DNA of 64,000 nt from Psychrobacter faecalis. GTDB taxonomy: Bacteria > Pseudomonadota > Gammaproteobacteria > Pseudomonadales > Moraxellaceae. Positions 1 through 64,000 of the stretch are shown here, piece by piece. The notes beneath the pieces were generated by a model. It searched no databases and was not told the origin of the DNA. It was given only the letters and a program-made list of their open reading frames with translations. The position numbers were made by a program, and so were the translations under genes. The stretch lies in contig NZ_JABAST010000014.1 in NCBI RefSeq assembly GCF_016107575.1, positions 1-64,000 of the forward strand, read 5' to 3'. Each line of letters opens with the position of its first letter. Within the stretch, counting starts at the first letter, position 1.

Positions 1-2
1 AT

Positions 3-1346
3 GGGAATACGGCTGCCATACAGACCGAAGTTACTGCTCGCACCGATGCCGACACAGCGCTGTCGCAACGTGTCGATACCGTGCAGTCATCAACTGACAC
101 AGCACAGTCTAAAGCTGACAAAGCTGAAGCTGATGCAGCGACCGCCCAAACTGCCGCCAACGCAGCAGCGACAGCAGCGGGAAATAAAGGCGAGGTTATC
201 TTTGGCTCAACAACGCCGGTTGCAGCTAAGCAATTAGCGCAAAACTTATGGATTGATACAACAGGAGGTAAAAACACGCCTAAGCGCTGGGATGGCAACG
301 CATGGTCAATCGTAACCGATAAAGCCGCAACCGATGCACAATCAGCAGCCAATGCAGCGCAAGCAACAGCAACTGAGGCGCTAGGTAAAGCAAACACCGC
401 GACAAGCAATATCGCAACGATACAAACCGAGTTGACAGCCACAACATCAAAAACCAATGCCACAGCAACATCAGTTGGTACATTGCAAACGACAGTAGCA
501 GGTAATACAGCAAGCATACAGACAGCGCAAAGTAGTATCGACGGCATTAACTTGCAATACACGGTCAAGCTAGACAGTGGCGGTAAAATATCAGGATTTG
601 GACTGATGAACGATGGCGCGACAAGTGCCTTTGATGTGAGAGCCGACAGGTTTAGCATATCAGCACCATCTGACAATCCTAACGATGTGAACGGCACAAG
701 TCCTTTCATGGTACTGACCAATCCGCAAGTGATTGACGGTGTGAGTGTGCCTGCTGGCACTTATATGCGTGACTTCTACGCGCCGAAAGGCTCTATTGAT
801 ACGTTACAAGTCGCAGGCAACGCTATTACAGCCCCAAAATCTGCGTTCACCGAGGCAGTTATTGTCGTGGGTAATTCCTACAAAACTATTCAAGAACTTA
901 CAGTGCCATCGGACATGGGTGCTACAATGCTAACCTTTAACTGTGTATTCTCGTTCACAGAGTTTTCTACCAGACAGCAATTAAAATGTAGAATACTAAA
1001 GAATGGCGTACCTATACTGACTGACTTAGAGGTATTCTATAACGAAACTAATACCTCGAAAGCCTATTCTACATCGGATAGCGGCTCGCATACCCACCAA
1101 TACTCTTACGGCTACCCTGTTGTGAATGGTGCTTTCGTTACGGCGTGGGGTGACACTAGGGGTTCAGGTTCACATTCTCATACTGTGATAGTGGAGAATG
1201 AAACACGAAATAGCTCAACATTCAGTTTGTCGCGCCATGACACAACAATGGTAGCAGGAACATATGAGTTGCAAATTATTGCTACATCAGGAGGAGTTGT
1301 TGATATATCTAATCGCTATATTCACTCTATTACAATGAGGAGGTAG
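3..1346 (+). CDS. Prophage tail-tip/fibre protein, C-terminal part (5' end outside window)
   Basis: The reading frame is open from the first full codon at base 3, so the gene starts upstream of the window; the GTG near base 81 is probably an internal codon. The first third is Ala/Thr/Gln-rich with heptad-like spacing, as in trimeric coiled-coil fibre stalks. Next comes a segment (about 540-840) containing SGFGLMNDGATSAFDVRADR and an FMVLTNPQVIDG-like stretch, which resembles the DUF1983/lambda gpJ C-terminal module of host-specificity proteins. The last part, about 840-1346, looks like a fibre tip and carries two GSHxH motifs (His codons at 1089/1095 and 1173/1179). In the phage it would sit at the tail tip and contact the host surface. 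Position just before holin and lysin genes fits a siphovirus-like late operon. Family assignment comes from recognition of style, not from a search. Confidence 0.75.
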   Translation, partial: GNTAAIQTEVTARTDADTALSQRVDTVQSSTDTAQSKADKAEADAATAQTAANAAATAAGNKGEVIFGSTTPVAAKQLAQNLWIDTTGGKNTPKRWDGNAWSIVTDKAATDAQSAANAAQATATEALGKANTATSNIATIQTELTATTSKTNATATSVGTLQTTVAGNTASIQTAQSSIDGINLQYTVKLDSGGKISGFGLMNDGATSAFDVRADRFSISAPSDNPNDVNGTSPFMVLTNPQVIDGVSVPAGTYMRDFYAPKGSIDTLQVAGNAITAPKSAFTEAVIVVGNSYKTIQELTVPSDMGATMLTFNCVFSFTEFSTRQQLKCRILKNGVPILTDLEVFYNETNTSKAYSTSDSGSHTHQYSYGYPVVNGAFVTAWGDTRGSGSHSHTVIVENETRNSSTFSLSRHDTTMVAGTYELQIIATSGGVVDISNRYIHSITMRR

Positions 1347-1349
1347 TTT

Positions 1350-1529
1350 ATGATTTATGCAGTGTATGAGGCATCAACAGGTACTATTTTAAAGACGCTT
1401 GACATGCCTGAGTTCTTATTAAGCCGTGAGGTATTGGAGACAGGTCAAGCAATTATTGAAATACCAAGACAAGCAAATGACGCGACAGAGATTATTGAGA
1501 ATGGAAAGTTAGTAGCGAAGTCCGATTGA
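1350..1529 (+). CDS. Small phage protein, 59 aa, unknown function
   Basis: An ATG at 1350 lies 3 nt after the stop of the tail gene and follows a very strong ribosome binding site, GAGGAGG at about 1338-1344, which overlaps the end of the upstream gene. This indicates translational coupling. The product begins MIYAVYEASTGTILKTLDMP and is acidic, with no signal peptide or membrane segment. Short proteins with this sort of start (a value or expression field with a residue-by-residue beta pattern) often follow tail-fibre genes in phages, but I do not recognise a named family. A rho-independent terminator follows about 80 nt downstream, closing the tail transcription unit. The reading frame is certain; the function is unknown. 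Confidence 0.7.
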   Translation: MIYAVYEASTGTILKTLDMPEFLLSREVLETGQAIIEIPRQANDATEIIENGKLVAKSD

Positions 1530-1607
1530 CCAACATAGCAACCCTTGCTGAAGATAGTTGAGTGTTTGGCGATGGACAACATGAACGTCAAGTTTGCATA
1601 GCAGACC

Positions 1608-1630
1608 AACCCTCATAACGAGGGTTTTTT
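1608..1630 (+). terminator. Rho-independent terminator after the phage tail genes
   Basis: Stem AACCCTC / GAGGGTT with a 5-nt loop (ATAAC), running into a T tract that ends at 1630. It lies between the 59-aa ORF and the holin-like gene. Confidence 0.8.
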
Positions 1631-1655
1631 ATTATCTAAAATTTGAGGAAAGCGT

Positions 1656-2048
1656 ATGCCAAATAACACCCCTTTTTTGGACATAATCTTACTAAAGCTT
1701 TTGGCGTTTCTGCCCAAAGTTTTTGCAGCTGTCATTGGCGCCATTCTTGGTCTGATGCTAAGCGGCGACATCGGCAGGGACGGTAAGATACAAGTCAATA
1801 TCTCGGTGATTATTAAGTTTACAATCGCAGTCACGATTAGTTTGTACGGCGGCGAAGCGTCTATTGAGTACTATAAGCTACAAACATACAGCGTGATGAC
1901 ACACGGGTTTGTTATGTTGTTATGGGCCGTCTTTGGCATGTTAGCTATCGGCATTGTTTATCAAGCTATAGCCCTGTGGCAGGGCAAGACGCTTGCTGAA
2001 GTGATAAAAGAAGTTAAAGATGCAGCGTTTGCAATCTTTGGCAAATAA
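1656..2048 (+). CDS. Holin-like phage membrane protein
   Basis: 130 aa. The start is an ATG preceded by GAGGAAAGCG. Three hydrophobic segments are visible: about residues 12-35 (LLKLLAFLPKVFAAVIGAIL), 48-64 and 83-105, followed by a short charged amphipathic tail (KTLAEVIKEVKDAAF). Size, several membrane spans, a charged C-terminus and a position immediately before an endolysin gene are the usual signature of a phage holin, which forms the inner-membrane lesion that releases the lysin and sets lysis timing. The sequence does not give a specific holin family from memory. It could instead be an antiholin or another small phage membrane protein. It has its own terminator downstream. Confidence 0.65.
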   Translation: MPNNTPFLDIILLKLLAFLPKVFAAVIGAILGLMLSGDIGRDGKIQVNISVIIKFTIAVTISLYGGEASIEYYKLQTYSVMTHGFVMLLWAVFGMLAIGIVYQAIALWQGKTLAEVIKEVKDAAFAIFGK

Positions 2049-2065
2049 TAATCATCATTAAATAC

Positions 2066-2089
2066 AGCCTCTACTTAGAGGCTTTTTTA
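2066..2089 (+). terminator. Terminator between holin and endolysin genes
   Basis: Stem AGCCTCT / AGAGGCT with loop ACTT followed by six T residues. It separates the holin-like gene from the lysin, which then has its own ribosome binding site AAGGTAAAA. Confidence 0.75.
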
Positions 2090-2112
2090 ATGTCAAAAAT
2101 AAGGTAAAATTT

Positions 2113-2607
2113 ATGAGCGTATTCGACACAATTTTTGAGCGATTGATGCTGCATGAAGGCGGTTACGTCAATCATCCAAGCGACCCTGGCGGTGAAACGA
2201 TGTGGGGCGTGACGAAACGTGTTGCCCGTGCAAACGGCTATAACGGTCCAATGCGTAGTTTGCCAAAATCTACTGCTAAAGCGATTACCGAGAAGTCATA
2301 CTATAAAGCAGTGAAGGGCGATCAGTTAGACCGATTGATTGCATGGCAGTTGACAGATGCGGCATATAATCACGGCAATCGCCAAGCTGTTAAGTTTCTG
2401 CAGCGTGCAGTTGGCGTTACTGCTGATGGGTTGATTGGTCCGCGCACGCTTGCAGCAGTTGCGGAGATGGATAAAAATGACGTAGTGTTTTTATTCTTAG
2501 CGGAGCGGCTAGAGTTTTTCACCAACCTTCGCATTTGGCAAACTTTCGGTAAGGGTTGGGCTCGTCGTATCGTTGGAAACCTACGTTACGCAGCAGCAGA
2601 TAATTAG
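2113..2607 (+). CDS. Phage endolysin, GH108 family with C-terminal peptidoglycan-binding domain
   Basis: 164 aa, of a length typical for the family. The N-terminus carries the GH108 hallmark EGGYVNHPSDPGGET (residues about 15-29). The first Glu is the expected catalytic acid of this lysozyme/N-acetylmuramidase family (ZliS-like). A second conserved block, ITEKSYY...DQLD, and AAYNHG follow. The segment about 90-115, FLQRAVGVTADGLIGPRTLA, is a peptidoglycan-binding_3 type repeat. No signal peptide is visible, so export would rely on the upstream holin. Start ATG with AAGG 8 nt upstream. It cleaves the host cell wall at the end of the lytic cycle. It is the last phage gene before the attachment site. 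Confidence 0.9.
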   Translation: MSVFDTIFERLMLHEGGYVNHPSDPGGETMWGVTKRVARANGYNGPMRSLPKSTAKAITEKSYYKAVKGDQLDRLIAWQLTDAAYNHGNRQAVKFLQRAVGVTADGLIGPRTLAAVAEMDKNDVVFLFLAERLEFFTNLRIWQTFGKGWARRIVGNLRYAAADN

Positions 2608-2631
2608 ATTTTTGCTTAAATCATGACGCAG

Positions 2632-2801
2632 TTTTTGGCGCAGTTTGCAGTAAATCAGTTTAAATCAACCAAAACCATTTTTTATAAACATATGATTTAA
2701 TTATGTTTCTTTTTAACTGATTTATATTAACTGCCATCAAAAAGAGTTCGAGTATCTCACACCCCTACTCGCACTCTTGGAACAAATTTTGGCACAGATT
2801 T
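2632..2801. repeat. Non-coding prophage edge with paired direct repeat and an inverted repeat
   Basis: Between the lysin and the tRNA fragment, TTTTGGCGCAGTTT (2633-2646) recurs as TTTTGGCACAGATT (2787-2800) with two mismatches. Between them lies a near-perfect 12-bp inverted repeat, AAGAGTTCGAGT (2742-2753) with ACTCGCACTCTT (2767-2778), without a T tract. Such repeats beside an attachment core could be integrase arm or accessory-factor sites; that role is inferred. No gene is seen here. Confidence 0.4.
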
Positions 2802-2895
2802 CACAACAACCATTGCATTGTATTGCACGTTAAATATTTAAGCCCTTGTGTTTACTACGTTTAGTAGTGCAATATAATACTATTACGCGCGTTGT

Positions 2896-2923
2896 ACAGG
2901 TTCAAATCCTGCCGTTCCGACCA
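2896..2923 (+). other. tRNA 3'-end fragment (tRNA-Pro-like): prophage attachment site
   Basis: The bases form a T-arm (ACAGG, TTCAAAT, CCTGC) followed by acceptor strand CGTTCCG, discriminator A and CCA. No D-arm or anticodon arm precedes it, so this is not a complete tRNA gene. The acceptor strand implies a 5' strand CGGAACG; a C1-G72 pair with A73 is characteristic of bacterial tRNA-Pro. Base 2896 (A) mismatches its T-stem partner 2912 (C), which suggests the phage/host crossover lies just right of 2896. Its position directly after the lysis genes marks this as the right attachment site, with the intact tRNA expected to the left of the prophage, outside the window. Confidence 0.75.
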
Positions 2924-2940
2924 AACACAGTAGTTAAACA

Positions 2941-2976
2941 AAAAAGCCAACCATTGATATCAATGGTTGGCTTTTT
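2941..2976. terminator. Long palindromic terminator after the tRNA fragment
   Basis: Perfect palindrome AAAAAGCCAACCATTGAT / ATCAATGGTTGGCTTTTT followed by more T. It is probably the original tRNA terminator, displaced by the prophage, and also serves the minus-strand gene that ends at 3003. Confidence 0.9.
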
Positions 2977-3002
2977 TTATGCTCATTATTCTTCATAAAG
3001 TA

Positions 3003-3305
3003 TTACAAAGACGCTTTAGTAATCGCACTTAGCGCTTCATTGATAACAAAGATTTTGGATTTGATATCTTTAAAACCAAATGAAGTCAGTCTTTGGGTAT
3101 GCTTTTCTAAATATCTGTTGGCATCGTCCAAATTATCAAACACATAAATCCCGCCCGCTTCTTGCGTTGCTTCATTTTCTGTCCATAGCTTATAGACCAG
3201 ACCGTTTACGGTTGCGATATCTTCAGCCAACTCTTTCATGGCATCAAAAAACGCACTACCAAAAGGACCGCTATAAGGAAAGTCGATTTACAAAAGGTAC
3301 TTCAT
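3003..3305 (-). pseudogene. ydhR: YdhR-family putative monooxygenase, interrupted by a stop at codon 6
   Basis: From an ATG at 3305, which has a good ribosome binding site (AGAGGA, 7 nt upstream), the frame reads MKYLL, then TAA (3290-3288), then IDFPYSGPFGSAFFDAMKEL and on to the end. This aligns with the E. coli YdhR start (MATLLQLHFAFNGPFGDAM), where codon 6 is Gln, so a single CAA-to-TAA change explains the stop. The rest of the dimeric alpha+beta barrel (ABM fold) sequence is intact, including KLWTENEATQEAGGIYVF and a YLEKH-type helix. Without the first 22 codons, an internal start at 3239 would give only 78 aa, missing the first beta strand. So the gene is either recently inactivated or expressed in truncated form. 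It sits beside the prophage edge. Confidence 0.75.
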
Positions 3306-3447
3306 AACTTAATCCTCTGTATTATTAAAGGGTTGGCAATCATATATTCTGCCAGATGACTACAATCTTAACATATTACGATTCGCTATAGACTTTTAGT
3401 AAGCAAGTCGCTAGGGTAAATACTTTATATTTACTCTGGTTTGTCCT

Positions 3448-4371
3448 ATGTCTGAGCTTACGCCGCGCCTTGATAGCTATGCACCTTGGGAAGCTTATCG
3501 GCGACCTTTTGTGCGTGATTTGGCGTATGTACTCGCCTGCCCTAACGTCTTGACGACGTGGTTGGATTTCGCACCGCATCAAACTACCCACAAAGTTGCA
3601 ATACATAGCGCAGACTTTTGGCAACAGCAGTTTGAAGCTTATAAGCCGCGTTTAAAAGAGTTGGATACCACCAATGACTATCAGGCATTAACCCGCTATT
3701 TATTAAAACGTCCTAGCCCCAATCGCTTGGGTTTTCACTTTGAAGGATTGTTATCGTTTTGGCTAGAAGATGGCTTTGCACGCAAATTACATCGGTACGA
3801 GACGCTTGCCAATAACGTGCAGTTATACAATGTCAAGCAGACAACAGGCGAGCTGGATTTGATTTTGTATAATCATGAAGACAATCTGGTTGAGCATTGG
3901 GAGCTGGCGATTAAGTTTTTTATGGGTTCAGCACCGTTTGCGCCGATAAATTGGGTCGGTATCAATTCTAACGACAATTTACAGCGCAAAATGACCCACA
4001 TGCAAACCAAACAGTTTCGTACGGTGTGGGTCGAGACTAAAAGTCATGGCCAAGTGAAGATTGATAAGCGTTATGGCGTCATTAAAGGACGCTTCTTTTT
4101 GCCAATGAACATCGCTAATTTCGTCTACCCTCATTGGCTAACACCTAGCTTTCCGATGCACGAATGGTGCGATAAAGCTGATAATGCCACGCTTGCAACG
4201 ATTGATGTAACTGCATTACGCGCCGCTCATTATATTGAATGGTTTAGCAAGCGCGACTTTTATGACAATCGGCTGTTACCACTTATCTATTCTGAAAACG
4301 GTGTTTTAAGAACAGGATTATATTTTGAAGGTGACAGGCCGATTGTGATTTATCCTAAAAAGCTTGGCTAA
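3448..4371 (+). CDS. DUF1853 family protein
   Basis: 307 aa. Recognisable DUF1853 features are LDFAPHQTTHK near the start, RLGFHFEGLLSFWLEDG, a GELDLILYN...HWELAIKFFMG core at about 128-155, and a PHWLTPSF block near 235. The pattern of E-L-D-hydrophobic spaced before H-W-E-L-A-x-K resembles the metal-binding core of PD-(D/E)XK nuclease folds, so a nuclease-related function is possible but is only an inference. No signal peptide or membrane segment. It converges with the DUF2726 gene on the opposite strand, whose product also looks nuclease-like. The ribosome binding site is weak; the ATG at 3448 is the first in frame. Confidence 0.8.
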   Translation: MSELTPRLDSYAPWEAYRRPFVRDLAYVLACPNVLTTWLDFAPHQTTHKVAIHSADFWQQQFEAYKPRLKELDTTNDYQALTRYLLKRPSPNRLGFHFEGLLSFWLEDGFARKLHRYETLANNVQLYNVKQTTGELDLILYNHEDNLVEHWELAIKFFMGSAPFAPINWVGINSNDNLQRKMTHMQTKQFRTVWVETKSHGQVKIDKRYGVIKGRFFLPMNIANFVYPHWLTPSFPMHEWCDKADNATLATIDVTALRAAHYIEWFSKRDFYDNRLLPLIYSENGVLRTGLYFEGDRPIVIYPKKLG

Positions 4372-4404
4372 GCAAAAGATAAAGGTTAAGTTTTTATTAT
4401 AACC

Positions 4405-4935
4405 TCAATAACTCTCAATCACCTGCATCAGTTCATATCTGAGCATATCGGCACTCGGCATGCGTTCGGCATGAAAGCGCACGATAGCAATACCGGCACT
4501 GGCAAGCGCTTTATCCTTTTTATCATCCGCCTTTTGCCGCGCTTTACTATTATGCGTCCAATCATCAAGCTCGATGGCCAGCAAGGTAGTCTGCGCATCG
4601 ATATCCACGATGACATAGTCGACGCTTTGGCGACAAATGCGATTGAACCAAAAGCTACGCTCCGAGGTTTCGTCACTGTTTGCTTCAATGATACGAGACA
4701 GCTGAACTTGGACAAAGATATGATATTCGGGCAAGGCATTTTTTAACTTTTTAAAGAAGATAACTTCCGTATCAGTCATAATAGGCATGGGCGCAAATGG
4801 CCAAATAGCCAGCTCATCACCGCGCACAGGTGGTGGCTCAGGCTCAGTGGCCTGCTTATCAGAAAACAGTTTTGGCAGGGTGATCAGCCCGACAAATCCA
4901 ACTGCCAATATTAAAAATATAACGCCAAATGACAT
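4405..4935 (-). CDS. Membrane-anchored DUF2726 family protein
   Basis: 176 aa. Residues 1-22 form a single membrane anchor (GVIFLILAVGFVGLITLP). A DUF2726 domain follows, about 60-176: a TDTEVIFFKKLKNALPE helix, HIFVQVQLSRII, WFNRICRQSVDYVIVD, LLAIELDDWTH, KADDKKDKAL and IAIVRFHAERMP. The VDYVIVD...AIELDD arrangement matches the acidic core of restriction-endonuclease-like folds and is the family hallmark. The biological role is not established. Start ATG with AAGG upstream. The gene stands alone on the minus strand and converges with the DUF1853 gene. Confidence 0.85.
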   Translation of the reverse strand: MSFGVIFLILAVGFVGLITLPKLFSDKQATEPEPPPVRGDELAIWPFAPMPIMTDTEVIFFKKLKNALPEYHIFVQVQLSRIIEANSDETSERSFWFNRICRQSVDYVIVDIDAQTTLLAIELDDWTHNSKARQKADDKKDKALASAGIAIVRFHAERMPSADMLRYELMQVIESY

Positions 4936-5259
4936 GGTTTTACCTTATACATAATGAAAGCCGTCAGCTACGTAGAGGATGTCATTAAATAAAATGACGA
5001 AACATAGCTAACCGCGGCAGGGCAGCCTTTATAGGCTGACAGGTTATACAGTACAGAAAAGAACAGGAAGAAACAGAAAATAGCGGCGCACATCGTAACC
5101 AAGCTGGCCCCAATCGGCAAACGATAAAACGAAAAACACGACAATAGATGTCGTGTTAAAAAATTTAGTGAGAATGATAAAAGTGAAAACGGGCGTAGTT
5201 AAAATTGTGCGGTTTATTTAGCGCTAATGGCTATCAGATTGCAGCAATTTAAATTTATT
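4936..5259. other. Intergenic region, no gene
   Basis: No convincing coding potential. Besides the terminator at 5132-5157, it contains the presumed promoter of the DUF2726 gene, which I cannot locate precisely. Confidence 0.6.
5132..5157 (-). terminator. Terminator downstream of the SPOR/LysM gene
   Basis: Perfect 9-bp stem AACACGACA / TGTCGTGTT with a 5-nt loop. On the minus strand it is followed by TTTT, about 100 nt after the stop of the SPOR protein gene. Confidence 0.7.
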
Positions 5260-6429
5260 TTAGCGCCAGTATAAAACCCAAGCACTTGTCGTATTAACTT
5301 TCGGGTCGCTATTAATCTTATCTTTTAGCGCCAAAGCGGCCACTTTACCGCGTTCAGGACCGACGATGACGCGCACACCACGACTGGTAGGACTGGTTTT
5401 GACTTGATAGCCTGCTGATTGGAATTTTTTTGCCAACTCATCCGCTTTGGCTTGGTCATTCGCCAGTGCCACTTGTACACCAAAACTGCCTTTAGCATCG
5501 GTTTCTTTCACTTCTTTACGCGCTTCGTTCAGTTTCTGCTGCGCTTCACGCTTGGCATCGGCCGATTTCTTGGCTAACGCTTCTTCTTTTTGACGCTTTT
5601 CTTCACGCGCTTTTTCAGCCGCTGCTGCTTCACGTGCTAAGCGATCAACCTGCTGACGCGATGGGATGGTGATATTCTGACCCAGTTGTAGCGAGGTCGA
5701 CGGTGAAAGGTTATTCGCTTGTGCCAAGACTTCTACGGGCATATTGTGTTGCCGTGCCAGTTTAATCAGCCCATCACCCTTTTTGACCTGATAATCCGTA
5801 GGCGATTTTGGCACCTCATTTTTAGCGATTTCTGCAGCTTTTTGTTTTTTCTCAGCTTCAGCCTGTTTTTTTGCTTCCGCTTCCTTTTTACTCTCTGCTA
5901 GCTTTTTAGCTGCTGCTTGTTCTTTCAGCTTGGCTTCTTGTTGCGCTTGAGCCACTTTTTGCTGCTCACGGGCGCTATTATCACTCTCAGTTGCCGTGGC
6001 AGTATTATCGCTATCTGTACTAGATTTGGTCGCGGTCGCCGTGTCTTGTTCAGCGTCTTTACTCTCCTCGGCTTCTTTATCTTTAGCAGGTGCGGTGCTT
6101 GCCAAATATTGCTGACTTTCGGCGCGCGCTTTGGCCAATGCTTGCGCTTCAGCCGCCTCTTGCTCACTTAAAAATTGCTGTGCACGTCTTTCTTGCTCTG
6201 CTACGCGGGCGGCGCGCTCTTTTTGTTTTTGTGCCAAGATGCGCTTTTCAGTCTCGATATCAGTCGTCAAGGGTTGTGGAGATTCTTGCGCCGGGCTTTG
6301 TTTTTCTATCATCGCTGAAGCAGGTTTTGTTTTATTGCTATCGCCAATTTGTTGCACCATGGCGTACAGCATCACGCTACCGCCAATAATCATCCCAATG
6401 CCCAATAAGGCTTGTCTCGAAAAGTTCAT
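5260..6429 (-). CDS. Envelope protein with LysM and C-terminal SPOR domains
   Basis: 389 aa. An N-terminal membrane anchor (residues about 8-26, ALLGIGMIIGGSVMLYAMV) is followed by a long Ala/Glu/Lys/Gln-rich helical spacer (about 40-210). Then come a LysM repeat (about 214-258, YQVKKGDGLIKLARQHNMPV to LGQNITIP), a second charged spacer, and a C-terminal SPOR domain (about 315-389, GSFGVQVALANDQAKADELA). SPOR binds denuded glycan strands at the division septum and LysM binds N-acetylglucosamine polymers, so this is probably a periplasmic septal peptidoglycan-binding protein. In Acinetobacter and Pseudomonas a SPOR protein also follows folC, which supports orthology. The LysM-plus-SPOR combination and the length of the spacer are somewhat unusual. 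No cvpA/purF follow here, unlike in many relatives. Confidence 0.85.
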   Translation of the reverse strand: MNFSRQALLGIGMIIGGSVMLYAMVQQIGDSNKTKPASAMIEKQSPAQESPQPLTTDIETEKRILAQKQKERAARVAEQERRAQQFLSEQEAAEAQALAKARAESQQYLASTAPAKDKEAEESKDAEQDTATATKSSTDSDNTATATESDNSAREQQKVAQAQQEAKLKEQAAAKKLAESKKEAEAKKQAEAEKKQKAAEIAKNEVPKSPTDYQVKKGDGLIKLARQHNMPVEVLAQANNLSPSTSLQLGQNITIPSRQQVDRLAREAAAAEKAREEKRQKEEALAKKSADAKREAQQKLNEARKEVKETDAKGSFGVQVALANDQAKADELAKKFQSAGYQVKTSPTSRGVRVIVGPERGKVAALALKDKINSDPKVNTTSAWVLYWR

Positions 6430-6704
6430 CCGTTTACGTCTCTTAGTTGGTAATAAGGTTGATTGAGCGGCGCAACTATCGTCCCAAGCTATGTTTATAT
6501 AGCTTTAATAAACAATTTTGAAACTTAATATCGCCGCCAGTTACGTCCAGCCATTTTTAAATGCTAAGTCAAGCTGTACATATCCATTTTAATTTGTACA
6601 TAACATTGTATTGCAGTATGTTAAAGCAGTTTGATTATAAAGCATATTTTTTATACTGTCTGCTATCATGCTTCTGCTAAGACTAACATTAAATCATTAT
6701 GATT

Positions 6705-8072
6705 TTAATTTAAATTATCAGCAGCAAGCGCCGCTAGCGCCTCGCCAATTGTATGGAACGAGCCACATACCACGATTAAGTCTTGCGCTTGGCTGCCCTT
6801 TATAACAGCAGCGGTGGCTTCTGATAAACGTTTAAACGCATGTATTTGTGCCTTATCAACATAGCTTGCTAAAATACTTTGCAGCTGCGATGAGCTTGCT
6901 GCACGTGGATAATCAATCTCAGCGATAAACCAATCGCTAATAGGCAAGCCCGCTTCAGTCAAACGCTGCACGACTTTATTGATATCCTTATCGCCCAACA
7001 TAGAAAACAGCATTTTAATGCTGGCAGGCCTGCTACTTAAGTGTTCGCAACTATTTTGTTTAGCCAAATGCTGCTGCCAAAGCGGTAATAATTGCGCCAA
7101 TAAAAACTCAACGCCTTGCTCGTTATGCGCCACATCAAATAGCCAATGGCGATTATGGGTCTCACTATAATCAAAACGACCGGCGAGCTTGACCGTCTGC
7201 AATGCCTTTTCAATAGCACTTTTATCAATATTTAATGGGCTTGCCAGCACCGCTGATAAAGCATTGGCGGTATTGGTCAATGACAGTGCTGGACGCGGTA
7301 GTTGCATAGTGACAGCAGCATTACTATATTGCCAAACGTCGGAATCTACTTCACGATAATCAAAGTCTTGTCCAGCTTGATAACAAGTTGCCTGATGCGT
7401 AGCAATCGCTTGTTGCACACTCGCTGGCATCGCAGTAGCACCATAAACTAAGGTAATACCATCGCGTAAAATACCCACTTTTTCACGGCCGATATCTTCA
7501 ACATTGTCCCCTAGCCAATCGACATGATCGATAGCGATATTGGTAATCACCGCCATATCAGGATCAATGATATTAACCACATCTAAGCGACCGCCGAGTC
7601 CCACTTCTAATACCCAAACATCGCAGTCTGCTTCGGCAAAGATTAATAGTGCGGCCAATGTTGTCATCTCAAAAAATGATAAGGTTAAAGCGCACTGTAA
7701 CCTTGCCGCCTCTACTTTGTTAAAGGCATCAATCAACGTCTCATCACTGACCATCTCGCCATTGATACGCACGCGCTCGTTAAACACACTCAGATGCGGT
7801 GACTGATACAGTGCCGTTTTATAACCTGCCGCTTGGCACATCTGCGCGATGACCGCGGTCGTTGAGCCTTTACCATTGGTGCCCGCTACGGTATATACAT
7901 AAGCATCGTCTTTGGCTGACTGTACCACGCCTAACGCCTCAGCAACCGGCAATACGCGCGATAAGCCCATATCTATCGCCGAGACATGAATTTGCTGCAT
8001 ATAATCGAGCCATTCGGTCAAACTCGAGTGCTCATTAGGAATGTTAGAATTAGAAACGGTAGAGTCAGACAT
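6705..8072 (-). CDS. folC: Bifunctional dihydrofolate synthase / folylpolyglutamate synthase
   Basis: 455 aa, close to the usual 420-440. It adds L-glutamate to dihydropteroate and extends the polyglutamate tail of folates in the cytoplasm. Mur-ligase fold features are visible: the P-loop GTNGKGSTTA (about residue 65), the omega-loop/Mg site region SPHLSVFNERVRING, VLEVGLGGRLDVVN, the switch-like AVITNIAIDHVDWLG, and a C-terminal glutamate ligase region FDVAHNEQGVEFL. An insertion around 335-350 (AKQNSCEHLSSRPAS) lengthens it. Start ATG with AGG upstream. It lies 181 nt downstream of accD, separated by a hairpin terminator, and is followed by the SPOR gene in the order usual for the group. 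Confidence 0.97.
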   Translation of the reverse strand: MSDSTVSNSNIPNEHSSLTEWLDYMQQIHVSAIDMGLSRVLPVAEALGVVQSAKDDAYVYTVAGTNGKGSTTAVIAQMCQAAGYKTALYQSPHLSVFNERVRINGEMVSDETLIDAFNKVEAARLQCALTLSFFEMTTLAALLIFAEADCDVWVLEVGLGGRLDVVNIIDPDMAVITNIAIDHVDWLGDNVEDIGREKVGILRDGITLVYGATAMPASVQQAIATHQATCYQAGQDFDYREVDSDVWQYSNAAVTMQLPRPALSLTNTANALSAVLASPLNIDKSAIEKALQTVKLAGRFDYSETHNRHWLFDVAHNEQGVEFLLAQLLPLWQQHLAKQNSCEHLSSRPASIKMLFSMLGDKDINKVVQRLTEAGLPISDWFIAEIDYPRAASSSQLQSILASYVDKAQIHAFKRLSEATAAVIKGSQAQDLIVVCGSFHTIGEALAALAADNLN

Positions 8073-8159
8073 GGGCGGAACCTATATGAAATTTTCGGGA
8101 AAATAGAGAATGAGAAAATGGTTAAATAAGAAATAGAGACAGTATATAACTACCTAGCC

Positions 8160-8204
8160 AAAAAGCAAAAATAGCATTTACCGTGATTGACGATAAATGC
8201 TATT
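8160..8204 (-). terminator. Terminator between accD and folC
   Basis: 11-bp stem AATAGCATTTA / TAAATGCTATT with a 13-nt loop. On the minus strand it is followed by TTTTGCTTTTT. It suggests that accD and folC are at least partly separate transcription units. Confidence 0.7.
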
Positions 8205-8253
8205 AAGTCATAACGATCTCGATTGTCTGTTTACTAAACCAGCTCAGCACATG

Positions 8254-9216
8254 TTAAGCATCAACATTCGGTACGCGGCATAACTTTGCCAGCAGACGAT
8301 AAATGGTATCAATCAATTGATGACGATGTACCACTTCATCAACCACCCCGTGCTCTAATAAGAACTCGGCACGCTGGAACGGCTCTTCTAGCGTCTCACG
8401 CACCGTTTGTTCAATCACGCGCTTACCAGCAAAGCCAATCATGGCTTTTGGTTCTGCCAAATGAATATCGCCAAGCATAGCAAGCGATGCCGTCACCCCG
8501 CCATAAACAGGGTTGGTCAATACTACAATATATGGCACGCCAGCTAAGCGCAAACGCTCAATCGCCGCTGCCGTACGAGCCATTTGCATCAAGGATAGCA
8601 GACCCTCTTGCATACGCGCACCGCCAGAGGCCGCAAAGCAGACTAAGGGTACTTTATCTTTAAGGGCTTTTTCAGCCGCTTCTACAAAACGGTCGCCGAC
8701 CACGGAGCCCATAGAGCCACCCATAAAACGGAAGTCAAAGGCACACGTCACGATATCAAGGTTGCGCAATTTACCATACATCACAATCATTGCTTCAGAC
8801 TCGCCGGTTTTGTCTTGTGCTTCGCTCATGCGCTGCGGATACGGCTTACTATCCACAAAGCTCAATGGGTCTTTGGCAGTGAATTGCTGTCCTAGCTCAC
8901 CCTCTACTTGGTCGAGTAGCCAGTTTAAGCGTTCACGAGCACTCATCGGTAAATGATGGTCACAATGCGGGCAGACATAGCAATTGAAAATCAGCGCCGT
9001 ATTGGTAATCATCGAATGACAGCTGCTACACTTGGTTGACGGTTCAGTTTCGACAGCCGTCAAAGGTGCGGTCAGTTGCTGTTTAATGCCCGGTATCGGG
9101 CGCTCAAACCATGATTGCCCAGCGGAACTGCCATTTTTTTCAGTCGTGCTTGTTTCAGTATTATTTGCAGTGGTCATATCAGGTTTTGTTATCGTATCAG
9201 TCATAATGTTCGCCAT
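8254..9216 (-). CDS. accD: Acetyl-CoA carboxylase carboxyltransferase, beta subunit
   Basis: About 320 aa from the ATG at 9216; a TTG two codons earlier and an ATG four codons later are alternatives, and none has a strong ribosome binding site. It forms the carboxyltransferase with AccA and transfers carboxyl from biotin to acetyl-CoA, the first step of fatty-acid synthesis. The N-terminal zinc ribbon is visible as C-x2-C-x15-C-x2-C (CSSCHSM...VCPHC). The crotonase-fold core follows: FRFMGGSMGSVVGD, AASGGARMQEG, NPVYGGVTAS and MIGFAGKRVIEQTV. The first about 45 residues are a Thr/Asn-rich extension (TITKPDMTTANNTETSTTEK) that family members usually lack or have shorter. Confidence 0.97.
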   Translation of the reverse strand: MANIMTDTITKPDMTTANNTETSTTEKNGSSAGQSWFERPIPGIKQQLTAPLTAVETEPSTKCSSCHSMITNTALIFNCYVCPHCDHHLPMSARERLNWLLDQVEGELGQQFTAKDPLSFVDSKPYPQRMSEAQDKTGESEAMIVMYGKLRNLDIVTCAFDFRFMGGSMGSVVGDRFVEAAEKALKDKVPLVCFAASGGARMQEGLLSLMQMARTAAAIERLRLAGVPYIVVLTNPVYGGVTASLAMLGDIHLAEPKAMIGFAGKRVIEQTVRETLEEPFQRAEFLLEHGVVDEVVHRHQLIDTIYRLLAKLCRVPNVDA

Positions 9217-9376
9217 TATCAAAGGCTTATCGACAAGTTGGCCAGGTTGGTTTCATTGGCTTAGTCTCTTGTCCCTAAGAAGTCCGTTTATAAGAATCAA
9301 TTTAAAAGTCACATAGCCTTAAACATCAGCAGTTATAAAGCACGCTTATGCGCAACTGTAACAATCTATATGGGAT

Positions 9377-9400
9377 GTTAGTTTACACACGTAAACTAAC
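9377..9400. promoter_or_regulatory. Perfect inverted repeat between trpA and accD
   Basis: GTTAGTTTAC / GTAAACTAAC, 10 bp each around ACAC. There is no T tract on the minus strand, the direction of trpA, so an operator or RNA hairpin in the accD upstream region is as likely as a terminator. Confidence 0.4.
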
Positions 9401-9502
9401 TTTAGCAAAGTCATTTGCCTGTGTCTTTATAAACATTGTTATAAAAATTGCGCTGACCTTCTAAGCCTTTCAAATTTAGATACCAATAAACTCGATATAA
9501 TA

Positions 9503-10327
9503 TTAGGCGGTTAAACTATCAAGTGCGCCGCGTAACTCGTCCATTTTTGCCATAATTTTTTGCTGAGCAGCTGCAACCGCAGTCGCATCTTTAGCATCGA
9601 TAACAGCAAAGTTTTGCACCAGCGCACTACCGACGATAATACCATCGGCGTGCTGACCGATCGCTTTGGCAGAGGCCGCATCACGAATACCAAAGCCCAC
9701 ACATACTGGCAAATCGGTCTCGGCTTTAATCGCTTGCACTTGGGTAGCCACATCATCGGTATCGAGCGTCGCCGAACCGGTCACGCCTTTTAATGACACA
9801 TAGTAAATATAACCACCGCAATGGGTCAGAACTTGCTCGCGACGCTCAGGCAAAGTCGTTGGCGATAATAAGAAAATTTCATTCATCGCATGCTCAGTCA
9901 AATGCTGCGTGAAGCTGCCCGCCTCAGCTGGTGGCAAATCAACCATCAAAATCCCATCGACGCCTGATTGCTCGCATAAAGCGACAAAATTGTCATAACC
10001 GATGATTTCCACGGGATTCAGATAACCCATTAAGATAATCGGCGTCTGCGTATCTTGTTTGCGGAATTCTGCCACCATGTTTAGTGCATCACGCGTACTA
10101 GTACCGGCTGCTAACGCACGCTCACCAGCTGATGCAACAGTTGGGCCATCGGCCATTGGATCAGAAAACGGCAAGCCGACTTCAATCATATCTGCGCCGT
10201 GCTTAACCAAGTCATGTAGTAAGCCAACAAAGTTAGCAGGGGTTGGATCGCCTGCCATTACATAAGGAATCAGGGATTTTTTATTTTGGGCTTTTAAGGT
10301 TTCAAAGGTGCTTTCAATTCGGGTCAT
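9503..10327 (-). CDS. trpA: Tryptophan synthase alpha chain
   Basis: 274 aa, normal length. It converts indole-3-glycerol phosphate to indole and glyceraldehyde-3-phosphate, channelled to TrpB. TIM-barrel motifs: IPYVMAGDPTPANF, DMIEVGLPFSDPMADGP with the catalytic Glu (in IEVGLPFSDP), a second catalytic Asp in GVDGILMVDLPP, and phosphate-binding loops VCVGFGIRDA and DGIIVGSALV. It is the third gene of the trpF-trpB-trpA set, 111 nt after trpB. Start ATG with an AGAGAA ribosome binding site. Confidence 0.97.
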   Translation of the reverse strand: MTRIESTFETLKAQNKKSLIPYVMAGDPTPANFVGLLHDLVKHGADMIEVGLPFSDPMADGPTVASAGERALAAGTSTRDALNMVAEFRKQDTQTPIILMGYLNPVEIIGYDNFVALCEQSGVDGILMVDLPPAEAGSFTQHLTEHAMNEIFLLSPTTLPERREQVLTHCGGYIYYVSLKGVTGSATLDTDDVATQVQAIKAETDLPVCVGFGIRDAASAKAIGQHADGIIVGSALVQNFAVIDAKDATAVAAAQQKIMAKMDELRGALDSLTA

Positions 10328-10438
10328 AGTGTTCTCTACAATTAATTCAAACTGGCTATATTGGCTCTATATATATTAAAAAGAGCCAATCAATTTATTT
10401 TATAAAAGTGGATTTATAGGGTGCAGTACAATACGTGG

Positions 10439-11713
10439 CTACAACTCAATACCTTCCGCTTTCATTACCGAATGCAAATCCTTATCACCGCGACCTGACA
10501 TATTAACGATAATGCTTTGCTCAGGCGTCATGGTTTTAGCCAGCTTCAGCGCATAGGCGACCGCATGAGCAGATTCAAGCGCAGGGATAATCCCTTCTTT
10601 ACGCGTCACTTCATGAAAACCCTCCAATGACTCTTTATCGGTACAGCCAACATATTCGACGCGTTTCATGTCTTTTAAGAAGCTGTGCTCAGGGCCAACG
10701 CCCGGATAATCAAGTCCCGCTGAGATAGAATGCGTCTCTTGGATTTGGCCTTCATCATCTGCCATTAGATAAGTACGATTGCCATGCAATACGCCGATAC
10801 GACCAGCGGCCAATGGCGCTGAATGACGACCGGTCTCAATGCCGTCACCTGTCGCTTCGACACCATACATTTTAACTTCAGTATCGTTTAGGAAATCAAA
10901 GAATAGACCAATCGCGTTTGAGCCACCACCAACACAGGCAACCAACGCATCAGGCAATTTACCGGTTTTTTCTAAATGTTGAATACGCGCTTCTTTACCG
11001 ATAATCGCTTGGAAATCACGTACCAGTAGCGGATAAGGGTGCGGCCCTGCAACCGTGCCAATAATATAATAGGTCGTATCAACGTTAGTCACCCAGTCGC
11101 GCATGGCCTCGTTCATGGCGTCTTTCAGCGTCCGCGAACCTGAAGTCACTGGCACCACTGTCGCACCAAGCAAACGCATACGATAGACGTTCATCTTTTG
11201 GCGCTCGACATCATCGGCACCCATATAAACGATACACTCTAACCCTAGGCGCGCAGCAATCGTTGCCGTCGCAACGCCATGTTGTCCCGCCCCAGTTTCG
11301 GCGATGATACGCTTTTTACCGCACATTTTGGCAAGTAGCGCCTGCCCGATGGTGTTATTTACCTTATGCGCGCCCGTATGATTTAAGTCTTCGCGTTTAA
11401 AATAAATCTGCGCGCCACCAATCTCATTACTCAAGCGCTTGGCATGATAAAGCGGGGTTGGACGACCGACATAATTGACCAAATCGTTATGATACTCTTC
11501 CCAAAACGCCGGATCGGCTTTTACTTTGGTATATAAGGTTTCAAGCTCTTCAAGCGCTGCCATCAGGGTTTCAGACACAAAACGACCGCCATGCACACCG
11601 AAATGTCCGCGCGCATCAGGATATTGGTTAAAGTCTTGTACGTTTTCTGGATTGGTAAAGGTATTGATAGCTTTAGCAGTAGCAGATACATCTTTGTTTG
11701 CGACATGACTCAT
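10439..11713 (-). CDS. trpB: Tryptophan synthase beta chain
   Basis: 424 aa, about 25 residues longer than typical because of an N-terminal extension ([20 protein letters not shown]). A PLP enzyme that condenses indole with serine. The PLP lysine lies in [15 protein letters not shown]; other motifs are [13 protein letters not shown], the phosphate-binding loop [30 protein letters not shown], and a C-terminal [10 protein letters not shown]. It lies between trpF (upstream, 99 nt) and trpA. The ATG at 11713 has TAGGA upstream. The arrangement without trpDCE is normal for the group, in which those genes lie elsewhere. Confidence 0.98.
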
Positions 11714-11812
11714 GATAATTCCTACTATAATAAGTGGTATTTTTTAGAATAAATAAAGGGAAAGATTTTAGGTAATGAGCTATTTAATAAATATAAATCC
11801 ACCGTTAAAAAG

Positions 11813-12496
11813 CTAATTACTGTTATTCGAAGGTTCGCTCGGCGTCTCGTTTTGCCATCGGTCGCGTTTAACTGCTTTCATAAAGGCACGCATTTTGGCA
11901 GCGTCTTTTTTACCTTTGCCCGACTCAATACCGCCACTGACATCGACGGCATAAATCGGCAGCTCTAAAGTAGCAGCGACATTGTCGGCATCAAGCCCGC
12001 CCGCTAAAATAATAGGCAGCGAGCTGTCTTGCGGTAGCAAACTCCAGTCAAAACGTGCACCTGTGCCGCCATACTTATGAGGATGGTAAGCATCGAGCAA
12101 AATACTGTTCGCGCCAGCAACAGCAAACTCATCAATTTGAGCGCTTACGCCAGCAGTGGTGTGCTGCTCGGTATTAATACGTAAGGCTTTTATCCAGCGT
12201 TTATTGACCGCGCTTGCCAGCTGCTGACACTGTTCGGGCGTTTCATCACCGTGAAATTGAATGATATCAAAAGGGACATGGTTTGCCAGTTCAATAAGTT
12301 CTGCTCGCGGCATATTGACCACCAAGGCCACGACACTTATAAAAGCGGGCAAAGAAGCACTTAGCAATTGCGCCTGCTCAATAGTAACAGCGCGCGGACT
12401 TGGTGGATAAAACACCAAGCCGACGGCATCGACACCCAACTGAGCAGCCATTTTAATATCACTAGGCTGGGTAAAACCACAAAACTTCACCTGCAT
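11813..12496 (-). CDS. trpF: Phosphoribosylanthranilate isomerase
   Basis: 227 aa. It performs the Amadori rearrangement of phosphoribosylanthranilate to CdRP in tryptophan synthesis. Motifs: VKFCGFTQPSDI with the catalytic Cys, AVGLVFYPPSPRAVT, IQFHGDETPEQC, LLDAYHPHKYGGTGARFDW with the catalytic Asp, and PIILAGGLDADNV...VDVSGGIESGKGKKDAAK. The typical signature is KICG; here the residue after Cys is Gly, with Phe following (CGF). The C-terminal tail (about 15 aa, KRDRWQNETPSEPSNNSN) is longer than usual. It is the first gene of the trpFBA unit and is divergent from the photolyase gene. Confidence 0.97.
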   Translation of the reverse strand: MQVKFCGFTQPSDIKMAAQLGVDAVGLVFYPPSPRAVTIEQAQLLSASLPAFISVVALVVNMPRAELIELANHVPFDIIQFHGDETPEQCQQLASAVNKRWIKALRINTEQHTTAGVSAQIDEFAVAGANSILLDAYHPHKYGGTGARFDWSLLPQDSSLPIILAGGLDADNVAATLELPIYAVDVSGGIESGKGKKDAAKMRAFMKAVKRDRWQNETPSEPSNNSN

Positions 12497-12721
12497 AATG
12501 TGACCTTAGATATAACATAAAATAGACATGACACTAAATATAACGTTGATAGATTGGCTCGAATACATAGATGACGATAAATATTGATTGCCAACGCTAA
12601 AAAGCAAATATGATGATTTGTTAATTGAATGGCAAATCCATTGCATCCAAAAACTTATCCTAGCATACTTTTATTCACAGTTTTGTTTATGATTGCGATT
12701 GATTAATATAGGAAAGGTAGA

Positions 12722-14356
12722 ATGTCTAAAACGGTGGCGGCAACGTCTCAGCACATTGCTAGCAATAATACGACGAGTGCAAACCCCGCACATTATTTAA
12801 TGTGGTTTCGTCGTGACCTGCGAGTTCATGACAATACGGCATTGGCAGCGCTTTGTGAACGTGCAAATGAGGATAATGCGCGAGTCAGCGCTATTTTTTT
12901 TATGACGCCTGAACAATGGCATGCACATGATATGTCACTCACCCAGCTCGATCATATCGCCCGCACCTTGCCACTCTTAGCAACCTCTTTGCAAAAACGC
13001 TTAAATATCAACTTAACCGTCCAGCTCTGTGCCAGCTTTTCTGACTGTGTTGAGACGCTAAGCACGTTGTGTGAGGTAAATGATATCAGTGTTGTCATGG
13101 CAAATCATGAGTACGAAGGTAATGAGATTGACCGCGACCAAGAACTAACCAAACAACTTGCTAAATCCGATATCGAATTTATCCGCTGGCACGACCAGTG
13201 CATCTTGCCACCAAAAACCATTACCACCAATGACGATAGCATGTATCAGGTCTTTACCCCATTTTATAACAAATGGCAGCACACTTTAGATGTTAGCAGC
13301 TTACAAATGCACCAAGCCATGGCGGTAAATAATCAGTCAAAAACCGCCCTAAAAACTGCAAAAGATAGCGCTCATACTGTTAAAGACATAGAACAACTCA
13401 GTAAAAAAGCCGTCGAAGATTATCAGAAACAGTTAGAGACTGCTGTAGAGTATCAGCACATTGATTTTGGTGCTCAGCTTGAGCACGCTAGGATGGCTTA
13501 TCCAGCGGGTGTAGATGCTGCTTGCAAGCGTTTAAAGGATTTCATCGCTGATGATATCGATAACTATGACATCAGCCGCGATGTGCCAAATTTGCAAGCG
13601 ACCAGCCAGCTATCAGCTTACCTCACTATTGGCGCAATAAGCCCAAGACTTTGCTATCTGCAAGCCACAAAATCATTAGAGAGATTACAGGGTAATGATA
13701 GCGACAACTTTAGCAGCTCTGATAACAACGATATTAATCGCTGGATAAGTGAGCTGGCGTGGCGTGACTTTTATCGTCATGTTTTAGATGATAAGCCCGG
13801 GCTGATTCGCCATAAAGCTTATAAAGAAGAAACCGATAACAAGATTCACTGGTCATATAATCAGGATGATTTTAAGGCATGGTGTACAGGTAAGACAGGC
13901 GTGCCATTGGTCGATGCGGCCATGCACTGTCTCAATGCGACCGGATTTATGCACAATCGCTTGCGGATGGTGACGGCGATGTTTTTTACCAAGGACTTAC
14001 TGATTGACTGGCGCTTAGGTGAGCGCTATTTTATGAAGCAGCTAATAGACGGTGATTTTGCGTCCAATAATGGCGGCTGGCAATGGAGCGCGTCGACAGG
14101 CACAGACTCCGCACCTTACTTCCGTATTATGAACCCTTTTAGCCAAGCTAAGAGTCATGATGCTGATGCATTATTTATTAAGACTTGGCTGCCAGAATTA
14201 AAAGACGTGCCGAGCAGTATTTTGCATAGTGAAGATAAAATGCGTAAAGCGCTCACAAAGGGCGGTCAGTTTGCTGATACTGCTTATCCTGTGCCGATGG
14301 TTGAGCATAAGGCAGCACGACAACTGGCGATTGCTGAATTTAAAAAACAACGCTGA
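12722..14356 (+). CDS. phrB: Deoxyribodipyrimidine photolyase (class I CPD photolyase)
   Basis: 544 aa, longer than E. coli PhrB (472) because of low-complexity linkers around 200-235 and 320-335 (NDSDNFSSSDNNDIN). It repairs cyclobutane pyrimidine dimers with light, using FADH- and an antenna. The N-terminal alpha/beta domain starts MWFRRDLRVHDNTAL. The C-terminal FAD domain shows the ISELAWRDFYRHVL block, VPLVDAAMHCLNATGFMHNR, RLRMVTAMFFTKDLLIDWR, and the FAD/lesion-binding signature DGDFASNNGGWQWSASTGTD. Start ATG with AGGAAAGG upstream. It stands alone and divergent from trpF. Confidence 0.96.
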   Translation: MSKTVAATSQHIASNNTTSANPAHYLMWFRRDLRVHDNTALAALCERANEDNARVSAIFFMTPEQWHAHDMSLTQLDHIARTLPLLATSLQKRLNINLTVQLCASFSDCVETLSTLCEVNDISVVMANHEYEGNEIDRDQELTKQLAKSDIEFIRWHDQCILPPKTITTNDDSMYQVFTPFYNKWQHTLDVSSLQMHQAMAVNNQSKTALKTAKDSAHTVKDIEQLSKKAVEDYQKQLETAVEYQHIDFGAQLEHARMAYPAGVDAACKRLKDFIADDIDNYDISRDVPNLQATSQLSAYLTIGAISPRLCYLQATKSLERLQGNDSDNFSSSDNNDINRWISELAWRDFYRHVLDDKPGLIRHKAYKEETDNKIHWSYNQDDFKAWCTGKTGVPLVDAAMHCLNATGFMHNRLRMVTAMFFTKDLLIDWRLGERYFMKQLIDGDFASNNGGWQWSASTGTDSAPYFRIMNPFSQAKSHDADALFIKTWLPELKDVPSSILHSEDKMRKALTKGGQFADTAYPVPMVEHKAARQLAIAEFKKQR

Positions 14357-14374
14357 CATTTTTAGTAAAAAGCG

Positions 14375-14623
14375 CTAGTTTTCTACTTGAGCTACCTCTT
14401 GTGGCACACTGCCAGTTTGCACCAAACTGCTTTGTGCTGCACTATCGATATCGATAGTTGGCTTTACTATTCGTGTCTGAATGGTATAAATAGCATACGC
14501 AAGACAAGTAAAGCTTATGATGAGCAGCACCCACGTCGCAAAAGGTAGCGATTCTTTTGCTTTAGGCTGCTTGATTAATTCGTGTTTCTCATGAACGGAG
14601 GGCTGATTATTGGAAGTTGTCAT
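14375..14623 (-). CDS. Small single-span membrane protein, possible partial paralogue of the DUF4230 gene
   Basis: 82 aa from the ATG at 14623, which has AGAGG 8 nt upstream; a GTG three codons earlier overlaps that site. It has a charged N-terminus, one membrane span (FATWVLLIISFTCLAYAIYT) and a short Ser/Gln-rich outer tail. The segment PKAKESLP + span + AIYTIQ resembles PQAKKPIS + span + AIYSAQ of the DUF4230 gene immediately upstream, so it could be a duplicated N-terminal fragment. No known family recognised. It probably forms an operon with the DUF4230 gene, with a 163-nt gap. Confidence 0.55.
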   Translation of the reverse strand: MTTSNNQPSVHEKHELIKQPKAKESLPFATWVLLIISFTCLAYAIYTIQTRIVKPTIDIDSAAQSSLVQTGSVPQEVAQVEN

Positions 14624-14786
14624 AGATGCCACCTCTTATATCATATAAGCTTATTTCAACGACAGCATTTATAAGGCTGTCGTTAATGATAAATAAGTCC
14701 TGCTATATAATATAGTAACCCTATTACCAATAAATTCAAGCAACATCTGTTAAGTGGCGTAGTGGTTCGTTAAACCATTTTAAGTA

Positions 14787-15527
14787 TTAAGCCGTTGGCA
14801 TTTGACACGCGCCTGCGCCCTGCGTGGTTACCGTTACGACAGCACCGGTCAATGAAAACAACTGCTGCAATTGGGTTTGCGCATTTTCTAATGCTAAATT
14901 CATCACATCACCGCGGCAAGCACGCTCAAGCACTTCTTTTTTCGCCATACTTTGCGCTTGTTGCAAGATCTTTGGATCGACCTGCATCATACCAAAAGCG
15001 CCCGTTTGCCAATCATAGATTTCGATATCGTCTAAATAAACAGAAAATATTTCTGACGGCGGCAAGGTGATATTGATTTGCGGCATCATTGAGACAGGCG
15101 TATTAGCATCAGCTTCCTGCAGCTGTTCAACATCAATCTCTGGCTGCACCACCTGTACCATCTCTGGCGTTAACGCACTCAAATCAATCCCTGCTTCTAC
15201 GCGCCCGCGTGCAATAAACAAACCCTTTTGCTCATCTTGCCACAGCTTCATCCAACTGCCTGGTTTTTGGCTAGTGATAACGGTATCGACACTAAACGCC
15301 ACCGTCTCCAAACGATTTAATTTTTGAATTTGCATCACCACCCCTTCACGGGTAATGGTTTCTATCGGTTCTTCTTTGCTGAGGTTTTGCGCGCTGTATA
15401 TCGCAAAAGCGAGCGCGGCAAGACCGATAAGCAATACCAGCCACGATAGCATGGAGATGGGTTTTTTCGCTTGCGGGTGCTTGTCATTATTATTAGCCGC
15501 GGGAGAGTGATTATCAGGGTTGACCAT
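14787..15527 (-). CDS. DUF4230 domain-containing membrane protein
   Basis: 246 aa. A cytoplasmic Asn/Lys-rich N-terminus is followed by a membrane span at about 28-47 (LSWLVLLIGLAALAFAIYSA) and a long extracytoplasmic domain. The domain has the DUF4230 pattern: IQKLNRLETVAFSVDTVI, a conserved GLFIARGRVEAGIDLSAL block, INITLPPSEIFSVYLDD, and a C-terminal helix with repeated Ala/Gln ending in LFSLTGAVVTVTTQ. Function unknown; the family is found in envelope proteins. Start ATG with GAGGTAG upstream. Confidence 0.8.
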   Translation of the reverse strand: MVNPDNHSPAANNNDKHPQAKKPISMLSWLVLLIGLAALAFAIYSAQNLSKEEPIETITREGVVMQIQKLNRLETVAFSVDTVITSQKPGSWMKLWQDEQKGLFIARGRVEAGIDLSALTPEMVQVVQPEIDVEQLQEADANTPVSMMPQINITLPPSEIFSVYLDDIEIYDWQTGAFGMMQVDPKILQQAQSMAKKEVLERACRGDVMNLALENAQTQLQQLFSLTGAVVTVTTQGAGACQMPTA

Positions 15528-16188
15528 GTAAACTACCTCAAGGTTTTATATTAATTCTTATCAGCATAAAATTGCTAAATACCAAACCTTTAATGCTAGT
15601 TGTTTATAAGCATTTCAAGCAGTTACTACCATTCTTCTACATAATTAATGAGCTTGATGCCACTTTAAAAACTAGCTTTTGCTTCACTATTTATCCCTTT
15701 ATTCTTTTATGTCCAGAATCTATAAATCGTGCTGCTTTATCAGCTAACCAGAGTTTTATCTTTGAGTCTCCAAAATTGGTGGATTTTGAGTTTAAAAATC
15801 CGCTTATTTTTAGCATTGTTATTGAGTTTAGCCACTGTTTGGGATGAAACAACAAAAAGTCATTGCGTCTTAGGCGAACTTTACCTAACATAGTCAGATT
15901 GTATAAGCAAAATGTTGGCATGCACCCATTTTTCTGGCTTTTTTGCCAAAAATATGACGCTGTCGATATGGATGTATTCATACAAAAATAAAAGTTTCAC
16001 CCTTTTTGTAAGGCGTTTTATAAACGCACTTTCTAATAACGTGCTGCTTGTTGCAGTACTTTTTAGCTAGGCAGGTCCTAGACTATTACCAAGTGATAAA
16101 AGGTAAGCTTGCGTCGGCCACCAAAGCACACGCTAAATATCCTCCTATTTCTTATTTATTTTATCGTTGATAAGGTTCCGCTTTATTT
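15528..16188. other. 661-nt gap with one doubtful minus-strand ORF (15691-15981)
   Basis: The DUF4230 promoter, the proS promoter and about 300 nt of unexplained sequence lie here. A 96-codon ORF on the minus strand (15691-15981, starting MNTSISTASYFWQKSQ) is Lys/Asn/Phe-rich with no recognisable domain and no good ribosome binding site. Its style (CLYNLTMLGKVRLRRND...KAARFIDSGHKRIKG) is like translated dispersed repeats rather than a real protein. The + strand ORF opposite it is equally unconvincing. Confidence 0.45.
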
Positions 16189-17907
16189 ATGAAAGCCAGT
16201 CAATTTTTGTTTGCCACGCTAAAAGAAACGCCCAGCGACGCTGATATCGCCTCAAGCCAACTCATGGTAAGAGCAGGTCTTATTCGTAAAATCGCTTCTG
16301 GATTGTATATCTGGCTGCCGATGGGTTTACGCGTGTTGCAAAAAGTCGAACGCATCGTTCGCGAAGAGATGCAAAACGTCGGCGCTCAAGAAGTGCTAAT
16401 GCCAATGACCCAGCCTGCCGAGCTTTGGCAAACGACCGGGCGTTTTAATGACTATGGTCCTGAGCTGCTACGCTTTAAAGACCGTCATGACCGCGATTTT
16501 GTCTTGGGGCCGACGCACGAAGAAGTCATCACCAACCTTGCTCAAGGTGAGCTGCGCAGTTATAAGCAGTTGCCGATTACCTTTTTCCAAATCCAAGGTA
16601 AGTTCCGTGACGAGATTCGTCCACGTTTTGGCGTGATGCGTGCGCGTGAATTCACCATGAAAGACGCTTACTCGTTCCACGCTGACCAAGCGTCTTTGGC
16701 AAAGACTTACCATGAGATGTACGACGCTTATACGCGCATCTTTACCCGTTTGGGTTTAGATTTCCGTGCCGTGCAAGCGGATACCGGTTCTATTGGCGGT
16801 TTTGCGTCGCATGAGTTTCATGTGTTGGCAGACAGCGGTGAAGATGATATCGCTTTCTCTGACGTTTCTGATTATGCAGCCAACGTTGAGCTTGCCGAAT
16901 CGGTCAGCACCGCTGAGCGTCAGCCACCAAAAATGGAGCGCGAAGATGTTTTAACAGAAGACATGACCAGCTGTAAAATGGTTGCTGAGCATCTAGGCGT
17001 ACCGTTAGAAACCACGGTGAAAACCTTAATCGTCCACGGTCATACAGAGGACGGTGAGGCGCAATTAATCGCGATTGTCTTACGCGGTGACCATCAGCTA
17101 AATACCATTAAAGCTGAAAAAATCGAAGAAGCCAATGTACCGCTAACGATGGCTTCTGATGAAGAGCTTAAAGCCGCTGGTTTGCATAAAGGCTATATCG
17201 GCGTTGATTTGGATATGCCCGTATTCGTCGATCGCTCGGCAGCGTCTTTGTCAGATTTTGTCTCGGGCGCAAACGCAGTCAATAAACATACCATCGGTAT
17301 GAACTGGGCGCGTGATGCCAGCATTACCCGCGTCGTTGATGTGCGCAATGTACAAGAAGGCGACCCCTCTCCTGATGGTAAAGGCAGCCTAAAAATCAAG
17401 CGCGGCATCGAAGTGGGTCATATCTTCCAGTTGGGTGATAAATACTCGCAAGCGATGAATGCGACTGTCTCTGGTGAAGATGGCAAGCCTGTGACCATGA
17501 TGATGGGCTGCTACGGTATTGGCGTTAGTCGTATCATCGCGGCTGCTATCGAGCAGAACAACGATGAAAACGGCATCATGTGGCCACAAACGCCAAGCGT
17601 TGACGATTCAATTGCGCCGTTTGAAGTCGCTATCATTCCGATGAAGTCAAAAGAAGACACCGTCATGCAGACAGCGACCGCGCTGTATGAAGAGCTAAAA
17701 GCTCAAGGTGTTAACGTCTTGCTTGATGACCGTAACGAGCGCCCGGGCGTGAAGTTTGCCGACCTTGAATTGATTGGTATTCCGCATCGTATCGTGGTTT
17801 CAGACCGTAACTTGGCTGAAGGCAAATACGAATATGTCAATCGCCGCGAAACAGAAAAGCAAATGCTGAGCCGCGAAGAAGTGATGGCAAAAGTAAGCGG
17901 CAAATAG
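16189..17907 (+). CDS. proS: Prolyl-tRNA synthetase
   Basis: 572 aa, identical in length to the E. coli enzyme, so the bacterial long type with an editing insertion. It charges tRNA-Pro in the cytoplasm. Class II motif 1 lies near [19 protein letters not shown]. Motif 2 is seen in [21 protein letters not shown]. The INS editing domain spans about 225-400 (hydrolysis of Ala-tRNA-Pro). Motif 3, [17 protein letters not shown], lies at about residue 445, and the anticodon-binding domain ([21 protein letters not shown]) near the C-terminus. Start ATG at 16189; the ribosome binding site is weak (AAGGTT further upstream). It has its own strong terminator. Confidence 0.99.
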
Positions 17908-17930
17908 TTTTTAATAAAACTTGCTCAATA

Positions 17931-17966
17931 AAAAGCGCCTATCTGATTCAGATAGGCGCTTTTTTA
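17931..17966. terminator. Bidirectional terminator between proS and queF
   Basis: AAAAGCGCCTATCTGA / TCAGATAGGCGCTTTT with T tracts on both strands, between two convergent genes. Confidence 0.95.
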
Positions 17967-18008
17967 TCAGTTGAATGCTGCAAAACCAATTTAAATAAAA
18001 CCATTACC

Positions 18009-18896
18009 TTACTGGCGAATCAAGCGGCTTGGCTGCGGTAATAGTTTTATGTCACTGACGCGGCAAGGATTGATATCGATACCGCCGCGACGTGTATACC
18101 ACGCGCGCACCATCAGCTCGCTTGGCTCATAATATTTGCTTAAATCAGCAAATATCTGTTCGACACACTGCTCATGAAAGCCATTATGCTGACGGAAACT
18201 TAAAATATAACGTAACATGCTCGCTGCATCGACTACTTTATTACTAGTAATCGAAACCGCTAACGTCCCCCAATCGGGCTGATTGGTCACCGGACAATTA
18301 CTCCGCAGCAAGTTAGAATAAAAAGTATAAGGCTGAGCAACTTCCGCCGTATTGTTGCTTGCTACATTATTATCATCTGCCTTGCTCTCTAGCAATGACG
18401 CGTCAGGATGTTCCGTTAGCGCGACTTTCTCGCTGCTATTGGCAAGTGCCTCATCAATACAGACGCCTTCAGGTTGAGCAGTTAATAAGCCTATTATTCT
18501 ATAGCTCAATTCATTATCTAAGCCAAATAACTCAACAGTTACCTTTGCCTGAACGCATGACGATAAGTCTTTAGCAATCAGCGCTTGTACTTCATTCCAA
18601 CTAGCGAACTCGGTAAAGTTAATACTATTTAAATATAGTTTTAATGACTTTGATTCGACGATAAATGGCGAGCTGGCAGGAATAGCAAAGCGCGCAATAG
18701 CCACTTGTGAAACACCTTGTGCATTTAACCAAGACAGCTCAAAGGCGTGCCACCAATCGACGCCCACTGCTAGCTTATCATCTTGCCAGCCAATCACATC
18801 GCGCCCTAGATTGCGCGCTATTGGATAGAGTGTCTCGGGACTATACTCAGTCGGATAATCAGTGGTTTGTTCGCCCAAAATACCGTGAATACTCAT
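18009..18896 (-). CDS. queF: NADPH-dependent 7-cyano-7-deazaguanine reductase (long form)
   Basis: 295 aa, of the E. coli-like bimodular type (282 aa). It reduces preQ0 to preQ1 in queuosine synthesis. Visible features: WWHAFELSWL, PFIVESKSLKLYLNSIN (the E(S/L)K(S/A)hK(L/Y) QueF motif), the nucleophile Cys201 in RSNCPVTNQPDWG with the partner Asp208, and HNGFHEQCVEQIF with the substrate Glu/His. A low-complexity insert (about 150-188, SSEKVALTEH...NNTAEVA) precedes the catalytic Cys and accounts for the extra length. Start ATG; TTAGGAAGT lies upstream. Confidence 0.97.
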   Translation of the reverse strand: MSIHGILGEQTTDYPTEYSPETLYPIARNLGRDVIGWQDDKLAVGVDWWHAFELSWLNAQGVSQVAIARFAIPASSPFIVESKSLKLYLNSINFTEFASWNEVQALIAKDLSSCVQAKVTVELFGLDNELSYRIIGLLTAQPEGVCIDEALANSSEKVALTEHPDASLLESKADDNNVASNNTAEVAQPYTFYSNLLRSNCPVTNQPDWGTLAVSITSNKVVDAASMLRYILSFRQHNGFHEQCVEQIFADLSKYYEPSELMVRAWYTRRGGIDINPCRVSDIKLLPQPSRLIRQ

Positions 18897-18962
18897 GGCT
18901 ACTTCCTAATAGTAAAACTGATGATATTTAAAATGTTAGAGATTATAAATACTCACAGCAAT

Positions 18963-19736
18963 TTATAAACGAATACGCGAACCATCACTTAATAGTCGAT
19001 AAGAGATGATATAAAAAATGACGCAAAAAGCAAAGATAGCCGCCATCGAATACCACACATTGACATCAGAATAGCCAAGGATACCGTAGCGGAAAGAGTT
19101 CACCATATAAACGATTGGGTTTAACAGCGAAATATTTTGCCAAAATGGTGATAAATTTTCCATCGAATAAAACACCCCGCCAAGATAGGTCAGCGGCGTC
19201 AAGACAAAGCTTGGAATAATAGAAATATCATCAAATGAGCGCGCAAATACGGCGTTGATAAAGCCGCCAAGCGAGAATAAAACCGAGGTGCCAATCACCG
19301 TAAATAGGGTGATAAATAAGTGCTCAATACCCAGCTTGGTAAAAAATAACGCCACAATAAAGACGATGACCCCAACCGCCAGTCCGCGGAAAATACCGCC
19401 ACTGATATAACCGGTCAAAATAGCGTGCTTAGAGATTGGCGATACCAGCAGCTCCTCAATGCTCGAGTGAAACTTAGCACTAAAAAAGCTCGAGACCACG
19501 TTTGAGTAACTGTTGGTGATAATCGCCATCATAATCAAACCGGGCACGATAAACTGCATGTATGGCACACCGCCCATCTCGCCCACGCGCGAACCGATCA
19601 TTTTACCAAAGATGACAAAATACAGGCTCATCGTAATGACTGGCGGCAATAATGTTTGCGGCCAGATGCGTAATATGCGGCGAATCTCTTTAATCAGCAG
19701 GGTGCGAAAAGCAATCCAGCGTTGTGCGAAGTTCAT
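18963..19736 (-). CDS. yadH: ABC-2 type transporter permease, YadH-like
   Basis: 257 aa. It matches E. coli YadH closely along its length: KEIRRILRIWPQTLLPPVIT, SLYFVIFGKMIGSRVGEMGG, YMQFIVPGLIMMAIITN, IEELLVSPISKHAI, SFDDISIIPSFVLTPLTYLG, and SPFWQNISLLNPIVYMVNSF. Six membrane segments can be traced, with the ABC-2 domain. It would export an unknown substrate through the inner membrane together with the upstream ATPase. Start ATG with AGGAGAG. It forms an operon with yadG (132-nt gap). Confidence 0.93.
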   Translation of the reverse strand: MNFAQRWIAFRTLLIKEIRRILRIWPQTLLPPVITMSLYFVIFGKMIGSRVGEMGGVPYMQFIVPGLIMMAIITNSYSNVVSSFFSAKFHSSIEELLVSPISKHAILTGYISGGIFRGLAVGVIVFIVALFFTKLGIEHLFITLFTVIGTSVLFSLGGFINAVFARSFDDISIIPSFVLTPLTYLGGVFYSMENLSPFWQNISLLNPIVYMVNSFRYGILGYSDVNVWYSMAAIFAFCVIFYIISYRLLSDGSRIRL

Positions 19737-19868
19737 GCGTTATCTCTCCTAAGCAGTCTACAGGCTAATATCAAAACGCTATCACGGCCCGCAGTGTTGC
19801 CTATATGGTTGCTATATTTATAGTGGTCTATTTATATGGGTAAATCGAGAAATTATGAATAAAACAGC

Positions 19869-20816
19869 CTACGAGCTTAAAGGTTCATGCAAGCTTTTAT
19901 CGACCAAGCGCATAAACAACTCTTCTAAACGGTTGGCTTTATTACGCATACTGGCGACCAAAACGCCTTGCTTAGACAACTGCTCAAAGACACCGTTTAG
20001 CGACTCCCCTTCTGTCAGGGTCACTTCAAGCGTTAAATCATCAGGCTGTAGCGTGTCAGTAACCCCTGTTAAAGCAATTTGCTTGGTCAATGGCGTCGCC
20101 AAATCAAAGACAAAAGTTTCGACCGATAACTGCGCTAATAAATCTTTCATTTCTGTATTAATACGAATCTCACCGTGATCCAAAATAGCGATACGCTTAC
20201 AAAGCTGCTCTGCTTCTTCCAAATAATGGGTGGTCAAAATAATCGTGGTATTTTCTTCAACGTTAATCTGCTGCATAAATTCCCACATCGAGCGGCGCAG
20301 CTCGATATCAACCCCAGCCGTTGGTTCGTCGAGTATCAATAGCTTTGGTTTATGAATCAAGGCGCGCGCAATCATCAATCGGCGCTTCATACCGCCCGAT
20401 AGCTCGCGCGCTTTATTATCGCGCTTATCCCATAAGCCCAATGCTTTGAGCAGTTTTTCTGCTCGCGGTTTGGATTCTTTTGCTGCAATACCAAAATAGC
20501 CGGCTTGAGTAATCAAAATATCTTCAACTTTTTCAAACTGATTAAAGTTAAATTCTTGCGGTACCACGCCCAAAAACTGTTTGGCTTTTGAAGGTTCAGC
20601 CAATAAGTCAGTACCAAAGATATGCACACTACCCGCCGTTGGCTTAAACAGGGAGCTAATGATACCAATCATCGTTGATTTGCCCGCACCATTTGGCCCA
20701 AGGAGCGCAAAAAATCCACCTTGTGGCACTGTCAAGCTGACATCTTTTAATGCCGAAAACCCGTTGCCATAGGTTTTAGATAGGTTCTGAATAGATAGCG
20801 CTGGCACCTCAGACAT
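19869..20816 (-). CDS. yadG: ABC transporter ATP-binding protein, YadG-like
   Basis: 315 aa. Nucleotide-binding domain with Walker A GPNGAGKST (residues 40-48), Q-loop VVPQEF, signature LSGGM (140-144), Walker B LLILDEP (160-166) and the H-loop His (about 198). The 110-residue C-terminal part is typical of the ABC-2/CcmA-like subclass. It powers the YadH permease encoded next. Start ATG with AGAGGT. The exported substrate cannot be read from the sequence. Confidence 0.95.
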   Translation of the reverse strand: MSEVPALSIQNLSKTYGNGFSALKDVSLTVPQGGFFALLGPNGAGKSTMIGIISSLFKPTAGSVHIFGTDLLAEPSKAKQFLGVVPQEFNFNQFEKVEDILITQAGYFGIAAKESKPRAEKLLKALGLWDKRDNKARELSGGMKRRLMIARALIHKPKLLILDEPTAGVDIELRRSMWEFMQQINVEENTTIILTTHYLEEAEQLCKRIAILDHGEIRINTEMKDLLAQLSVETFVFDLATPLTKQIALTGVTDTLQPDDLTLEVTLTEGESLNGVFEQLSKQGVLVASMRNKANRLEELFMRLVDKSLHEPLSS

Positions 20817-21002
20817 GAATACCTCTTTAATAATGATGTATCTATAAAGGAATATAGAAGACGATTCGGGAAAAGTTAGTTTCTCTCATATTTGCTCTCG
20901 TCTCTTACGACGAGTCTAGTGTCTAGATGTGAGGCTCGCGGTCGCAGATTTCAACGTTAGGATGATATAACCACGATATTAATAATATCAATCGACGACC
21001 AC

Positions 21003-21040
21003 AAAAAAACGCCTACCTCATTAAATGAAATAGGCGCTTT
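21003..21040 (-). terminator. Distal terminator downstream of the cytochrome gene
   Basis: On the minus strand a 12-bp stem (with two G-U pairs) ending TAGGCG runs into seven T residues. It lies about 160 nt beyond the stop of the cytochrome gene; a nearer terminator is at 21124-21173. Confidence 0.7.
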
Positions 21041-21071
21041 ATAAGCTTCTAGATATGACTGCTGTTATTCC

Positions 21072-21106
21072 CAATACTGTAGCGTTTTTAGAATATTTTG
21101 ACTATA
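21072..21106. repeat. Copy 1 of a dispersed 35-bp repeat
   Basis: CAATACTGTAGCG followed by TTTTTAGAATATTTTGACTATA. It matches 30295-30329 at 33 of 35 positions. It sits between the two terminators of the cytochrome gene. Confidence 0.8.
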
Positions 21107-21123
21107 TTAAGCAGAATAATTAT

Positions 21124-21173
21124 AAAAAAGCAAAGTAAGAGACGATAACTGCTTTACCGTCTCCTACTTTTTT
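21124..21173. terminator. Bidirectional terminator next to the cytochrome gene
   Basis: Stem AAAGTAAGAGACG / CGTCTCCTACTTT (one mismatch), flanked by A6 on the left and T6 on the right, so it works for the minus-strand cytochrome gene ending at 21204. Confidence 0.85.
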
Positions 21174-21203
21174 CTATTGCTTTTTTACATATAGCACAGG
21201 CAA

Positions 21204-21884
21204 TTAGCTTGCTTCATCAACCATATAATCCACTGCGCTTTGTACTTCTTCATCAGGGATGTCAGCACCACCTTTGGCAGGCATAGCGTTAAAGCCGTTG
21301 ATAGCATGGGTATACAAGGTATCTTTACCTTTGGCGATACGAGGACCCCAAGCGCCAGCATCACCTAGCATAGGCGAGCCAAGTAAGCCTGAGGCGTGAC
21401 ACGTTTGGCAGACAGCGTTATAAACGGCTTTACCATCACGAGGACCATCACCTGCTGCTGGCCCTGCAGAACGTGCAGTGACGTCGCATACTTCGTCGTC
21501 CTCAAAGCAGACTTTAGCCACCGGCTGAATACGAGCAATCAAGTTAGGATACAAAGCGATGAGCTTTTGTACTTGTGGCGTATCTTGCGGAATAGGCTCT
21601 TCTTCAGCGGCAGGTGCGGCAGCGGCTGTTGCTTCTTCAGCAGGTGCATCTGCATCGGTCGCGTCTGCTTGTGCAGCTTCATCGGTAGCTGCAGCGCCAT
21701 CGGTAGTATCAGCAGCAGCTTTGGTATCGTCACCCAATTTTTCAGGCAAGTTATCGACAACCTCTTGCCCTTCTGCGACATCAGATACGGTTACAGGCGT
21801 GTCTACAACACTTTCGGCTTGGCTCACAGCGATACTAGCGATTCCTAGAATGGCAGCTGCCGATAACATAACTACTTTTCTCAT
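21204..21884 (-). CDS. c5-type monohaem cytochrome c with acidic linker
   Basis: 226 aa. Signal peptide MRKVVMLSAAAILGIASIAV-SQA (cleavage expected near residue 23). Then comes an Ala/Asp/Glu/Thr-rich disordered linker of about 75 residues (TKAAADTTDGAAATDEAAQA and similar). The C-terminal domain is a cytochrome c5: haem motif CQTCH in YNAVCQTCHASGLLGSP, axial Met probably in AMPAKGG, and a final helix VQSAVDYMVDE. It is a periplasmic electron carrier, for example to a terminal oxidase. The acidic linker before the haem domain is longer than in ordinary c5. The 5' leader (21885-21996) can fold into two hairpins. Confidence 0.9.
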   Translation of the reverse strand: MRKVVMLSAAAILGIASIAVSQAESVVDTPVTVSDVAEGQEVVDNLPEKLGDDTKAAADTTDGAAATDEAAQADATDADAPAEEATAAAAPAAEEEPIPQDTPQVQKLIALYPNLIARIQPVAKVCFEDDEVCDVTARSAGPAAGDGPRDGKAVYNAVCQTCHASGLLGSPMLGDAGAWGPRIAKGKDTLYTHAINGFNAMPAKGGADIPDEEVQSAVDYMVDEAS

Positions 21885-21934
21885 TCGTCACGTTCTCTTA
21901 TTGCGTATACAAGGGCCGACACGACTTGGACATT

Positions 21935-21996
21935 CTGTTTGTCCTCCTTTGATAACCAAGCAGTTATCAATAGCAAACAGCCATCCCGCATACGGG
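21935..21996 (-). promoter_or_regulatory. Structured leader upstream of the cytochrome gene
   Basis: Nested inverted repeats: CTGTTTG (21935-21941) with CAAACAG (21974-21980), and inside them TTGATAAC (21949-21956) with GTTATCAA (21963-21970). A second small hairpin, CCCG-CATA-CGGG, is at 21985-21996. It lies 50-110 nt upstream of the cytochrome start. It could be an mRNA leader structure or operator; no known riboswitch is recognised. The rest of 21885-22255 shows no gene. Confidence 0.4.
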
Positions 21997-22255
21997 CGCG
22001 CTTGTAATCGGTGATTATAAATATGAATTCTCCCTGACATTATAAGGGAAAAGACAGGTGGATTGCCATGCCTGTTTGCCGACTATGGTGTTTTTTCTTA
22101 AAAAACGCCAATAGCGGCCTTCATTCATTGGCTTTATGACTTTTATTTGTTAGACTAAGCGGTCTTAATTTTTAGACGCCTTTTCGTTCTAACGACAGCC
22201 AATTGCACTTATTTATACACGTCATCGGTTTATTGGATTTTAGTCGATCAATTAT

Positions 22256-22332
22256 GCGCTCGTAGCTCAGTTGGATAGAGTATCGGTTTCCGAAGCCGAG
22301 GGTCGTGGGTTCGATTCCCGCCGAGCGCACCA
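22256..22332 (+). tRNA. tRNA-Arg (anticodon CCG)
   Basis: 77 nt including an encoded CCA. Acceptor GCGCTCG pairs with CGAGCGC, discriminator A. D-arm AGCTCAGTTGGATAGAG. Anticodon stem TCGGT/GCCGA with loop TTCCGAA gives anticodon CCG (22290-22292), reading CGG codons. T-arm GTGGGTTCGATTCCCGC. It is a single gene; no clear terminator follows. Confidence 0.98.
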
Positions 22333-22494
22333 ATCATCATAATCAGTCGTGTTTTACCCTTTTCTAGTCTTACCTATTACCTCATAACACTTTAACGGCA
22401 ACGCTTTGCGCTGTTAACTTCGGCCTATCATTGTGCGCTAACAACGTTAAAATGTTGTATATAAAGTTGTTAAATCTATTTAATTTATAAAAAC

Positions 22495-22860
22495 CTACTC
22501 TGCATCTTGCAAATTCGCCATTAGCTGAGCACGGCTGGGGATACGGTGATAATTAATCACGGGTACGTCTCCCAAACGGCGCTGACCCGCGGCAAGCTTT
22601 TTATCAATGGTAATCATAGCCACTTTTTTATCTTGCTTGCTAATCAGTAAATGATTGGCTTTACGGTTGACACGGTAGTCAGGAAAATACCGCTTAACCA
22701 ATTCTGCAGTTTTTTGTAGCGCATCATTGAGTGGTGTTTTTGCGCGCCCTAACTTTAGGTTGTGCTTATCGGCGGCTTTAGGCGCGCGCGATTTTGCCAA
22801 TACCCATAGTCCGATGACAACCGCGAGCAATATGACAAGCCACCAAATACCATCTATCAT
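22495..22860 (-). CDS. Membrane-anchored protein of unknown function, 121 aa
   Basis: An N-terminal membrane span (IWWLVILLAVVIGLWVLA, residues 5-22) is followed by a basic cytoplasmic domain of about 100 residues. Within it, LVKRYFPDYRVNRKANHLLISKQ and KVAMITIDKKLAAGQRRLGD suggest a small alpha/beta domain; the style is reminiscent of the DUF2726 product at 4405-4935 (anchor plus a short domain with FPEYxV-like and VAMITID strands), but no firm family can be named. It is divergent from cobB with 35 nt between starts, so the two may share a promoter region. Confidence 0.65.
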   Translation of the reverse strand: MIDGIWWLVILLAVVIGLWVLAKSRAPKAADKHNLKLGRAKTPLNDALQKTAELVKRYFPDYRVNRKANHLLISKQDKKVAMITIDKKLAAGQRRLGDVPVINYHRIPSRAQLMANLQDAE

Positions 22861-22895
22861 AGAAGTCTATATCCAATCTTAAAAAGGGATGGCTC

Positions 22896-23696
22896 ATGTT
22901 AACAGAATTATCACCTGCGTTAATAGCCGAAGTCGAGCGCGCTGCCAAATTGCTGTGCTCAAAACAGTGCATCTGTATTTTAACGGGCGCTGGGATTTCA
23001 GCAGAAAGTGGCATTCCAACGTTTCGAGATAAGCAAACAGGCCTTTGGGAAAACTATGTGGCTGAGGACTTGGCAACGCCTGAGGCTTTTGCTCGCGACC
23101 CAAAACTGGTGTGGTCATGGTATCAGTGGCGCAGGCAATTGGTCGCTGAGAAAAAACCAAACCCTGCCCATGAAGCTTTAGCGCAGTGGCAATATCATAG
23201 CCAATCTACCGATCAGCAATTGACGCTTATTACCCAAAATGTCGACGATTTGCATGAACAGGCAGGTAGTAGTGTCACCCATTTACATGGCAATCTTTGG
23301 CAAAATCGCTGCAGTCAATGCGATGCGCCCTACCAAGAGCAATCTAGAGGCTCATATAATAGTGCTGATACCGTAGATTATAGTGACGCTCTGATTACTT
23401 GCTCGCACTGTGAAGGCTATATACGTCCCGATATCGTCTGGTTTGGCGAGGCGTTGCCTGTACAAGCATGGCAGACAGCGGAGGACGCGGCGGCCAATTG
23501 TGAAGTGTTTATGAGTATTGGCACCTCAAGTCTCGTTTATCCTGCGGCAGGTCTCGCACAATTGGCAAAAGATAACGGCGCTAAAATCATCGAGATAAAC
23601 CCACATCCAACGCCAAATACCATCGTTGATATTACTCTAGCAGAAAAGGCTGGGATTATTATGCCGTTATTAATCCAAAAAATTACGGCTATGTAA
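22896..23696 (+). CDS. cobB: NAD-dependent protein deacylase (sirtuin)
   Basis: 266 aa. It removes acetyl and probably succinyl groups from lysines, using NAD+. Rossmann motif GAGISAESGIPTFRD (31-45); TQNVD (113-117); catalytic His131 in HLHGNLW; zinc Cys at 139, 142, 169 and 172 (CSQC...CSHC); SIGTSSLVYPAAG near the end. Tyr76 and Arg79 in WYQWRR form the Y-x-x-R pair characteristic of class III (SIRT5-like) sirtuins, which favour negatively charged acyl groups. A short insert between the two Cys pairs (SRGSYNSADTVDYS) is Psychrobacter-like. Start ATG with AGGGAT upstream. Confidence 0.96.
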   Translation: MLTELSPALIAEVERAAKLLCSKQCICILTGAGISAESGIPTFRDKQTGLWENYVAEDLATPEAFARDPKLVWSWYQWRRQLVAEKKPNPAHEALAQWQYHSQSTDQQLTLITQNVDDLHEQAGSSVTHLHGNLWQNRCSQCDAPYQEQSRGSYNSADTVDYSDALITCSHCEGYIRPDIVWFGEALPVQAWQTAEDAAANCEVFMSIGTSSLVYPAAGLAQLAKDNGAKIIEINPHPTPNTIVDITLAEKAGIIMPLLIQKITAM

Positions 23697-23730
23697 TCAA
23701 TTACGTTGAAAAGTGCCTAGCGAAAAAGAA

Positions 23731-23763
23731 AAGACTTAATGATTTATACAACCATTAAGTCTT
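23731..23763 (-). terminator. Terminator between cobB and the adenine deaminase gene
   Basis: 11-bp stem AAGACTTAATG / CATTAAGTCTT. On the minus strand it is followed by TTTCTTTTTC, so it mainly serves the deaminase gene. Confidence 0.75.
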
Positions 23764-23789
23764 AACTATTGAAAATAACTTTACTCACT

Positions 23790-24788
23790 CTATTGCAGAG
23801 CAAAATCCACTTGCGCTAGGTATTTCTCTTTTAATTCATTATTTATAAATGAAGATCTAAAAGAGTTTTTTACCAAAGTAACGATATCATTTTCTGTCAG
23901 CGGTAGATGGTTACATATATTGATAAAGTTTTGATTCATATAGCCTTTAAAATAAGCAGGGTCATCAGAGTTGACGCTGACATTCAATCCATAATCGAGC
24001 AACTCTTTAATATTGTGCTGTTTGTAATCCTCAAATACCTTGAGCTCAATATTAGAATTAGGGCAAACTGTCAGCGGCATTTGCTCATCTTTTAGGCGTT
24101 GCATCAACGCTGCACTTTTTATCGATTGTACGCCGTGATCAATGCGATTGATTTGCAATAAATCTAACGCTTCATAAATATAAGAAAAATCTGCTTCTTC
24201 GCCAGCATGAGCGACCAGCTTAAAGCCTGCTTCTTTGGCCTTTTTAAACACTTCTTTAAACTTGGCGGGAGGGTTGCCCAATTCTGAAGAATCCAGACCG
24301 ACGCCGATAATATCATCTTTAAACGCCATTGCTTGCTCTAAAGTCTCAAACGCCTCTTCTTGCGATAAGTGGCGTAAAAAGCACATGATAATACAAGAGG
24401 TGATGCCGTATTTTTCTTTGGCATCGGCAAGCGCTTCTTTAATACCAGTAATGACTGTCGCAAACTCAACCCCTCTTGCAGTATGAGTTTGCGGATCAAA
24501 AAATATTTCCGTATGGACGACATTATCTTCGACACACTTTAGAATATATTCCCACGTTAAATCATAAAAATCGTCTTTGGTAATCAGAACGTTGGCGCCC
24601 GCATAATAGATATCTAAGAAAGTTTGTAGATTGGTAAAATTATAGGCACGGCGGACGTCTTCGATATCGTTATAAGGGATAGCGATATTATTCTTTTTCG
24701 CCAGTCTAAACATCAGCTCCGGTTCTAATGAGCCTTCGATATGTAAATGCAGCTCTGCTTTCGGCAATTTTTTTATCAGCTCAATCAT
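23790..24788 (-). CDS. Adenine deaminase (adenosine deaminase superfamily)
   Basis: 332 aa. Metal-dependent TIM barrel: metal ligands His14 and His16 in KAELHLHIEGSLEPELMFRL, FLDIYYAGANVL, catalytic HAGEEADFSY, IDHGVQS, and the C-terminal NSDDPAYFKGY with the metal Asp. The sequence follows the adenine-deaminase subgroup (yeast Aah1-like, Pseudomonas PA0148) rather than adenosine deaminase, notably FFDPQTHTARGVEF and GLDSSELGNPPAKF. It would salvage adenine to hypoxanthine. Substrate is inferred from subgroup resemblance only. AT-rich, with more Ile/Asn/Lys than neighbours. Start ATG at 24788 after a repeat-rich leader; the ribosome binding site is poor. Confidence 0.88.
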   Translation of the reverse strand: MIELIKKLPKAELHLHIEGSLEPELMFRLAKKNNIAIPYNDIEDVRRAYNFTNLQTFLDIYYAGANVLITKDDFYDLTWEYILKCVEDNVVHTEIFFDPQTHTARGVEFATVITGIKEALADAKEKYGITSCIIMCFLRHLSQEEAFETLEQAMAFKDDIIGVGLDSSELGNPPAKFKEVFKKAKEAGFKLVAHAGEEADFSYIYEALDLLQINRIDHGVQSIKSAALMQRLKDEQMPLTVCPNSNIELKVFEDYKQHNIKELLDYGLNVSVNSDDPAYFKGYMNQNFINICNHLPLTENDIVTLVKNSFRSSFINNELKEKYLAQVDFALQ

Positions 24789-24849
24789 GGTATTGGCATG
24801 GTCCTGTATCTAAACTTACTTGTTATTTCTTTAAGCGTTATTTTAAAAA

Positions 24850-24928
24850 TGCTGTTAGTTTGAAAACTATTATTAAAGAAACTGCTATTTTGAAAACTAT
24901 TATTTTAAAAAATTGCTATTTTAAAAAC
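24850..24928. repeat. Imperfect tandem repeat, 31-33 bp units
   Basis: Units start TGCTGTTAGTTTGAAAACT (24850), TGCTATTTTGAAAACTATT (24883) and TGCTATTTTAAAAAC (24914). The last unit covers the stop region of the TPM gene and the series extends towards the deaminase start. Confidence 0.65.
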
Positions 24929-25440
24929 ACCACAGTATCGGACAGCTCATTACCGGCAGGGTCATGTTCAAGATGATAATACTGACGCAATAACTGACCT
25001 ACCTCATCCAATAACTCCATCAGACTTTCTTCAGTTTTTTGATTGGCGATACCTGAGACCGCTTTTTCGCACATGGCGCTCCAAACGGTTGGACTGACAT
25101 GTGTGCTGATACCGCGGTCAGCGACGATTTCTAGCTTGTGCTCGCAAATATTGACATAAATCAAAACGCCGGTATTTTCTTCGGTATCCCACACGCGATA
25201 TTCGCTAAATAAATCAATTGCTCGATCGCGGCAGTCAAGATGATAAGCATCTTGGATAGGTAAGTGATTTTCGATAATTAAAAACACCTCGCCGCGATGT
25301 CCGCGCTCAGCCAGCGTCACCTGCTCTGTCAGCCGAGCTTTGGCCGCGGGCGTGAGCCACTTGCTATGCAACATAGGGACAAACAGTACTTGACGCCACC
25401 AACGCGCAAAACTTGCCTGCGACGAATTGCTTTTTACCAT
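24916..25440 (-). CDS. TPM-domain protein without signal peptide
   Basis: 174 aa. A single TPM (TLP18.3/Psb32/MOLO-1) domain: LTPAAKARLTEQVTLAERGH, GEVFLIIENHLP, AIDLFSEYRVWDTEENTGVLIYV, and HKLEIVADRGIS. There is no signal peptide or clear membrane span, apart from a short hydrophobic patch near RQVLFVPML. It is third in a lemA / TPM / TPM cluster on the minus strand, 86 nt after the larger TPM gene. This arrangement is common in proteobacteria and associated with the envelope, with unknown function. Confidence 0.85.
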   Translation of the reverse strand: MVKSNSSQASFARWWRQVLFVPMLHSKWLTPAAKARLTEQVTLAERGHRGEVFLIIENHLPIQDAYHLDCRDRAIDLFSEYRVWDTEENTGVLIYVNICEHKLEIVADRGISTHVSPTVWSAMCEKAVSGIANQKTEESLMELLDEVGQLLRQYYHLEHDPAGNELSDTVVFLK

Positions 25441-25526
25441 TATATTATATCCTCAAGTACGCCATTGCTGGCAATTTTCTAATGTCTGAGCCTAATTTAC
25501 CCTTCTTACTCTTATAGAAATCGCCT

Positions 25527-26705
25527 CTACCAAGAGCCGCCTGCCCCGCCGCCGCCAAAGCCGCCGCCACCGCCGCCGAAGCCGCCACCACCAAAACCTC
25601 CGCCGCCGAAACCTCCACTACCACCGCCCATACCGGGCAGGAATACTATACCGCCGCCACCGCCGCGTCCTCCACGACCGCCGCCTGAGCCACGCGAAAT
25701 TAAAAACAGCCATATAAATATCGCCATAATTAACGTCATAAAGAAACCGCCGCCCAAGGCCAGCGAGCCTACAAAGAAACCGCCAGCGGTCAGGATAGAA
25801 CCAAAGATGCGCCCAAAGATACTGGTAATAAAGCTACCAAATATCATTGCCATGACAAATAAAAACACTGGCGATGGGTTATCACCAATGTCATTTTGAT
25901 TTTGACTGCGTTCGGCCGCTTGCGCATCGGCACGCGCCAATACTTCAGGATCAGCGGTCAGGCGCGTTTGCAGCGCGCCAATGCCCGCTAATATCCCAGC
26001 GCCATAGTCATTTTGCTTAAATAGCGGTGTGATGTCTTCGCGAATAATACGGTTGACCGCCGAATCTGGCAACACCCCTTCTAGTCCGTAACCCGTTAAA
26101 ATATAGATATTGCGGTCATTAACGGCAACAACCATTAGCAGGCCATCGTCAATATCTTTATTACCCAGCTGCCATTTTTCCGCAACCTGTAGCGCATAAT
26201 CAAAGATTGGCATGCCATTGGTGGTCGGTACAATGACCACCGCAGCTTGCGCCAAACCTTGCTGATAAATGCCTCTTAGCTGCGCCTCTAAACGCTGCTT
26301 TTCTTGCGGGTTTAAGATATTGGCTTGGTCGATAACTGGCGAGTTTAAGATGAGCTTATCGGCATCGACACCCTGAGCGCTTGATTGTACAGGCGGACGA
26401 TTAGAAGTTGTTGAGGTGGTCGTATTACTATCGGAATTAGCAGCATTAGGATTGATAGCATCATTGCCAAGAACAGCTTCGTTAATTGCTTCGTTACCTA
26501 AGACGGCATCGTTGATGGCTTCATTAGTTTCGGCAGCTTTTGCAATCGCTACCAATTCCTCGACACTACGGTTTTGCATATCTGAGGTGCTATCGCTAGC
26601 AACCGCCGTATTATTATTAGCATCGGGTGCTGCATGCAGCAGCGAGCCACTCCCAATACTTAGAGTAAATAATAATGCGGATAATAGTGCTGTTGAATGC
26701 TTCAT
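25527..26705 (-). CDS. TPM-domain exported membrane protein with Gly-rich C-terminus (YgcG-like)
   Basis: 392 aa. Signal peptide MKHSTALLSALLFTLSIGSG...HAA. It is followed by a Asn/Ala/Thr-rich linker containing an imperfect repeat (NEAINDAVLG, NEAINEAVLG, NDAINPNAA). TPM domain about 125-250: LNPQEKQRLEAQLRGIYQQG, AAVVIVPTTNGMPIFDYALQ, DDGLLMVVAVNDRNIYILTG. A hydrophobic region (about 285-340) holds one or two membrane spans, ending in a C-terminal tail almost entirely Gly with Phe (GGGFGGGGFGGGG). This is the standard architecture of the family. Partner of the LemA protein encoded upstream. Confidence 0.9.
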   Translation of the reverse strand: MKHSTALLSALLFTLSIGSGSLLHAAPDANNNTAVASDSTSDMQNRSVEELVAIAKAAETNEAINDAVLGNEAINEAVLGNDAINPNAANSDSNTTTSTTSNRPPVQSSAQGVDADKLILNSPVIDQANILNPQEKQRLEAQLRGIYQQGLAQAAVVIVPTTNGMPIFDYALQVAEKWQLGNKDIDDGLLMVVAVNDRNIYILTGYGLEGVLPDSAVNRIIREDITPLFKQNDYGAGILAGIGALQTRLTADPEVLARADAQAAERSQNQNDIGDNPSPVFLFVMAMIFGSFITSIFGRIFGSILTAGGFFVGSLALGGGFFMTLIMAIFIWLFLISRGSGGGRGGRGGGGGIVFLPGMGGGSGGFGGGGFGGGGFGGGGGGFGGGGAGGSW

Positions 26706-26797
26706 CTAATCTATACCACCTCAAATGACATCTGTACTAATAAATGACGACAAAACCAACTGCTATAAACGACAACAAAAAAAACGACTGACGATTA

Positions 26798-26897
26798 AGG
26801 CGTTCTATCATTTTTGAGCAAATAAACGGACTGTTAAATAAACGCACTGTCATATAAACAGTAGCATTTATACGCCATCATGGTAGATAGAACGCCT
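26798..26897. repeat. Inverted repeat enclosing tandem 16-bp repeats, between lemA and the TPM gene
   Basis: AGGCGTTCTATC (26798-26809) pairs with GATAGAACGCCT (26886-26897). Inside lie AAATAAACGGACTGTT (26820-26835) and AAATAAACGCACTGTC (26836-26851), then a third truncated unit to 26862. No terminator T tract. Confidence 0.65.
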
Positions 26898-26914
26898 AAA
26901 CTGAAAACTTTGCT

Positions 26915-27547
26915 TTACTGCGCCGTCTGCGCATTATCGTCGCCGAAGTTGACACTTGGTGCAGTCGATATTTCTTTTTCATTGGCAACGCTAAAGTTTG
27001 GTTTGGCGTCCATACCAAATACTTTGGCTGTAATATTGGTTGGGAACTGACGCACGGTAGTGTTATAGCCCTGAACTTCTTGAATATAACGATTACGCGC
27101 CACCGTAATACGGTTTTCTGTACCTTCCAGCTGCGCCTGCAAATCTTGGAACAAAGCATCAGATTTTAGCTCAGGATAGCGCTCAGAAACCGCCATCAAA
27201 CGCGATAGCGCGCCGGTCATCTGGTCTTGGGCAGCCGCATAGCGCTCCATCGCTTCAGGGTCATTAAGCAGCTCTGGCGTGACCGTAATACCACCCGCTT
27301 GTGAGCGCGCTGCCGCGACTTGAGTAAATACTTCTTGCTCTTGCTTGGCGTATTGCTGCACGACTTTGACCAGGTTTGGCACCAAGTCCGAACGACGCTG
27401 ATATTGGTTGACCACTTCTGACCAAGCCGCGGTGACCTGCTCATCTTGCGCCTGCAAATTGTTATAGCCACAACCGCTCAAACCGACAGTAGAGGTCGCT
27501 AATACTGCTGATAGCAACATAGGTTTTAAAAAAGATTTACGCGTCAT
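26915..27547 (-). CDS. lemA: LemA family lipoprotein
   Basis: 210 aa from the ATG at 27547, chosen because AGGAGAG lies just upstream; an in-frame ATG 26 codons earlier would put a charged stretch before the signal peptide. The signal peptide has a lipobox LSGC (VGLSGCGYNNLQ), so a lipoprotein is expected. The helical LemA domain shows EQVTAAWSEVVNQYQRRSDL, ARSQAGGI, LSRLMAVSERYPELKSDALF, and TENRITVARNRYIQEVQGYN. It is the first gene of the lemA/TPM/TPM cluster. Role in the envelope is unknown. Confidence 0.92.
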   Translation of the reverse strand: MTRKSFLKPMLLSAVLATSTVGLSGCGYNNLQAQDEQVTAAWSEVVNQYQRRSDLVPNLVKVVQQYAKQEQEVFTQVAAARSQAGGITVTPELLNDPEAMERYAAAQDQMTGALSRLMAVSERYPELKSDALFQDLQAQLEGTENRITVARNRYIQEVQGYNTTVRQFPTNITAKVFGMDAKPNFSVANEKEISTAPSVNFGDDNAQTAQ

Positions 27548-28521
27548 CGTTGACTCTCCTAATGATAAATAACAAACAAAACGTTTTTTAATCGCTTTTT
27601 TTAATGTTAACCACTTAATATGCACTTATAGTTTATTGCCTACTGGATTTTATAACCGACAGTTTCGCAGCTAACTGTTTCATGGCGTGAATATCGCAGC
27701 AGCAATATATTGTGCTAATAATGGCGCTATACCGTCACTTTTACAATTCATCGTTACCAAAACACAACCGCAAAGCAGCGTTTATCGTAGGGCTGTGGCG
27801 CATTTTAGGCATTTAGCACTACTGTTAACGCGACTGTCTTTTAAGCCCTCATTAACGGTTAATTAAAAAGTATTGGCCAATACAAGATAAACAGAAGATT
27901 TTTTGACCTTGTATAGGCAATCAAGCGAAGAAAACCATTTATAAATGAACGCCCTTATAAAGAAAATTCTAGTAATTGCCTAAAAAATATGGCAAATTGC
28001 AGTTACGTAGCCGTACGGTTTGAATACATTTGGTAGTGGACTTATAAGAATTTAGGTACTAGCAGCTCGTCAATGTCGCATCAAAAAGGATTGATAAACG
28101 ACTAAAGACTGCTCTATTACCCTACTCTACCATGTAAGTGTAGCCAGCTGATATGACTCATAAAAAGTTAAGTGCCATCTTCTCGCTTACTGAGATGATG
28201 GTTATTTATATTATAACCGCCTGTTTTATCCACTGGTTTATTTTAAGCGCTTTACATAAAAGTAGCCTTAATAAACTATCAACGCTGATAAGCGGTTGCA
28301 TACGCTCATTATTGTTCATAAACCAGACGGATAACAGCAGACAACTACAGTCCATCCTTGGTGGCTAAGCGCGTATGAAACTTAATCTGTAAGGAGAATT
28401 TCCACCGCAGTTAAGTGCATGCAGATTATTTGAGTGGTTGGTTTTAATAAGGATATTAAAGCTGGTCTACTCTTAGCATCATCATATATAACCACTTTGA
28501 GACAGTACTAGGAATATACAT
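27548..28521. other. Long gap between lemA and the symporter gene; no convincing gene
   Basis: 974 nt, AT-rich. It must hold the lemA promoter and the symporter promoter/leader. A 71-codon + strand ORF at 28153-28368 (MTHKKLSAIFSLTEMMVIY...) has one hydrophobic segment but a weak ribosome binding site and no recognisable domain; I do not call it. No riboswitch recognised. Confidence 0.5.
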
Positions 28522-30072
28522 ATGGAAGGTTTAGTCGATTTAGTAAACGGAATTATCTGGAGCCCAGCATTGGTTTATCTCTGCTTGGGCGCAGGTTTAT
28601 TTTATTCCATCATGACGCGCTTCGTACAAGTACGTTTATTCGGGGAAATGATTACCTTACTTTTTACCGGTAAATCAAGTGCACAGGGTATTTCATCATT
28701 TCAGGCACTCGCCGTATCTCTAGCAGGGCGTGTGGGTATGGGTAACATCGCTGGGGTCGCCGCCGCTATTGGTTTCGGTGGTCCTGGTGCAGTATTTTGG
28801 ATGTGGGTTGTGGCTTTCTTAGGCGCATCTACCGCTTATGTCGAAGCAACCCTTGCACAGATTTATAAAGAAAAAGACGTCATCACTGGCGAATACCGCG
28901 GCGGTCCAGCTTACTATTTTGAGCGCGCCCTTGGTCAACGCTGGTATGGCATTCTTTTTGCCGTCGCGTCTATCTTAGCTTGCGGTATGTTCTTACCGGG
29001 CGTGCAGGCGAACGGCGTTATCAGCGCGTTTGCCCAAGTCATGGGTGAAGGCACGCCGATGAATATCATGGGCTTAGAAGTTGGCTCTATGCGCTTGGTC
29101 GGTCTTGCTATCATTTTGGTCATCTTAGGTACTATTATCTTTGGTGGTATCAAACGTATCGCAACCTTTACCGAGTATGCTGTTCCTTTTATGGCTCTTG
29201 GTTATATTGGCCTTGCACTCGTCATTATGTTTACCAATTACCAGATGATTCCAGAAGTCTTTGGTTTGATTATCAGTGATGCGTTTACCGCACAAGCAGG
29301 CTTTGGTGCTGCTATCGGTTGGGGTGTCAAACGTGGTATTTACTCTAACGAAGCGGGTCAAGGTACAGGTCCTCACGCTGCGGCGGCCGCGGAAGTTGAG
29401 CATCCATCACAGCAAGGTTTGGTACAAGCATTCTCAGTGTATGTTGATACCCTACTAGTCTGTTCTGCGACTGCGTTTATGATCATCACCATGGGTACTT
29501 ATAATATCCAAGGTACACTACCTGACGGTCAATTCATCGTACAAAACGTCGCGGCTGGTGTTGAGATCAACTCGCCTGCCTTTACGCAGATGGCAATGGA
29601 AACCATGTACGGTCAATTTGGTAATATCTTTATTGCCGTTGCGGTCTTCTTCTTTGCCTTTACCACCATCTTGGCGTACTACTATATCGCTGAAGTAAAC
29701 GTGGCTTACTTGACGCGCTTTATCAGTCGCGGTGCTAATAGAACTGGTCTATTCTTAGTTAAAATCTTAATCATGGTAATGGTTGCCTACGGTGGTCTTA
29801 ACTCTGCAGGCTACATTTGGGATATCGGTGATATCGGCGTAGGCCTAATGGCGTGGTTAAATATCGTTGGTATTTTGGTTATCTTTATTGTCGCGCGTCC
29901 AACGCTTACTATGCTTAGGGATTATGAAGCACAGCGTAAAGCAGGCGTGAAGCACTATACCTTTGATCCAGCAAAATTCGGTATCAAAAATGCGCCGTAT
30001 TGGGAAGAGCGTCATCTAAAGCAGCAACAAAGAATGGCAGCTCAAGACCCATTACATAAAGAACATCTATAG
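28522..30072 (+). CDS. Sodium:alanine/glycine symporter (AgcS family)
   Basis: 516 aa, about eleven membrane spans. Family hallmarks: SSFQALAVSLAGRVGMGNIAGVA (Na+/substrate-binding unwound helix), GGPGAVFWMWVVAFLGASTAY, GEYRGGPAYYFER, and RGIYSNEAGQGTGPHAAAAA. It imports small neutral amino acids with sodium across the inner membrane. The C-terminal tail is about 50 residues and charged. Start ATG with AGGA 9 nt upstream; the gene is alone in its unit and has a terminator. Substrate (Ala or Gly) cannot be decided from sequence. Confidence 0.95.
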   Translation: MEGLVDLVNGIIWSPALVYLCLGAGLFYSIMTRFVQVRLFGEMITLLFTGKSSAQGISSFQALAVSLAGRVGMGNIAGVAAAIGFGGPGAVFWMWVVAFLGASTAYVEATLAQIYKEKDVITGEYRGGPAYYFERALGQRWYGILFAVASILACGMFLPGVQANGVISAFAQVMGEGTPMNIMGLEVGSMRLVGLAIILVILGTIIFGGIKRIATFTEYAVPFMALGYIGLALVIMFTNYQMIPEVFGLIISDAFTAQAGFGAAIGWGVKRGIYSNEAGQGTGPHAAAAAEVEHPSQQGLVQAFSVYVDTLLVCSATAFMIITMGTYNIQGTLPDGQFIVQNVAAGVEINSPAFTQMAMETMYGQFGNIFIAVAVFFFAFTTILAYYYIAEVNVAYLTRFISRGANRTGLFLVKILIMVMVAYGGLNSAGYIWDIGDIGVGLMAWLNIVGILVIFIVARPTLTMLRDYEAQRKAGVKHYTFDPAKFGIKNAPYWEERHLKQQQRMAAQDPLHKEHL

Positions 30073-30131
30073 TTTACTGAGCTATAATGTTATCTAAGCA
30101 GTATTGATGACACTACAAGCATCGATAAAAC

Positions 30132-30164
30132 AAAAAGCCTGAGGCAATGGTTTCAGGCTTTTTT
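30132..30164 (+). terminator. Terminator of the AgcS symporter gene
   Basis: Stem AAAAAGCCTGA / TCAGGCTTTTTT, about 60 nt after the stop. Confidence 0.9.
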
Positions 30165-30229
30165 ATTGGGCGATTTATTTCAAAATCGTTACAGAGTGAG
30201 TGAAAAGCAATATCGATACAACACGCACT

Positions 30230-30329
30230 GCTGATATCAATTTTTCTTGCTTGCTGTGCCTGCGCAGACAGAGGCTACAAAAAATTGATATCAGCAATAC
30301 CGTAGCGTTTTTAGAATATCTTGACTATA
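30230..30329. repeat. Composite repeat: 16-bp inverted repeat plus copy 2 of the dispersed 35-bp repeat
   Basis: GCTGATATCAATTTTT (30230-30245) and AAAAATTGATATCAGC (30280-30295) are perfect inverted copies with a 34-nt loop that itself contains CTGTGCCTGCGCAGACAG. The right arm runs directly into the 35-bp repeat (30295-30329), also found at 21072-21106. It resembles a REP/MITE-like element. Confidence 0.75.
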
Positions 30330-30371
30330 CAGGGTGACTGGGATAAATTTTTCATCAGTCAGCAAACATAA

Positions 30372-30399
30372 AAAAGCCTAGCTTTATAGCTAGGCTTTT
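30372..30399 (-). terminator. Terminator of the first fasciclin gene
   Basis: Stem AAAAGCCTAGC / GCTAGGCTTTT; on the minus strand it runs into six T residues 40 nt after the stop. Confidence 0.9.
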
Positions 30400-30436
30400 G
30401 GCATTTTAAAGTAAGATTGGTGTGAATCGCTGAGCC

Positions 30437-31057
30437 TTATTTAGGCAATAAAACTGTATCAATTACATGAACTACGCCGTTGGTTGCCATCATATCGGTA
30501 CCAACGATGTTTGCAGTGTTGCCACTGGCATCAGTAATCACGTTAGCATCACTAATAGAGATGGTTTGACCGTTTGCCGTGTCGATAGCGGTACCATAAG
30601 GAATATCAGCAGCTTTGACCACCATCGGCACGACATGATACGTCAATACGCTAGTCAACATCTCTTTATCACCGAGCAATTCCTCTTTAGTGACGTTTAG
30701 TTTGGTCAACAAAGCAGCAAAGGCATCATCGGTTGGGGCGAATACCGTGTATTGACCTTCTGCCATCATCATGTCATCAAGATCAGCCGCTTGCAGCGCT
30801 TCGGTTAGGATGGTTAGATTCTCATTACCAGCAGCCATCTCACCGATACTTTGCGTCGCTGCTGCATCTACAGGCATCGCATCAGTAGACTCAGCCACTG
30901 CTTCAGCTGGCATATCTGTGGTGGTTTCTGGTTCAACGGCTACGTCAGTAGTTGCGGCTGGCTCAACTGGCTCAGTAACGGCTTCTTTATCGTTACAGGC
31001 CGCCAATGACATAGCAGCGGTAACGACAGCGATAGATAATAAATTCTTTTTTAACAT
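30437..31057 (-). CDS. Fasciclin (FAS1) domain lipoprotein
   Basis: 206 aa. Lipoprotein signal MLKKNLLSIAVVTAAMSLAAC, lipobox LAAC with Cys21. It is followed by an acidic Pro/Thr/Ala-rich linker of about 55 residues (EPVEPAATTDVAVEPETTTD). A FAS1 domain (about 78-206) contains the two family blocks: QYTVFAPTDDAFAALL near its start and NGVVHVIDTVLLPK at its end, and the YHVVP motif between. It would be membrane-anchored and facing the periplasm or cell surface, in adhesion-type roles. Start ATG with AAAGGA upstream. Paralogue of the gene at 31455-32009. Confidence 0.93.
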   Translation of the reverse strand: MLKKNLLSIAVVTAAMSLAACNDKEAVTEPVEPAATTDVAVEPETTTDMPAEAVAESTDAMPVDAAATQSIGEMAAGNENLTILTEALQAADLDDMMMAEGQYTVFAPTDDAFAALLTKLNVTKEELLGDKEMLTSVLTYHVVPMVVKAADIPYGTAIDTANGQTISISDANVITDASGNTANIVGTDMMATNGVVHVIDTVLLPK

Positions 31058-31241
31058 AGATCATTCCTTTGAAATAACGGGTTTATGGATGGTGTTTTTT
31101 GATTTTAGAACGGTTTTAGTTTTGGAACTTTTAAATTTAGATACTGATATAAATACTGATAAATAAAAGCTTCTGAATGAAAATGCCGGTAAATGAGCAA
31201 GAAGTTAAGTAATATCACTCGGTGTCTACTATCTTAGCTGA

Positions 31242-31310
31242 TTATTTTTTACTTACTGCTGACTTAGGTAGCAACACTGTATCGATCGCGTATAGCGCCC
31301 CATTGCTAGG
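31242..31310 (-). pseudogene. C-terminal remnant of a third fasciclin gene
   Basis: The minus strand reads PSNGALYAIDTVLLPK and continues to a TAA at 31244-31242. It matches the end of the FAS1 domains on either side (NGVVHVIDTVLLPK, NGVIHVIDRVLLPK). Upstream the frame is closed by a TAG and no more FAS1 sequence follows in any frame I checked. Only about 22 codons survive. It probably arose by deletion or unequal recombination between tandem copies. The rest of 31058-31454 holds no gene. Confidence 0.75.
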
Positions 31311-31454
31311 CTAAAGAGCAATCTTAAGTTTATAACCTAGCAATGGTGATATAGCATTTGAATCTGCCTACTACCTAAGTAGATAATTTGTCGCTCTTTT
31401 ACTGCTTATTTAAGCAATAAGTTGTTTAAGCGACAGGATTATTTAGGCAGTGGG

Positions 31455-32009
31455 TTATTTAGGCAGCAACACTCTATCTATCACATGTATCACGCCATTA
31501 CTCGCCGCGATATCTGTTTTTAAAATCTTGATGGTACGACCATTTTCATCCATCAGTCGGCCTTGTGGCGTAATCACCAGCGTATCATTACTGAGCATGG
31601 TGTAATTACCCGGTCTGACGTGTTTTTGATAAACAGGCGTATTGCCTTTGAGCACATGATAGGTCAAGATTTTGGTCAACAATGGCTTATTAGCAAACAG
31701 CTCAGCTTTGGTCATGCCGGTTTCTTGTAACGCTTGCACAAAAGCGGTATTGGTCGGAGCCAGTATCGTGTAGCTTGCACTGGTATCGGTCAGCGCGCCT
31801 GCTAAACCTGCCGCTTGCAAGGCTTCTACTAACAGTGAGAAATCAGCGTTGCTTTGAGCAATCTGTACCACGTTCATATTGGCAGTTGGTTGGCTGTGCA
31901 TGGGCGCTGTTGTGACAGGAGTTTTGGTTGGCATCATATTATTACAAGCGCTAAGGCCGGCAATTGAAAGGGCTAAGGTACCAAGAGTGGCGATTTTGAT
32001 CAGTTTCAT
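31455..32009 (-). CDS. Fasciclin (FAS1) domain lipoprotein, second copy
   Basis: 184 aa from the ATG at 32009, which has AAGGAC upstream; an ATG 18 codons earlier gives a polar extension before the signal peptide and was not chosen. Lipobox LSAC (SIAGLSACNNMMP). FAS1 domain about 50-184: FSLLVEALQAAGL, SYTILAPTNTAFVQAL, LTYHVLKG, and NGVIHVIDRVLLPK. The linker is shorter and less acidic than in the neighbouring copy. The pair is likely a tandem duplication, with a third copy's remains between them. Confidence 0.92.
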   Translation of the reverse strand: MKLIKIATLGTLALSIAGLSACNNMMPTKTPVTTAPMHSQPTANMNVVQIAQSNADFSLLVEALQAAGLAGALTDTSASYTILAPTNTAFVQALQETGMTKAELFANKPLLTKILTYHVLKGNTPVYQKHVRPGNYTMLSNDTLVITPQGRLMDENGRTIKILKTDIAASNGVIHVIDRVLLPK

Positions 32010-32770
32010 AACATTGTCCTTAATGATTGAATGACTACATGGTTTAATAAATGAATAGTTCACTGATTACAATTTATGGATTTTTATTACGGTCTTACGG
32101 GCAGATTGTCTTTTCTTAAAATCCTTGCCTATTCCGTTTTTAATTCTTAATTGCTAACCACTCTCAAATAAAAACCATTAACAGTTACTAATAAGCATTG
32201 CTTATGAAACGTCAATCCTTCTGAAATTAAATTAACATATCACAAAGCATTATAAACTTGCGTTTAGGCTAATTTTTGTAGCTTGCATGTAAACCAAATC
32301 AGTTTAATAAAACCTGGTATAAATAGCTGCTTTATAAATACAAATCAAAGCTTTAGGTAATCCTCTACTGAAATGATATTCATTTGTTCCAAGCGGCGTT
32401 ATGCAATAGAATTTGTTATAACTGTATTTTTAATTTGGTAGTTTTAATAATGTGCTAACTTTTAATACCATGCTCATTTGGTGCAACGATAATTGGTTAT
32501 AGTAATCAATTTTTGTTATTTTTAAATACGATGGCGTCAGTGATAGTGCCGAAATGGAATAAGCGGAATAAGCACAATCCCGCGAGTAATAGCCGTTTCG
32601 TGCTAGAATAATCTAGATTTGCTTATCGATTTTGAAGCCACCTTTTTATCAATACTATTGTTTTATATAGCCTATTTTATAAGTAGCTAACTTAGTAAGC
32701 TCGCCCTAAAAACTTTGAAAGACTTTATCTTCTTCCTTTTCTTATCTTGACTCTAATAAGCAGCGCTCCT
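32010..32770. other. Divergent 5' region of metH and the second fasciclin gene; no gene
   Basis: 761 nt, very AT-rich. No ORF of note and no cobalamin or SAM riboswitch motif recognised. A Fur-box-like core, AATGATATTCATT, is at 32372-32384. Confidence 0.6.
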
Positions 32771-35700
32771 ATGACTCAAACCACCACCCCACCGACCTGT
32801 TCTCATAATCATACTGGTGTCGCCAATACCAATACAGCCAATGCCACCAATGTATTAAGCACGGCTAGTGACTTTATTTTGACGCCGCCTGCTGTATTTC
32901 CTTATAAAGCGCAGCAGTTAACCGCGCGCGCACGCCTCACCGAGCAGATGGCGGCGCGAATTATAATGCTAGATGGCGCGATGGGTACCCATATTCAGAC
33001 CTTTAAGTTAGAGGAAGCCGATTATCGCGGCGAGCGTTTTGCCGATATTGAGCAAGATGTACGCGGTAATAACGATTTGTTGGTGCTCACGCAGCCGCAG
33101 ATGATTAAAGAGATTCATAGCGCGCACCTAAAAGCAGGTGCCGATATCATTGAAACCAATAGCTTTAACGGTACGCGCCTATCGATGGCCGACTACGACA
33201 TGCAGCACCTCGTGCCTGAGCTCAATAAAACCGCTGCGAAAATTGCCCGCGAAGCTGCTGATGAATACACCGCTAAGACCCCAGAAAAGCCGCGCTTTGT
33301 GGCAGGCGTTATTGGGCCGACGTCGCGCACCTGTTCGTTATCTCCTGACGTCAATGACCCCGCCTTTCGTAATATCACCTTTGATGAGTTGGTGCTTAAT
33401 TACCGTGAGGCGACGCTGGCCTTGATAGAAGGCGGCGTCGATATTCTATTAATCGAGACCATTTTTGATACGCTAAATGCTAAGGCAGCAATCTTTGCGG
33501 TCACGGGCGTGTTTGATGATATTGGTTTTGAATTACCGATTATGATTTCGGGAACGATTACCGATGCCTCAGGTCGGACGCTTTCAGGTCAAACGGCTGA
33601 GGCGTTTTATAACTCGATTCGCCATGCTAAGCCCTTATCGGTTGGCTTTAACTGTGCGCTTGGTGCTGATGCGCTGCGTCCGCATATTCAAACGCTGTCA
33701 AATATCGCCGATACTTATGTGTCAGCGCATCCAAACGCAGGTTTGCCCAATGAGTTTGGTGAGTACGATGAAACACCAGAGCAAACGGCGGCCCTGCTCG
33801 AAGGCTTTGCCAAAGCTGGCATTTTAAATATCGTCGGCGGCTGCTGCGGTACCACGCCTGAGCATATTCGCCTAATTGCGGAGATGGTCGCCAATTACTC
33901 ACCGCGCGTGATTCCTGAAATACCGCCTGCCTGCCGCTTATCAGGACTTGAGCCATTTACCATTACCCCTGAAAGCTTATTCGTTAACGTCGGTGAGCGT
34001 ACCAACGTGACGGGTTCGAAAAAATTCCTACGCTTGATTAAAACCGAAGCTTATACCGAAGCACTCGATGTCGCGCGTGACCAAGTCGAGGGCGGCGCAC
34101 AAATCGTCGATATCAATATGGACGAGGGCATGCTCGACTCCAAGCAAGCGATGATTCACTTCGTCAATTTGGTCTCTGGTGAGCCGGATATCAGCCGCGT
34201 GCCCTTGATGATTGACTCATCAAAATGGGACATTATCGAAGAAGGACTTAAACGCATTCAAGGTAAATCCGTCGTCAACTCTATCTCATTAAAAGAAGGT
34301 CATGCTGAGTTCGTCGAGCGCGCCAAGCTTTGTATGCGCTATGGCGCAGCGGTCATCGTCATGGCGTTTGATGAGGACGGTCAGGCCGATACCTATGAGC
34401 GCAAAATCGAGATTTGTCAGCGCAGTTATGATGTCTTGGTCAATGAAGTCGGCTTCCCTAGCGAGGATATCATTTTTGACCCGAATATCTTTGCGGTTGC
34501 GACCGGTATTACCGAGCATAATAATTACGGCGCTGACTTTATCAATGCCACCAAATGGATAACCGATAATTTACCAAACGCCATGGTATCGGGCGGCGTC
34601 TCCAACGTGTCTTTTAGTTTCCGTGGCAACCCGATCCGTGAAGCCATCAATTCAGTCTTTCTATACCATGCGATTCAAAACGGCTTAACCATGGGTATCG
34701 TTAACCCAGCTATGCTGGAGGTTTATGATGACATTCCGAAGGAAGCTCGCGACGCCATCGAAGATGTGATGCTCAACCGCAATCAAGGCGAAAGCGGTCA
34801 AGAGGCGACCGAACGTTTGATGACCATCGCTGAAAGTTATCAAGACGGCGGTAAGAAAAAAGACAGCACCATCGATATGTCATGGCGCGAAGGCACGGTC
34901 GAAGAGCGCATTGCCCATGCATTGGTAAAAGGTATCACCACCTTTATAGATGCCGATACCAAAGAGGCGTGGGAGAAATATCCTAAGCCACTAGAAGTCA
35001 TCGAAGGGCCATTAATGGACGGCATGAATATCGTCGGCGACTTATTTGGCGCGGGTAAAATGTTCTTACCACAAGTGGTAAAATCTGCCCGCGTCATGAA
35101 ACAATCAGTCGCTTGGCTCAACCCTTATATCGAAGCGGAAAAAGTTGAGGGCGAAAAGAAAGGTAAAATCCTTATGGCGACGGTCAAAGGTGACGTCCAT
35201 GATATCGGCAAAAACATCGTCGGCGTGGTCCTTGGCTGTAACGGCTATGAAATCCTCGATCTTGGCGTGATGGTACCGTGTGAAAAAATCCTCGATACCG
35301 CGCTTGCAGAAGAAGTTGATATCATCGGTTTATCAGGTCTGATCACCCCAAGTCTCGATGAGATGGTCTATGTCGCCAAGCAAATGCAAGAACGCGGCAT
35401 GACCCTACCCTTGATGATTGGAGGGGCAACAACCTCTAAAGCGCATACGGCAGTAAAAGTCGAACCTCAATACCAAAACGATGCGGTTATTTATGTATCA
35501 GACGCTTCACGCTCAGTTGGCGTCGTCACTAAGCTACTATCCAAAGAGCACCGTCAAGGCCTCATCAATGAGACGCGTGAAGAGTACATCAAAGTACGTG
35601 AACGTCTCGCTAAACGCCAACCAAAAGCGGCGAAAATCTCTTATGTTGAGTCGATTGAGCTTGGTTTTCAGTACGATTGGGACAACTATGTACCGCCAGT

Positions 35701-36604
35701 GCCAAATAAGCTAGGTCAAGTCATTCTTGATGATTACCCGATTACCAATATATTGCCTTATATCGACTGGACGCCGTTCTTTATCTCTTGGGGCTTGGCG
35801 GGTAAATACCCAAAAATCTTGCAAGATGATGTGGTTGGTGAAGCCGCGCGTGATTTGTTTGATAATGCCAATGACTTGATGCAAAAGATGATTGATGAAA
35901 AGTTAATCGTCGCTAAAGGCGTGTTTAAACTCATGCCAGCTAAGCGCACTGGCGCGGATACCGTTACTGTCTATGATAAAGCACCAACTGATGGCGGCAC
36001 AGCAGAATATCAATTTGAGCATTTGCGTCAACAGTCAGATAAAGCCAGCGGCAAGCCAAACTTTAGCTTGGCAGACTTTATCTCGCCATCAGTTGCGCAT
36101 ACCGATTATCTTGGCGGTTTTACCGTCTCTATCGTTGGCACAGAGGCGCTTGCTGAGCAGTACAAAGCAGCTGGCGACGACTATAATGCCATCATGACCC
36201 AAGCCTTATCTGACCGCTTAGCGGAAGCCTTTGCCGAACATTTACATGAGCTCATACGTAAAGAGTACTGGGGTTATCAGGCTGACGAGAATCTAACCAA
36301 TGACGAGATGATCAAAGAAAAATACGTCGGTATCCGTCCTGCGCCTGGCTACCCTGCTTGCCCTGAGCATACCGAAAAAGGCAAGTTATTTGAGTGGATT
36401 GGTACGGGCGATGCTATCGGTACTAAGCTCACCGAAAGCTATGCGATGTGGCCTGCGTCATCGGTCAGTGGTTTCTACTACTCGCATCCTAATAGCGAGT
36501 ACTTTAACGTCGGTAAAATCAGTACCGATCAGTTAGAAAGCTATGCTGAGCGTAAAGGCTGGGATATGAAAACGGCTGAGAAATGGTTAAATCCGAATTT
36601 GTAA
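32771..36604 (+). CDS. metH: Cobalamin-dependent methionine synthase
   Basis: 1277 aa from the ATG at 32771 (a TTG eight codons earlier is possible; neither has a strong ribosome binding site). It transfers methyl from methyltetrahydrofolate through cobalamin to homocysteine. Domains in order: homocysteine/zinc domain ([15 protein letters not shown]; zinc Cys in VGFNCALG and [11 protein letters not shown]); pterin domain ([24 protein letters not shown]); cobalamin cap and binding domain, with the Co-ligand His in [12 protein letters not shown] and a Gly-rich [15 protein letters not shown]-terminal AdoMet reactivation domain ([15 protein letters not shown]). Length is slightly above the E. coli enzyme because of a Thr/Asn-rich N-terminus. 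All four modules are intact. It is alone in its unit and has a terminator. Confidence 0.98.
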
Positions 36605-36633
36605 AAAAACTCATTTAAATATAACGTTTAATC

Positions 36634-36697
36634 ATACCGTCATACCTCCTATCTCATTTAATAAAGATGCTATAGGAGATGTGGCGGTATTTTTTTA
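36634..36697 (+). terminator. Terminator of metH
   Basis: Long imperfect stem ATACCGTCATACCTCCTAT / ATAGGAGATGTGGCGGTAT followed by seven T residues. The rest of 36605-36926 is AT-rich promoter sequence for the lipoprotein gene. Confidence 0.85.
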
Positions 36698-36926
36698 TGT
36701 CCACTTTCTATCTGCTGACATTCAATACTAACGTTACTTACCGACCTTTTTAAGCTATTAAAACGCATAAATACTTTTTTTGGTTGGATTCACTAAAAAT
36801 ATTTGTTATATTCATAAAAAAACATTTATATATAATAAAAATTAAATACTTTAAAAAAGAAGGGACAAGGACGTCGTTTGTATAGCCGCCAAGATTTTAC
36901 ATTTTTCATTCAAGGAGAGATAAAAA

Positions 36927-38459
36927 ATGAAATCATTTAAATTAGCATTATTAGCCATCACTACTTCTCTGCTCTTACAAGGATGTAATGATGATTCCGA
37001 TTCCTATCAGCCACCTTCACAGCCACCTGATATTAAATCTGAAATGACAGGACTTTGGACTAGCAATGATACCGAAAGTGATCTTTTGGCTCTAGCTTTC
37101 TTCGAAGATGGTTCTTATATTCATGTAGAGGTAGAAAACAAGCCTGAACCTCTATTAAGACAAGCTTTTACAATCCAGTCAGGAAACGTTGCAAATGATG
37201 GCATGGAGTGGGGGAAATATACTATAGACAATAAAACAGGAGCATTGAAGGTTAATCAAATTTTCGATGATAATGGTGAAAACGGTCTATCAGAAAACCT
37301 GACTCAGTATATTTCAGTATCTGAAGGGATACTTACCATTCAGATTGATGAGAATAATAATGGCGTTATAGATAGCAATGAGTCTTTCAGTTTCTCAAAA
37401 GCTAAAAATGACGGATATTTAGGAATTTGGAGAGGCGAGGAAACAGAGGACGAGTTAGAGTCAGTTGCTTTTTTTGAAGATGGTACTTATATTCAGCTTA
37501 AAGTTGATGCAGAAAAATCATTAGATAACCCAGAAAACGGTATGGAGTGGGGTAATTATACCGTTGACGCTAACACGGATAGATTGGAAACCAGTCAAAT
37601 CTTTGATGATAATGGTATCTCAGGATTTTCAGAACCTCTTACACGCTACCTTAAAGCATCTAGTGGCGAACTTACACTTGACGTTGATGAGAATCAGAAT
37701 GGCGTTATAGATGAAAATGAATCCTTTGATTTTTCGAAAAACAGACCTATTGTAATGCCAACGTCTAAAAAACTTATAGGGCTTTGGGAAAATAAAGATA
37801 CTAGCAATGATTTATTAGCGTTAGCATTCTTTGATGACGGCACCTATGTTCATATGGAAGTTGACGAAAGGCCACCTTTTGACAACCCTAATAATGAGAA
37901 GTCTGGTATGGAATGGGGTAGATTTACTTTAAATGATAAAACAGGAGAATTAAAAGTAAATCAGATTTTCGATAATAATGGCGACACTGGATTATCAGAT
38001 ATTCTTATCCGATACGCTCGAATATCTGGTGACACCCTGACTCTGGAAGTTGATGAAAATAGAAATGGTGCAATAGATAATGATGAGTCTTTTAAATTCG
38101 AAAAGGCCAAGTCTGAAAAAATAGTAGGACTTTGGAGAAATAAAGACACTAACAATGAGCTATTGGCATTAGCATTTTTCGATGATGGCACCTATGTTCA
38201 CATGGAAGTCGACAATGCACCACCTTTCGATAATATGGATAAAGAAATATCCGGTATGGAGTGGGGAAACTATACTATCAATGGCATAACAGGAGCATTA
38301 ACAGTTAATCAAATACTAGATAACAATGGTAGTACTGGATTGTCAGATGCTCTATCTCGGTATGTAAGAGTAAATGATAAACGACTGACGCTTGAAGTTG
38401 ATGAAAATAAGAATGGCATCATAGACGATGATGAGTTTTTCCATTTTCAGCGCCAGTAA
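36927..38459 (+). CDS. Lipoprotein with four tandem repeats, each ending in an EF-hand loop
   Basis: 510 aa. Lipoprotein signal with lipobox LLQGC (Cys20), then a short Ser/Pro linker. Four repeats of about 110 residues follow, at about 42-158, 164-271, 284-393 and 401-509. Each runs GLW, LLALAFFxDGTYxHxEVD, GMEWGxYT, LxVNQIFDxNG, GLSxxLxRY and LTLEVDEN. Each ends in a 12-residue loop fitting the EF-hand pattern D-x-N-x-N-G-x-I/V-D-x-x-E: residues 141-152, 254-265, 376-387 and 492-503. Repeats 3 and 4 are the most similar, also in DNA, suggesting recent duplication. The Asp and Glu content is very high. It is probably a surface or periplasmic calcium-binding protein; the fold is not identified (each unit is lipocalin-like in feel, GLW...FxxDGTY, but that is speculation). 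No known family is recognised. Strong ribosome binding site AAGGAGAG. It is AT-richer than its neighbours and may have been acquired. Confidence 0.8.
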   Translation: MKSFKLALLAITTSLLLQGCNDDSDSYQPPSQPPDIKSEMTGLWTSNDTESDLLALAFFEDGSYIHVEVENKPEPLLRQAFTIQSGNVANDGMEWGKYTIDNKTGALKVNQIFDDNGENGLSENLTQYISVSEGILTIQIDENNNGVIDSNESFSFSKAKNDGYLGIWRGEETEDELESVAFFEDGTYIQLKVDAEKSLDNPENGMEWGNYTVDANTDRLETSQIFDDNGISGFSEPLTRYLKASSGELTLDVDENQNGVIDENESFDFSKNRPIVMPTSKKLIGLWENKDTSNDLLALAFFDDGTYVHMEVDERPPFDNPNNEKSGMEWGRFTLNDKTGELKVNQIFDNNGDTGLSDILIRYARISGDTLTLEVDENRNGAIDNDESFKFEKAKSEKIVGLWRNKDTNNELLALAFFDDGTYVHMEVDNAPPFDNMDKEISGMEWGNYTINGITGALTVNQILDNNGSTGLSDALSRYVRVNDKRLTLEVDENKNGIIDDDEFFHFQRQ

Positions 38460-38490
38460 TGATCAAAACCAATTGTAATTTTGAAAGTAA

Positions 38491-38523
38491 AGTTTAGCCA
38501 CTTTAATAAGTGGCTAAACTCTT
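38491..38523 (+). terminator. Terminator of the repeat lipoprotein gene
   Basis: Perfect 13-bp stem AGTTTAGCCACTT / AAGTGGCTAAACT followed by CTTT; a short T tract. Confidence 0.7.
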
Positions 38524-38530
38524 TGAGTCA

Positions 38531-38680
38531 TTAATATTCATTATTTACCTTCCCTCGCCGACACTTTTCAGAACAATAAGTCACCTGCTCCCAATCCCTC
38601 TCCCACTTTTTGCGCCACGTAAACGGTCGCTGGCAAACAGGGCAGATTTTTTGCGGTAGGTTTACTTTTTTGTGCGCCAT
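38531..38680 (-). CDS. DUF2256 zinc-ribbon-like small protein
   Basis: 49 aa, start ATG at 38680 with AAGG upstream. The product is [20 protein letters not shown], then [20 protein letters not shown] and a short tail. Two Cys pairs (CPVC and CSEKC) form a treble-clef or zinc-ribbon. The pattern KxCxxCxRPFxWRKKWxxxWxxVxYCSxxC is the DUF2256 signature. In many bacteria the family lies beside photolyase/cryptochrome genes; here the photolyase is 24 kb away. It ends 11 nt from the terminator of the convergent lipoprotein gene. Confidence 0.9.
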
Positions 38681-38707
38681 GATATTTACCTTTACATTAA
38701 AAATTTT

Positions 38708-39718
38708 TTACCGACCCCAAATCGGTGAGCGCACAACGCCGCCCGTCTTACTGCTAATCGCGTAGCTTGAATGGCCAGCTAAAGAATGAATCACTAAACT
38801 GCTACCATTTTGACCGCTCACTTGCGAAAGCTTTGTGGGATAAACGGCGTACTGTGCAGAAGGCGACAGGCGCGCGGGCTCATCAAGTCCTGTCTCAGCT
38901 AGATTAATTACTTGCCCTGTCACAAGTGTCATTACCGCCGCCTTACGACCATTAAGATAGGCTAAATACTGTCCATCCAAGCTCAGTTGCGGACTGGCCG
39001 CATAGCCTGCGGTCGGTATCAATGTCGCCTTACCGGTAGCAAAGTGATAACGATAAATACTGGGACGACCAGCGCGGACTTTATCGCTGGTATAAACAAA
39101 GCTTTGCCCATCGTTTGCATAGCTTGGCTGCACTTCTGTGCTCGGTAAGGTTGTGAGCTGTTTGGTATGCCCGTCACTTAAGCGCATCTCATAGATATCA
39201 GCATTGCCGCCGACGGTTGAGCTATAAAGCAGTTTTTGCCCATTAGGTGAAAATGATGCTGATAAGTTACTGCCCTCAGTATTGACGATTAAATTTTGGG
39301 TGTTGCTGTTGCGATCATAAGTATAAATCTTGGGAGACTGGCGCGCGACTTGTTTGCTATAGACGATCATTTGACCATCCGCAGACCACGCTGGCGCATA
39401 AATATAACCATTCAACTGATCTATCAATTGGCGGTCGCTACCATCAGGACGAATGCTATATAGCGTTGATATCTTTGCTGCGCCTGCTCCCTGCTCTTCG
39501 ACATAAGCGATGCGCCCTTGCCGATCTATCGCTGGCATGCGCGCCGTTAGAGGATTACTCGCACTTGTATCAATAGGTGTTTTGGTTGCATGATTCGCTT
39601 TAGCCATCGTACTTGGCAACGTTTGACAGCCCGTTAATAGACCAAAAGCCGTTATCGCCGTGATGCCAGTTATTGTGCGTAGGTTGACAGTTGATTTTTC
39701 TCCAAATATTTCTAACAT
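38708..39718 (-). CDS. TolB-like beta-propeller lipoprotein
   Basis: About 336 aa from the ATG at 39718; upstream in-frame ATGs at 39727 and 39814 would add a hydrophobic stretch. A signal region TITGITAITAFGLLTGCQTL with lipobox LTGC indicates a lipoprotein. The rest is a six-bladed propeller of WD40-like/PD40 repeats: APAWSADGQMIVYS, SASFSPNGQKLLYSS, QPSYANDGQSFVYTSD, and SPQLSLDGQYLAYLNG. PD40 repeats are typical of TolB, but the N-terminal TolB domain is missing, so this is not TolB itself. It is probably periplasmic, outer-membrane-anchored; role unknown. It ends 27 nt before the DUF2256 start. Confidence 0.8.
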   Translation of the reverse strand: MLEIFGEKSTVNLRTITGITAITAFGLLTGCQTLPSTMAKANHATKTPIDTSASNPLTARMPAIDRQGRIAYVEEQGAGAAKISTLYSIRPDGSDRQLIDQLNGYIYAPAWSADGQMIVYSKQVARQSPKIYTYDRNSNTQNLIVNTEGSNLSASFSPNGQKLLYSSTVGGNADIYEMRLSDGHTKQLTTLPSTEVQPSYANDGQSFVYTSDKVRAGRPSIYRYHFATGKATLIPTAGYAASPQLSLDGQYLAYLNGRKAAVMTLVTGQVINLAETGLDEPARLSPSAQYAVYPTKLSQVSGQNGSSLVIHSLAGHSSYAISSKTGGVVRSPIWGR

Positions 39719-39865
39719 AAATGACATCCAATAAAATGCTGATAAATACAAAATGAGAGTTTTGATAAGGTTAAAAAGTTGATGGCATAAGAAATATCTT
39801 AATGGCTTAAACATTTGACCTTAGCGACTTATGACAGTGTAGCGGAAAGCGTCACGAATTTTAGA

Positions 39866-39902
39866 TAAAAAAAATGCCCCACTGTTTAGTGAGGCATTTT
39901 TA
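39866..39902 (-). terminator. Terminator of the META-domain gene
   Basis: Stem AAAAATGCC / GGCATTTTT extended by CACT/AGTG; on the minus strand it ends in eight T residues. Confidence 0.85.
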
Positions 39903-39941
39903 AATGGTCAGATTTTAAAACGTTTATATTAAACGATTAAC

Positions 39942-40433
39942 TTATTTAGAAACGGCTTTAAAATGAGCCACTTGATTGCTATTAGTAATCGTCAAGATAG
40001 GTGTGTTATTGGCATTCTTATTAATGCTATATTTACCTTGTACCGTTGCAAGTGTCGCTGTATCAAAGCTGGCTTGTGGCTCAGGGCACGCCATCATTGT
40101 TGATAAAACATTACCGAGTACGACATTGCCATTTACCACACTATAGTTGGCACCCATATTATTGCAGGTATTGATAAAGCTCACGCGGTCATTACCGTTA
40201 TCTTTAAAAAAATTAAGCGTCAATGGTTTGCTTGGATCAAAGAATAATTGGCTAACTTTGTCGCCATTAGTGCGCTTAGCATCGACAAGCTGCCAGTTAT
40301 ACGCTTGTAGGGCGTCAACAGTAATTGGCTGGTTCACAGGCGCGGTCACGCTAGGTGTGGTTTGGCAGCCAGCAGCAGCAAGTGTACCAACCGCAAGGGT
40401 AGCAGCCATCATCATTTTAGTCATGTTTTTCAT
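39942..40433 (-). CDS. META-domain lipoprotein (HslJ-like)
   Basis: 163 aa from the ATG at 40433 (AGGAG 5 nt upstream); an ATG seven codons earlier was not chosen. Lipobox AAGC (LAAAGCQTTP). META domain: YNWQLVDAKRTNG, NNMGANYSVVNGNVVLGN, and the conserved STMMACPEPQA block. HslJ/META proteins are envelope-associated and linked to heat shock or novobiocin resistance in E. coli; a similar function is only inferred. It is alone in its unit. Confidence 0.88.
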   Translation of the reverse strand: MKNMTKMMMAATLAVGTLAAAGCQTTPSVTAPVNQPITVDALQAYNWQLVDAKRTNGDKVSQLFFDPSKPLTLNFFKDNGNDRVSFINTCNNMGANYSVVNGNVVLGNVLSTMMACPEPQASFDTATLATVQGKYSINKNANNTPILTITNSNQVAHFKAVSK

Positions 40434-40779
40434 ATAAACTCCTAGAGGTTTCAAATATAAAAATAAGAGTGCAAAGGTAAAAAAATATTGTTTTTATCAT
40501 ATTAAGCAGCATTTTCTCAGGTTAATGTGCTCTGCTTAATGTGTTTTTATCGTTAGTCTAAACAGTGAGGTTATTATGCCCATTTTTCATAAGCCTGTCA
40601 TGATAGATTGAGTACCAATTACCGCTATATTTGTTCTACTTTATAGCTTTTTTGCTAACATACCTTGTTACAATACCTATTCCCTGCTAGCACTTTAGCT
40701 AATAACACTATTTAGAGTGCTGATAATTCAATTTCACCGTTAAATACTTTTTATTTTTACCTAAAAATTAACATCGGAT
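40434..40779. other. Intergenic region, no gene
   Basis: 346 nt, AT-rich; promoter of the META-domain gene and 3' end of lifO. No clear terminator for lifO is visible here. Confidence 0.6.
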
Positions 40780-41886
40780 TTAATTGGGAGTTGCAGCCTT
40801 TTGTTGTTGCAAAGCGGCATAACCTGCCAAACGTTTGCGTTCAGTCTCATTAAATAATTGCTGCTCCATTTGACTGATTCGGGCTTGCGCTTGCGTTTTA
40901 TCAGCGCTTTGACTTAGTAGCTGCTGTTTTTGAGCTTGATACTGCTTAAAACGCTGATCAAAATGAGCATCTTGTTGATCGACCTGCGCAAGCCTTGCTG
41001 CTGCTGGCGCGCCAACCAACTCACGACGCATATTATATAACTCTTCAGCCGTTGCACCCATTGCTTGCAGCTGCTCTGTACGACTAAGTAACTCCTCCAG
41101 ATTCGCCTGCTGAGCGATGTTGGCTTTGGTCGCATTATTGGGCATCCGGCTAATATAATCTTGCTTTGCCGCTTTTTTTTGGGCGTCAGACATTTGCTTA
41201 TCTTGGTTAATTTTGACCATCGCCATACTATAATCATCATATTCATCTTCTGCGCCAAAAAAGGCGGTGATAGTATTTTTATCAAAATACTGCTGGCGTA
41301 ATTTGGCAACATCTTGCTGCTGCTGCGCCACCACACTTAAATCCAGCTCGCCATTTTTGGTCGCCTGTAGTTGCAGATTGCCATAACGGCTTTCTATTGC
41401 AGGAATCGCTTTAAGATAGGCGATGTACTGGTCAAATATCTTCATCGCTTGGCTGGCGGCAGGCTCTGGCGTATGACTGCGGATATAACTCTCCACCCGC
41501 GCATAAACAACCGCTTCGTCCTCTTCGCCTAGCGCTGACAGAAAATAATCAAATAAACGCCGTAGCCCTTCGGTGACGACCAGCTGTTTATTTTCATCAA
41601 TGATAATCTCTCCATCGACCTCCGTTCCTTGCAAGGAGCGCGGTAAATTCTCAAGACCCGTCGTAAATTGAGAAGCGTCTTGCTTAGCGAACGTGCCAAC
41701 ATTATTATTAACATTCGCCTCGTCTATGATGCTGACATTGGCTTGGCTATTCAGCGCCGTAGACTCTGTTTGAGAAAAAGGTTTGCGAGCATTATCGGGC
41801 TTAAACCACCAAATAATCGCCACAACTAAAATGATTATCACGGCGATAATGATGAGCAAAAATGGTGAACGGCGCTTAGTTGGCAT
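40780..41886 (-). CDS. lifO: Lipase-specific foldase (lipase chaperone)
   Basis: 368 aa. An N-terminal membrane anchor (LLIIIAVIIILVVAIIWWF) is followed by an Asn/Ser-rich linker and a long all-helical domain. The family signature RxxFDYFLSALGE is present (GLRRLFDYFLSALGE, about residue 110). The C-terminal half is Gln/Lys-rich amphipathic helix (LAQVDQQDAHFDQRFKQYQA). It folds the lipase in the periplasm before secretion. It follows lipA by 172 nt on the same strand, the classic lipase-operon order. Start ATG. Confidence 0.95.
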   Translation of the reverse strand: MPTKRRSPFLLIIIAVIIILVVAIIWWFKPDNARKPFSQTESTALNSQANVSIIDEANVNNNVGTFAKQDASQFTTGLENLPRSLQGTEVDGEIIIDENKQLVVTEGLRRLFDYFLSALGEEDEAVVYARVESYIRSHTPEPAASQAMKIFDQYIAYLKAIPAIESRYGNLQLQATKNGELDLSVVAQQQQDVAKLRQQYFDKNTITAFFGAEDEYDDYSMAMVKINQDKQMSDAQKKAAKQDYISRMPNNATKANIAQQANLEELLSRTEQLQAMGATAEELYNMRRELVGAPAAARLAQVDQQDAHFDQRFKQYQAQKQQLLSQSADKTQAQARISQMEQQLFNETERKRLAGYAALQQQKAATPN

Positions 41887-41946
41887 AACGACACTATCTT
41901 ATTTAATCAAGCGGTTTATAAGGAATTTACTATTCATAAAATGGGG

Positions 41947-41981
41947 CAAAATAAAAGGGCCCGTTACATAGTGACCCTTTT
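41947..41981 (-). terminator. Hairpin between lipA and lifO
   Basis: Stem AAAAGGG / CCCTTTT with a 15-nt loop and further pairing; on the minus strand it is followed by ATTTT. Possible attenuating terminator between lipase and foldase genes. Confidence 0.45.
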
Positions 41982-42058
41982 AGGCAAAAGCGGTTTATTT
42001 GCTAATTTACATTTAAGCCTTAATAATTAAATTTAATTACTAAATTTAGAAATTGGTT

Positions 42059-43129
42059 TTATAAATTGGCATTTTTTAAACGGTTAACCTGTTCGCGATA
42101 AACAGTTTTAGGATTAGGTTGTCCCCATGCGACCAAGCCTAATAGTTGATTGACCGAATCCATATGATTCATTTTGTAATCATCGCGGATGACATGACCT
42201 AGACGGCTTGAACAAGCAGAAACCAACCCATCATTTGGGTCATTTTTAAATACTTGTGAGGTCGCTAATAACACATAATCCATCGGGTCTAGCGCATTGG
42301 TTACTTGCCCGACACCACTGAATGAATAGTAGTTGATACCGTTTACCTTGGTATCTTTTGGTTGACCACAATAGCTTGAAGGCATGGCCGCTGGGAACTC
42401 GCGGTTAAAATCCGCCATATAGTCAGTTGATAAGGCGGTAACCGCACCAAACCCGTCTTGCTCTTGCAGCTTATCGATAGGGATGCCAGCGTTTAAATCC
42501 ATAAAATTACCTAAGAAACCAAACAAGGTAAGCGCGGCTTTGGTAGCAGTATTATACTCACCATTGACTCTGTCATTATCAATCTGCTCAACCACCCAAT
42601 CGGCTAATGCCGCCCCTTGCTCTGGGCTGGCAACTGCCGTCACTGACGCCACATACTTTGGCTCAACAGCAGCAACATAACGAATATCATGCCCGCCATG
42701 ACTATGCCCGATTAAGTTCACCTTGGGGCTACCAGATATCGCGCTAATGGTTTTTACTTGCTGTAGTAGCTGCTCGCCGCGCACTCGGCTATCATTAAAA
42801 GAAGAGGTCTTGGTCGCGTAGACTTTTGAGCCGCCACTCATCAGGGTTTGCGGAATGCCATAAAAGTAATCGACACCGAGTAGCTTGGTAAAGCCGACCA
42901 GACCATGAGTCATGACAATGGGATATTTGGTATCAGTATGTTTTGAGGTGAAAAATTTGCTATCGACCATTTTACAGCCGGTGGCATTGGCGCAATTATA
43001 AAATTGTCCCGCTGCTTGAGCAGAAGTGGTTTGTAAGGTCATGAGGAGCACACCGACAGCAATAGCGCCAAGTGAAGGTAGAAAGGCGCTGGGCATTATG
43101 GCAGCGCGCAGGCGAGATTTTAGAGTCAT
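42059..43129 (-). CDS. lipA: Triacylglycerol lipase (family I)
   Basis: 356 aa. Signal peptide ending near TTSAQA (residues 1-39). Oxyanion region YPIVMTHGLVGF; nucleophile Ser143 in GHSHGG; probable catalytic Asp300 in KNDPNDGLV; His322 in NHMDSVNQLLG. Two Cys (254 and 306) fit the disulphide of family I.1/I.2 lipases. It is secreted, probably by the type II system after folding by LifO. Start ATG with AAGGAAG. The 5' region (43130-43498) carries two dyad-symmetric sites that could be regulatory. Confidence 0.95.
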   Translation of the reverse strand: MTLKSRLRAAIMPSAFLPSLGAIAVGVLLMTLQTTSAQAAGQFYNCANATGCKMVDSKFFTSKHTDTKYPIVMTHGLVGFTKLLGVDYFYGIPQTLMSGGSKVYATKTSSFNDSRVRGEQLLQQVKTISAISGSPKVNLIGHSHGGHDIRYVAAVEPKYVASVTAVASPEQGAALADWVVEQIDNDRVNGEYNTATKAALTLFGFLGNFMDLNAGIPIDKLQEQDGFGAVTALSTDYMADFNREFPAAMPSSYCGQPKDTKVNGINYYSFSGVGQVTNALDPMDYVLLATSQVFKNDPNDGLVSACSSRLGHVIRDDYKMNHMDSVNQLLGLVAWGQPNPKTVYREQVNRLKNANL

Positions 43130-43311
43130 AACAACTTCCTTGTTATTGTAAAATAAAAGTGTGAAGCCATTTTTATGCGGCTTATCTTTAACGTTTATTC
43201 TTCTTTAACGTTTAGCTATTGCATCCTGCACTAAGCGCTAAAAATCGTTGCCAATTCATTTAGCAAACAAAATTACAATACTTCTATCATCTACAACATT
43301 CAACTGCTTTT

Positions 43312-43347
43312 TGACATATGTGTCATATTTCCATGACTTTATAGTCA
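43312..43347. promoter_or_regulatory. Paired dyad sites between lipA and map
   Basis: TGACA-TATG-TGTCA (43312-43325) and TGACT-TTAT-AGTCA (43334-43347). Centres are 22 bp apart, about two helical turns, which fits a protein bound cooperatively on one face. They lie about 180 nt upstream of the lipA start and 110-150 nt upstream of the map promoter. Their user is not known. Confidence 0.45.
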
Positions 43348-43455
43348 CGTATCTACATATAAATAAGCTGAGACAGTTAATATCACTATAACGCTAGGCT
43401 TGATAAATGCGTACAAAGTTGCTAAGGGTTAGCAGAACAGCGACGCTTGCATTTA

Positions 43456-43464
43456 TGGTATAAT
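43456..43464 (+). promoter_or_regulatory. map: Extended -10 promoter of map
   Basis: TGGTATAAT (extended -10 TGn + perfect TATAAT) at 43456-43464, with a poor -35. It gives a short leader of about 28 nt before the ATG at 43499. Confidence 0.55.
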
Positions 43465-43498
43465 TGCCTACCTAAATTCTATAACTATAAGTACGACT

Positions 43499-44293
43499 AT
43501 GATGACCAAAAAATCCCTTATCCAATCTCCTGAAGCCATAGAAAAAATGCGCGTGGCCGGTAAACTTGCCAGCGATGTGCTTGTAATGCTCGATGAGCAC
43601 GTCAAAGTTGGCGTCAGTACCGAAGCATTGAACCAAATCGCTCACGATTATATCGTTAATGTGCAAGAAGCGATTCCTGCGCCCCTTAACTATAATGGCT
43701 TCCCAAAATCTATCTGTACCTCTGTCAACCATGTGGTTTGTCACGGTATTCCAACCGACAATAAACTACTAAAAGATGGCGATATCATCAATATTGATGT
43801 CACGGTTATCAAAGATGGCTATTACGGCGATACTTCGAAAATGTGGATTGTCGGCAATGGCTCTATCATGGCGCAGCGTATTTGCAAAGTGGCACAAGAA
43901 GCCCTTTATGCCGGTATGAGCGTGGTCAAAAATGGCGCGCGCTTAGGCGATGTCGGTGCGGCTATTCAAGAAGTGGTCGAGCCTGAGCGCTTTAGTATCG
44001 TGCGCGAGTTCTGTGGTCACGGTATTAGTAATGAATTCCATCACGAGCCGCAAGTCATGCACTATGGTAAAAAAGGCACAGGCTTTGAGCTAAAAACCGG
44101 TATGACTTTTACCATTGAGCCGATGATTAACCAAGGCACGTGGCAGACCAAAATTTTACCGGACGAATGGACGGCGATTACTAAAGACCGCAAGCTGTCA
44201 GCACAGTGGGAACATACCATGGTGGTGACGGACAATGGCTGTGAAGTCTTTACTACGCGCCCCGAAGAAGACTTAAGCTTTTTGACCCAGTAA
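43499..44293 (+). CDS. map: Methionine aminopeptidase, type I
   Basis: 264 aa, typical of type Ia. It removes the N-terminal Met from nascent proteins. Motifs: NGFPKSICTSVNHVVCHGIP, metal ligands in INIDVTVIKDGYYGDTSKMW (two Asp), GHGISNEFHHEPQVMHYG (His), FTIEPMI (Glu), and WEHTMVVTDNG (Glu). Two ATG codons in tandem at the start. Gene order map-glnD-dapC is conserved with Pseudomonas. Confidence 0.98.
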   Translation: MMTKKSLIQSPEAIEKMRVAGKLASDVLVMLDEHVKVGVSTEALNQIAHDYIVNVQEAIPAPLNYNGFPKSICTSVNHVVCHGIPTDNKLLKDGDIINIDVTVIKDGYYGDTSKMWIVGNGSIMAQRICKVAQEALYAGMSVVKNGARLGDVGAAIQEVVEPERFSIVREFCGHGISNEFHHEPQVMHYGKKGTGFELKTGMTFTIEPMINQGTWQTKILPDEWTAITKDRKLSAQWEHTMVVTDNGCEVFTTRPEEDLSFLTQ

Positions 44294-44298
44294 TACTT

Positions 44299-44327
44299 AA
44301 AAAGATCGCCTAGGCGGTCTTTTTTTT
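44299..44327 (+). terminator. Terminator of map
   Basis: Stem AAAGATCGCC / GGCGGTCTTT (one G-U), then eight T residues. Confidence 0.9.
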
Positions 44328-44439
44328 GCCTGAAAATTCAGGCATATTGGCGGTGCTATTTTTTGTTTTTCAGCGTGATATTTGCATTCACCCATTTTTT
44401 TAGCGCCTCTATTTACAACCTCTTAATCGGATACCCTTC

Positions 44440-47226
44440 ATGTTTACTTGTGATGTCGCGACCATTGATTTGACGCCTATGCCTCTATTATCAGACCATA
44501 GCACTACAACCGATAGCGCGACGTCGCTCAGTAATCGCGAGCAAAATATTTCTAAGCACAGTATTTCTAAGCACAGTATTTCTAAGCACAGTATTTCCGA
44601 ACAGAGTATTGCTGAATGGCTGATTCAAATCAATGACGATATCAGCCGCGAGCTCGAACGCGGCGTCAATATCCGCCAATTGGTAGCGGCTCGTGCCTGT
44701 GTCATCGATGAGTTACTCATTGCGTTGTTCAAATGGTTTGAGCTTGATAAAACGGACTTAGCATTATTTGCCACTGGCGGTTATGGCCGCGGTGAGCTGT
44801 CGTTATATTCAGATGTCGATATTTTGCTGCTAACGCCAGACGAGATTGCGGCTGATAATAAAGAGAAAATCGATAATTTAGTGGCACTATTGTGGGATAT
44901 TGGACTTGAGCCTGCCCTATCGGTGCGCAGCGTCAGCGAATGCTTGGAGGCGGCGCTCGACCACACCGTTGCCAGTACTTTACTAGAGGCGCGGTTGTTA
45001 GTCGGCAATGAAGCATTGCAAGATGTGCCCCATAGAATCGTCAATACCCAGTGGTCGCCACGTGATTTTTATGAGGTGAAAATCGCTGAAGCAAAAGCGC
45101 GTTATTTGCAGCACAATGCCACCGAGTACAATCTTGAGCCTAACATTAAAACGGCGCCCGGTGGTCTGCGTGACATTCATATTATTGGTTGGGTGACCAA
45201 ACGCTACTTTCGCGTCAGTAAGCTTTATGACCTGGTGCAGCAAAACTTTTTGACCGAAAAAGAGTTTGATGAGCTTAACTTTGCCGAAGGTTATTTATGG
45301 CAAATCCGCCATTATTTGCATGAGCTGACTGGGCGCAATGAAAACAAGCTGCTATTTGATTATCAGCGTGAAATTGCGCAAATGATGGGCTATGAGACGC
45401 AGCCTGACGACCAACCAAATGCTGCCGTTGAGCGCTTTATGCGCGATTATTATCGCTGTGCCATGCAGATATCGACGCTATCTGAGATGCTGACCAATCA
45501 TTATTATGAGACCATTATCGAGCCGCAACTGCCGGATGAAGAACGACCAAAAAAACATCCGATTAACGCCCGCTTTAACCGAGTCGGCGAACAGATTGCA
45601 ATATCGCATCATCGCGTCTTTGCTCAGCACCCTGAGGCGATTTTAGAGATGTTTTTGCTGATGGGTCAATACGGTATCAAAAACGTCCGTACCCATACCT
45701 TGCGTGCGTTAAAAATAGCGGCGCGCGGCATCGATCAAGCGTATAGAGACAACCCGTCGCATCAAGCGCTATTTTTAGCCAATTTAAAAGAGCAAAATTA
45801 TTTATTTCATCGCCTGCGTACCATGAATCGTTACGGCGTTTTGGGCAGCTATATCCCAGCTTTTGCGCAAGTAACGGGGCTGATGCAGTACGATTTATTT
45901 CATCGTTATACCGTTGATGCGCATACGTTATTTTTGATTCGTATTTTGCACCGCTTTACCGATCCGCGCTTTTTTGAGGACTTTCCACTGGTCAGCTCTA
46001 TCTTTCAGCGTATCGAGCGCAAAGAGATTTTGGTGCTGGCGGCGATGTTTCATGATATCGCTAAAGGCCGCGGCGGTAATCATAGCCAGCTTGGCGAAAC
46101 AGAAGCGATTGAGTTTTGTCTTGCTCATGGCATGAGTACTGCGGACGCGCATTTGGTCGGCTGGTTGACCCGCTATCATTTGCTGATGTCGATGACAGCG
46201 CAGAAAAAGGACATCTCAGACCCAGAAGTGGTGACGCTATTTGCCGATTTAGTCGGAAATGTCACCCATTTAAACCATCTGTATGTGCTGACGGTCGCCG
46301 ATATGAATGCCACCAATCCCCAGCTTTGGAACAGCTGGCGCGCAACCTTGATGAAGCAGCTGTATTCACAAACACGGCGTATCCTGCGCGCTGATATTGA
46401 CGCCCCAACCAACCGCCAAGATATGATTAAAGCCACGCGCAAACAGGCGCTGGCGATGCTTGATAATGTCGATAATCAGCACATGAATCGCGAAGAGGTT
46501 TTAAGGTTATGGGATGACTTGGGCGATGAGTATTTTTTGCGCGAGATCGCAGAAGATATCTTGTGGCATACTGAAGCCATCTTAAACCATCCGCCCATCG
46601 GCCGCGCCTCCGATGCCAATAGTCAGCCCTTGGTCGTGTTACGTGAGCATCGCGAGCTGGCACTTGATGCGGTGCAAGTGTTTGTTTATACCCAAGATCA
46701 GGTCAATTTATTTGCCGTTACCATGGCGGTATTTGACCAAATGAATCTCGATGTTTTGGATGCCCGCATCATTACCGCAACGCGTGATTTTGCCTTAGAT
46801 TCCTACGTGCTGCTCGACCGCAGCGGCACGTTATTGGTCGATACAGACAGCCAACAAGAGCTTAAACAGCGCTTAATCGACGCCTTTAAAAATCCGACGG
46901 TGCCCAAGCTTACCAATAGAAAAATGCCGCGCCAGTTGCGACATTTCGATGTTGCTACGACGATTCACTTTGAGTTTAATGAAGCCTCAAATCAGCATAT
47001 CATGAGCTTAGAGACGCTTGATCAACCAGGCTTACTGGCCCGCGTTGGTCAGGTGTTTTTACAACAACAAATTGAAGTGCATGCCGCCCGTATTACCACG
47101 TTAGGCGAGCGCGCAGAAGATATGTTTTATATCAGCGATCAAAACGATCAGGCATTGTCGGCGGATAAACTTGAGACATTGAAGGCGGCATTGATAGCAA
47201 GCCTGAGCATTCGTAACGATGGTTAA
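44440..47226 (+). CDS. glnD: [Protein-PII] uridylyltransferase / uridylyl-removing enzyme
   Basis: 928 aa. It senses glutamine and (de)uridylylates PII. N-terminal nucleotidyltransferase motif GGYGRGELSLYSDVDILLL (about residue 113, with the catalytic Asp pair); HD domain MFHDIAKGRGGNHSQLG (about 536) for removal; two C-terminal ACT domains (about 735-810 and 850-928, LETLDQPGLLARVGQVFLQQ) for glutamine. An N-terminal extension of about 60 residues includes the repeat ISKHS x3 plus ISEQS, encoded by a 15-bp tandem DNA repeat (44548-44607). Start ATG; the ribosome binding site is weak. Confidence 0.97.
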   Translation: MFTCDVATIDLTPMPLLSDHSTTTDSATSLSNREQNISKHSISKHSISKHSISEQSIAEWLIQINDDISRELERGVNIRQLVAARACVIDELLIALFKWFELDKTDLALFATGGYGRGELSLYSDVDILLLTPDEIAADNKEKIDNLVALLWDIGLEPALSVRSVSECLEAALDHTVASTLLEARLLVGNEALQDVPHRIVNTQWSPRDFYEVKIAEAKARYLQHNATEYNLEPNIKTAPGGLRDIHIIGWVTKRYFRVSKLYDLVQQNFLTEKEFDELNFAEGYLWQIRHYLHELTGRNENKLLFDYQREIAQMMGYETQPDDQPNAAVERFMRDYYRCAMQISTLSEMLTNHYYETIIEPQLPDEERPKKHPINARFNRVGEQIAISHHRVFAQHPEAILEMFLLMGQYGIKNVRTHTLRALKIAARGIDQAYRDNPSHQALFLANLKEQNYLFHRLRTMNRYGVLGSYIPAFAQVTGLMQYDLFHRYTVDAHTLFLIRILHRFTDPRFFEDFPLVSSIFQRIERKEILVLAAMFHDIAKGRGGNHSQLGETEAIEFCLAHGMSTADAHLVGWLTRYHLLMSMTAQKKDISDPEVVTLFADLVGNVTHLNHLYVLTVADMNATNPQLWNSWRATLMKQLYSQTRRILRADIDAPTNRQDMIKATRKQALAMLDNVDNQHMNREEVLRLWDDLGDEYFLREIAEDILWHTEAILNHPPIGRASDANSQPLVVLREHRELALDAVQVFVYTQDQVNLFAVTMAVFDQMNLDVLDARIITATRDFALDSYVLLDRSGTLLVDTDSQQELKQRLIDAFKNPTVPKLTNRKMPRQLRHFDVATTIHFEFNEASNQHIMSLETLDQPGLLARVGQVFLQQQIEVHAARITTLGERAEDMFYISDQNDQALSADKLETLKAALIASLSIRNDG
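44548..44607 (+). repeat. In-frame 15-bp tandem repeat in glnD
   Basis: ATTTCTAAGCACAGT three times without change (44548-44592) and a fourth degenerate copy (44593-44607). It encodes ISKHS units. A multiple of three, so copy-number change keeps the frame. Confidence 0.95.
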
Positions 47227-47289
47227 TTGCTATATAGCTGCTTATGTTAGAAGTTAATCGTTAGAAGCTAAATTATAAATACGAAAAAC

Positions 47290-47326
47290 GCTTTATCGTT
47301 AACCTTCAACGATAAAGCATTTTTTT
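47290..47326. terminator. Bidirectional terminator between glnD and the 222-aa membrane protein gene
   Basis: Perfect 11-bp stem GCTTTATCGTT / AACGATAAAGC, T7 on the plus strand and T5 on the minus strand. Confidence 0.92.
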
Positions 47327-47391
47327 AAGACGAAATATCAACGATAGCTTTTGACCAAATATTTATAAGCTACTTATATTAAACGCATACT

Positions 47392-48060
47392 TTATAAGAC
47401 GCTTTTATAGACCATCTCGCTTGCCATCTCTTTAAGCTCCTCATCGGCAAGCTCCAACGGCAAAATCTCTGCTTCTACTTGCTGCTGCCCAAGCATCAAG
47501 CGCCCAGTGTCCACCTCTTTTTGTAGCAGACGATGCAAACTGGCTAAATGAAATTCGCCGTCGTAGTACTCAAAGATTTGCTGTAAGGAAATCGGGGCTT
47601 TGGCATGCACATCATTATAAAGCGTGTCAGCGGCCAAAATGGTCATCTCGTTAAGCGCTTCTTCACGCAAGACATCGACTTGATTGATCTTATTTTGTAA
47701 ATGCGTGGCCATACGGCCCTTAAAGCCCAACATGACAATAAAAATCAGCGTCTGTACCGCAAATAAACCCATATACTGCCATAAAGGCAATGAGATGTTT
47801 GACAGTTTGCTCAGGAGCATAAGCACCATCGCCACCACCACATAGCTGACCAATTGCCAGAGCAGCCACATCATAAAGCTGTTATCGCCAAACCAAAACA
47901 TCTGCCGCTCTTTTAACAGCGTCAACTGCTGCCGCGCATGCCACCAATTGTGCTCGCGCTGTTTTAGTTGCTCGTATAGCTCAACACGCTGGCTACCCTC
48001 AAATTGTTGCACATTGATATCTTTAGCGCCACGCTCATCGGTTTTTAAAACACTAGACAT
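47392..48060 (-). CDS. Two-span membrane protein of unknown function
   Basis: 222 aa. A polar N-terminus with a QREHNWWHARQQLTLLKER helix; two membrane spans (about 63-84, WLLWQLVSYVVVAMVLMLLS, and 92-112, LPLWQYMGLFAVQTLIFIVML); then a cytoplasmic coiled-coil and acidic tail (LPLELADEELKEMASEMV). No family recognised. Conserved-looking codon use and a strong AAGGAAA ribosome binding site argue that it is real. It converges with glnD and is divergent from dapC. Confidence 0.75.
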   Translation of the reverse strand: MSSVLKTDERGAKDINVQQFEGSQRVELYEQLKQREHNWWHARQQLTLLKERQMFWFGDNSFMMWLLWQLVSYVVVAMVLMLLSKLSNISLPLWQYMGLFAVQTLIFIVMLGFKGRMATHLQNKINQVDVLREEALNEMTILAADTLYNDVHAKAPISLQQIFEYYDGEFHLASLHRLLQKEVDTGRLMLGQQQVEAEILPLELADEELKEMASEMVYKSVL

Positions 48061-48373
48061 ATCAAGTTTCCTTAAATAATCTGACGTTTTTACGGACAGT
48101 TATTTTTTGCTTGGTTAATAAATGACGCTATTTTAATTTTATCTATACTTAATCGCATTATTAAAATTGGCCAATCTCAATACGGGTTACCGTCTAAAAA
48201 ACAAGCGCTATGCAAGGTTATTCACCGTATAAATTGCTTTAAGTGCTGGTTTTAACTCAACAATAAACCGTCTGAGAAGAAAAAAGACAAAAAATAAGAG
48301 AAGTGCTACACTGCTTAAATGTAATTTTTCTTTATCACTTTATTATTAATTGTCTATTATAGTTAGCCTACCT

Positions 48374-49648
48374 ATGAATCACAACTTGACGACTCTGCAC
48401 CCTTATCCGTTCGCTAAGATGGCGACTTTACTCGCGGACAGTACGCCAGCCTATAACTATAGTGAAATTAAGCTCGGTATTGGAGAGCCAAAACACGAGC
48501 CGCCAGCATTTGTGTTGGACGTCCTACGCGAAAACTTGGACAAAATAAGCCAATATCCAACCACCAACGGGCTGTTTGAGCTGCGTCAAACCATCGCTCA
48601 CTGGTTAGAAAAGCGCTTCTTTCTCAATCATCTCGACCCGCATACGCAAGTATTGCCGGTTATGGGTACGCGCGAGGCGATTTTTAGCTTGGTGCAAGCG
48701 GTTATTGACCATCCACAAACCGAGTTGTCCGAAGACGAAACCAATCAACTGGCAGCTCATAATCAGCCAAGCGCGCAGCCCTTGCAAAAAGCAGATGAGG
48801 CACCAACCATTGTGATGCCCAATCCGTTTTATCAGATATACGAGGGCGCTGCCATACTCGCGCAAGCGACGCCGTACTTTATGCCTTGCAGCATTGATAA
48901 TGAATTTAAAGGTGACTATCGCGCGGTACCGAGGGACGTTTGGACGCGCACGCAGCTATTGTTTGTCTGTAGCCCAAATAATCCAACCGGTTCCGTCATG
49001 ACCATGGATGATTGGGAACACTTACTGCGTTTATCCGACCAGTACGGCTTTATCATTGCCAGCGACGAGTGCTATAGCGAGCTGTATTTTGATCGCGCGC
49101 CGATTGGCCTGCTGCAAGCTTGCGCGGCGCTCGGTCGTCATAACTTTAAAAATTGCGTGGTATTTCACTCTTTATCCAAGCGTTCAAACTTGCCCGGCCT
49201 GCGCTCAGGCTTTGTGGCCGGTGACGCCAATATTTTGCAGCCTTATTTGCAATATCGCACTTATCAGGGCTGTGCAATGCCGATACCGCATCAGCTGGCT
49301 TCCATCGCTGCTTGGGAAGATGAAAAGCACGTGGCGCGTAATCGAGCGCTTTATCAAGAAAAATTCGCCTTATGGATGTCCGAGCTTGGCGAATTGCTTG
49401 ATTTACGCATGCCAGAGGCGGGTTTTTACTTTTGGGTAAAAGTGCCTGAGCAATTTAATGGCGACGACGAAATCTTTGTCAAAGCTTTATATGAGCAAGC
49501 AAATATTCACGCGCTGGCTGGGCGTTATCTGTCACGCGAGGTCAATGGTAAAAATCCTGGGCAAGGTTATGTGCGCATTGCCTTGGTTGCCAGCGTTGAG
49601 GAAAGCCGTGAAGCCATCAATCGTATCCGTCAATTACTTGGCGCTTAA
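48374..49648 (+). CDS. dapC: Succinyldiaminopimelate transaminase (class I/II aminotransferase)
   Basis: 424 aa from the ATG at 48374 (a TTG eight codons earlier is possible). PLP-dependent enzyme of the lysine/diaminopimelate pathway, converting N-succinyl-2-amino-6-ketopimelate to succinyl-DAP. Motifs: LHPYPFAKMATLLAD, KLGIGEPKHEPP, LFVCSPNNPTGSVM, and the PLP-lysine site SLSKRSNLPGLRSGFVAGD, with FYFWVKVP near the C-terminus. An insert of about 25 residues at 130-155 (SEDETNQLAAHNQPSAQ) is unusual. Its position after glnD matches Pseudomonas, supporting the dapC call over a general aminotransferase. Confidence 0.93.
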   Translation: MNHNLTTLHPYPFAKMATLLADSTPAYNYSEIKLGIGEPKHEPPAFVLDVLRENLDKISQYPTTNGLFELRQTIAHWLEKRFFLNHLDPHTQVLPVMGTREAIFSLVQAVIDHPQTELSEDETNQLAAHNQPSAQPLQKADEAPTIVMPNPFYQIYEGAAILAQATPYFMPCSIDNEFKGDYRAVPRDVWTRTQLLFVCSPNNPTGSVMTMDDWEHLLRLSDQYGFIIASDECYSELYFDRAPIGLLQACAALGRHNFKNCVVFHSLSKRSNLPGLRSGFVAGDANILQPYLQYRTYQGCAMPIPHQLASIAAWEDEKHVARNRALYQEKFALWMSELGELLDLRMPEAGFYFWVKVPEQFNGDDEIFVKALYEQANIHALAGRYLSREVNGKNPGQGYVRIALVASVEESREAINRIRQLLGA

Positions 49649-49778
49649 CTTGCCGCTGAAACAACATTTTTAAAGACTGAGTTTAAATGCTTAGTTTAAA
49701 AACCTGTCTCAAACATTGGCCAGAAAACCTAAGTATTAAACAATAAATAACACCTCAATATTCAACATAGTATCAGAG

Positions 49779-49822
49779 AACCACACATAACCACAATATT
49801 ATCATGGTTATGTGTGGTTTCT
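49779..49822 (+). terminator. Terminator of dapC
   Basis: Perfect 15-bp stem AACCACACATAACCA / TGGTTATGTGTGGTT with an 11-nt loop, then TTC. It is about 130 nt after the stop. Confidence 0.75.
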
Positions 49823-49944
49823 TGCTATCTTGCCGATTAAACAATGCTATAGTAGAAATAACGCGACACTTTTTTATATATCCTTATCACTCATAAAATC
49901 CCTCTTCCAAAAATTTTGTTAAATATGCCATCAAGGATGATGCC

Positions 49945-52041
49945 ATGCCCCATCTTGATTTTACCCAGCCACCTTTTGACGTATTAAGCGCGGCTGAACG
50001 CCAAAGCGTCAGAAAAAATACCCAAATCCGTTATCTTGCTAAAGATGAGCGTTTATCTGCCGCTGATTTAAGCTATTTTTATGTGGTCATTAAAGGACAA
50101 ATCGAGCAGCTGCTTGCTGGCGAGTTCGTGGCGACGTATTTGGGTAGCAATCATACCGACCATCTAAATAGTAATGATTGGTTTGACAGTCGGCGGTTGC
50201 CAAAAACGTTTATAGAAGAGGATAACGAAGCAGCCACTTTCATACCTATAAAAAGTAGCGTCCCTACGAACGAGAATACTGTAACGCCCTACGAGTTTCG
50301 TGCGATTGAAGACACCCTGCTGCTGCAAATCAATGGCGCAACCGTTGATAAAATCAGTGCGCAGAATCATTTGGTGCGCCAATTACTCTCAGAAGATTTA
50401 CCTGAACGATTAAAGGCATTACAGCAGCGGCGCAGCGGGCAAAGCTTAGATGCTAGCTATCATGGCTATAATGAACAGCAAGAAGTGCAGCAAATCATGA
50501 TGCAGCCTGTAATTGATGTCAGCTTATTACCCGTGCATATCATTGATGCCACCAGCAGCCTCTATGAGGCGGCACATATCATGACCAAAGCTGGGCTTAA
50601 GCATGTGTTGGTGCGGCCGCTCGACCAATCACACCCTGCTGAAAAGCAAACATTAGATAATGATTTAAAAACAGATTTAGACCGAAACTTAGACCGAAAT
50701 TTAGACAACAACCTAGATAGCAGCTTAGTTACTGATAGCGCCAATACGCAAACTTCCAATAACTATTCTGGTCGTACGTTAGGTATTTTAACCGATACCG
50801 ATATCTGCCGCGCGGTAAGCGACCAGCAAAACCCTGCGACGACGCCTTGCCAGCGCTATGCAAGTTTCAATCTGCGCACCATTGATGCGGACGACGAGAT
50901 TGGCGATGCGCTATTGACCATGACGCGCTACCGTATCCATAGACTGCCAGTGATTGATGCCAACGGCGAGGTTGCAGGCGTGCTTGGGCAAAGTGATATG
51001 CTCGCTCATATTGGTCATCATTCGCAGCTGATTAGTCTGCAGATTGAGCAAGCAAAAGATTTGCCGAGCTTGGCTACTGCGGTTGAGCTCATTGGGCGCT
51101 ATATTCGCGCGCAGCACCAAAATGGTATCAAAATTGGTAATGTCAGCCGTATGGTACAAACCCTTAACGCGCAAGTTTTTACCAAACTGTGGCAACTTAT
51201 CGTACCTGATGAAGTGATGAAAAACACTTGCGTTATCGTCATGGGCTCAGAGGGTCGCGGCGAGCAAATCATGCGTACCGACCAAGACAATGCGCTGATT
51301 ATTCGTGATGGTTATAGCCATTCTGACTTAGCTCAGTTCGCTGAAACCTTTAACCATCATTTAGCAACCTTGGGTTATCCGCTTTGCGATGGCAATATCA
51401 TGATGACCAATCCGCTGTGGCGGCAGCCGCTCAAACAGTTCAAAGCGCAGATTAGCTTATGGTTTAGAAATACCGACCCGATACACAGTATTTATTTGTC
51501 GGCCATATTTGATGGCGAATATGTCTGCGGCGATGAATCGCTACTGACGAGTGTGCGCGAGCATTTAAAAATTGCCCATCGCCAGTCAGATTTGATGTTT
51601 GTCCGTCAGTTCGCTCGTGCCGCTTTACAGTTTGGTGATGTCGGTCAATGGTGGCAAAAGTTTGTGCCGCTCCTTGGCGGTAAAAAAAGCGCCTACGATA
51701 TCGATCTTAAAAAAGCTGGTATTTTTCCGCTGGTGCATGGCATTCGTACTTTAGCCTTAGAAAACGATATTTTTGATGCGCCGAGTAGTAAAGGACGCCT
51801 TAAAGCCTTGGTACAAGTGCGCGCCTTAAACCAACAGCGCGCTGACACTTTGCTTGAAGCATTAGAGTTTTTTATGGCGCAGCGTTTGTCAGTGGCGCTA
51901 TCAACAGATGATAAGCATGCGCGGCAAGTTGATCCGACCACTTTATCGGCACTCGAGCGAGACTTATTAAATGAGTGCTTGGCCGTGGTCAAAAGCTTTA
52001 AGGGTCAATTAAGTCGCCATTATCAGCTAGAGTTTAATTAA
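49945..52041 (+). CDS. CBS / DUF294 signal-transduction nucleotidyltransferase-like protein
   Basis: 698 aa. N-terminal cyclic-nucleotide-binding-like domain (about 10-140); a CBS pair (about 180-365), with a large insert inside CBS1; a DUF294 nucleotidyltransferase-like core, VIVMGSEGRGEQIMRTDQDN (about 430-450), resembling the GlnD catalytic motif; and a helical DUF294 C-terminal domain (LLGGKKSAYDIDLKKAGIFP). Such proteins are thought to sense adenosine nucleotides and are found with an exonuclease partner, as here. The CBS insert carries a 12-bp tandem repeat (50653-50724). Start ATG with AAGGATG. Confidence 0.92.
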   Translation: MPHLDFTQPPFDVLSAAERQSVRKNTQIRYLAKDERLSAADLSYFYVVIKGQIEQLLAGEFVATYLGSNHTDHLNSNDWFDSRRLPKTFIEEDNEAATFIPIKSSVPTNENTVTPYEFRAIEDTLLLQINGATVDKISAQNHLVRQLLSEDLPERLKALQQRRSGQSLDASYHGYNEQQEVQQIMMQPVIDVSLLPVHIIDATSSLYEAAHIMTKAGLKHVLVRPLDQSHPAEKQTLDNDLKTDLDRNLDRNLDNNLDSSLVTDSANTQTSNNYSGRTLGILTDTDICRAVSDQQNPATTPCQRYASFNLRTIDADDEIGDALLTMTRYRIHRLPVIDANGEVAGVLGQSDMLAHIGHHSQLISLQIEQAKDLPSLATAVELIGRYIRAQHQNGIKIGNVSRMVQTLNAQVFTKLWQLIVPDEVMKNTCVIVMGSEGRGEQIMRTDQDNALIIRDGYSHSDLAQFAETFNHHLATLGYPLCDGNIMMTNPLWRQPLKQFKAQISLWFRNTDPIHSIYLSAIFDGEYVCGDESLLTSVREHLKIAHRQSDLMFVRQFARAALQFGDVGQWWQKFVPLLGGKKSAYDIDLKKAGIFPLVHGIRTLALENDIFDAPSSKGRLKALVQVRALNQQRADTLLEALEFFMAQRLSVALSTDDKHARQVDPTTLSALERDLLNECLAVVKSFKGQLSRHYQLEFN
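50653..50724 (+). repeat. In-frame 12-bp tandem repeat in the CBS/DUF294 gene
   Basis: Six 12-nt units, two of them TTAGACCGAAAC/T and the others TTAGATAATGAT, TTAAAAACAGAT, TTAGACAACAAC and CTAGATAGCAGC. They encode LDND-LKTD-LDRN-LDRN-LDNN-LDSS. Confidence 0.85.
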
Positions 52042-52100
52042 AATACATACGTCAGCTGATAAGAACGCTGCGAGAAAAAATAAAGGGGAGCAAAAATAAG

Positions 52101-52712
52101 ATGCGTTGGCTAAAACAGTTATCGTCTCATTGGCAAAAGACCCATTTGCAGCGCCCTGAGCTGGCATCGATGTTTAATAAACCTTTAGCTGATAAATGGG
52201 TCGCGATTGATTGTGAGATGACAGGACTCAATCCAAAAAAGCATCACCTGCTATCTATCGCTGCCATTCATATCAATGGCGATAGCATTGATACAGGTAA
52301 CGGTCTGCATCTGGTTTGTCGGCCGCCAGTAATGCCTGATCGTGATACCATTGTGATTCATGGGCTGCGCACTGCCGATGTTGAGCATGGTATGAGCTAC
52401 GATGAAATGCTGGCGTTAGTACTGCCTTTTATAGACAATCGACCGCTAGTTGGTTTTTGCCCGCAGATAGATACAGGGTTTTTGAATCCTTTGGTCAAGC
52501 GCTATATGGGCACCACGCTACCGAACCAGGTCATTGATATACGGCAATTATACAGTCGGCGTATGGGCGATCGTACGCAGGGTATTCCCAATCAATCACA
52601 GCACTTGACCAATATTTTAGCGCATTATGAGATCCCAGAGCTTGGCACGCACGATGCTTATAACGATGCTATCATGACAGCCATGGCATTTTTGCACCTA
52701 CGCCAACGCTGA
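52101..52712 (+). CDS. DEDD-family 3'-5' exonuclease (DnaQ-like)
   Basis: 203 aa. RNase T / DNA polymerase III epsilon-like exonuclease fold: motif ExoI VAIDCEMTGLNPKKHHLLSI (D-x-E), ExoII GFCPQIDTGFLNP (D), and ExoIII HDAYNDAIMTA (H-x-x-x-D). An upstream 30-residue leader is present. It follows the CBS/DUF294 gene by 59 nt; this pairing recurs in proteobacteria, suggesting joint function in nucleotide signalling or nucleic-acid turnover. Start ATG with AAAGGGGAG. Confidence 0.93.
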   Translation: MRWLKQLSSHWQKTHLQRPELASMFNKPLADKWVAIDCEMTGLNPKKHHLLSIAAIHINGDSIDTGNGLHLVCRPPVMPDRDTIVIHGLRTADVEHGMSYDEMLALVLPFIDNRPLVGFCPQIDTGFLNPLVKRYMGTTLPNQVIDIRQLYSRRMGDRTQGIPNQSQHLTNILAHYEIPELGTHDAYNDAIMTAMAFLHLRQR

Positions 52713-52777
52713 TACTACGTGAAAATAGCAACTCATGTTACCATAGGCTGTTTTTGTCACCTGATAATAGACCGCTC

Positions 52778-54835
52778 ATGCTACCCACTTCTAAGACTCA
52801 TAACCGCCCTACCGCTTTTGCTAAATTAGCGCCTTTTTCTAAGCAACCATATACGCTACATAAGCCTGCTCACTACCTAGCATCACTGACCTTATTGGCG
52901 AGTGTTATACTGACGCCGCTATGTGCGCAAGCGGCTTTGCCAGAAGCGATTCAGACAGCGCTTACGCGCGCAAACTTAAGCGCGACCGATATTAGTATTA
53001 TCATCACCCCAGTCGGTGATAAAACTGCGAGCCGCTTGCCTGCGCCCATTCAGGTAATTGATAGCCCTAAAGCCGCTAATCTGCCAGAATCGTTAACTAC
53101 TGGCAATGACACTGCTGAACCTGAAAGCATCCAAAAACAAACGACTCAAAATAATAATATTAATGCTAAAGAAATAACGGTACATCAAAGCGCCTTAGTG
53201 ACGATTGAAAAACAGACGATTAAGCAACATGCAAGACAGCTGCACGCTTATACCGATGACCCTTATACCTATCAAAGTATAGAAAGCGTGCCACCGCTAC
53301 TGCCAGATGACGCTTTAAAACTCACCAAAAATCCTACTAAGAATGAAAGCAGCAAAAACAATAACGACAAATCGACTGCTCATAATCCCGCTATCAAAAT
53401 TTCGTTTTCACCGCTATTAAGCCATCAAGCCGATATTGCGCGCACGCCTGCCAGCACCATGAAACTGGTGCCAAGTTTTATCGCCTTAGATACATTGGGT
53501 GCTGACTTCGTTTGGCATACCCGCGTTTATCATACGGGTATTATTATTGGCGATACGCTCTATGGCGACTTGATTATTCAAGGCAGTGGCGATCCAAAAA
53601 TGACCCACGAACGCTTACAGCAACTGCTTTATAAAGTGCAAACGGCTGGCATCCGCCATATCAACGGCGATATCATCGTCGATAGTAGTGTGTTTAAAAA
53701 CGTCACCAAAGACCCTGCAGCCTTTGACAACTCGCCACTACGTCCTTACAACGCCAGCCCCGATGGTTTTTTGGTCAATTTTAGCAGTGTCGGTATTCAG
53801 AGCTATCCGCTAGACAATACGCGCGCGCAGCTAACCTACACACCGCAATTGGCAAATTATCAATTGCCAAGCATGATAAATATGCGCTCGGCTGCTTGCG
53901 GGCAAGCGCGCTATAGTATTGCGCCGCAGTGGCAAGCGGCACAATTAACGCTTAATAGCAATTTGCCAGACAGCTGCGGCGAACATGCTTTTTATGTCGC
54001 CTACCCTGATGCCAAAGATTTCGCCGCCCGCGTCATTGCCTCTAAATGGCAAACACTTGGCAATACCTTAAGTGGCAAAGTCATCGCTCAAGAAACGCCT
54101 TATCATGCCAATGAAACTGCCAATAAACAGAAAAAATCGCCACATGGTTTGGCAGCGATTGCCATGTCACCCTTGCCCGTCGTCAGCTATCCTTCTTTAA
54201 ACCTTAAGCAGCAGATTTATGATATCAATCACTTCTCTAATAACGTGATGACCGAACAAGTAGCGCTTTCTATCGGCGCTTATAAAACAGATGTGAATAA
54301 AAACGACACGCATCAAGAAAGCGTTAATAAGCAAGGCACTGATACCGATAAAACAATTAACAATCAAGCAATCAGCTTATATCAATTTGGTCAGCCAACA
54401 GCGACCGACTATCCGCAAGCGCTGCAATCAATCAATCAGTGGTGGCAAACCAACTTAACTACTACTCCGCCGCATTTGACCAATGGCTCAGGACTCTGCC
54501 GCGATTGCAGCATCAGTGCCGCCAACTTAAGCGAGCTGTTGACCTACGCATACAACCAACCAAGCTTTGATGCTTATGTGAGCTCGCTAGGCATTGCTGG
54601 CGTCAGTGGCACCATCAGCGCCCATAGTGACCGTTTACCCAAGTCGCAAGCCATCGGTCGCGCTTGGATAAAAACGGGTACCTTAAATAATGTCACCTCG
54701 ATGGCAGGCTATGTCAAAGGTTTGTCTGGGCAAGACTATGTGGTAGTCGGACTGATTAATACCGATCATGCGCTTAATACCTATACTGCCCGTACCGTAT
54801 TAGATAGCATGTTAGATTGGACAGCACAGCATTGA
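52778..54835 (+). CDS. dacB: D-alanyl-D-alanine carboxypeptidase/endopeptidase, PBP4 type
   Basis: 685 aa from the ATG at 52778 (an upstream TTG is possible). Signal peptide ending near LCAQAALPEA. Penicillin-binding motifs: SxxK in PASTMKLVPSF (about residue 224), SxN in HFSNNVMTEQ (about 486), and KTG in WIKTGTLNNVTSMAGY (about 631). Much longer than E. coli PBP4 (477) because of a Lys/Asn-rich insert between the signal and the catalytic domain (about 80-200) and another near 505-525 (NKNDTHQESVNKQGTDT). It trims peptidoglycan crosslinks in the periplasm. The long asparagine-rich inserts are unusual. Confidence 0.95.
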   Translation: MLPTSKTHNRPTAFAKLAPFSKQPYTLHKPAHYLASLTLLASVILTPLCAQAALPEAIQTALTRANLSATDISIIITPVGDKTASRLPAPIQVIDSPKAANLPESLTTGNDTAEPESIQKQTTQNNNINAKEITVHQSALVTIEKQTIKQHARQLHAYTDDPYTYQSIESVPPLLPDDALKLTKNPTKNESSKNNNDKSTAHNPAIKISFSPLLSHQADIARTPASTMKLVPSFIALDTLGADFVWHTRVYHTGIIIGDTLYGDLIIQGSGDPKMTHERLQQLLYKVQTAGIRHINGDIIVDSSVFKNVTKDPAAFDNSPLRPYNASPDGFLVNFSSVGIQSYPLDNTRAQLTYTPQLANYQLPSMINMRSAACGQARYSIAPQWQAAQLTLNSNLPDSCGEHAFYVAYPDAKDFAARVIASKWQTLGNTLSGKVIAQETPYHANETANKQKKSPHGLAAIAMSPLPVVSYPSLNLKQQIYDINHFSNNVMTEQVALSIGAYKTDVNKNDTHQESVNKQGTDTDKTINNQAISLYQFGQPTATDYPQALQSINQWWQTNLTTTPPHLTNGSGLCRDCSISAANLSELLTYAYNQPSFDAYVSSLGIAGVSGTISAHSDRLPKSQAIGRAWIKTGTLNNVTSMAGYVKGLSGQDYVVVGLINTDHALNTYTARTVLDSMLDWTAQH

Positions 54836-54934
54836 CAATATCGACCACACTGATAGAAAGCATTAATAAAAATCAGCGTTCATGCTTAATATGTTTTAAC
54901 ACTCTATGCTTTACCCTTTATAAAGGTTATTTTT

Positions 54935-55459
54935 ATGTCACGCAAACCAATGCAGCTTAGCAAGCGTCTTAGTCCAGCAAAAGATGGTCAAACAGCGGGC
55001 AATACTTCTAGCAACCTAAACGTAATGCCGCCTAAAATGGCGCCATATATCGGATTCTTTGCGGTGGGTTATGTTTTGGCCAGCGCCATATTTATGATGG
55101 TGCAAACCAAATTTGCCCTAAACTCACAGCTGGTCACTGTCGTATCCATCATCGTCGGCGCTTATATCGCGGTGCATAAATTTATTAAGCATCAACAGCG
55201 CGCGCTAGATAAAAAGGAAATCAATCGCTTGATGTTTGGCGGCGTTGCGGTGGTTTGGCTACTTACCATAGTTTATTTCTTAGGTATCTGGTTTTTCTTA
55301 TTTGATGCCGTAAGCCGTGAGGTATTAACCGAGATGGCTATACAGCGACCGCTACCGCTGCTTTCGGCATTGGTGATGATATTGGTGTTGAGCTTAGTCA
55401 GCGCGCGTCTTAGTATCTTATTAATCAACCGCCTCCTTAATCCTAAGCAAAGCCGTTAA
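54935..55459 (+). CDS. ABZJ_00895-type membrane protein
   Basis: 174 aa with four membrane spans (about 37-55, 63-80, 100-124, 142-163). The style FFAVGYVLASAIFMMVQTKF, KFIKHQQRALDKKEINRL and YFLGIWFFLFDA matches the ABZJ_00895 family of Moraxellaceae. Function unknown. A basic N-terminus of about 35 residues lies in the cytoplasm. Start ATG with AAGG upstream. Confidence 0.8.
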   Translation: MSRKPMQLSKRLSPAKDGQTAGNTSSNLNVMPPKMAPYIGFFAVGYVLASAIFMMVQTKFALNSQLVTVVSIIVGAYIAVHKFIKHQQRALDKKEINRLMFGGVAVVWLLTIVYFLGIWFFLFDAVSREVLTEMAIQRPLPLLSALVMILVLSLVSARLSILLINRLLNPKQSR

Positions 55460-55640
55460 GCATAAATTTATTGAACGACCATCGCTGCCCTTAACTCGCT
55501 ACTAAATGCTCAAAAATACAACCTCATACAAACTTTTTGCCCTATTAATGATGAAATTCCGTTACGCTGTTTGTAGCCAAACCATATTTGCTAGCGACAA
55601 AATAGCGGACAGTATTTTATGATTAATAGGAGCCCAGATA

Positions 55641-56201
55641 ATGGACATGCTGCTTTTTGACAATATAGAAAAACTTGGGCGCATTATCTTAACAGCGGTC
55701 ATGGTTTATGCGTTAATTGTGTTAATTACCAAAGTATCTGGCAAACGCTCAACCTCGCAGCTTAATCACTTCGACTGGATTGTGACGGTGATGATTGGCT
55801 CTTTGAGCGCCAGTACGATTTTACTCGAAGAAATCCCGTTTATCGAAGGCAGCGCCGCTATTGTGACCTTGTATTGTTTACAGTTTTTAGTGACTAAATA
55901 TGCTTCTGTCTCGGTCAGTTTTAGTCATCTTATTTTATCGGAGCCGCGGATTGTTTTTTATCAAGGGCAATTCTTACCAGATGCCATGCGTAATGAGCGC
56001 CTAACGCGTCAAGAGCTAGAAAGCGCGATGCGTTCTGAAGGTATTAATAGTTTTGATGATATCGAAGCGATTGTTTTTGAGTCAGATGCGACATTGACGA
56101 TTATTCCAAAACCTACGCCCTCGAATAGTAAAAACGACGAGCAACAGAGTGATGACGGCGTATCAGAAACCATCAAGCCGCTAATGTCAAATGATGACTA
56201 G
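55641..56201 (+). CDS. DUF421 domain membrane protein (YetF-like)
   Basis: 186 aa. Three membrane segments in residues 12-90; the conserved block GKRSTSQLNHFDWIVTVMIG; then the cytoplasmic DUF421 domain: RIVFYQGQFLPDAMRNERLT, LTRQELESAMRSEGI, and DDIEAIVFESDATLTIIPK. In Bacillus, YetF-like proteins are spore-related; the role in gammaproteobacteria is unknown. The acidic C-terminal tail (NSKNDEQQSDDG) is variable. Start ATG with AGGAG. Confidence 0.9.
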   Translation: MDMLLFDNIEKLGRIILTAVMVYALIVLITKVSGKRSTSQLNHFDWIVTVMIGSLSASTILLEEIPFIEGSAAIVTLYCLQFLVTKYASVSVSFSHLILSEPRIVFYQGQFLPDAMRNERLTRQELESAMRSEGINSFDDIEAIVFESDATLTIIPKPTPSNSKNDEQQSDDGVSETIKPLMSNDD

Positions 56202-56280
56202 GAAAGATGCTCTAAGCGCTTTAAGGTGATAGCGTTTTAAAATAAAAACATTGAGTTAAAATCTAAAATTTAAAACATGA

Positions 56281-56316
56281 AAAAAGGACAGCACATCTCA
56301 ATCTGCTATCCTTTTT
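56281..56316. terminator. Bidirectional terminator between the DUF421 and DUF2147 genes
   Basis: Stem AAAAAGGACAGCA / TGCTATCCTTTTT with one mismatch, flanked by A and T tracts. Confidence 0.9.
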
Positions 56317-56367
56317 GTTTTATAAGCTTGCTTTATAAATTTGCTTTTATAAGAGCACTGGTAAAAA

Positions 56368-56814
56368 CTACTTAATGCGTTGCCAGGTTTGCGAGCGACC
56401 AAAGACAGGTGTACCGACATAACCGCGCAGTTTTAAGCTTTGGCCATTATCACTCAAGGTTAGCTTACCAGAGTAAGTTTTTCCCGACTCAGGGTCGACC
56501 AGCTTACCGTCACTCCACTGGTTATTACCATCGGCTTTTAGACCTGACAGGATCTGTAGGCCTTCAACCGGTTTGTTTTTTAGGCTGCCAGGACATTTGG
56601 TACAAAGCGCGTCTGCCTTTTCTTTATTCAATACTTTGATGATTTTTCCTGAAACTTTACCACCGCTTTCGGTCAATTGAATAACGGCTTTTTTCTCGCC
56701 GGTTTTATCATCAATGGTTTGCCACTGCGTGCCGTTTAAAGAAGCAGCAAACACAGAGGTTGAGAGTAGCGCACCTGCGCTAAGTGCTAATAGGCTTGAT
56801 ATAGTACGGTTCAT
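56368..56814 (-). CDS. DUF2147 exported protein
   Basis: 148 aa. Signal peptide MNRTISSLLALSAGALLSTS with cleavage near VFA-A. DUF2147 domain: LNGTQWQTIDDKTGEKKAVI, VSGKIIKVLNKEK, CTKCPGSLKNKPVEGLQIL, GKLVDPESGKTYSGKLTLS, and LRGYVGTPVFGRSQTWQR. It is a small periplasmic beta-barrel of lipocalin-like type; function unknown. Start ATG with AAAGGAG. Confidence 0.93.
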   Translation of the reverse strand: MNRTISSLLALSAGALLSTSVFAASLNGTQWQTIDDKTGEKKAVIQLTESGGKVSGKIIKVLNKEKADALCTKCPGSLKNKPVEGLQILSGLKADGNNQWSDGKLVDPESGKTYSGKLTLSDNGQSLKLRGYVGTPVFGRSQTWQRIK

Positions 56815-57089
56815 GAACGACTCCTTTCGTTTAAATAATATTGCAAACTATCTTATGCTCTATCAAAAAGACGGTACAGGGTTGCTGACGCTTTCTTTAC
56901 CATTCAACGATAAGACTATGTAAAGATAAGACCATGTAACGATAAAAGCAATGAGTGTAGAAAAGAACAACTGTTGGTCAAATGCTAGTAAAGCATAAAA
57001 AAATACTTTGTAAAAGGTCTGTTTGTTACAATACCTTAAGCGCAGAATCTTTTTGTTACATTTAACCCATTATAAAAGTGGTCTATATT

Positions 57090-57578
57090 ATGAAAGTAAG
57101 AATATTGAGTGTTGGAAATAAAATGCCCAAATGGGTACAAACTGGTTTTGATGAATATTTTAAGCGTATCCAGCCCATGCTTAATACTGAAATCGTAGAA
57201 ATTGCCGCCGCTAAACGCGCCAAAAACCCCTCAGACGCCAATTTGGCGCAGTACCGTGAGCAAGAAGGTCAAGCGATATTGGCCGCTCATGCTGCGGCTG
57301 GACGCGAGCAATTATGGGTGCTCGACGTAAAAGGTAAAATGCTCTCAACCGAACAGCTGGCTGAAAAATTGGCGGATGGCATGCAGCAAGGCGATGATAT
57401 TGCGTTGGTCATTGGCGGCGCTGACGGCGTATCGCCAGAGGTATTGGCAAAAGCAGATGTGAAATGGTCGTTATCTGCACTGACGCTGCCGCATCCTTTA
57501 GTGCGCGTGGTATTAATGGAACAGCTGTATCGCGCCATGAGTATCAATCACAACCATCCTTATCATCGCGGTAATTAA
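57090..57578 (+). CDS. rlmH: 23S rRNA (pseudouridine1915-N3)-methyltransferase
   Basis: 162 aa from the ATG at 57090; a GTG-type start four codons earlier is less likely. SPOUT methyltransferase (155 aa in E. coli) that methylates pseudouridine 1915 of 23S rRNA. Motifs: MKVRILSVGNKMPKWVQ, LDVKGKMLSTEQLA, LVIGGADGVSPEV (SAM knot), and C-terminal SINHNHPYHRGN. No ribosome binding site stands out. Confidence 0.95.
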   Translation: MKVRILSVGNKMPKWVQTGFDEYFKRIQPMLNTEIVEIAAAKRAKNPSDANLAQYREQEGQAILAAHAAAGREQLWVLDVKGKMLSTEQLAEKLADGMQQGDDIALVIGGADGVSPEVLAKADVKWSLSALTLPHPLVRVVLMEQLYRAMSINHNHPYHRGN

Positions 57579-57694
57579 AACCTTTATAAAAACAGTCATT
57601 TGCTATAAAAATCAACCATGCCCTATCAAAAATAATGGCGACGCGTCATGGTAAAACGGATTGAAATATAGGCGCGCGCCCTAATAAATGCACC

Positions 57695-58615
57695 ATGAAA
57701 CATCCTAAACCTGCGACACCTAAAGCCATGACCGCTGCTTTGCAACCTGAGCGCGAACGTCAAAATACAACAACATCCAAGCCAGCACCCATTACCTCAG
57801 CGGCTGCTTGGACAGACGCGTCTGCGCTAGCAACTGCCATAACGCCCTCAAAACAGGCTAAATTGCCCGCGCTATTTATCTCGCATGGCGCTCCGACGCT
57901 CGCCATCGAACAATCGGCAACCACCAGTGCGCTGGCACGTATCGGTCAAAACTTGCCCAAACCGCGCGCCATTATCATTATGTCAGCGCATTGGCAGTCG
58001 GCTAAACTTGAAATCAGCAGCAATCCGCGACCAAAGACGTGGCATGATTTTTCTGGCTTTGCGCCCGAGCTCTATGAGTTGCAGTATCCAGCAGCCGGCC
58101 AGCCAGCGCTTGCAGAGACATTGGCGCAGCAGCTAACGGCGCGCGGTATTACCTGCCGTGTAAACCCTTTACGCGTCAGTGACCACGGGGTTTGGGCGCC
58201 GCTTTTACACCTGTATCCTGAGGCTGATATACCCATCGTGCAAATATCCTTGCCACGCCATTATGACAGCATCGCTTGCTATCAGTTGGGCGCGCAGTTG
58301 GCGCAATTGCGCGCCGAGCAAATCCTTTTGATTGGCTCGGGCAATATCACCCACAATTTACAGGCGTTACGTTGGCAAGCTGAAAGTATCGATGAGACCG
58401 CCAAAGACTTTAAAGTTTGGCTATTACAGCAACTAAAAACGGATATTCCAAGCGCTTTAGATTGGCAGCAATATCCTAATTATCAAAATGTACATCCAAG
58501 CGATGAGCACCTATTGCCATTATTTTTTGCTTTAGGTGCCGGTCAACGCGTCTCTGTGGTGCATCAAAGCATGGCGCATCACAGTTTGGGTATGGATATT
58601 TATCGCTTTGATTAG
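57695..58615 (+). CDS. ygiD: 4,5-DOPA dioxygenase extradiol (YgiD/LigB family)
   Basis: 306 aa. LigB-type extradiol dioxygenase with a single-domain barrel. Metal-binding His residues lie in LFISHGAPTL, IIMSAHWQS, SDHGVWAPLLHL and HPSDEHLLPLFFAL. The first about 55 residues (Ala/Thr/Lys-rich) are absent from E. coli YgiD (262 aa) and may be a misannotated or real extension; the core starts near LPALFISHG. Substrate (DOPA or other catechol) is inferred from the family only. Confidence 0.9.
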   Translation: MKHPKPATPKAMTAALQPERERQNTTTSKPAPITSAAAWTDASALATAITPSKQAKLPALFISHGAPTLAIEQSATTSALARIGQNLPKPRAIIIMSAHWQSAKLEISSNPRPKTWHDFSGFAPELYELQYPAAGQPALAETLAQQLTARGITCRVNPLRVSDHGVWAPLLHLYPEADIPIVQISLPRHYDSIACYQLGAQLAQLRAEQILLIGSGNITHNLQALRWQAESIDETAKDFKVWLLQQLKTDIPSALDWQQYPNYQNVHPSDEHLLPLFFALGAGQRVSVVHQSMAHHSLGMDIYRFD

Positions 58616-58714
58616 TGCTTATCTACTACAGCCCCTAAACTTTTAATCAAAGCGTTTTTGCTAATCTCTACTTTTTAATATAGAAGTTATCAAAACTCTT
58701 TTAATCATATAAAA

Positions 58715-60208
58715 CTATTTCTCAAAAGCCGGTTTGGTAAACATGCCAGCACGCTCCATCTCGCCTGCGATACTAAATAGCGTCGTTTCATCATTCATGC
58801 GCCCGATCAGCTGCATCCCAATCGGCAGACCTTTTTTACTCATACCAACAGGTAACGACATTGCTGGTAAGCCGGTGACATTACCCAAGATAGTAAAGCC
58901 CATTTTACCAAGTACTGGGGCGCTGAGCTTTTCAATCATACCTGAGCTAAAAGCAAATCTGCCCATGTTAATGCCTTTATTGAGCAGGCCTGCGCTGCGC
59001 ATCAGTGTTTCATCCATACGGCTTGGCGGTAGTACGCCATGCTTGACCGCAGGCGTTGGAACGGTCGGGCATAAAATCATATCGTAGGTCTCAAGCAGCA
59101 AACCTGTTTGGTATTGGCTATCGTGCCAGCCATGCTTAGCGTGGGCTAAATTAACGGCGGATAATGAGCGCCCAAGCATCGCCATATTATAAGTCTGCGG
59201 CTCAAGGTTTTGGATATGCTGCGCGCCGTAACAACGCTCGATATTATCAATGGTAAAAGCGGTATGGGCACAGACCACCACTAAAAAATCATGCCAAAAT
59301 TGCTCAATATTAATATTTGGCTCAGCTGGGACCACACGATGACCCATGGCTTCTAGTTGCTTCGCGGTTTTTTCTAATACAGCAAGTACTTCTTTATCGA
59401 CCTCAGTATTGGAAACCAATGGCTGTTGATGCAGGGCAATGGTTAATTGCCTTGGCGCGCGCATGGCGGCTTGCAAAAACGTGCCGTCGGGCGGTGCAAT
59501 GACGTAAGGCGCGCCGATTTCTGCGCCGCTAGTCGCATCAAGCATCGCCGCGCTATCACGCACACTTCGCGTAATTACATGGTCAGCGACCGCCCCTTCC
59601 CAGCCCTCGCCAATTTTTGGGCCCATAGGGTTACGGCCTCGACTAGGTTTAAAGCCAAACGCGCCGCACCATGCCGCCGGAAAGCGTATCGAACCACCGC
59701 CGTCACCTGCGCCTGCCATTGGCACGATACCACTTGATACCGCTGCGGCACTACCGCCCGATGAACCACCAGAGCTATAGCCTTTTTTAAAGGGATTGTG
59801 TGTGACGCCATGAGCTTTGGGCTCAGTAGTGATAATCAAACCAAATTCTGGCGTATTGGTTTTGCCAAAGGTATTGACGCCAGTGGCTCTCATACGCTTA
59901 ACGATTTCGCTGTCGCTTTCTGATACGATATTGACGCTGCGACTGCCCATGGTAATTGGCTCATCGGCAAAATGAAACGACAGGTCTTTGAGCAGATAAG
60001 GGACGCCGTTAAAGACGCCTGTTGGCAAGCCTTTTTCTGCAGCAGCATAAGCACGCTCATCAAAGCGGTGGATAATGGCGTTTAATTTAGGATTGAGCGC
60101 ATTGGCTTGATTCACGGCGGCATCTAACAATTCTTTGGCACTGACTTCCCCTGCATTCACCAGCGCTGCCAACGCTAATGCATCGTACTGGGTATATTCT
60201 TTAAACAT
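58715..60208 (-). CDS. Amidase (NylA-like amidase-signature hydrolase)
   Basis: 497 aa from the ATG at 60208 (AAGGA upstream). A 24-codon upstream extension with a poor context was not chosen. Amidase-signature triad Lys74 (YLLKDLS), cis-Ser150 ([14 protein letters not shown]) and nucleophile Ser173 ([12 protein letters not shown]). Similar in style to 6-aminohexanoate-cyclic-dimer hydrolase and related bacterial amidases; the actual substrate is unknown. Not GatA: it lacks the GatCAB context. Confidence 0.93.
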
Positions 60209-60357
60209 AACTGACCGTCCTTGGAGAGTGACAGATTTATACTTTTTTAAATTGATGCTTATTTTTTTATAAACACTCACCAGTTTAGTATAAAAAATGA
60301 CGATTTATAATCGATATACAAACTCATTGGTCATTCAGACGATGACAGTATTCTTTT

Positions 60358-60405
60358 CCCATAAAAAAAGACGAGCCACGTTCGTTACTCGTCTTTTTTT
60401 ATGGG
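60358..60405. terminator. Terminator downstream of ftsK
   Basis: Palindrome CCCATAAAAAAAGACGAG / CTCGTCTTTTTTTATGGG with a 12-nt loop, 15 nt after the ftsK stop. Confidence 0.95.
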
Positions 60406-60419
60406 AAATCTATTAATTT

Positions 60420-63400
60420 TTACATCAACAGCTCGCGCTTACCACTTTTGCCCATAGAGCTGACCAAGCCAGCCTCTTCCATCGAGTCAACGATACGCGC
60501 CGCGCGGTTATAGCCGATGCTAAATTTCCGCTGGATACTAGATGCTGATACTTTACGCGTTTCCATTATAAAAGCCACGGCATCATTATATAAATCGTCA
60601 TCTTCGCCAGAGGCATTTGCGGCACTACCGCCGCCACTGGGACTCGATAGCTCAAAGTTGCCGGCCATATTATCAATATAATCGGGTGCGCCGCGTTCAC
60701 GCCATGCATCACAGACACGGTTGACCTCTTCGTCACTGACATAAGCACCATGGACGCGGTCGGGCTCAATTTGCCCAGGGCCTAAGAACAGCATATCGCC
60801 GTTACCAAGCATGTCTTCTGCGCCCCCGCTATCCAAAATCGTCCGCGAATCCACTTTTGAGTTTACTCGGAGCGCAGCACGCACTGGGATATTGGCTTTA
60901 ATCAAACCCGTGATAACGTCAACTGACGGACGCTGAGTGGCAAGCATTAAATGAATGCCAGCCGCGCGTGATTTTTGTGCCAATCGCGTAATAAGTTCTT
61001 CGGCTTGCTTACCGACCTGCATAATCATATCGGCAAACTCATCGGCGACAATAACAATCATCGGTAAGGTTTTAAGCTTTGGCGCTTGGCTAATACTGAC
61101 GCTGTCATTGGGACGCCATAAGGGATCAAGCATTGGATTCCCAGATTTTTCAGCGGCGATGACTTTTTTATTAAACTCGTTAAGTTTACGCACTTTTAAT
61201 AAACTCATCAGCTGATAACGGCGCTCCATCTCTGCCACGCACCATGACAAGGCGCTGGCCGCTTCGGTCATATCAGTGACGACAGGTGTGAGAAGATGCG
61301 GAATATCATTATAGTTGGCAAGCTCGAGCTGCTTTGGATCAATCAAAATCATACGCAGCTCATTTGGCGTATATTTGAGTAGCATAGAGAGTAGCATCGA
61401 GTTGACCAATACCGATTTACCAGAGCCTGTGGTACCCGCAACGAGCATATGCGGCGCGCGCGCAAGATCGGTGATAATCGGATTACCGCCGATATCTTTA
61501 CCCATCGCCATGCTGATTTGCGCCTTGGGATCTTTAAATTTTTCCGTATTTAGTAGCTCAATCAAACGCACCATTTCGCGCTTTTTATTGGGTACCTCGA
61601 TACCGATATACGGCTTACCCGGAATGACCTCAACCACACGAAGCGACGCCATCGATAACGAACGTGCCAAATCGCGTGAAATACCCGTCACCTTGCTGGC
61701 TTTAACCCCAGGCGCAAGCTCTACTTCAAAGCGCGTCACCACAGGGCCTGGAATGGCATTGACCACGTTTGCTTTGACGTTGAATTCTTGCAACTTAATC
61801 TCTAACAACTCTGACAATTGCTCGAGCTCAGCGATGGTATAGCTTGGCTTACGGTTAGGGTCTGGCTTATCTAAAATCGACAGCTCTGGAATCGGTGTCA
61901 GGCTACTACGATAAGCGGCTGTTTGCATCGAGCGTGATTTTTGACTAAAAGCGGCATCATCACTAATATGCGGCATCACCGGCAGATTAGTGTCGTCAGC
62001 TCGGCTGTCATCTTCTGGCACCATGTCAGTAATATGATTACTGCTATCACCCTCTGGCACCGCAAAGGTTACGGTCGGTTTAGCGGCCGCCGGAGCAATA
62101 TTGGTCACCGAAGTACCAGTGTCCACCGTTGGTGCTAATTTTGGATTGGCAGGCGGGGTATTGGTCGGCGTCATGTCAGTCATTTCGCTGACTTCATCTA
62201 CTTTATCGATTTCATCACTTAGCGCAGCGTTATCTGTTTGCCAGTCTTTCGTCACTTCATGTTGAGTTGACAGCACCTCATGTTGAGTTAAAGGCTCAGA
62301 GTTATCGGTAAACTCAGAGTCTTCGATAGACCAAGCTTCAGAGAAGTCATCCATCGAATCATCAATGTCATTACCGATTAAATCCTCTGCTACTTTTTGC
62401 TCCTTGGCGAAAGAGGTCTGCATTACTGGCGCTTCAATGACGGTTTGTTTCTGTTCTACCTTAGACGCTACTGGCACTGCGGCGTGTTCTGCTAACCACG
62501 CATCTGCTAAGTTATTAACTTCTAAGCTATCAACTCCTAAATCAACGCTTTCTGTCATTTCATCTTCATCAGCAATATCATTAATGTCATCAAAAGCAAC
62601 AGACGTAGCAGCAGAATCGTAACCAAACGTCTCTTGCTCAGCCATTGCTTCACGCGCCAACAAGTCCTCAACCGTATCAGCATCGTTCCAAGCAAAACTT
62701 GGTTCAACTTTACGTGCAGGAGCGGTAATAGAATTTACAGTAGCTGTTTTTATAGTAGCTGTTGACGCTTGCGGCTGATGGACGTGTTTGAAACTACTTG
62801 TATTCGCAGAAGCTGGTTGCAATTGACCATCTTGCGCTGCGCTATTCGTTGCCGTTTGTGCTACTGCTGCCGCCGCTGACATAGACGCTTTAACGCTAGC
62901 ACCAAGACCTGACGTCGCCAAAAACTCTTTTAATACGTTGTTAAAACGACCATTTTTATCGGCGGTTTGAGCATGACTAGCATGGTCAGTAGCTGGCAAA
63001 TCGAGTGGTAACTGCTCAAAACCTTGCGCCGCTTTTTCATCGCTCATACTTTCATCATTTTGCTGTTGCTCAGACGCTGTCGGCGCAGCTTGTCTATTTG
63101 CTCGCTTACTCTCATTCCCTTGAGCCGCATTGTCTTGAACTGCAGTATCACGCCATGACCACGTTTTGATTTTTTGATAAATCGCTAACCAATGAATATT
63201 AAAAGCAAATGTGGCAGTAATCACCACAAATACCGTCAAGAATATTACACTACCCCACTGCGATAATAATTGTGCCAAACGTGCTTGCAGCTCAAGCCCA
63301 ATAATACCGCCAGCAACCCCTTTTAGCCCTGATGTCATCGGGTCTGCCACTTGCTGTACTAGCGCTACCAATTGCGCAAATAAGGCGCTGGCACTTAACA

Positions 63401-63719
63401 GCAGAAATACATAAGCCACGACACGTAATAACCAAAACGTTGGTTTATTATCCCACCAAATCAGCACCGACTCATAAACCAAAAACGCCAGCAACCACCA
63501 AGCACCAAACCCAAAGAAGCTATAGAGCAAATCTGACAGCCAAGCGCCCATCTCGCCGCCCATGTTATTCACGGTCGTCATGTCACTGCTGATATGCGAC
63601 CAGCTCGGATCGTTACCCGTATACGTCATCAAAATGACGAACAAATAAACCGCCAGTATTAACCCAAGCAGGGTAAATATGCCCTTTTTTAAATACTCAA
63701 TAAGTGGTGCTGATATCAC
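60420..63719 (-). CDS. ftsK: DNA translocase FtsK
   Basis: 1099 aa. It moves chromosome DNA through the septum and activates XerCD at dif. N-terminal membrane domain of four to five spans (residues 1-175); a very long Ala/Thr/Asp-rich linker (about 195-600); then the motor, with alpha domain LLEIKLQEFNVKANVVNAIP, Walker A VAGTTGSGKSVLVNSM (about residue 763), and Walker B-type IVIVADEFADMI. The C-terminal gamma winged helix is SSIQRKFSIGYNRAARIVDS, reading KOPS sites. GTG start at 63719 with AAGG about 10 nt upstream; no ATG in the appropriate place. Its promoter should lie in 63720-64000. Confidence 0.97.
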   Translation of the reverse strand: MISAPLIEYLKKGIFTLLGLILAVYLFVILMTYTGNDPSWSHISSDMTTVNNMGGEMGAWLSDLLYSFFGFGAWWLLAFLVYESVLIWWDNKPTFWLLRVVAYVFLLLSASALFAQLVALVQQVADPMTSGLKGVAGGIIGLELQARLAQLLSQWGSVIFLTVFVVITATFAFNIHWLAIYQKIKTWSWRDTAVQDNAAQGNESKRANRQAAPTASEQQQNDESMSDEKAAQGFEQLPLDLPATDHASHAQTADKNGRFNNVLKEFLATSGLGASVKASMSAAAAVAQTATNSAAQDGQLQPASANTSSFKHVHQPQASTATIKTATVNSITAPARKVEPSFAWNDADTVEDLLAREAMAEQETFGYDSAATSVAFDDINDIADEDEMTESVDLGVDSLEVNNLADAWLAEHAAVPVASKVEQKQTVIEAPVMQTSFAKEQKVAEDLIGNDIDDSMDDFSEAWSIEDSEFTDNSEPLTQHEVLSTQHEVTKDWQTDNAALSDEIDKVDEVSEMTDMTPTNTPPANPKLAPTVDTGTSVTNIAPAAAKPTVTFAVPEGDSSNHITDMVPEDDSRADDTNLPVMPHISDDAAFSQKSRSMQTAAYRSSLTPIPELSILDKPDPNRKPSYTIAELEQLSELLEIKLQEFNVKANVVNAIPGPVVTRFEVELAPGVKASKVTGISRDLARSLSMASLRVVEVIPGKPYIGIEVPNKKREMVRLIELLNTEKFKDPKAQISMAMGKDIGGNPIITDLARAPHMLVAGTTGSGKSVLVNSMLLSMLLKYTPNELRMILIDPKQLELANYNDIPHLLTPVVTDMTEAASALSWCVAEMERRYQLMSLLKVRKLNEFNKKVIAAEKSGNPMLDPLWRPNDSVSISQAPKLKTLPMIVIVADEFADMIMQVGKQAEELITRLAQKSRAAGIHLMLATQRPSVDVITGLIKANIPVRAALRVNSKVDSRTILDSGGAEDMLGNGDMLFLGPGQIEPDRVHGAYVSDEEVNRVCDAWRERGAPDYIDNMAGNFELSSPSGGGSAANASGEDDDLYNDAVAFIMETRKVSASSIQRKFSIGYNRAARIVDSMEEAGLVSSMGKSGKRELLM

Positions 63720-63884
63720 GTAAGATCTGCCTTGTTGTCAATACTCGTCGCTAATGCTCGTTAGTGCTGGTTATTAATATAAATGGTTGCTAGCTTATGA
63801 TTGAAATTTTTCATGCTGAAGTGATTTTCTACTATTAAGTGGCACTATATAAATACCATTATAATTTGATGCGTTATTCACTGA

Positions 63885-63934
63885 CCACTACGCTTGCATA
63901 ACTTCTTATAATAACAAATACATAGGCGTAGTGG
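63885..63934. repeat. Inverted repeat upstream of ftsK
   Basis: CCACTACGC (63885-63893) and GCGTAGTGG (63926-63934), perfect 9-bp arms with a 32-nt AT-rich loop. No other feature is seen in the last 280 nt. Confidence 0.5.
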
Positions 63935-64000
63935 CGACAGTGTTATCAAGAAAGCGCAGAAGAAAATCAATTATTAAGCGGTTGAGCAAAAAATGCAGTC

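Follow-up and report, generated by a model that had tools for sequence, protein, structure and literature searches.

The window, a stretch of 64,000 nucleotides of a Psychrobacter faecalis contig, contained at positions 36,927–38,459 a forward-strand gene for a lipoprotein of 510 amino acids, in which a signal peptide and an acidic spacer precede four tandem repeats. The features of this gene are listed below, with the basis of each assignment in brackets.

36927..38459, + strand: whole gene of the predicted four-barrel lipoprotein, 510 aa (ORF and translation)
36927..36986, + strand: signal peptide and lipobox with the lipid-bearing Cys20, residues 1–20 (sequence)
36987..37040, + strand: acidic Pro-rich spacer, residues 21–38 (alignment, low pLDDT up to residue 33)
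37044..37394, + strand: predicted barrel 1, residues 40–156 (profile match, modelled strands)
37347..37382, + strand: EF loop 1, residues 141–152, DENNNGVIDSNE (strict pattern match)
37416..37733, + strand: predicted barrel 2, residues 164–269 (profile match, strands of the full-chain model)
37686..37721, + strand: EF loop 2, residues 254–265, DENQNGVIDENE (strict pattern match)
37773..38099, + strand: predicted barrel 3, residues 283–391 (profile match, single-repeat model)
37971..37997, + strand: rim loop DNNGDTGLS of barrel 3, residues 349–357, the DxNGxxG[LF] part of the rim signature (alignment, model)
38052..38087, + strand: EF loop 3, residues 376–387, DENRNGAIDNDE (strict pattern, single-repeat model)
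38118..38447, + strand: predicted barrel 4, residues 398–507 (profile match, strands of the full-chain model)
38400..38435, + strand: EF loop 4, residues 492–503, DENKNGIIDDDE (strict pattern match)

The lipobox read LLLQGC, with Asn at position +2 after Cys20, and its cysteine was invariant in alignment A1. The spacer between the lipid anchor and barrel 1 was very variable in length among the aligned species. The four repeats, of about 110 residues each, carried G[LI]W anchors at residues 42, 166, 285 and 401, and their pairwise identities were 50, 53, 50, 46, 47 and 68%. The lipobox at Cys20 and the four tandem repeats, both announced by an earlier reading made without database searches (the sequence-only reading), were thus recovered in the translation. 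The protein was acidic (98 acidic versus 42 basic residues). The corresponding frame of the complementary strand of 36,927–38,459 contained many stops. A promoter scan returned 9 matches for 8.5 expected, and a terminator scan 0 for 1.1 expected. When the genome was searched with the repeat profile, matches were found at the four repeats of this gene only, and a search with the single protein added one trivial signal-peptide match (E 0.28). Elsewhere in the window, the segment 81–2607 resembled a prophage end, with a tail-type protein, a small membrane protein and a lysozyme-like glycosyl hydrolase (named by eye), and two neighbouring lipoprotein genes on the reverse strand, at 30437–31057 and 31455–32063, looked like fasciclin (FAS1) paralogues.

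The strict EF-hand pattern, a 12-residue loop D1-x-[DNS]3-x-[DNS]5-G6-x-[ILV]8-x-x-x-[DE]12, was present in all four repeats and nowhere else in the protein, whereas 5000 composition shuffles averaged 0.0078 matches and never exceeded 1. All four loops showed the spacing D1-N3-N5-G6-I8-D9-E12. The sequence-only reading had described D1, N3, N5, G6, D9 and E12 correctly in every loop; its account of positions 7 and 8 had to be amended, position 7 being V, V, A and I in loops 1–4 and position 8 invariably Ile. The strict motif Dx[DN]xDG, with Asp at position 5, was matched by none of the loops, all of which have Asn there, and this Asn may weaken Ca2+ binding. The relaxed form Dx[DNST]x[DN][GADN]xx[DE], as given in the available text of PMC3123361, fitted the four loops. 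The flanks were not those of the EF-hand superfamily. Beta strands were found on both sides of the loop in both structural models, the full-chain model showing no helix there beyond a turn of up to three residues at the loop end, and each 110-aa barrel had one loop instead of a pair; pairing between adjacent barrels is beyond the reach of the full-chain model (pTM 0.57). Pfam EF-hand_1 scored 12.3 bits on the 510-aa protein, under its cut-off of 25.4 bits, and EF-hand matches at E <= 0.1 were obtained in 7 of 60 aligned repeats (best 0.0087). The idea that an EF-type loop sits here outside a helix-loop-helix, in a beta context, was therefore borne out by the strand-loop-strand arrangement in the models. 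The comparison with dockerin made at the same time was a poor one, strand-loop-strand being a context already named for the motif in what is available of PMC3123361.

The structure predictions proposed with the sequence-only reading, of one repeat and of the whole chain, were both run, and supplied a lipocalin-like eight-stranded barrel for a unit to which that reading had given no fold. Barrel 3 was modelled singly as residues 279–395 with AlphaFold2, which places no ions, from 60 aligned repeats; the model reached a pLDDT of 89.7 and a pTM of 0.82. Its eight strands (7–10, 17–23, 28–35, 49–57, 63–71, 84–89, 92–97 and 110–115) fit an up-and-down barrel of the lipocalin-like/calycin type. Long connections of 6, 13, 12 and 12 residues (beta1-2, 3-4, 5-6 and 7-8) alternate with tight turns of 4, 5 and 2 residues (2-3, 4-5 and 6-7). 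EF loop 3, at model residues 98–109, is exactly the beta7-beta8 connection, between strands 92–97 and 110–115. The whole-chain model, based on 16 sequences (mean pLDDT 77.2, pTM 0.57), repeated the strand pattern four times, the orientation between its barrels being unsure.

A Foldseek search of the repeat model against the PDB returned no match at E <= 0.001 (best 6.4e-3), and small bacterial lipocalin-like lipoproteins came first among the matches listed. Foldseek's own matches were re-examined with VIA-align 2, which gave Z 10.1 for 4gzv (rmsd 3.6, 103 aligned), Z 9.7 for 4zgf (rmsd 2.6, 97 aligned) and Z 9.6 for 2kts, HslJ (rmsd 2.4, 92 aligned). Most of the neighbours were bacterial barrels of lipocalin-like or FABP-like type. 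Lipocalin-family, DUF4847, potempin E, TP0435, ToxS, APCDD1 and fatty-acid-binding chains, together with 2kts, covered Z 7.5–10.1 among the matches listed. According to the tool's own note, models that lack a clear match often reach a best Z of 7 to 8. Values of 8 to 10 are thus only moderately above that background, and the weight rests on the agreement of the top rows.

At the sequence level, the 510-aa protein scored below the cut-off of every Pfam and NCBIfam model, and sequence searches of the PDB gave sub-threshold matches only. EF-hand_STIM1, QSOX_Trx1, the CshA repeat and TIGR03066 scored below their cut-offs and were set aside. The NCBIfam model of the J517_1871 lipoprotein (NF045606) reached 21.3 bits against a cut-off of 60 bits and was absent from the 19 related genomes searched. 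Pfam Lipocalin_4 (PF13648) gave no match at E <= 0.1 on the repeat of the window; it was found in 4 of the 60 aligned repeats (best E 1.2e-4), at 19.8 bits against a cut-off of 22.4 on one protein from a related genus (g15, see below), and in 4 of the 30 chosen domains of the broader profile A3, where it was the sole Pfam family at E <= 0.01. The model, its structural neighbours and this weak Lipocalin_4 signal agree in pointing to a lipocalin-like barrel for the 110-aa unit. The profile search suggested along with the sequence-only reading was thus carried out, and no curated family placed the repeat above cut-off. The statement that the unit has no recognised family holds in the sense that no curated model claims it, and has to be given up in another, as the unit is part of a wider domain family.

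The gene was found in 19 of 105 Psychrobacter genomes, with four barrels in 13 and two in 6, and a scan of named contigs yielded five loci, every one from Psychrobacter. The genus assignment rests on identity between proteins of these genomes and proteins on the named Psychrobacter contigs. In a sample of the family Moraxellaceae, the single-protein search was positive in 34 of 299 genomes: the genome of origin, 18 more Psychrobacter, 14 genomes of a second genus, g15, and one of a third, g13. Eleven loci were read out of the 15 g15 and g13 genomes. Their proteins measured from 387 to at least 623 aa (the longest, at locus L022, is cut by the locus end) and contained two copies of the domain in 10 loci and four in one. 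Counting the genome of origin each time, the narrower profile A2 was positive in 3 of 369 genomes of the class sample, and A3 in 41 of 390 of the order sample and 9 of 349 of the phylum sample. Exactly two copies were detected in each of 32 frames (26 distinct) from the distant loci fetched, two of these copies being weak (9.7 and 12.0 bits). Judged by these profile matches, the domain is a wider family that extends beyond the window across the order and into other classes, used in twos and fours. Since two or four barrels were present wherever proteins were read, the barrel pair is probably the working unit. The searches of plasmids and phages gave no match. The gene looks like a stand-alone, patchily retained unit.

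A second conserved loop of the repeats, DxNGxxG[LF]S (residues 349–357 for example), had escaped the sequence-only reading. In the single-repeat model it comes after strand 5, and the motif GxExG begins strand 4. Across the 30 domains of A3, G49 was invariant and G7, W9, Y29, E51, G53, D71, N73, G77 and L93 were at least 90% conserved. Among 52 distinct domains of the distant frames, GxExG was exact in 33, a DxNGxxG-like sequence was seen in 30 and both in 24, and the rim signature GxExG / DxNGxxG[LF] is, over the domains aligned, widespread and short of universal. In an up-and-down barrel whose long connections share one end, we infer that the EF loop would adjoin this signature.

The EF loop itself had a much narrower distribution. 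The 46 Psychrobacter repeats of A2 comprised 29 canonical loops, 9 lacking only Gly6 and 8 that were degenerate or gone; no EF loop was seen in the 14 aligned g15 and g13 repeats, and no strict one in the last part of the 52 further domains. The alignment showed that repeat 4 of L003 and repeat 2 of L012, L013 and L014 had lost the loop but kept both strands, which makes the EF loop a detachable part. Repeat 4 of L005, L006, L007, L011, L012 and L014 formed one clade (99/96), in which the EF loop, GxExG and DxNGxxG had all decayed. The pattern calls for about three losses of the EF loop within Psychrobacter, with retention of the strands, and this repeated loss argues that it is dispensable for the fold. 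The four C-terminal domains at L070–L073 carried in the beta7-beta8 hairpin a shorter acidic turn, DxDGDxLID, a possible separate calcium site; calcium-type turns at this place thus seem to reach beyond Psychrobacter. On these alignments, the full EF loop is an add-on found in Psychrobacter, with a related shorter turn in one neighbouring group.

The domain tree had 15 of 63 forks open and several long branches meeting, and only the partial position-wise grouping and the loss pattern were drawn from it. Across species, the R1 and R2 copies mostly clustered by position, and one subgroup showed this for its R3 copies too, while repeats R3 and R4 of the protein in the window had no firm placement. 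This grouping of copies by position indicates that the four-barrel form and its loop probably predate these species. The odd and even copies of g15 fell into separate groups, subject to a long-branch warning, and in the four-copy protein of L022 copy 3 was placed with the odd group and copy 4 with the even group, as if the four copies had arisen by doubling of a pair.

Upstream of the gene lies metH (named by eye), and downstream on the opposite strand are a TolB-like propeller lipoprotein (by eye), a META-domain lipoprotein, a lipase chaperone and an alpha/beta hydrolase. The neighbourhoods of 15 loci were compared, 13 from Psychrobacter and 2 from g15, with L032 and L048 cut by contig ends. 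metH was on the locus in 9 of the 15, and 7 had the TolB-like gene; some loci had other genes in between, L044 and L036 had neither, and the two g15 loci shared none of these genes. No conserved operon or partner gene was found among the 15 loci, and we claim no partner since the intervening genes differ and metH and the TolB-like gene are patchy. At L045, a tandem pair of paralogous lipoproteins, each about 460 aa long (8230–9642 and 9955–11328, + strand), is located between metH and the repeat gene; both carry an alpha/beta-hydrolase-like motif, VVYVHGWNNNA.

The residue at position +2 after the lipobox cysteine was Asn or Gly in most of the aligned relatives and Asp in L005. In Escherichia coli the +2 residue decides the membrane to which a lipoprotein is sorted, and by this rule most relatives would be sent to the outer membrane. 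In L020 the spacer (1255–1540) had grown to many PDQPDTPQ-like units and was by far the longest among the relatives, which would suit a reach-out tether. SLAM-dependent export was also considered as a candidate. A long-frame SLAM (PF04575) over cut-off was present in 5 of 19 carriers of the gene and in 26 of 86 non-carriers, which is no association, and the genome of origin had only a fragment with three stops (G000:C44:18463-18705), long-frame copies occurring elsewhere in the genus; this route was left unsupported. With neither a conserved operon nor a SLAM association found, the "surface calcium sensor or adhesin" of the sequence-only reading did not receive support.

We think it rather probable that each lipocalin-like barrel would bind one Ca2+ at the end where its loops gather, and that the string is a calcium-stabilised module of the envelope. 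In this model, a lipid anchor and a flexible acidic spacer would be followed by four lipocalin-like eight-stranded barrels in a row, each EF loop holding one Ca2+ on its own, with no partner EF-hand. Such an ion would order the barrel rim, and so stabilise the barrel and the surface formed by the rim loops. Calcium-rich water would keep the sites filled, in which case the ion would be structural rather than a signal. With the barrel pair as its probable working unit, the string would act as a calcium-stabilised spacer or as a ligand-holding module. We put forward much more tentatively that an unnamed lipocalin-like family, whose domains serve envelope lipoproteins in twos and fours and often bear the rim signature, acquired a detachable EF loop in its last hairpin, with Ca2+ acting to gate or shape the end of each barrel that takes up the ligand.

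Several other explanations were weighed. There is some chance, which we hold to be limited, that the protein is a ligand-binding or adhesive surface protein, in which GxExG / DxNGxxG[LF] binds a sugar, a peptide or a metal with Ca2+ within the site. The conservation of the rim residues in the 30 chosen domains (G49 invariant; E51, G53, D71, N73 and G77 at 90% or more) is what such a site would leave, and in the repeat-4 clade the EF loop and the rim signature decayed together, as if they were one site. This joint decay was nevertheless confined to one clade, repeat 4 of L003 and repeat 2 of L012 having no EF loop and a largely kept signature; in the wider set the two motifs were found in only 33 (GxExG, exact) and 30 (DxNGxxG-like) of 52 domains, and no ligand, partner gene or conserved operon was seen among the compared loci. 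It is unlikely that the loops are an acidic decoration with no physiological ion, maintained by homogenisation of the repeats. The acidic excess of 98 over 42 residues would fit such a decoration, as would the 8 degenerate or missing loops of 46 genus repeats and the 9 more without Gly6, but the spacing was kept in the four copies and canonical in 29 of 46, for which composition alone is insufficient.

The envelope calcium sensor, in which filling of the loop would change the protein and signal in the manner of NlpE, seems to us quite improbable. NlpE-type lipoproteins signal stress, and NlpE (2z4i, 2z4h) was among the Foldseek matches, although two of the three such rows had an rmsd above 20. 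No signalling gene was present in the neighbourhoods compared, the occurrence was patchy (19 of 105 genomes), and the loops are single and unpaired, an arrangement that does not favour cooperative switching. Potempin E is a protease inhibitor and its structures (8ehc, 8ehd) were among the structural matches, which would make the protein an inhibitor lipoprotein; many unrelated lipocalin-like proteins are among these matches too, however, and the neighbourhoods compared contained no protease, and we give this explanation hardly any credence.

The protein leads to a family of lipocalin-like domains in envelope lipoproteins, with even copy numbers wherever read and no Pfam or NCBIfam cut-off reached in the searches run. 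It also offers a natural experiment, as one barrel position is found with an EF loop, a degenerate loop or a deletion in related proteins, and the gain and loss of an EF-type loop outside the helix-loop-helix becomes directly testable.

Within the family Moraxellaceae, the g15 lipoproteins (L021–L027, L029–L031) contain two or four copies of the domain at 52–82 bits, scored with a profile whose iterations had already included them, and differ in that their aligned rows lack an EF loop in the final hairpin. The N-terminal module of the two g15 proteins tested weakly resembles a region of SslE/AcfD; in the protein at L025:1405-2568 (reverse strand), residues 44–135 matched this region of the SslE/AcfD lipoprotein metalloproteases at 27.5 bits. 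The bacterial lipocalin-like domains (PF13648; DUF4847, 4zgf; BACOVA_00364, 4gzv; TP0435, 4u3q; SP_0198, 3ge2) have likewise an eight-stranded barrel of about 100 residues, and the named lipocalin-like chains gave Z 8.1 to 10.1 against the repeat model, several of them belonging to lipoproteins. The Psychrobacter protein has four such units in tandem, each with an EF loop, and scores under the Pfam cut-off.

For the loop, the available text of PMC3123361 reports Ca2+ binding by Dx[DN]xDG loops in several settings, strand-loop-strand among them, and the creation of a new Ca2+ site in CD2 by an EF-type loop placed between two of its strands. The loop chemistry is alike, with Asn at position 5 in Psychrobacter instead of the strict Asp; the host fold differs, and the word "lipocalin" is absent from the main text of that article. 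The B domains of SdrD, according to the accessible part of a preprint (PMC13174682), are tandem beta-domains, each of which has an EF-hand-like site where a loop joins two strands, and they form a rather rigid string. They have another beta fold and three Ca2+ sites per domain, and belong to a wall-anchored Gram-positive protein. Removal of Ca2+ from SdrD altered its overall size only modestly (PMC13174682), a result that counsels caution in giving Ca2+ control over the shape of the chain. The self-processing module of FrpC is secreted and has several EF-hand-like loops and a faint CATH likeness to a lipocalin-fold barrel; as described in the available text of PMC7078468, it was declared a novel fold and cleaves an Asp-Pro bond, and it is likened here by description. 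In the open-licence literature searched, PMC7078468 excepted, nothing was found on lipocalin-like barrels that carry an EF loop or on such a Psychrobacter protein. Both ingredients are known; what is unusual is their combination, as tandem lipocalin-like barrels whose last hairpin holds a full EF loop.
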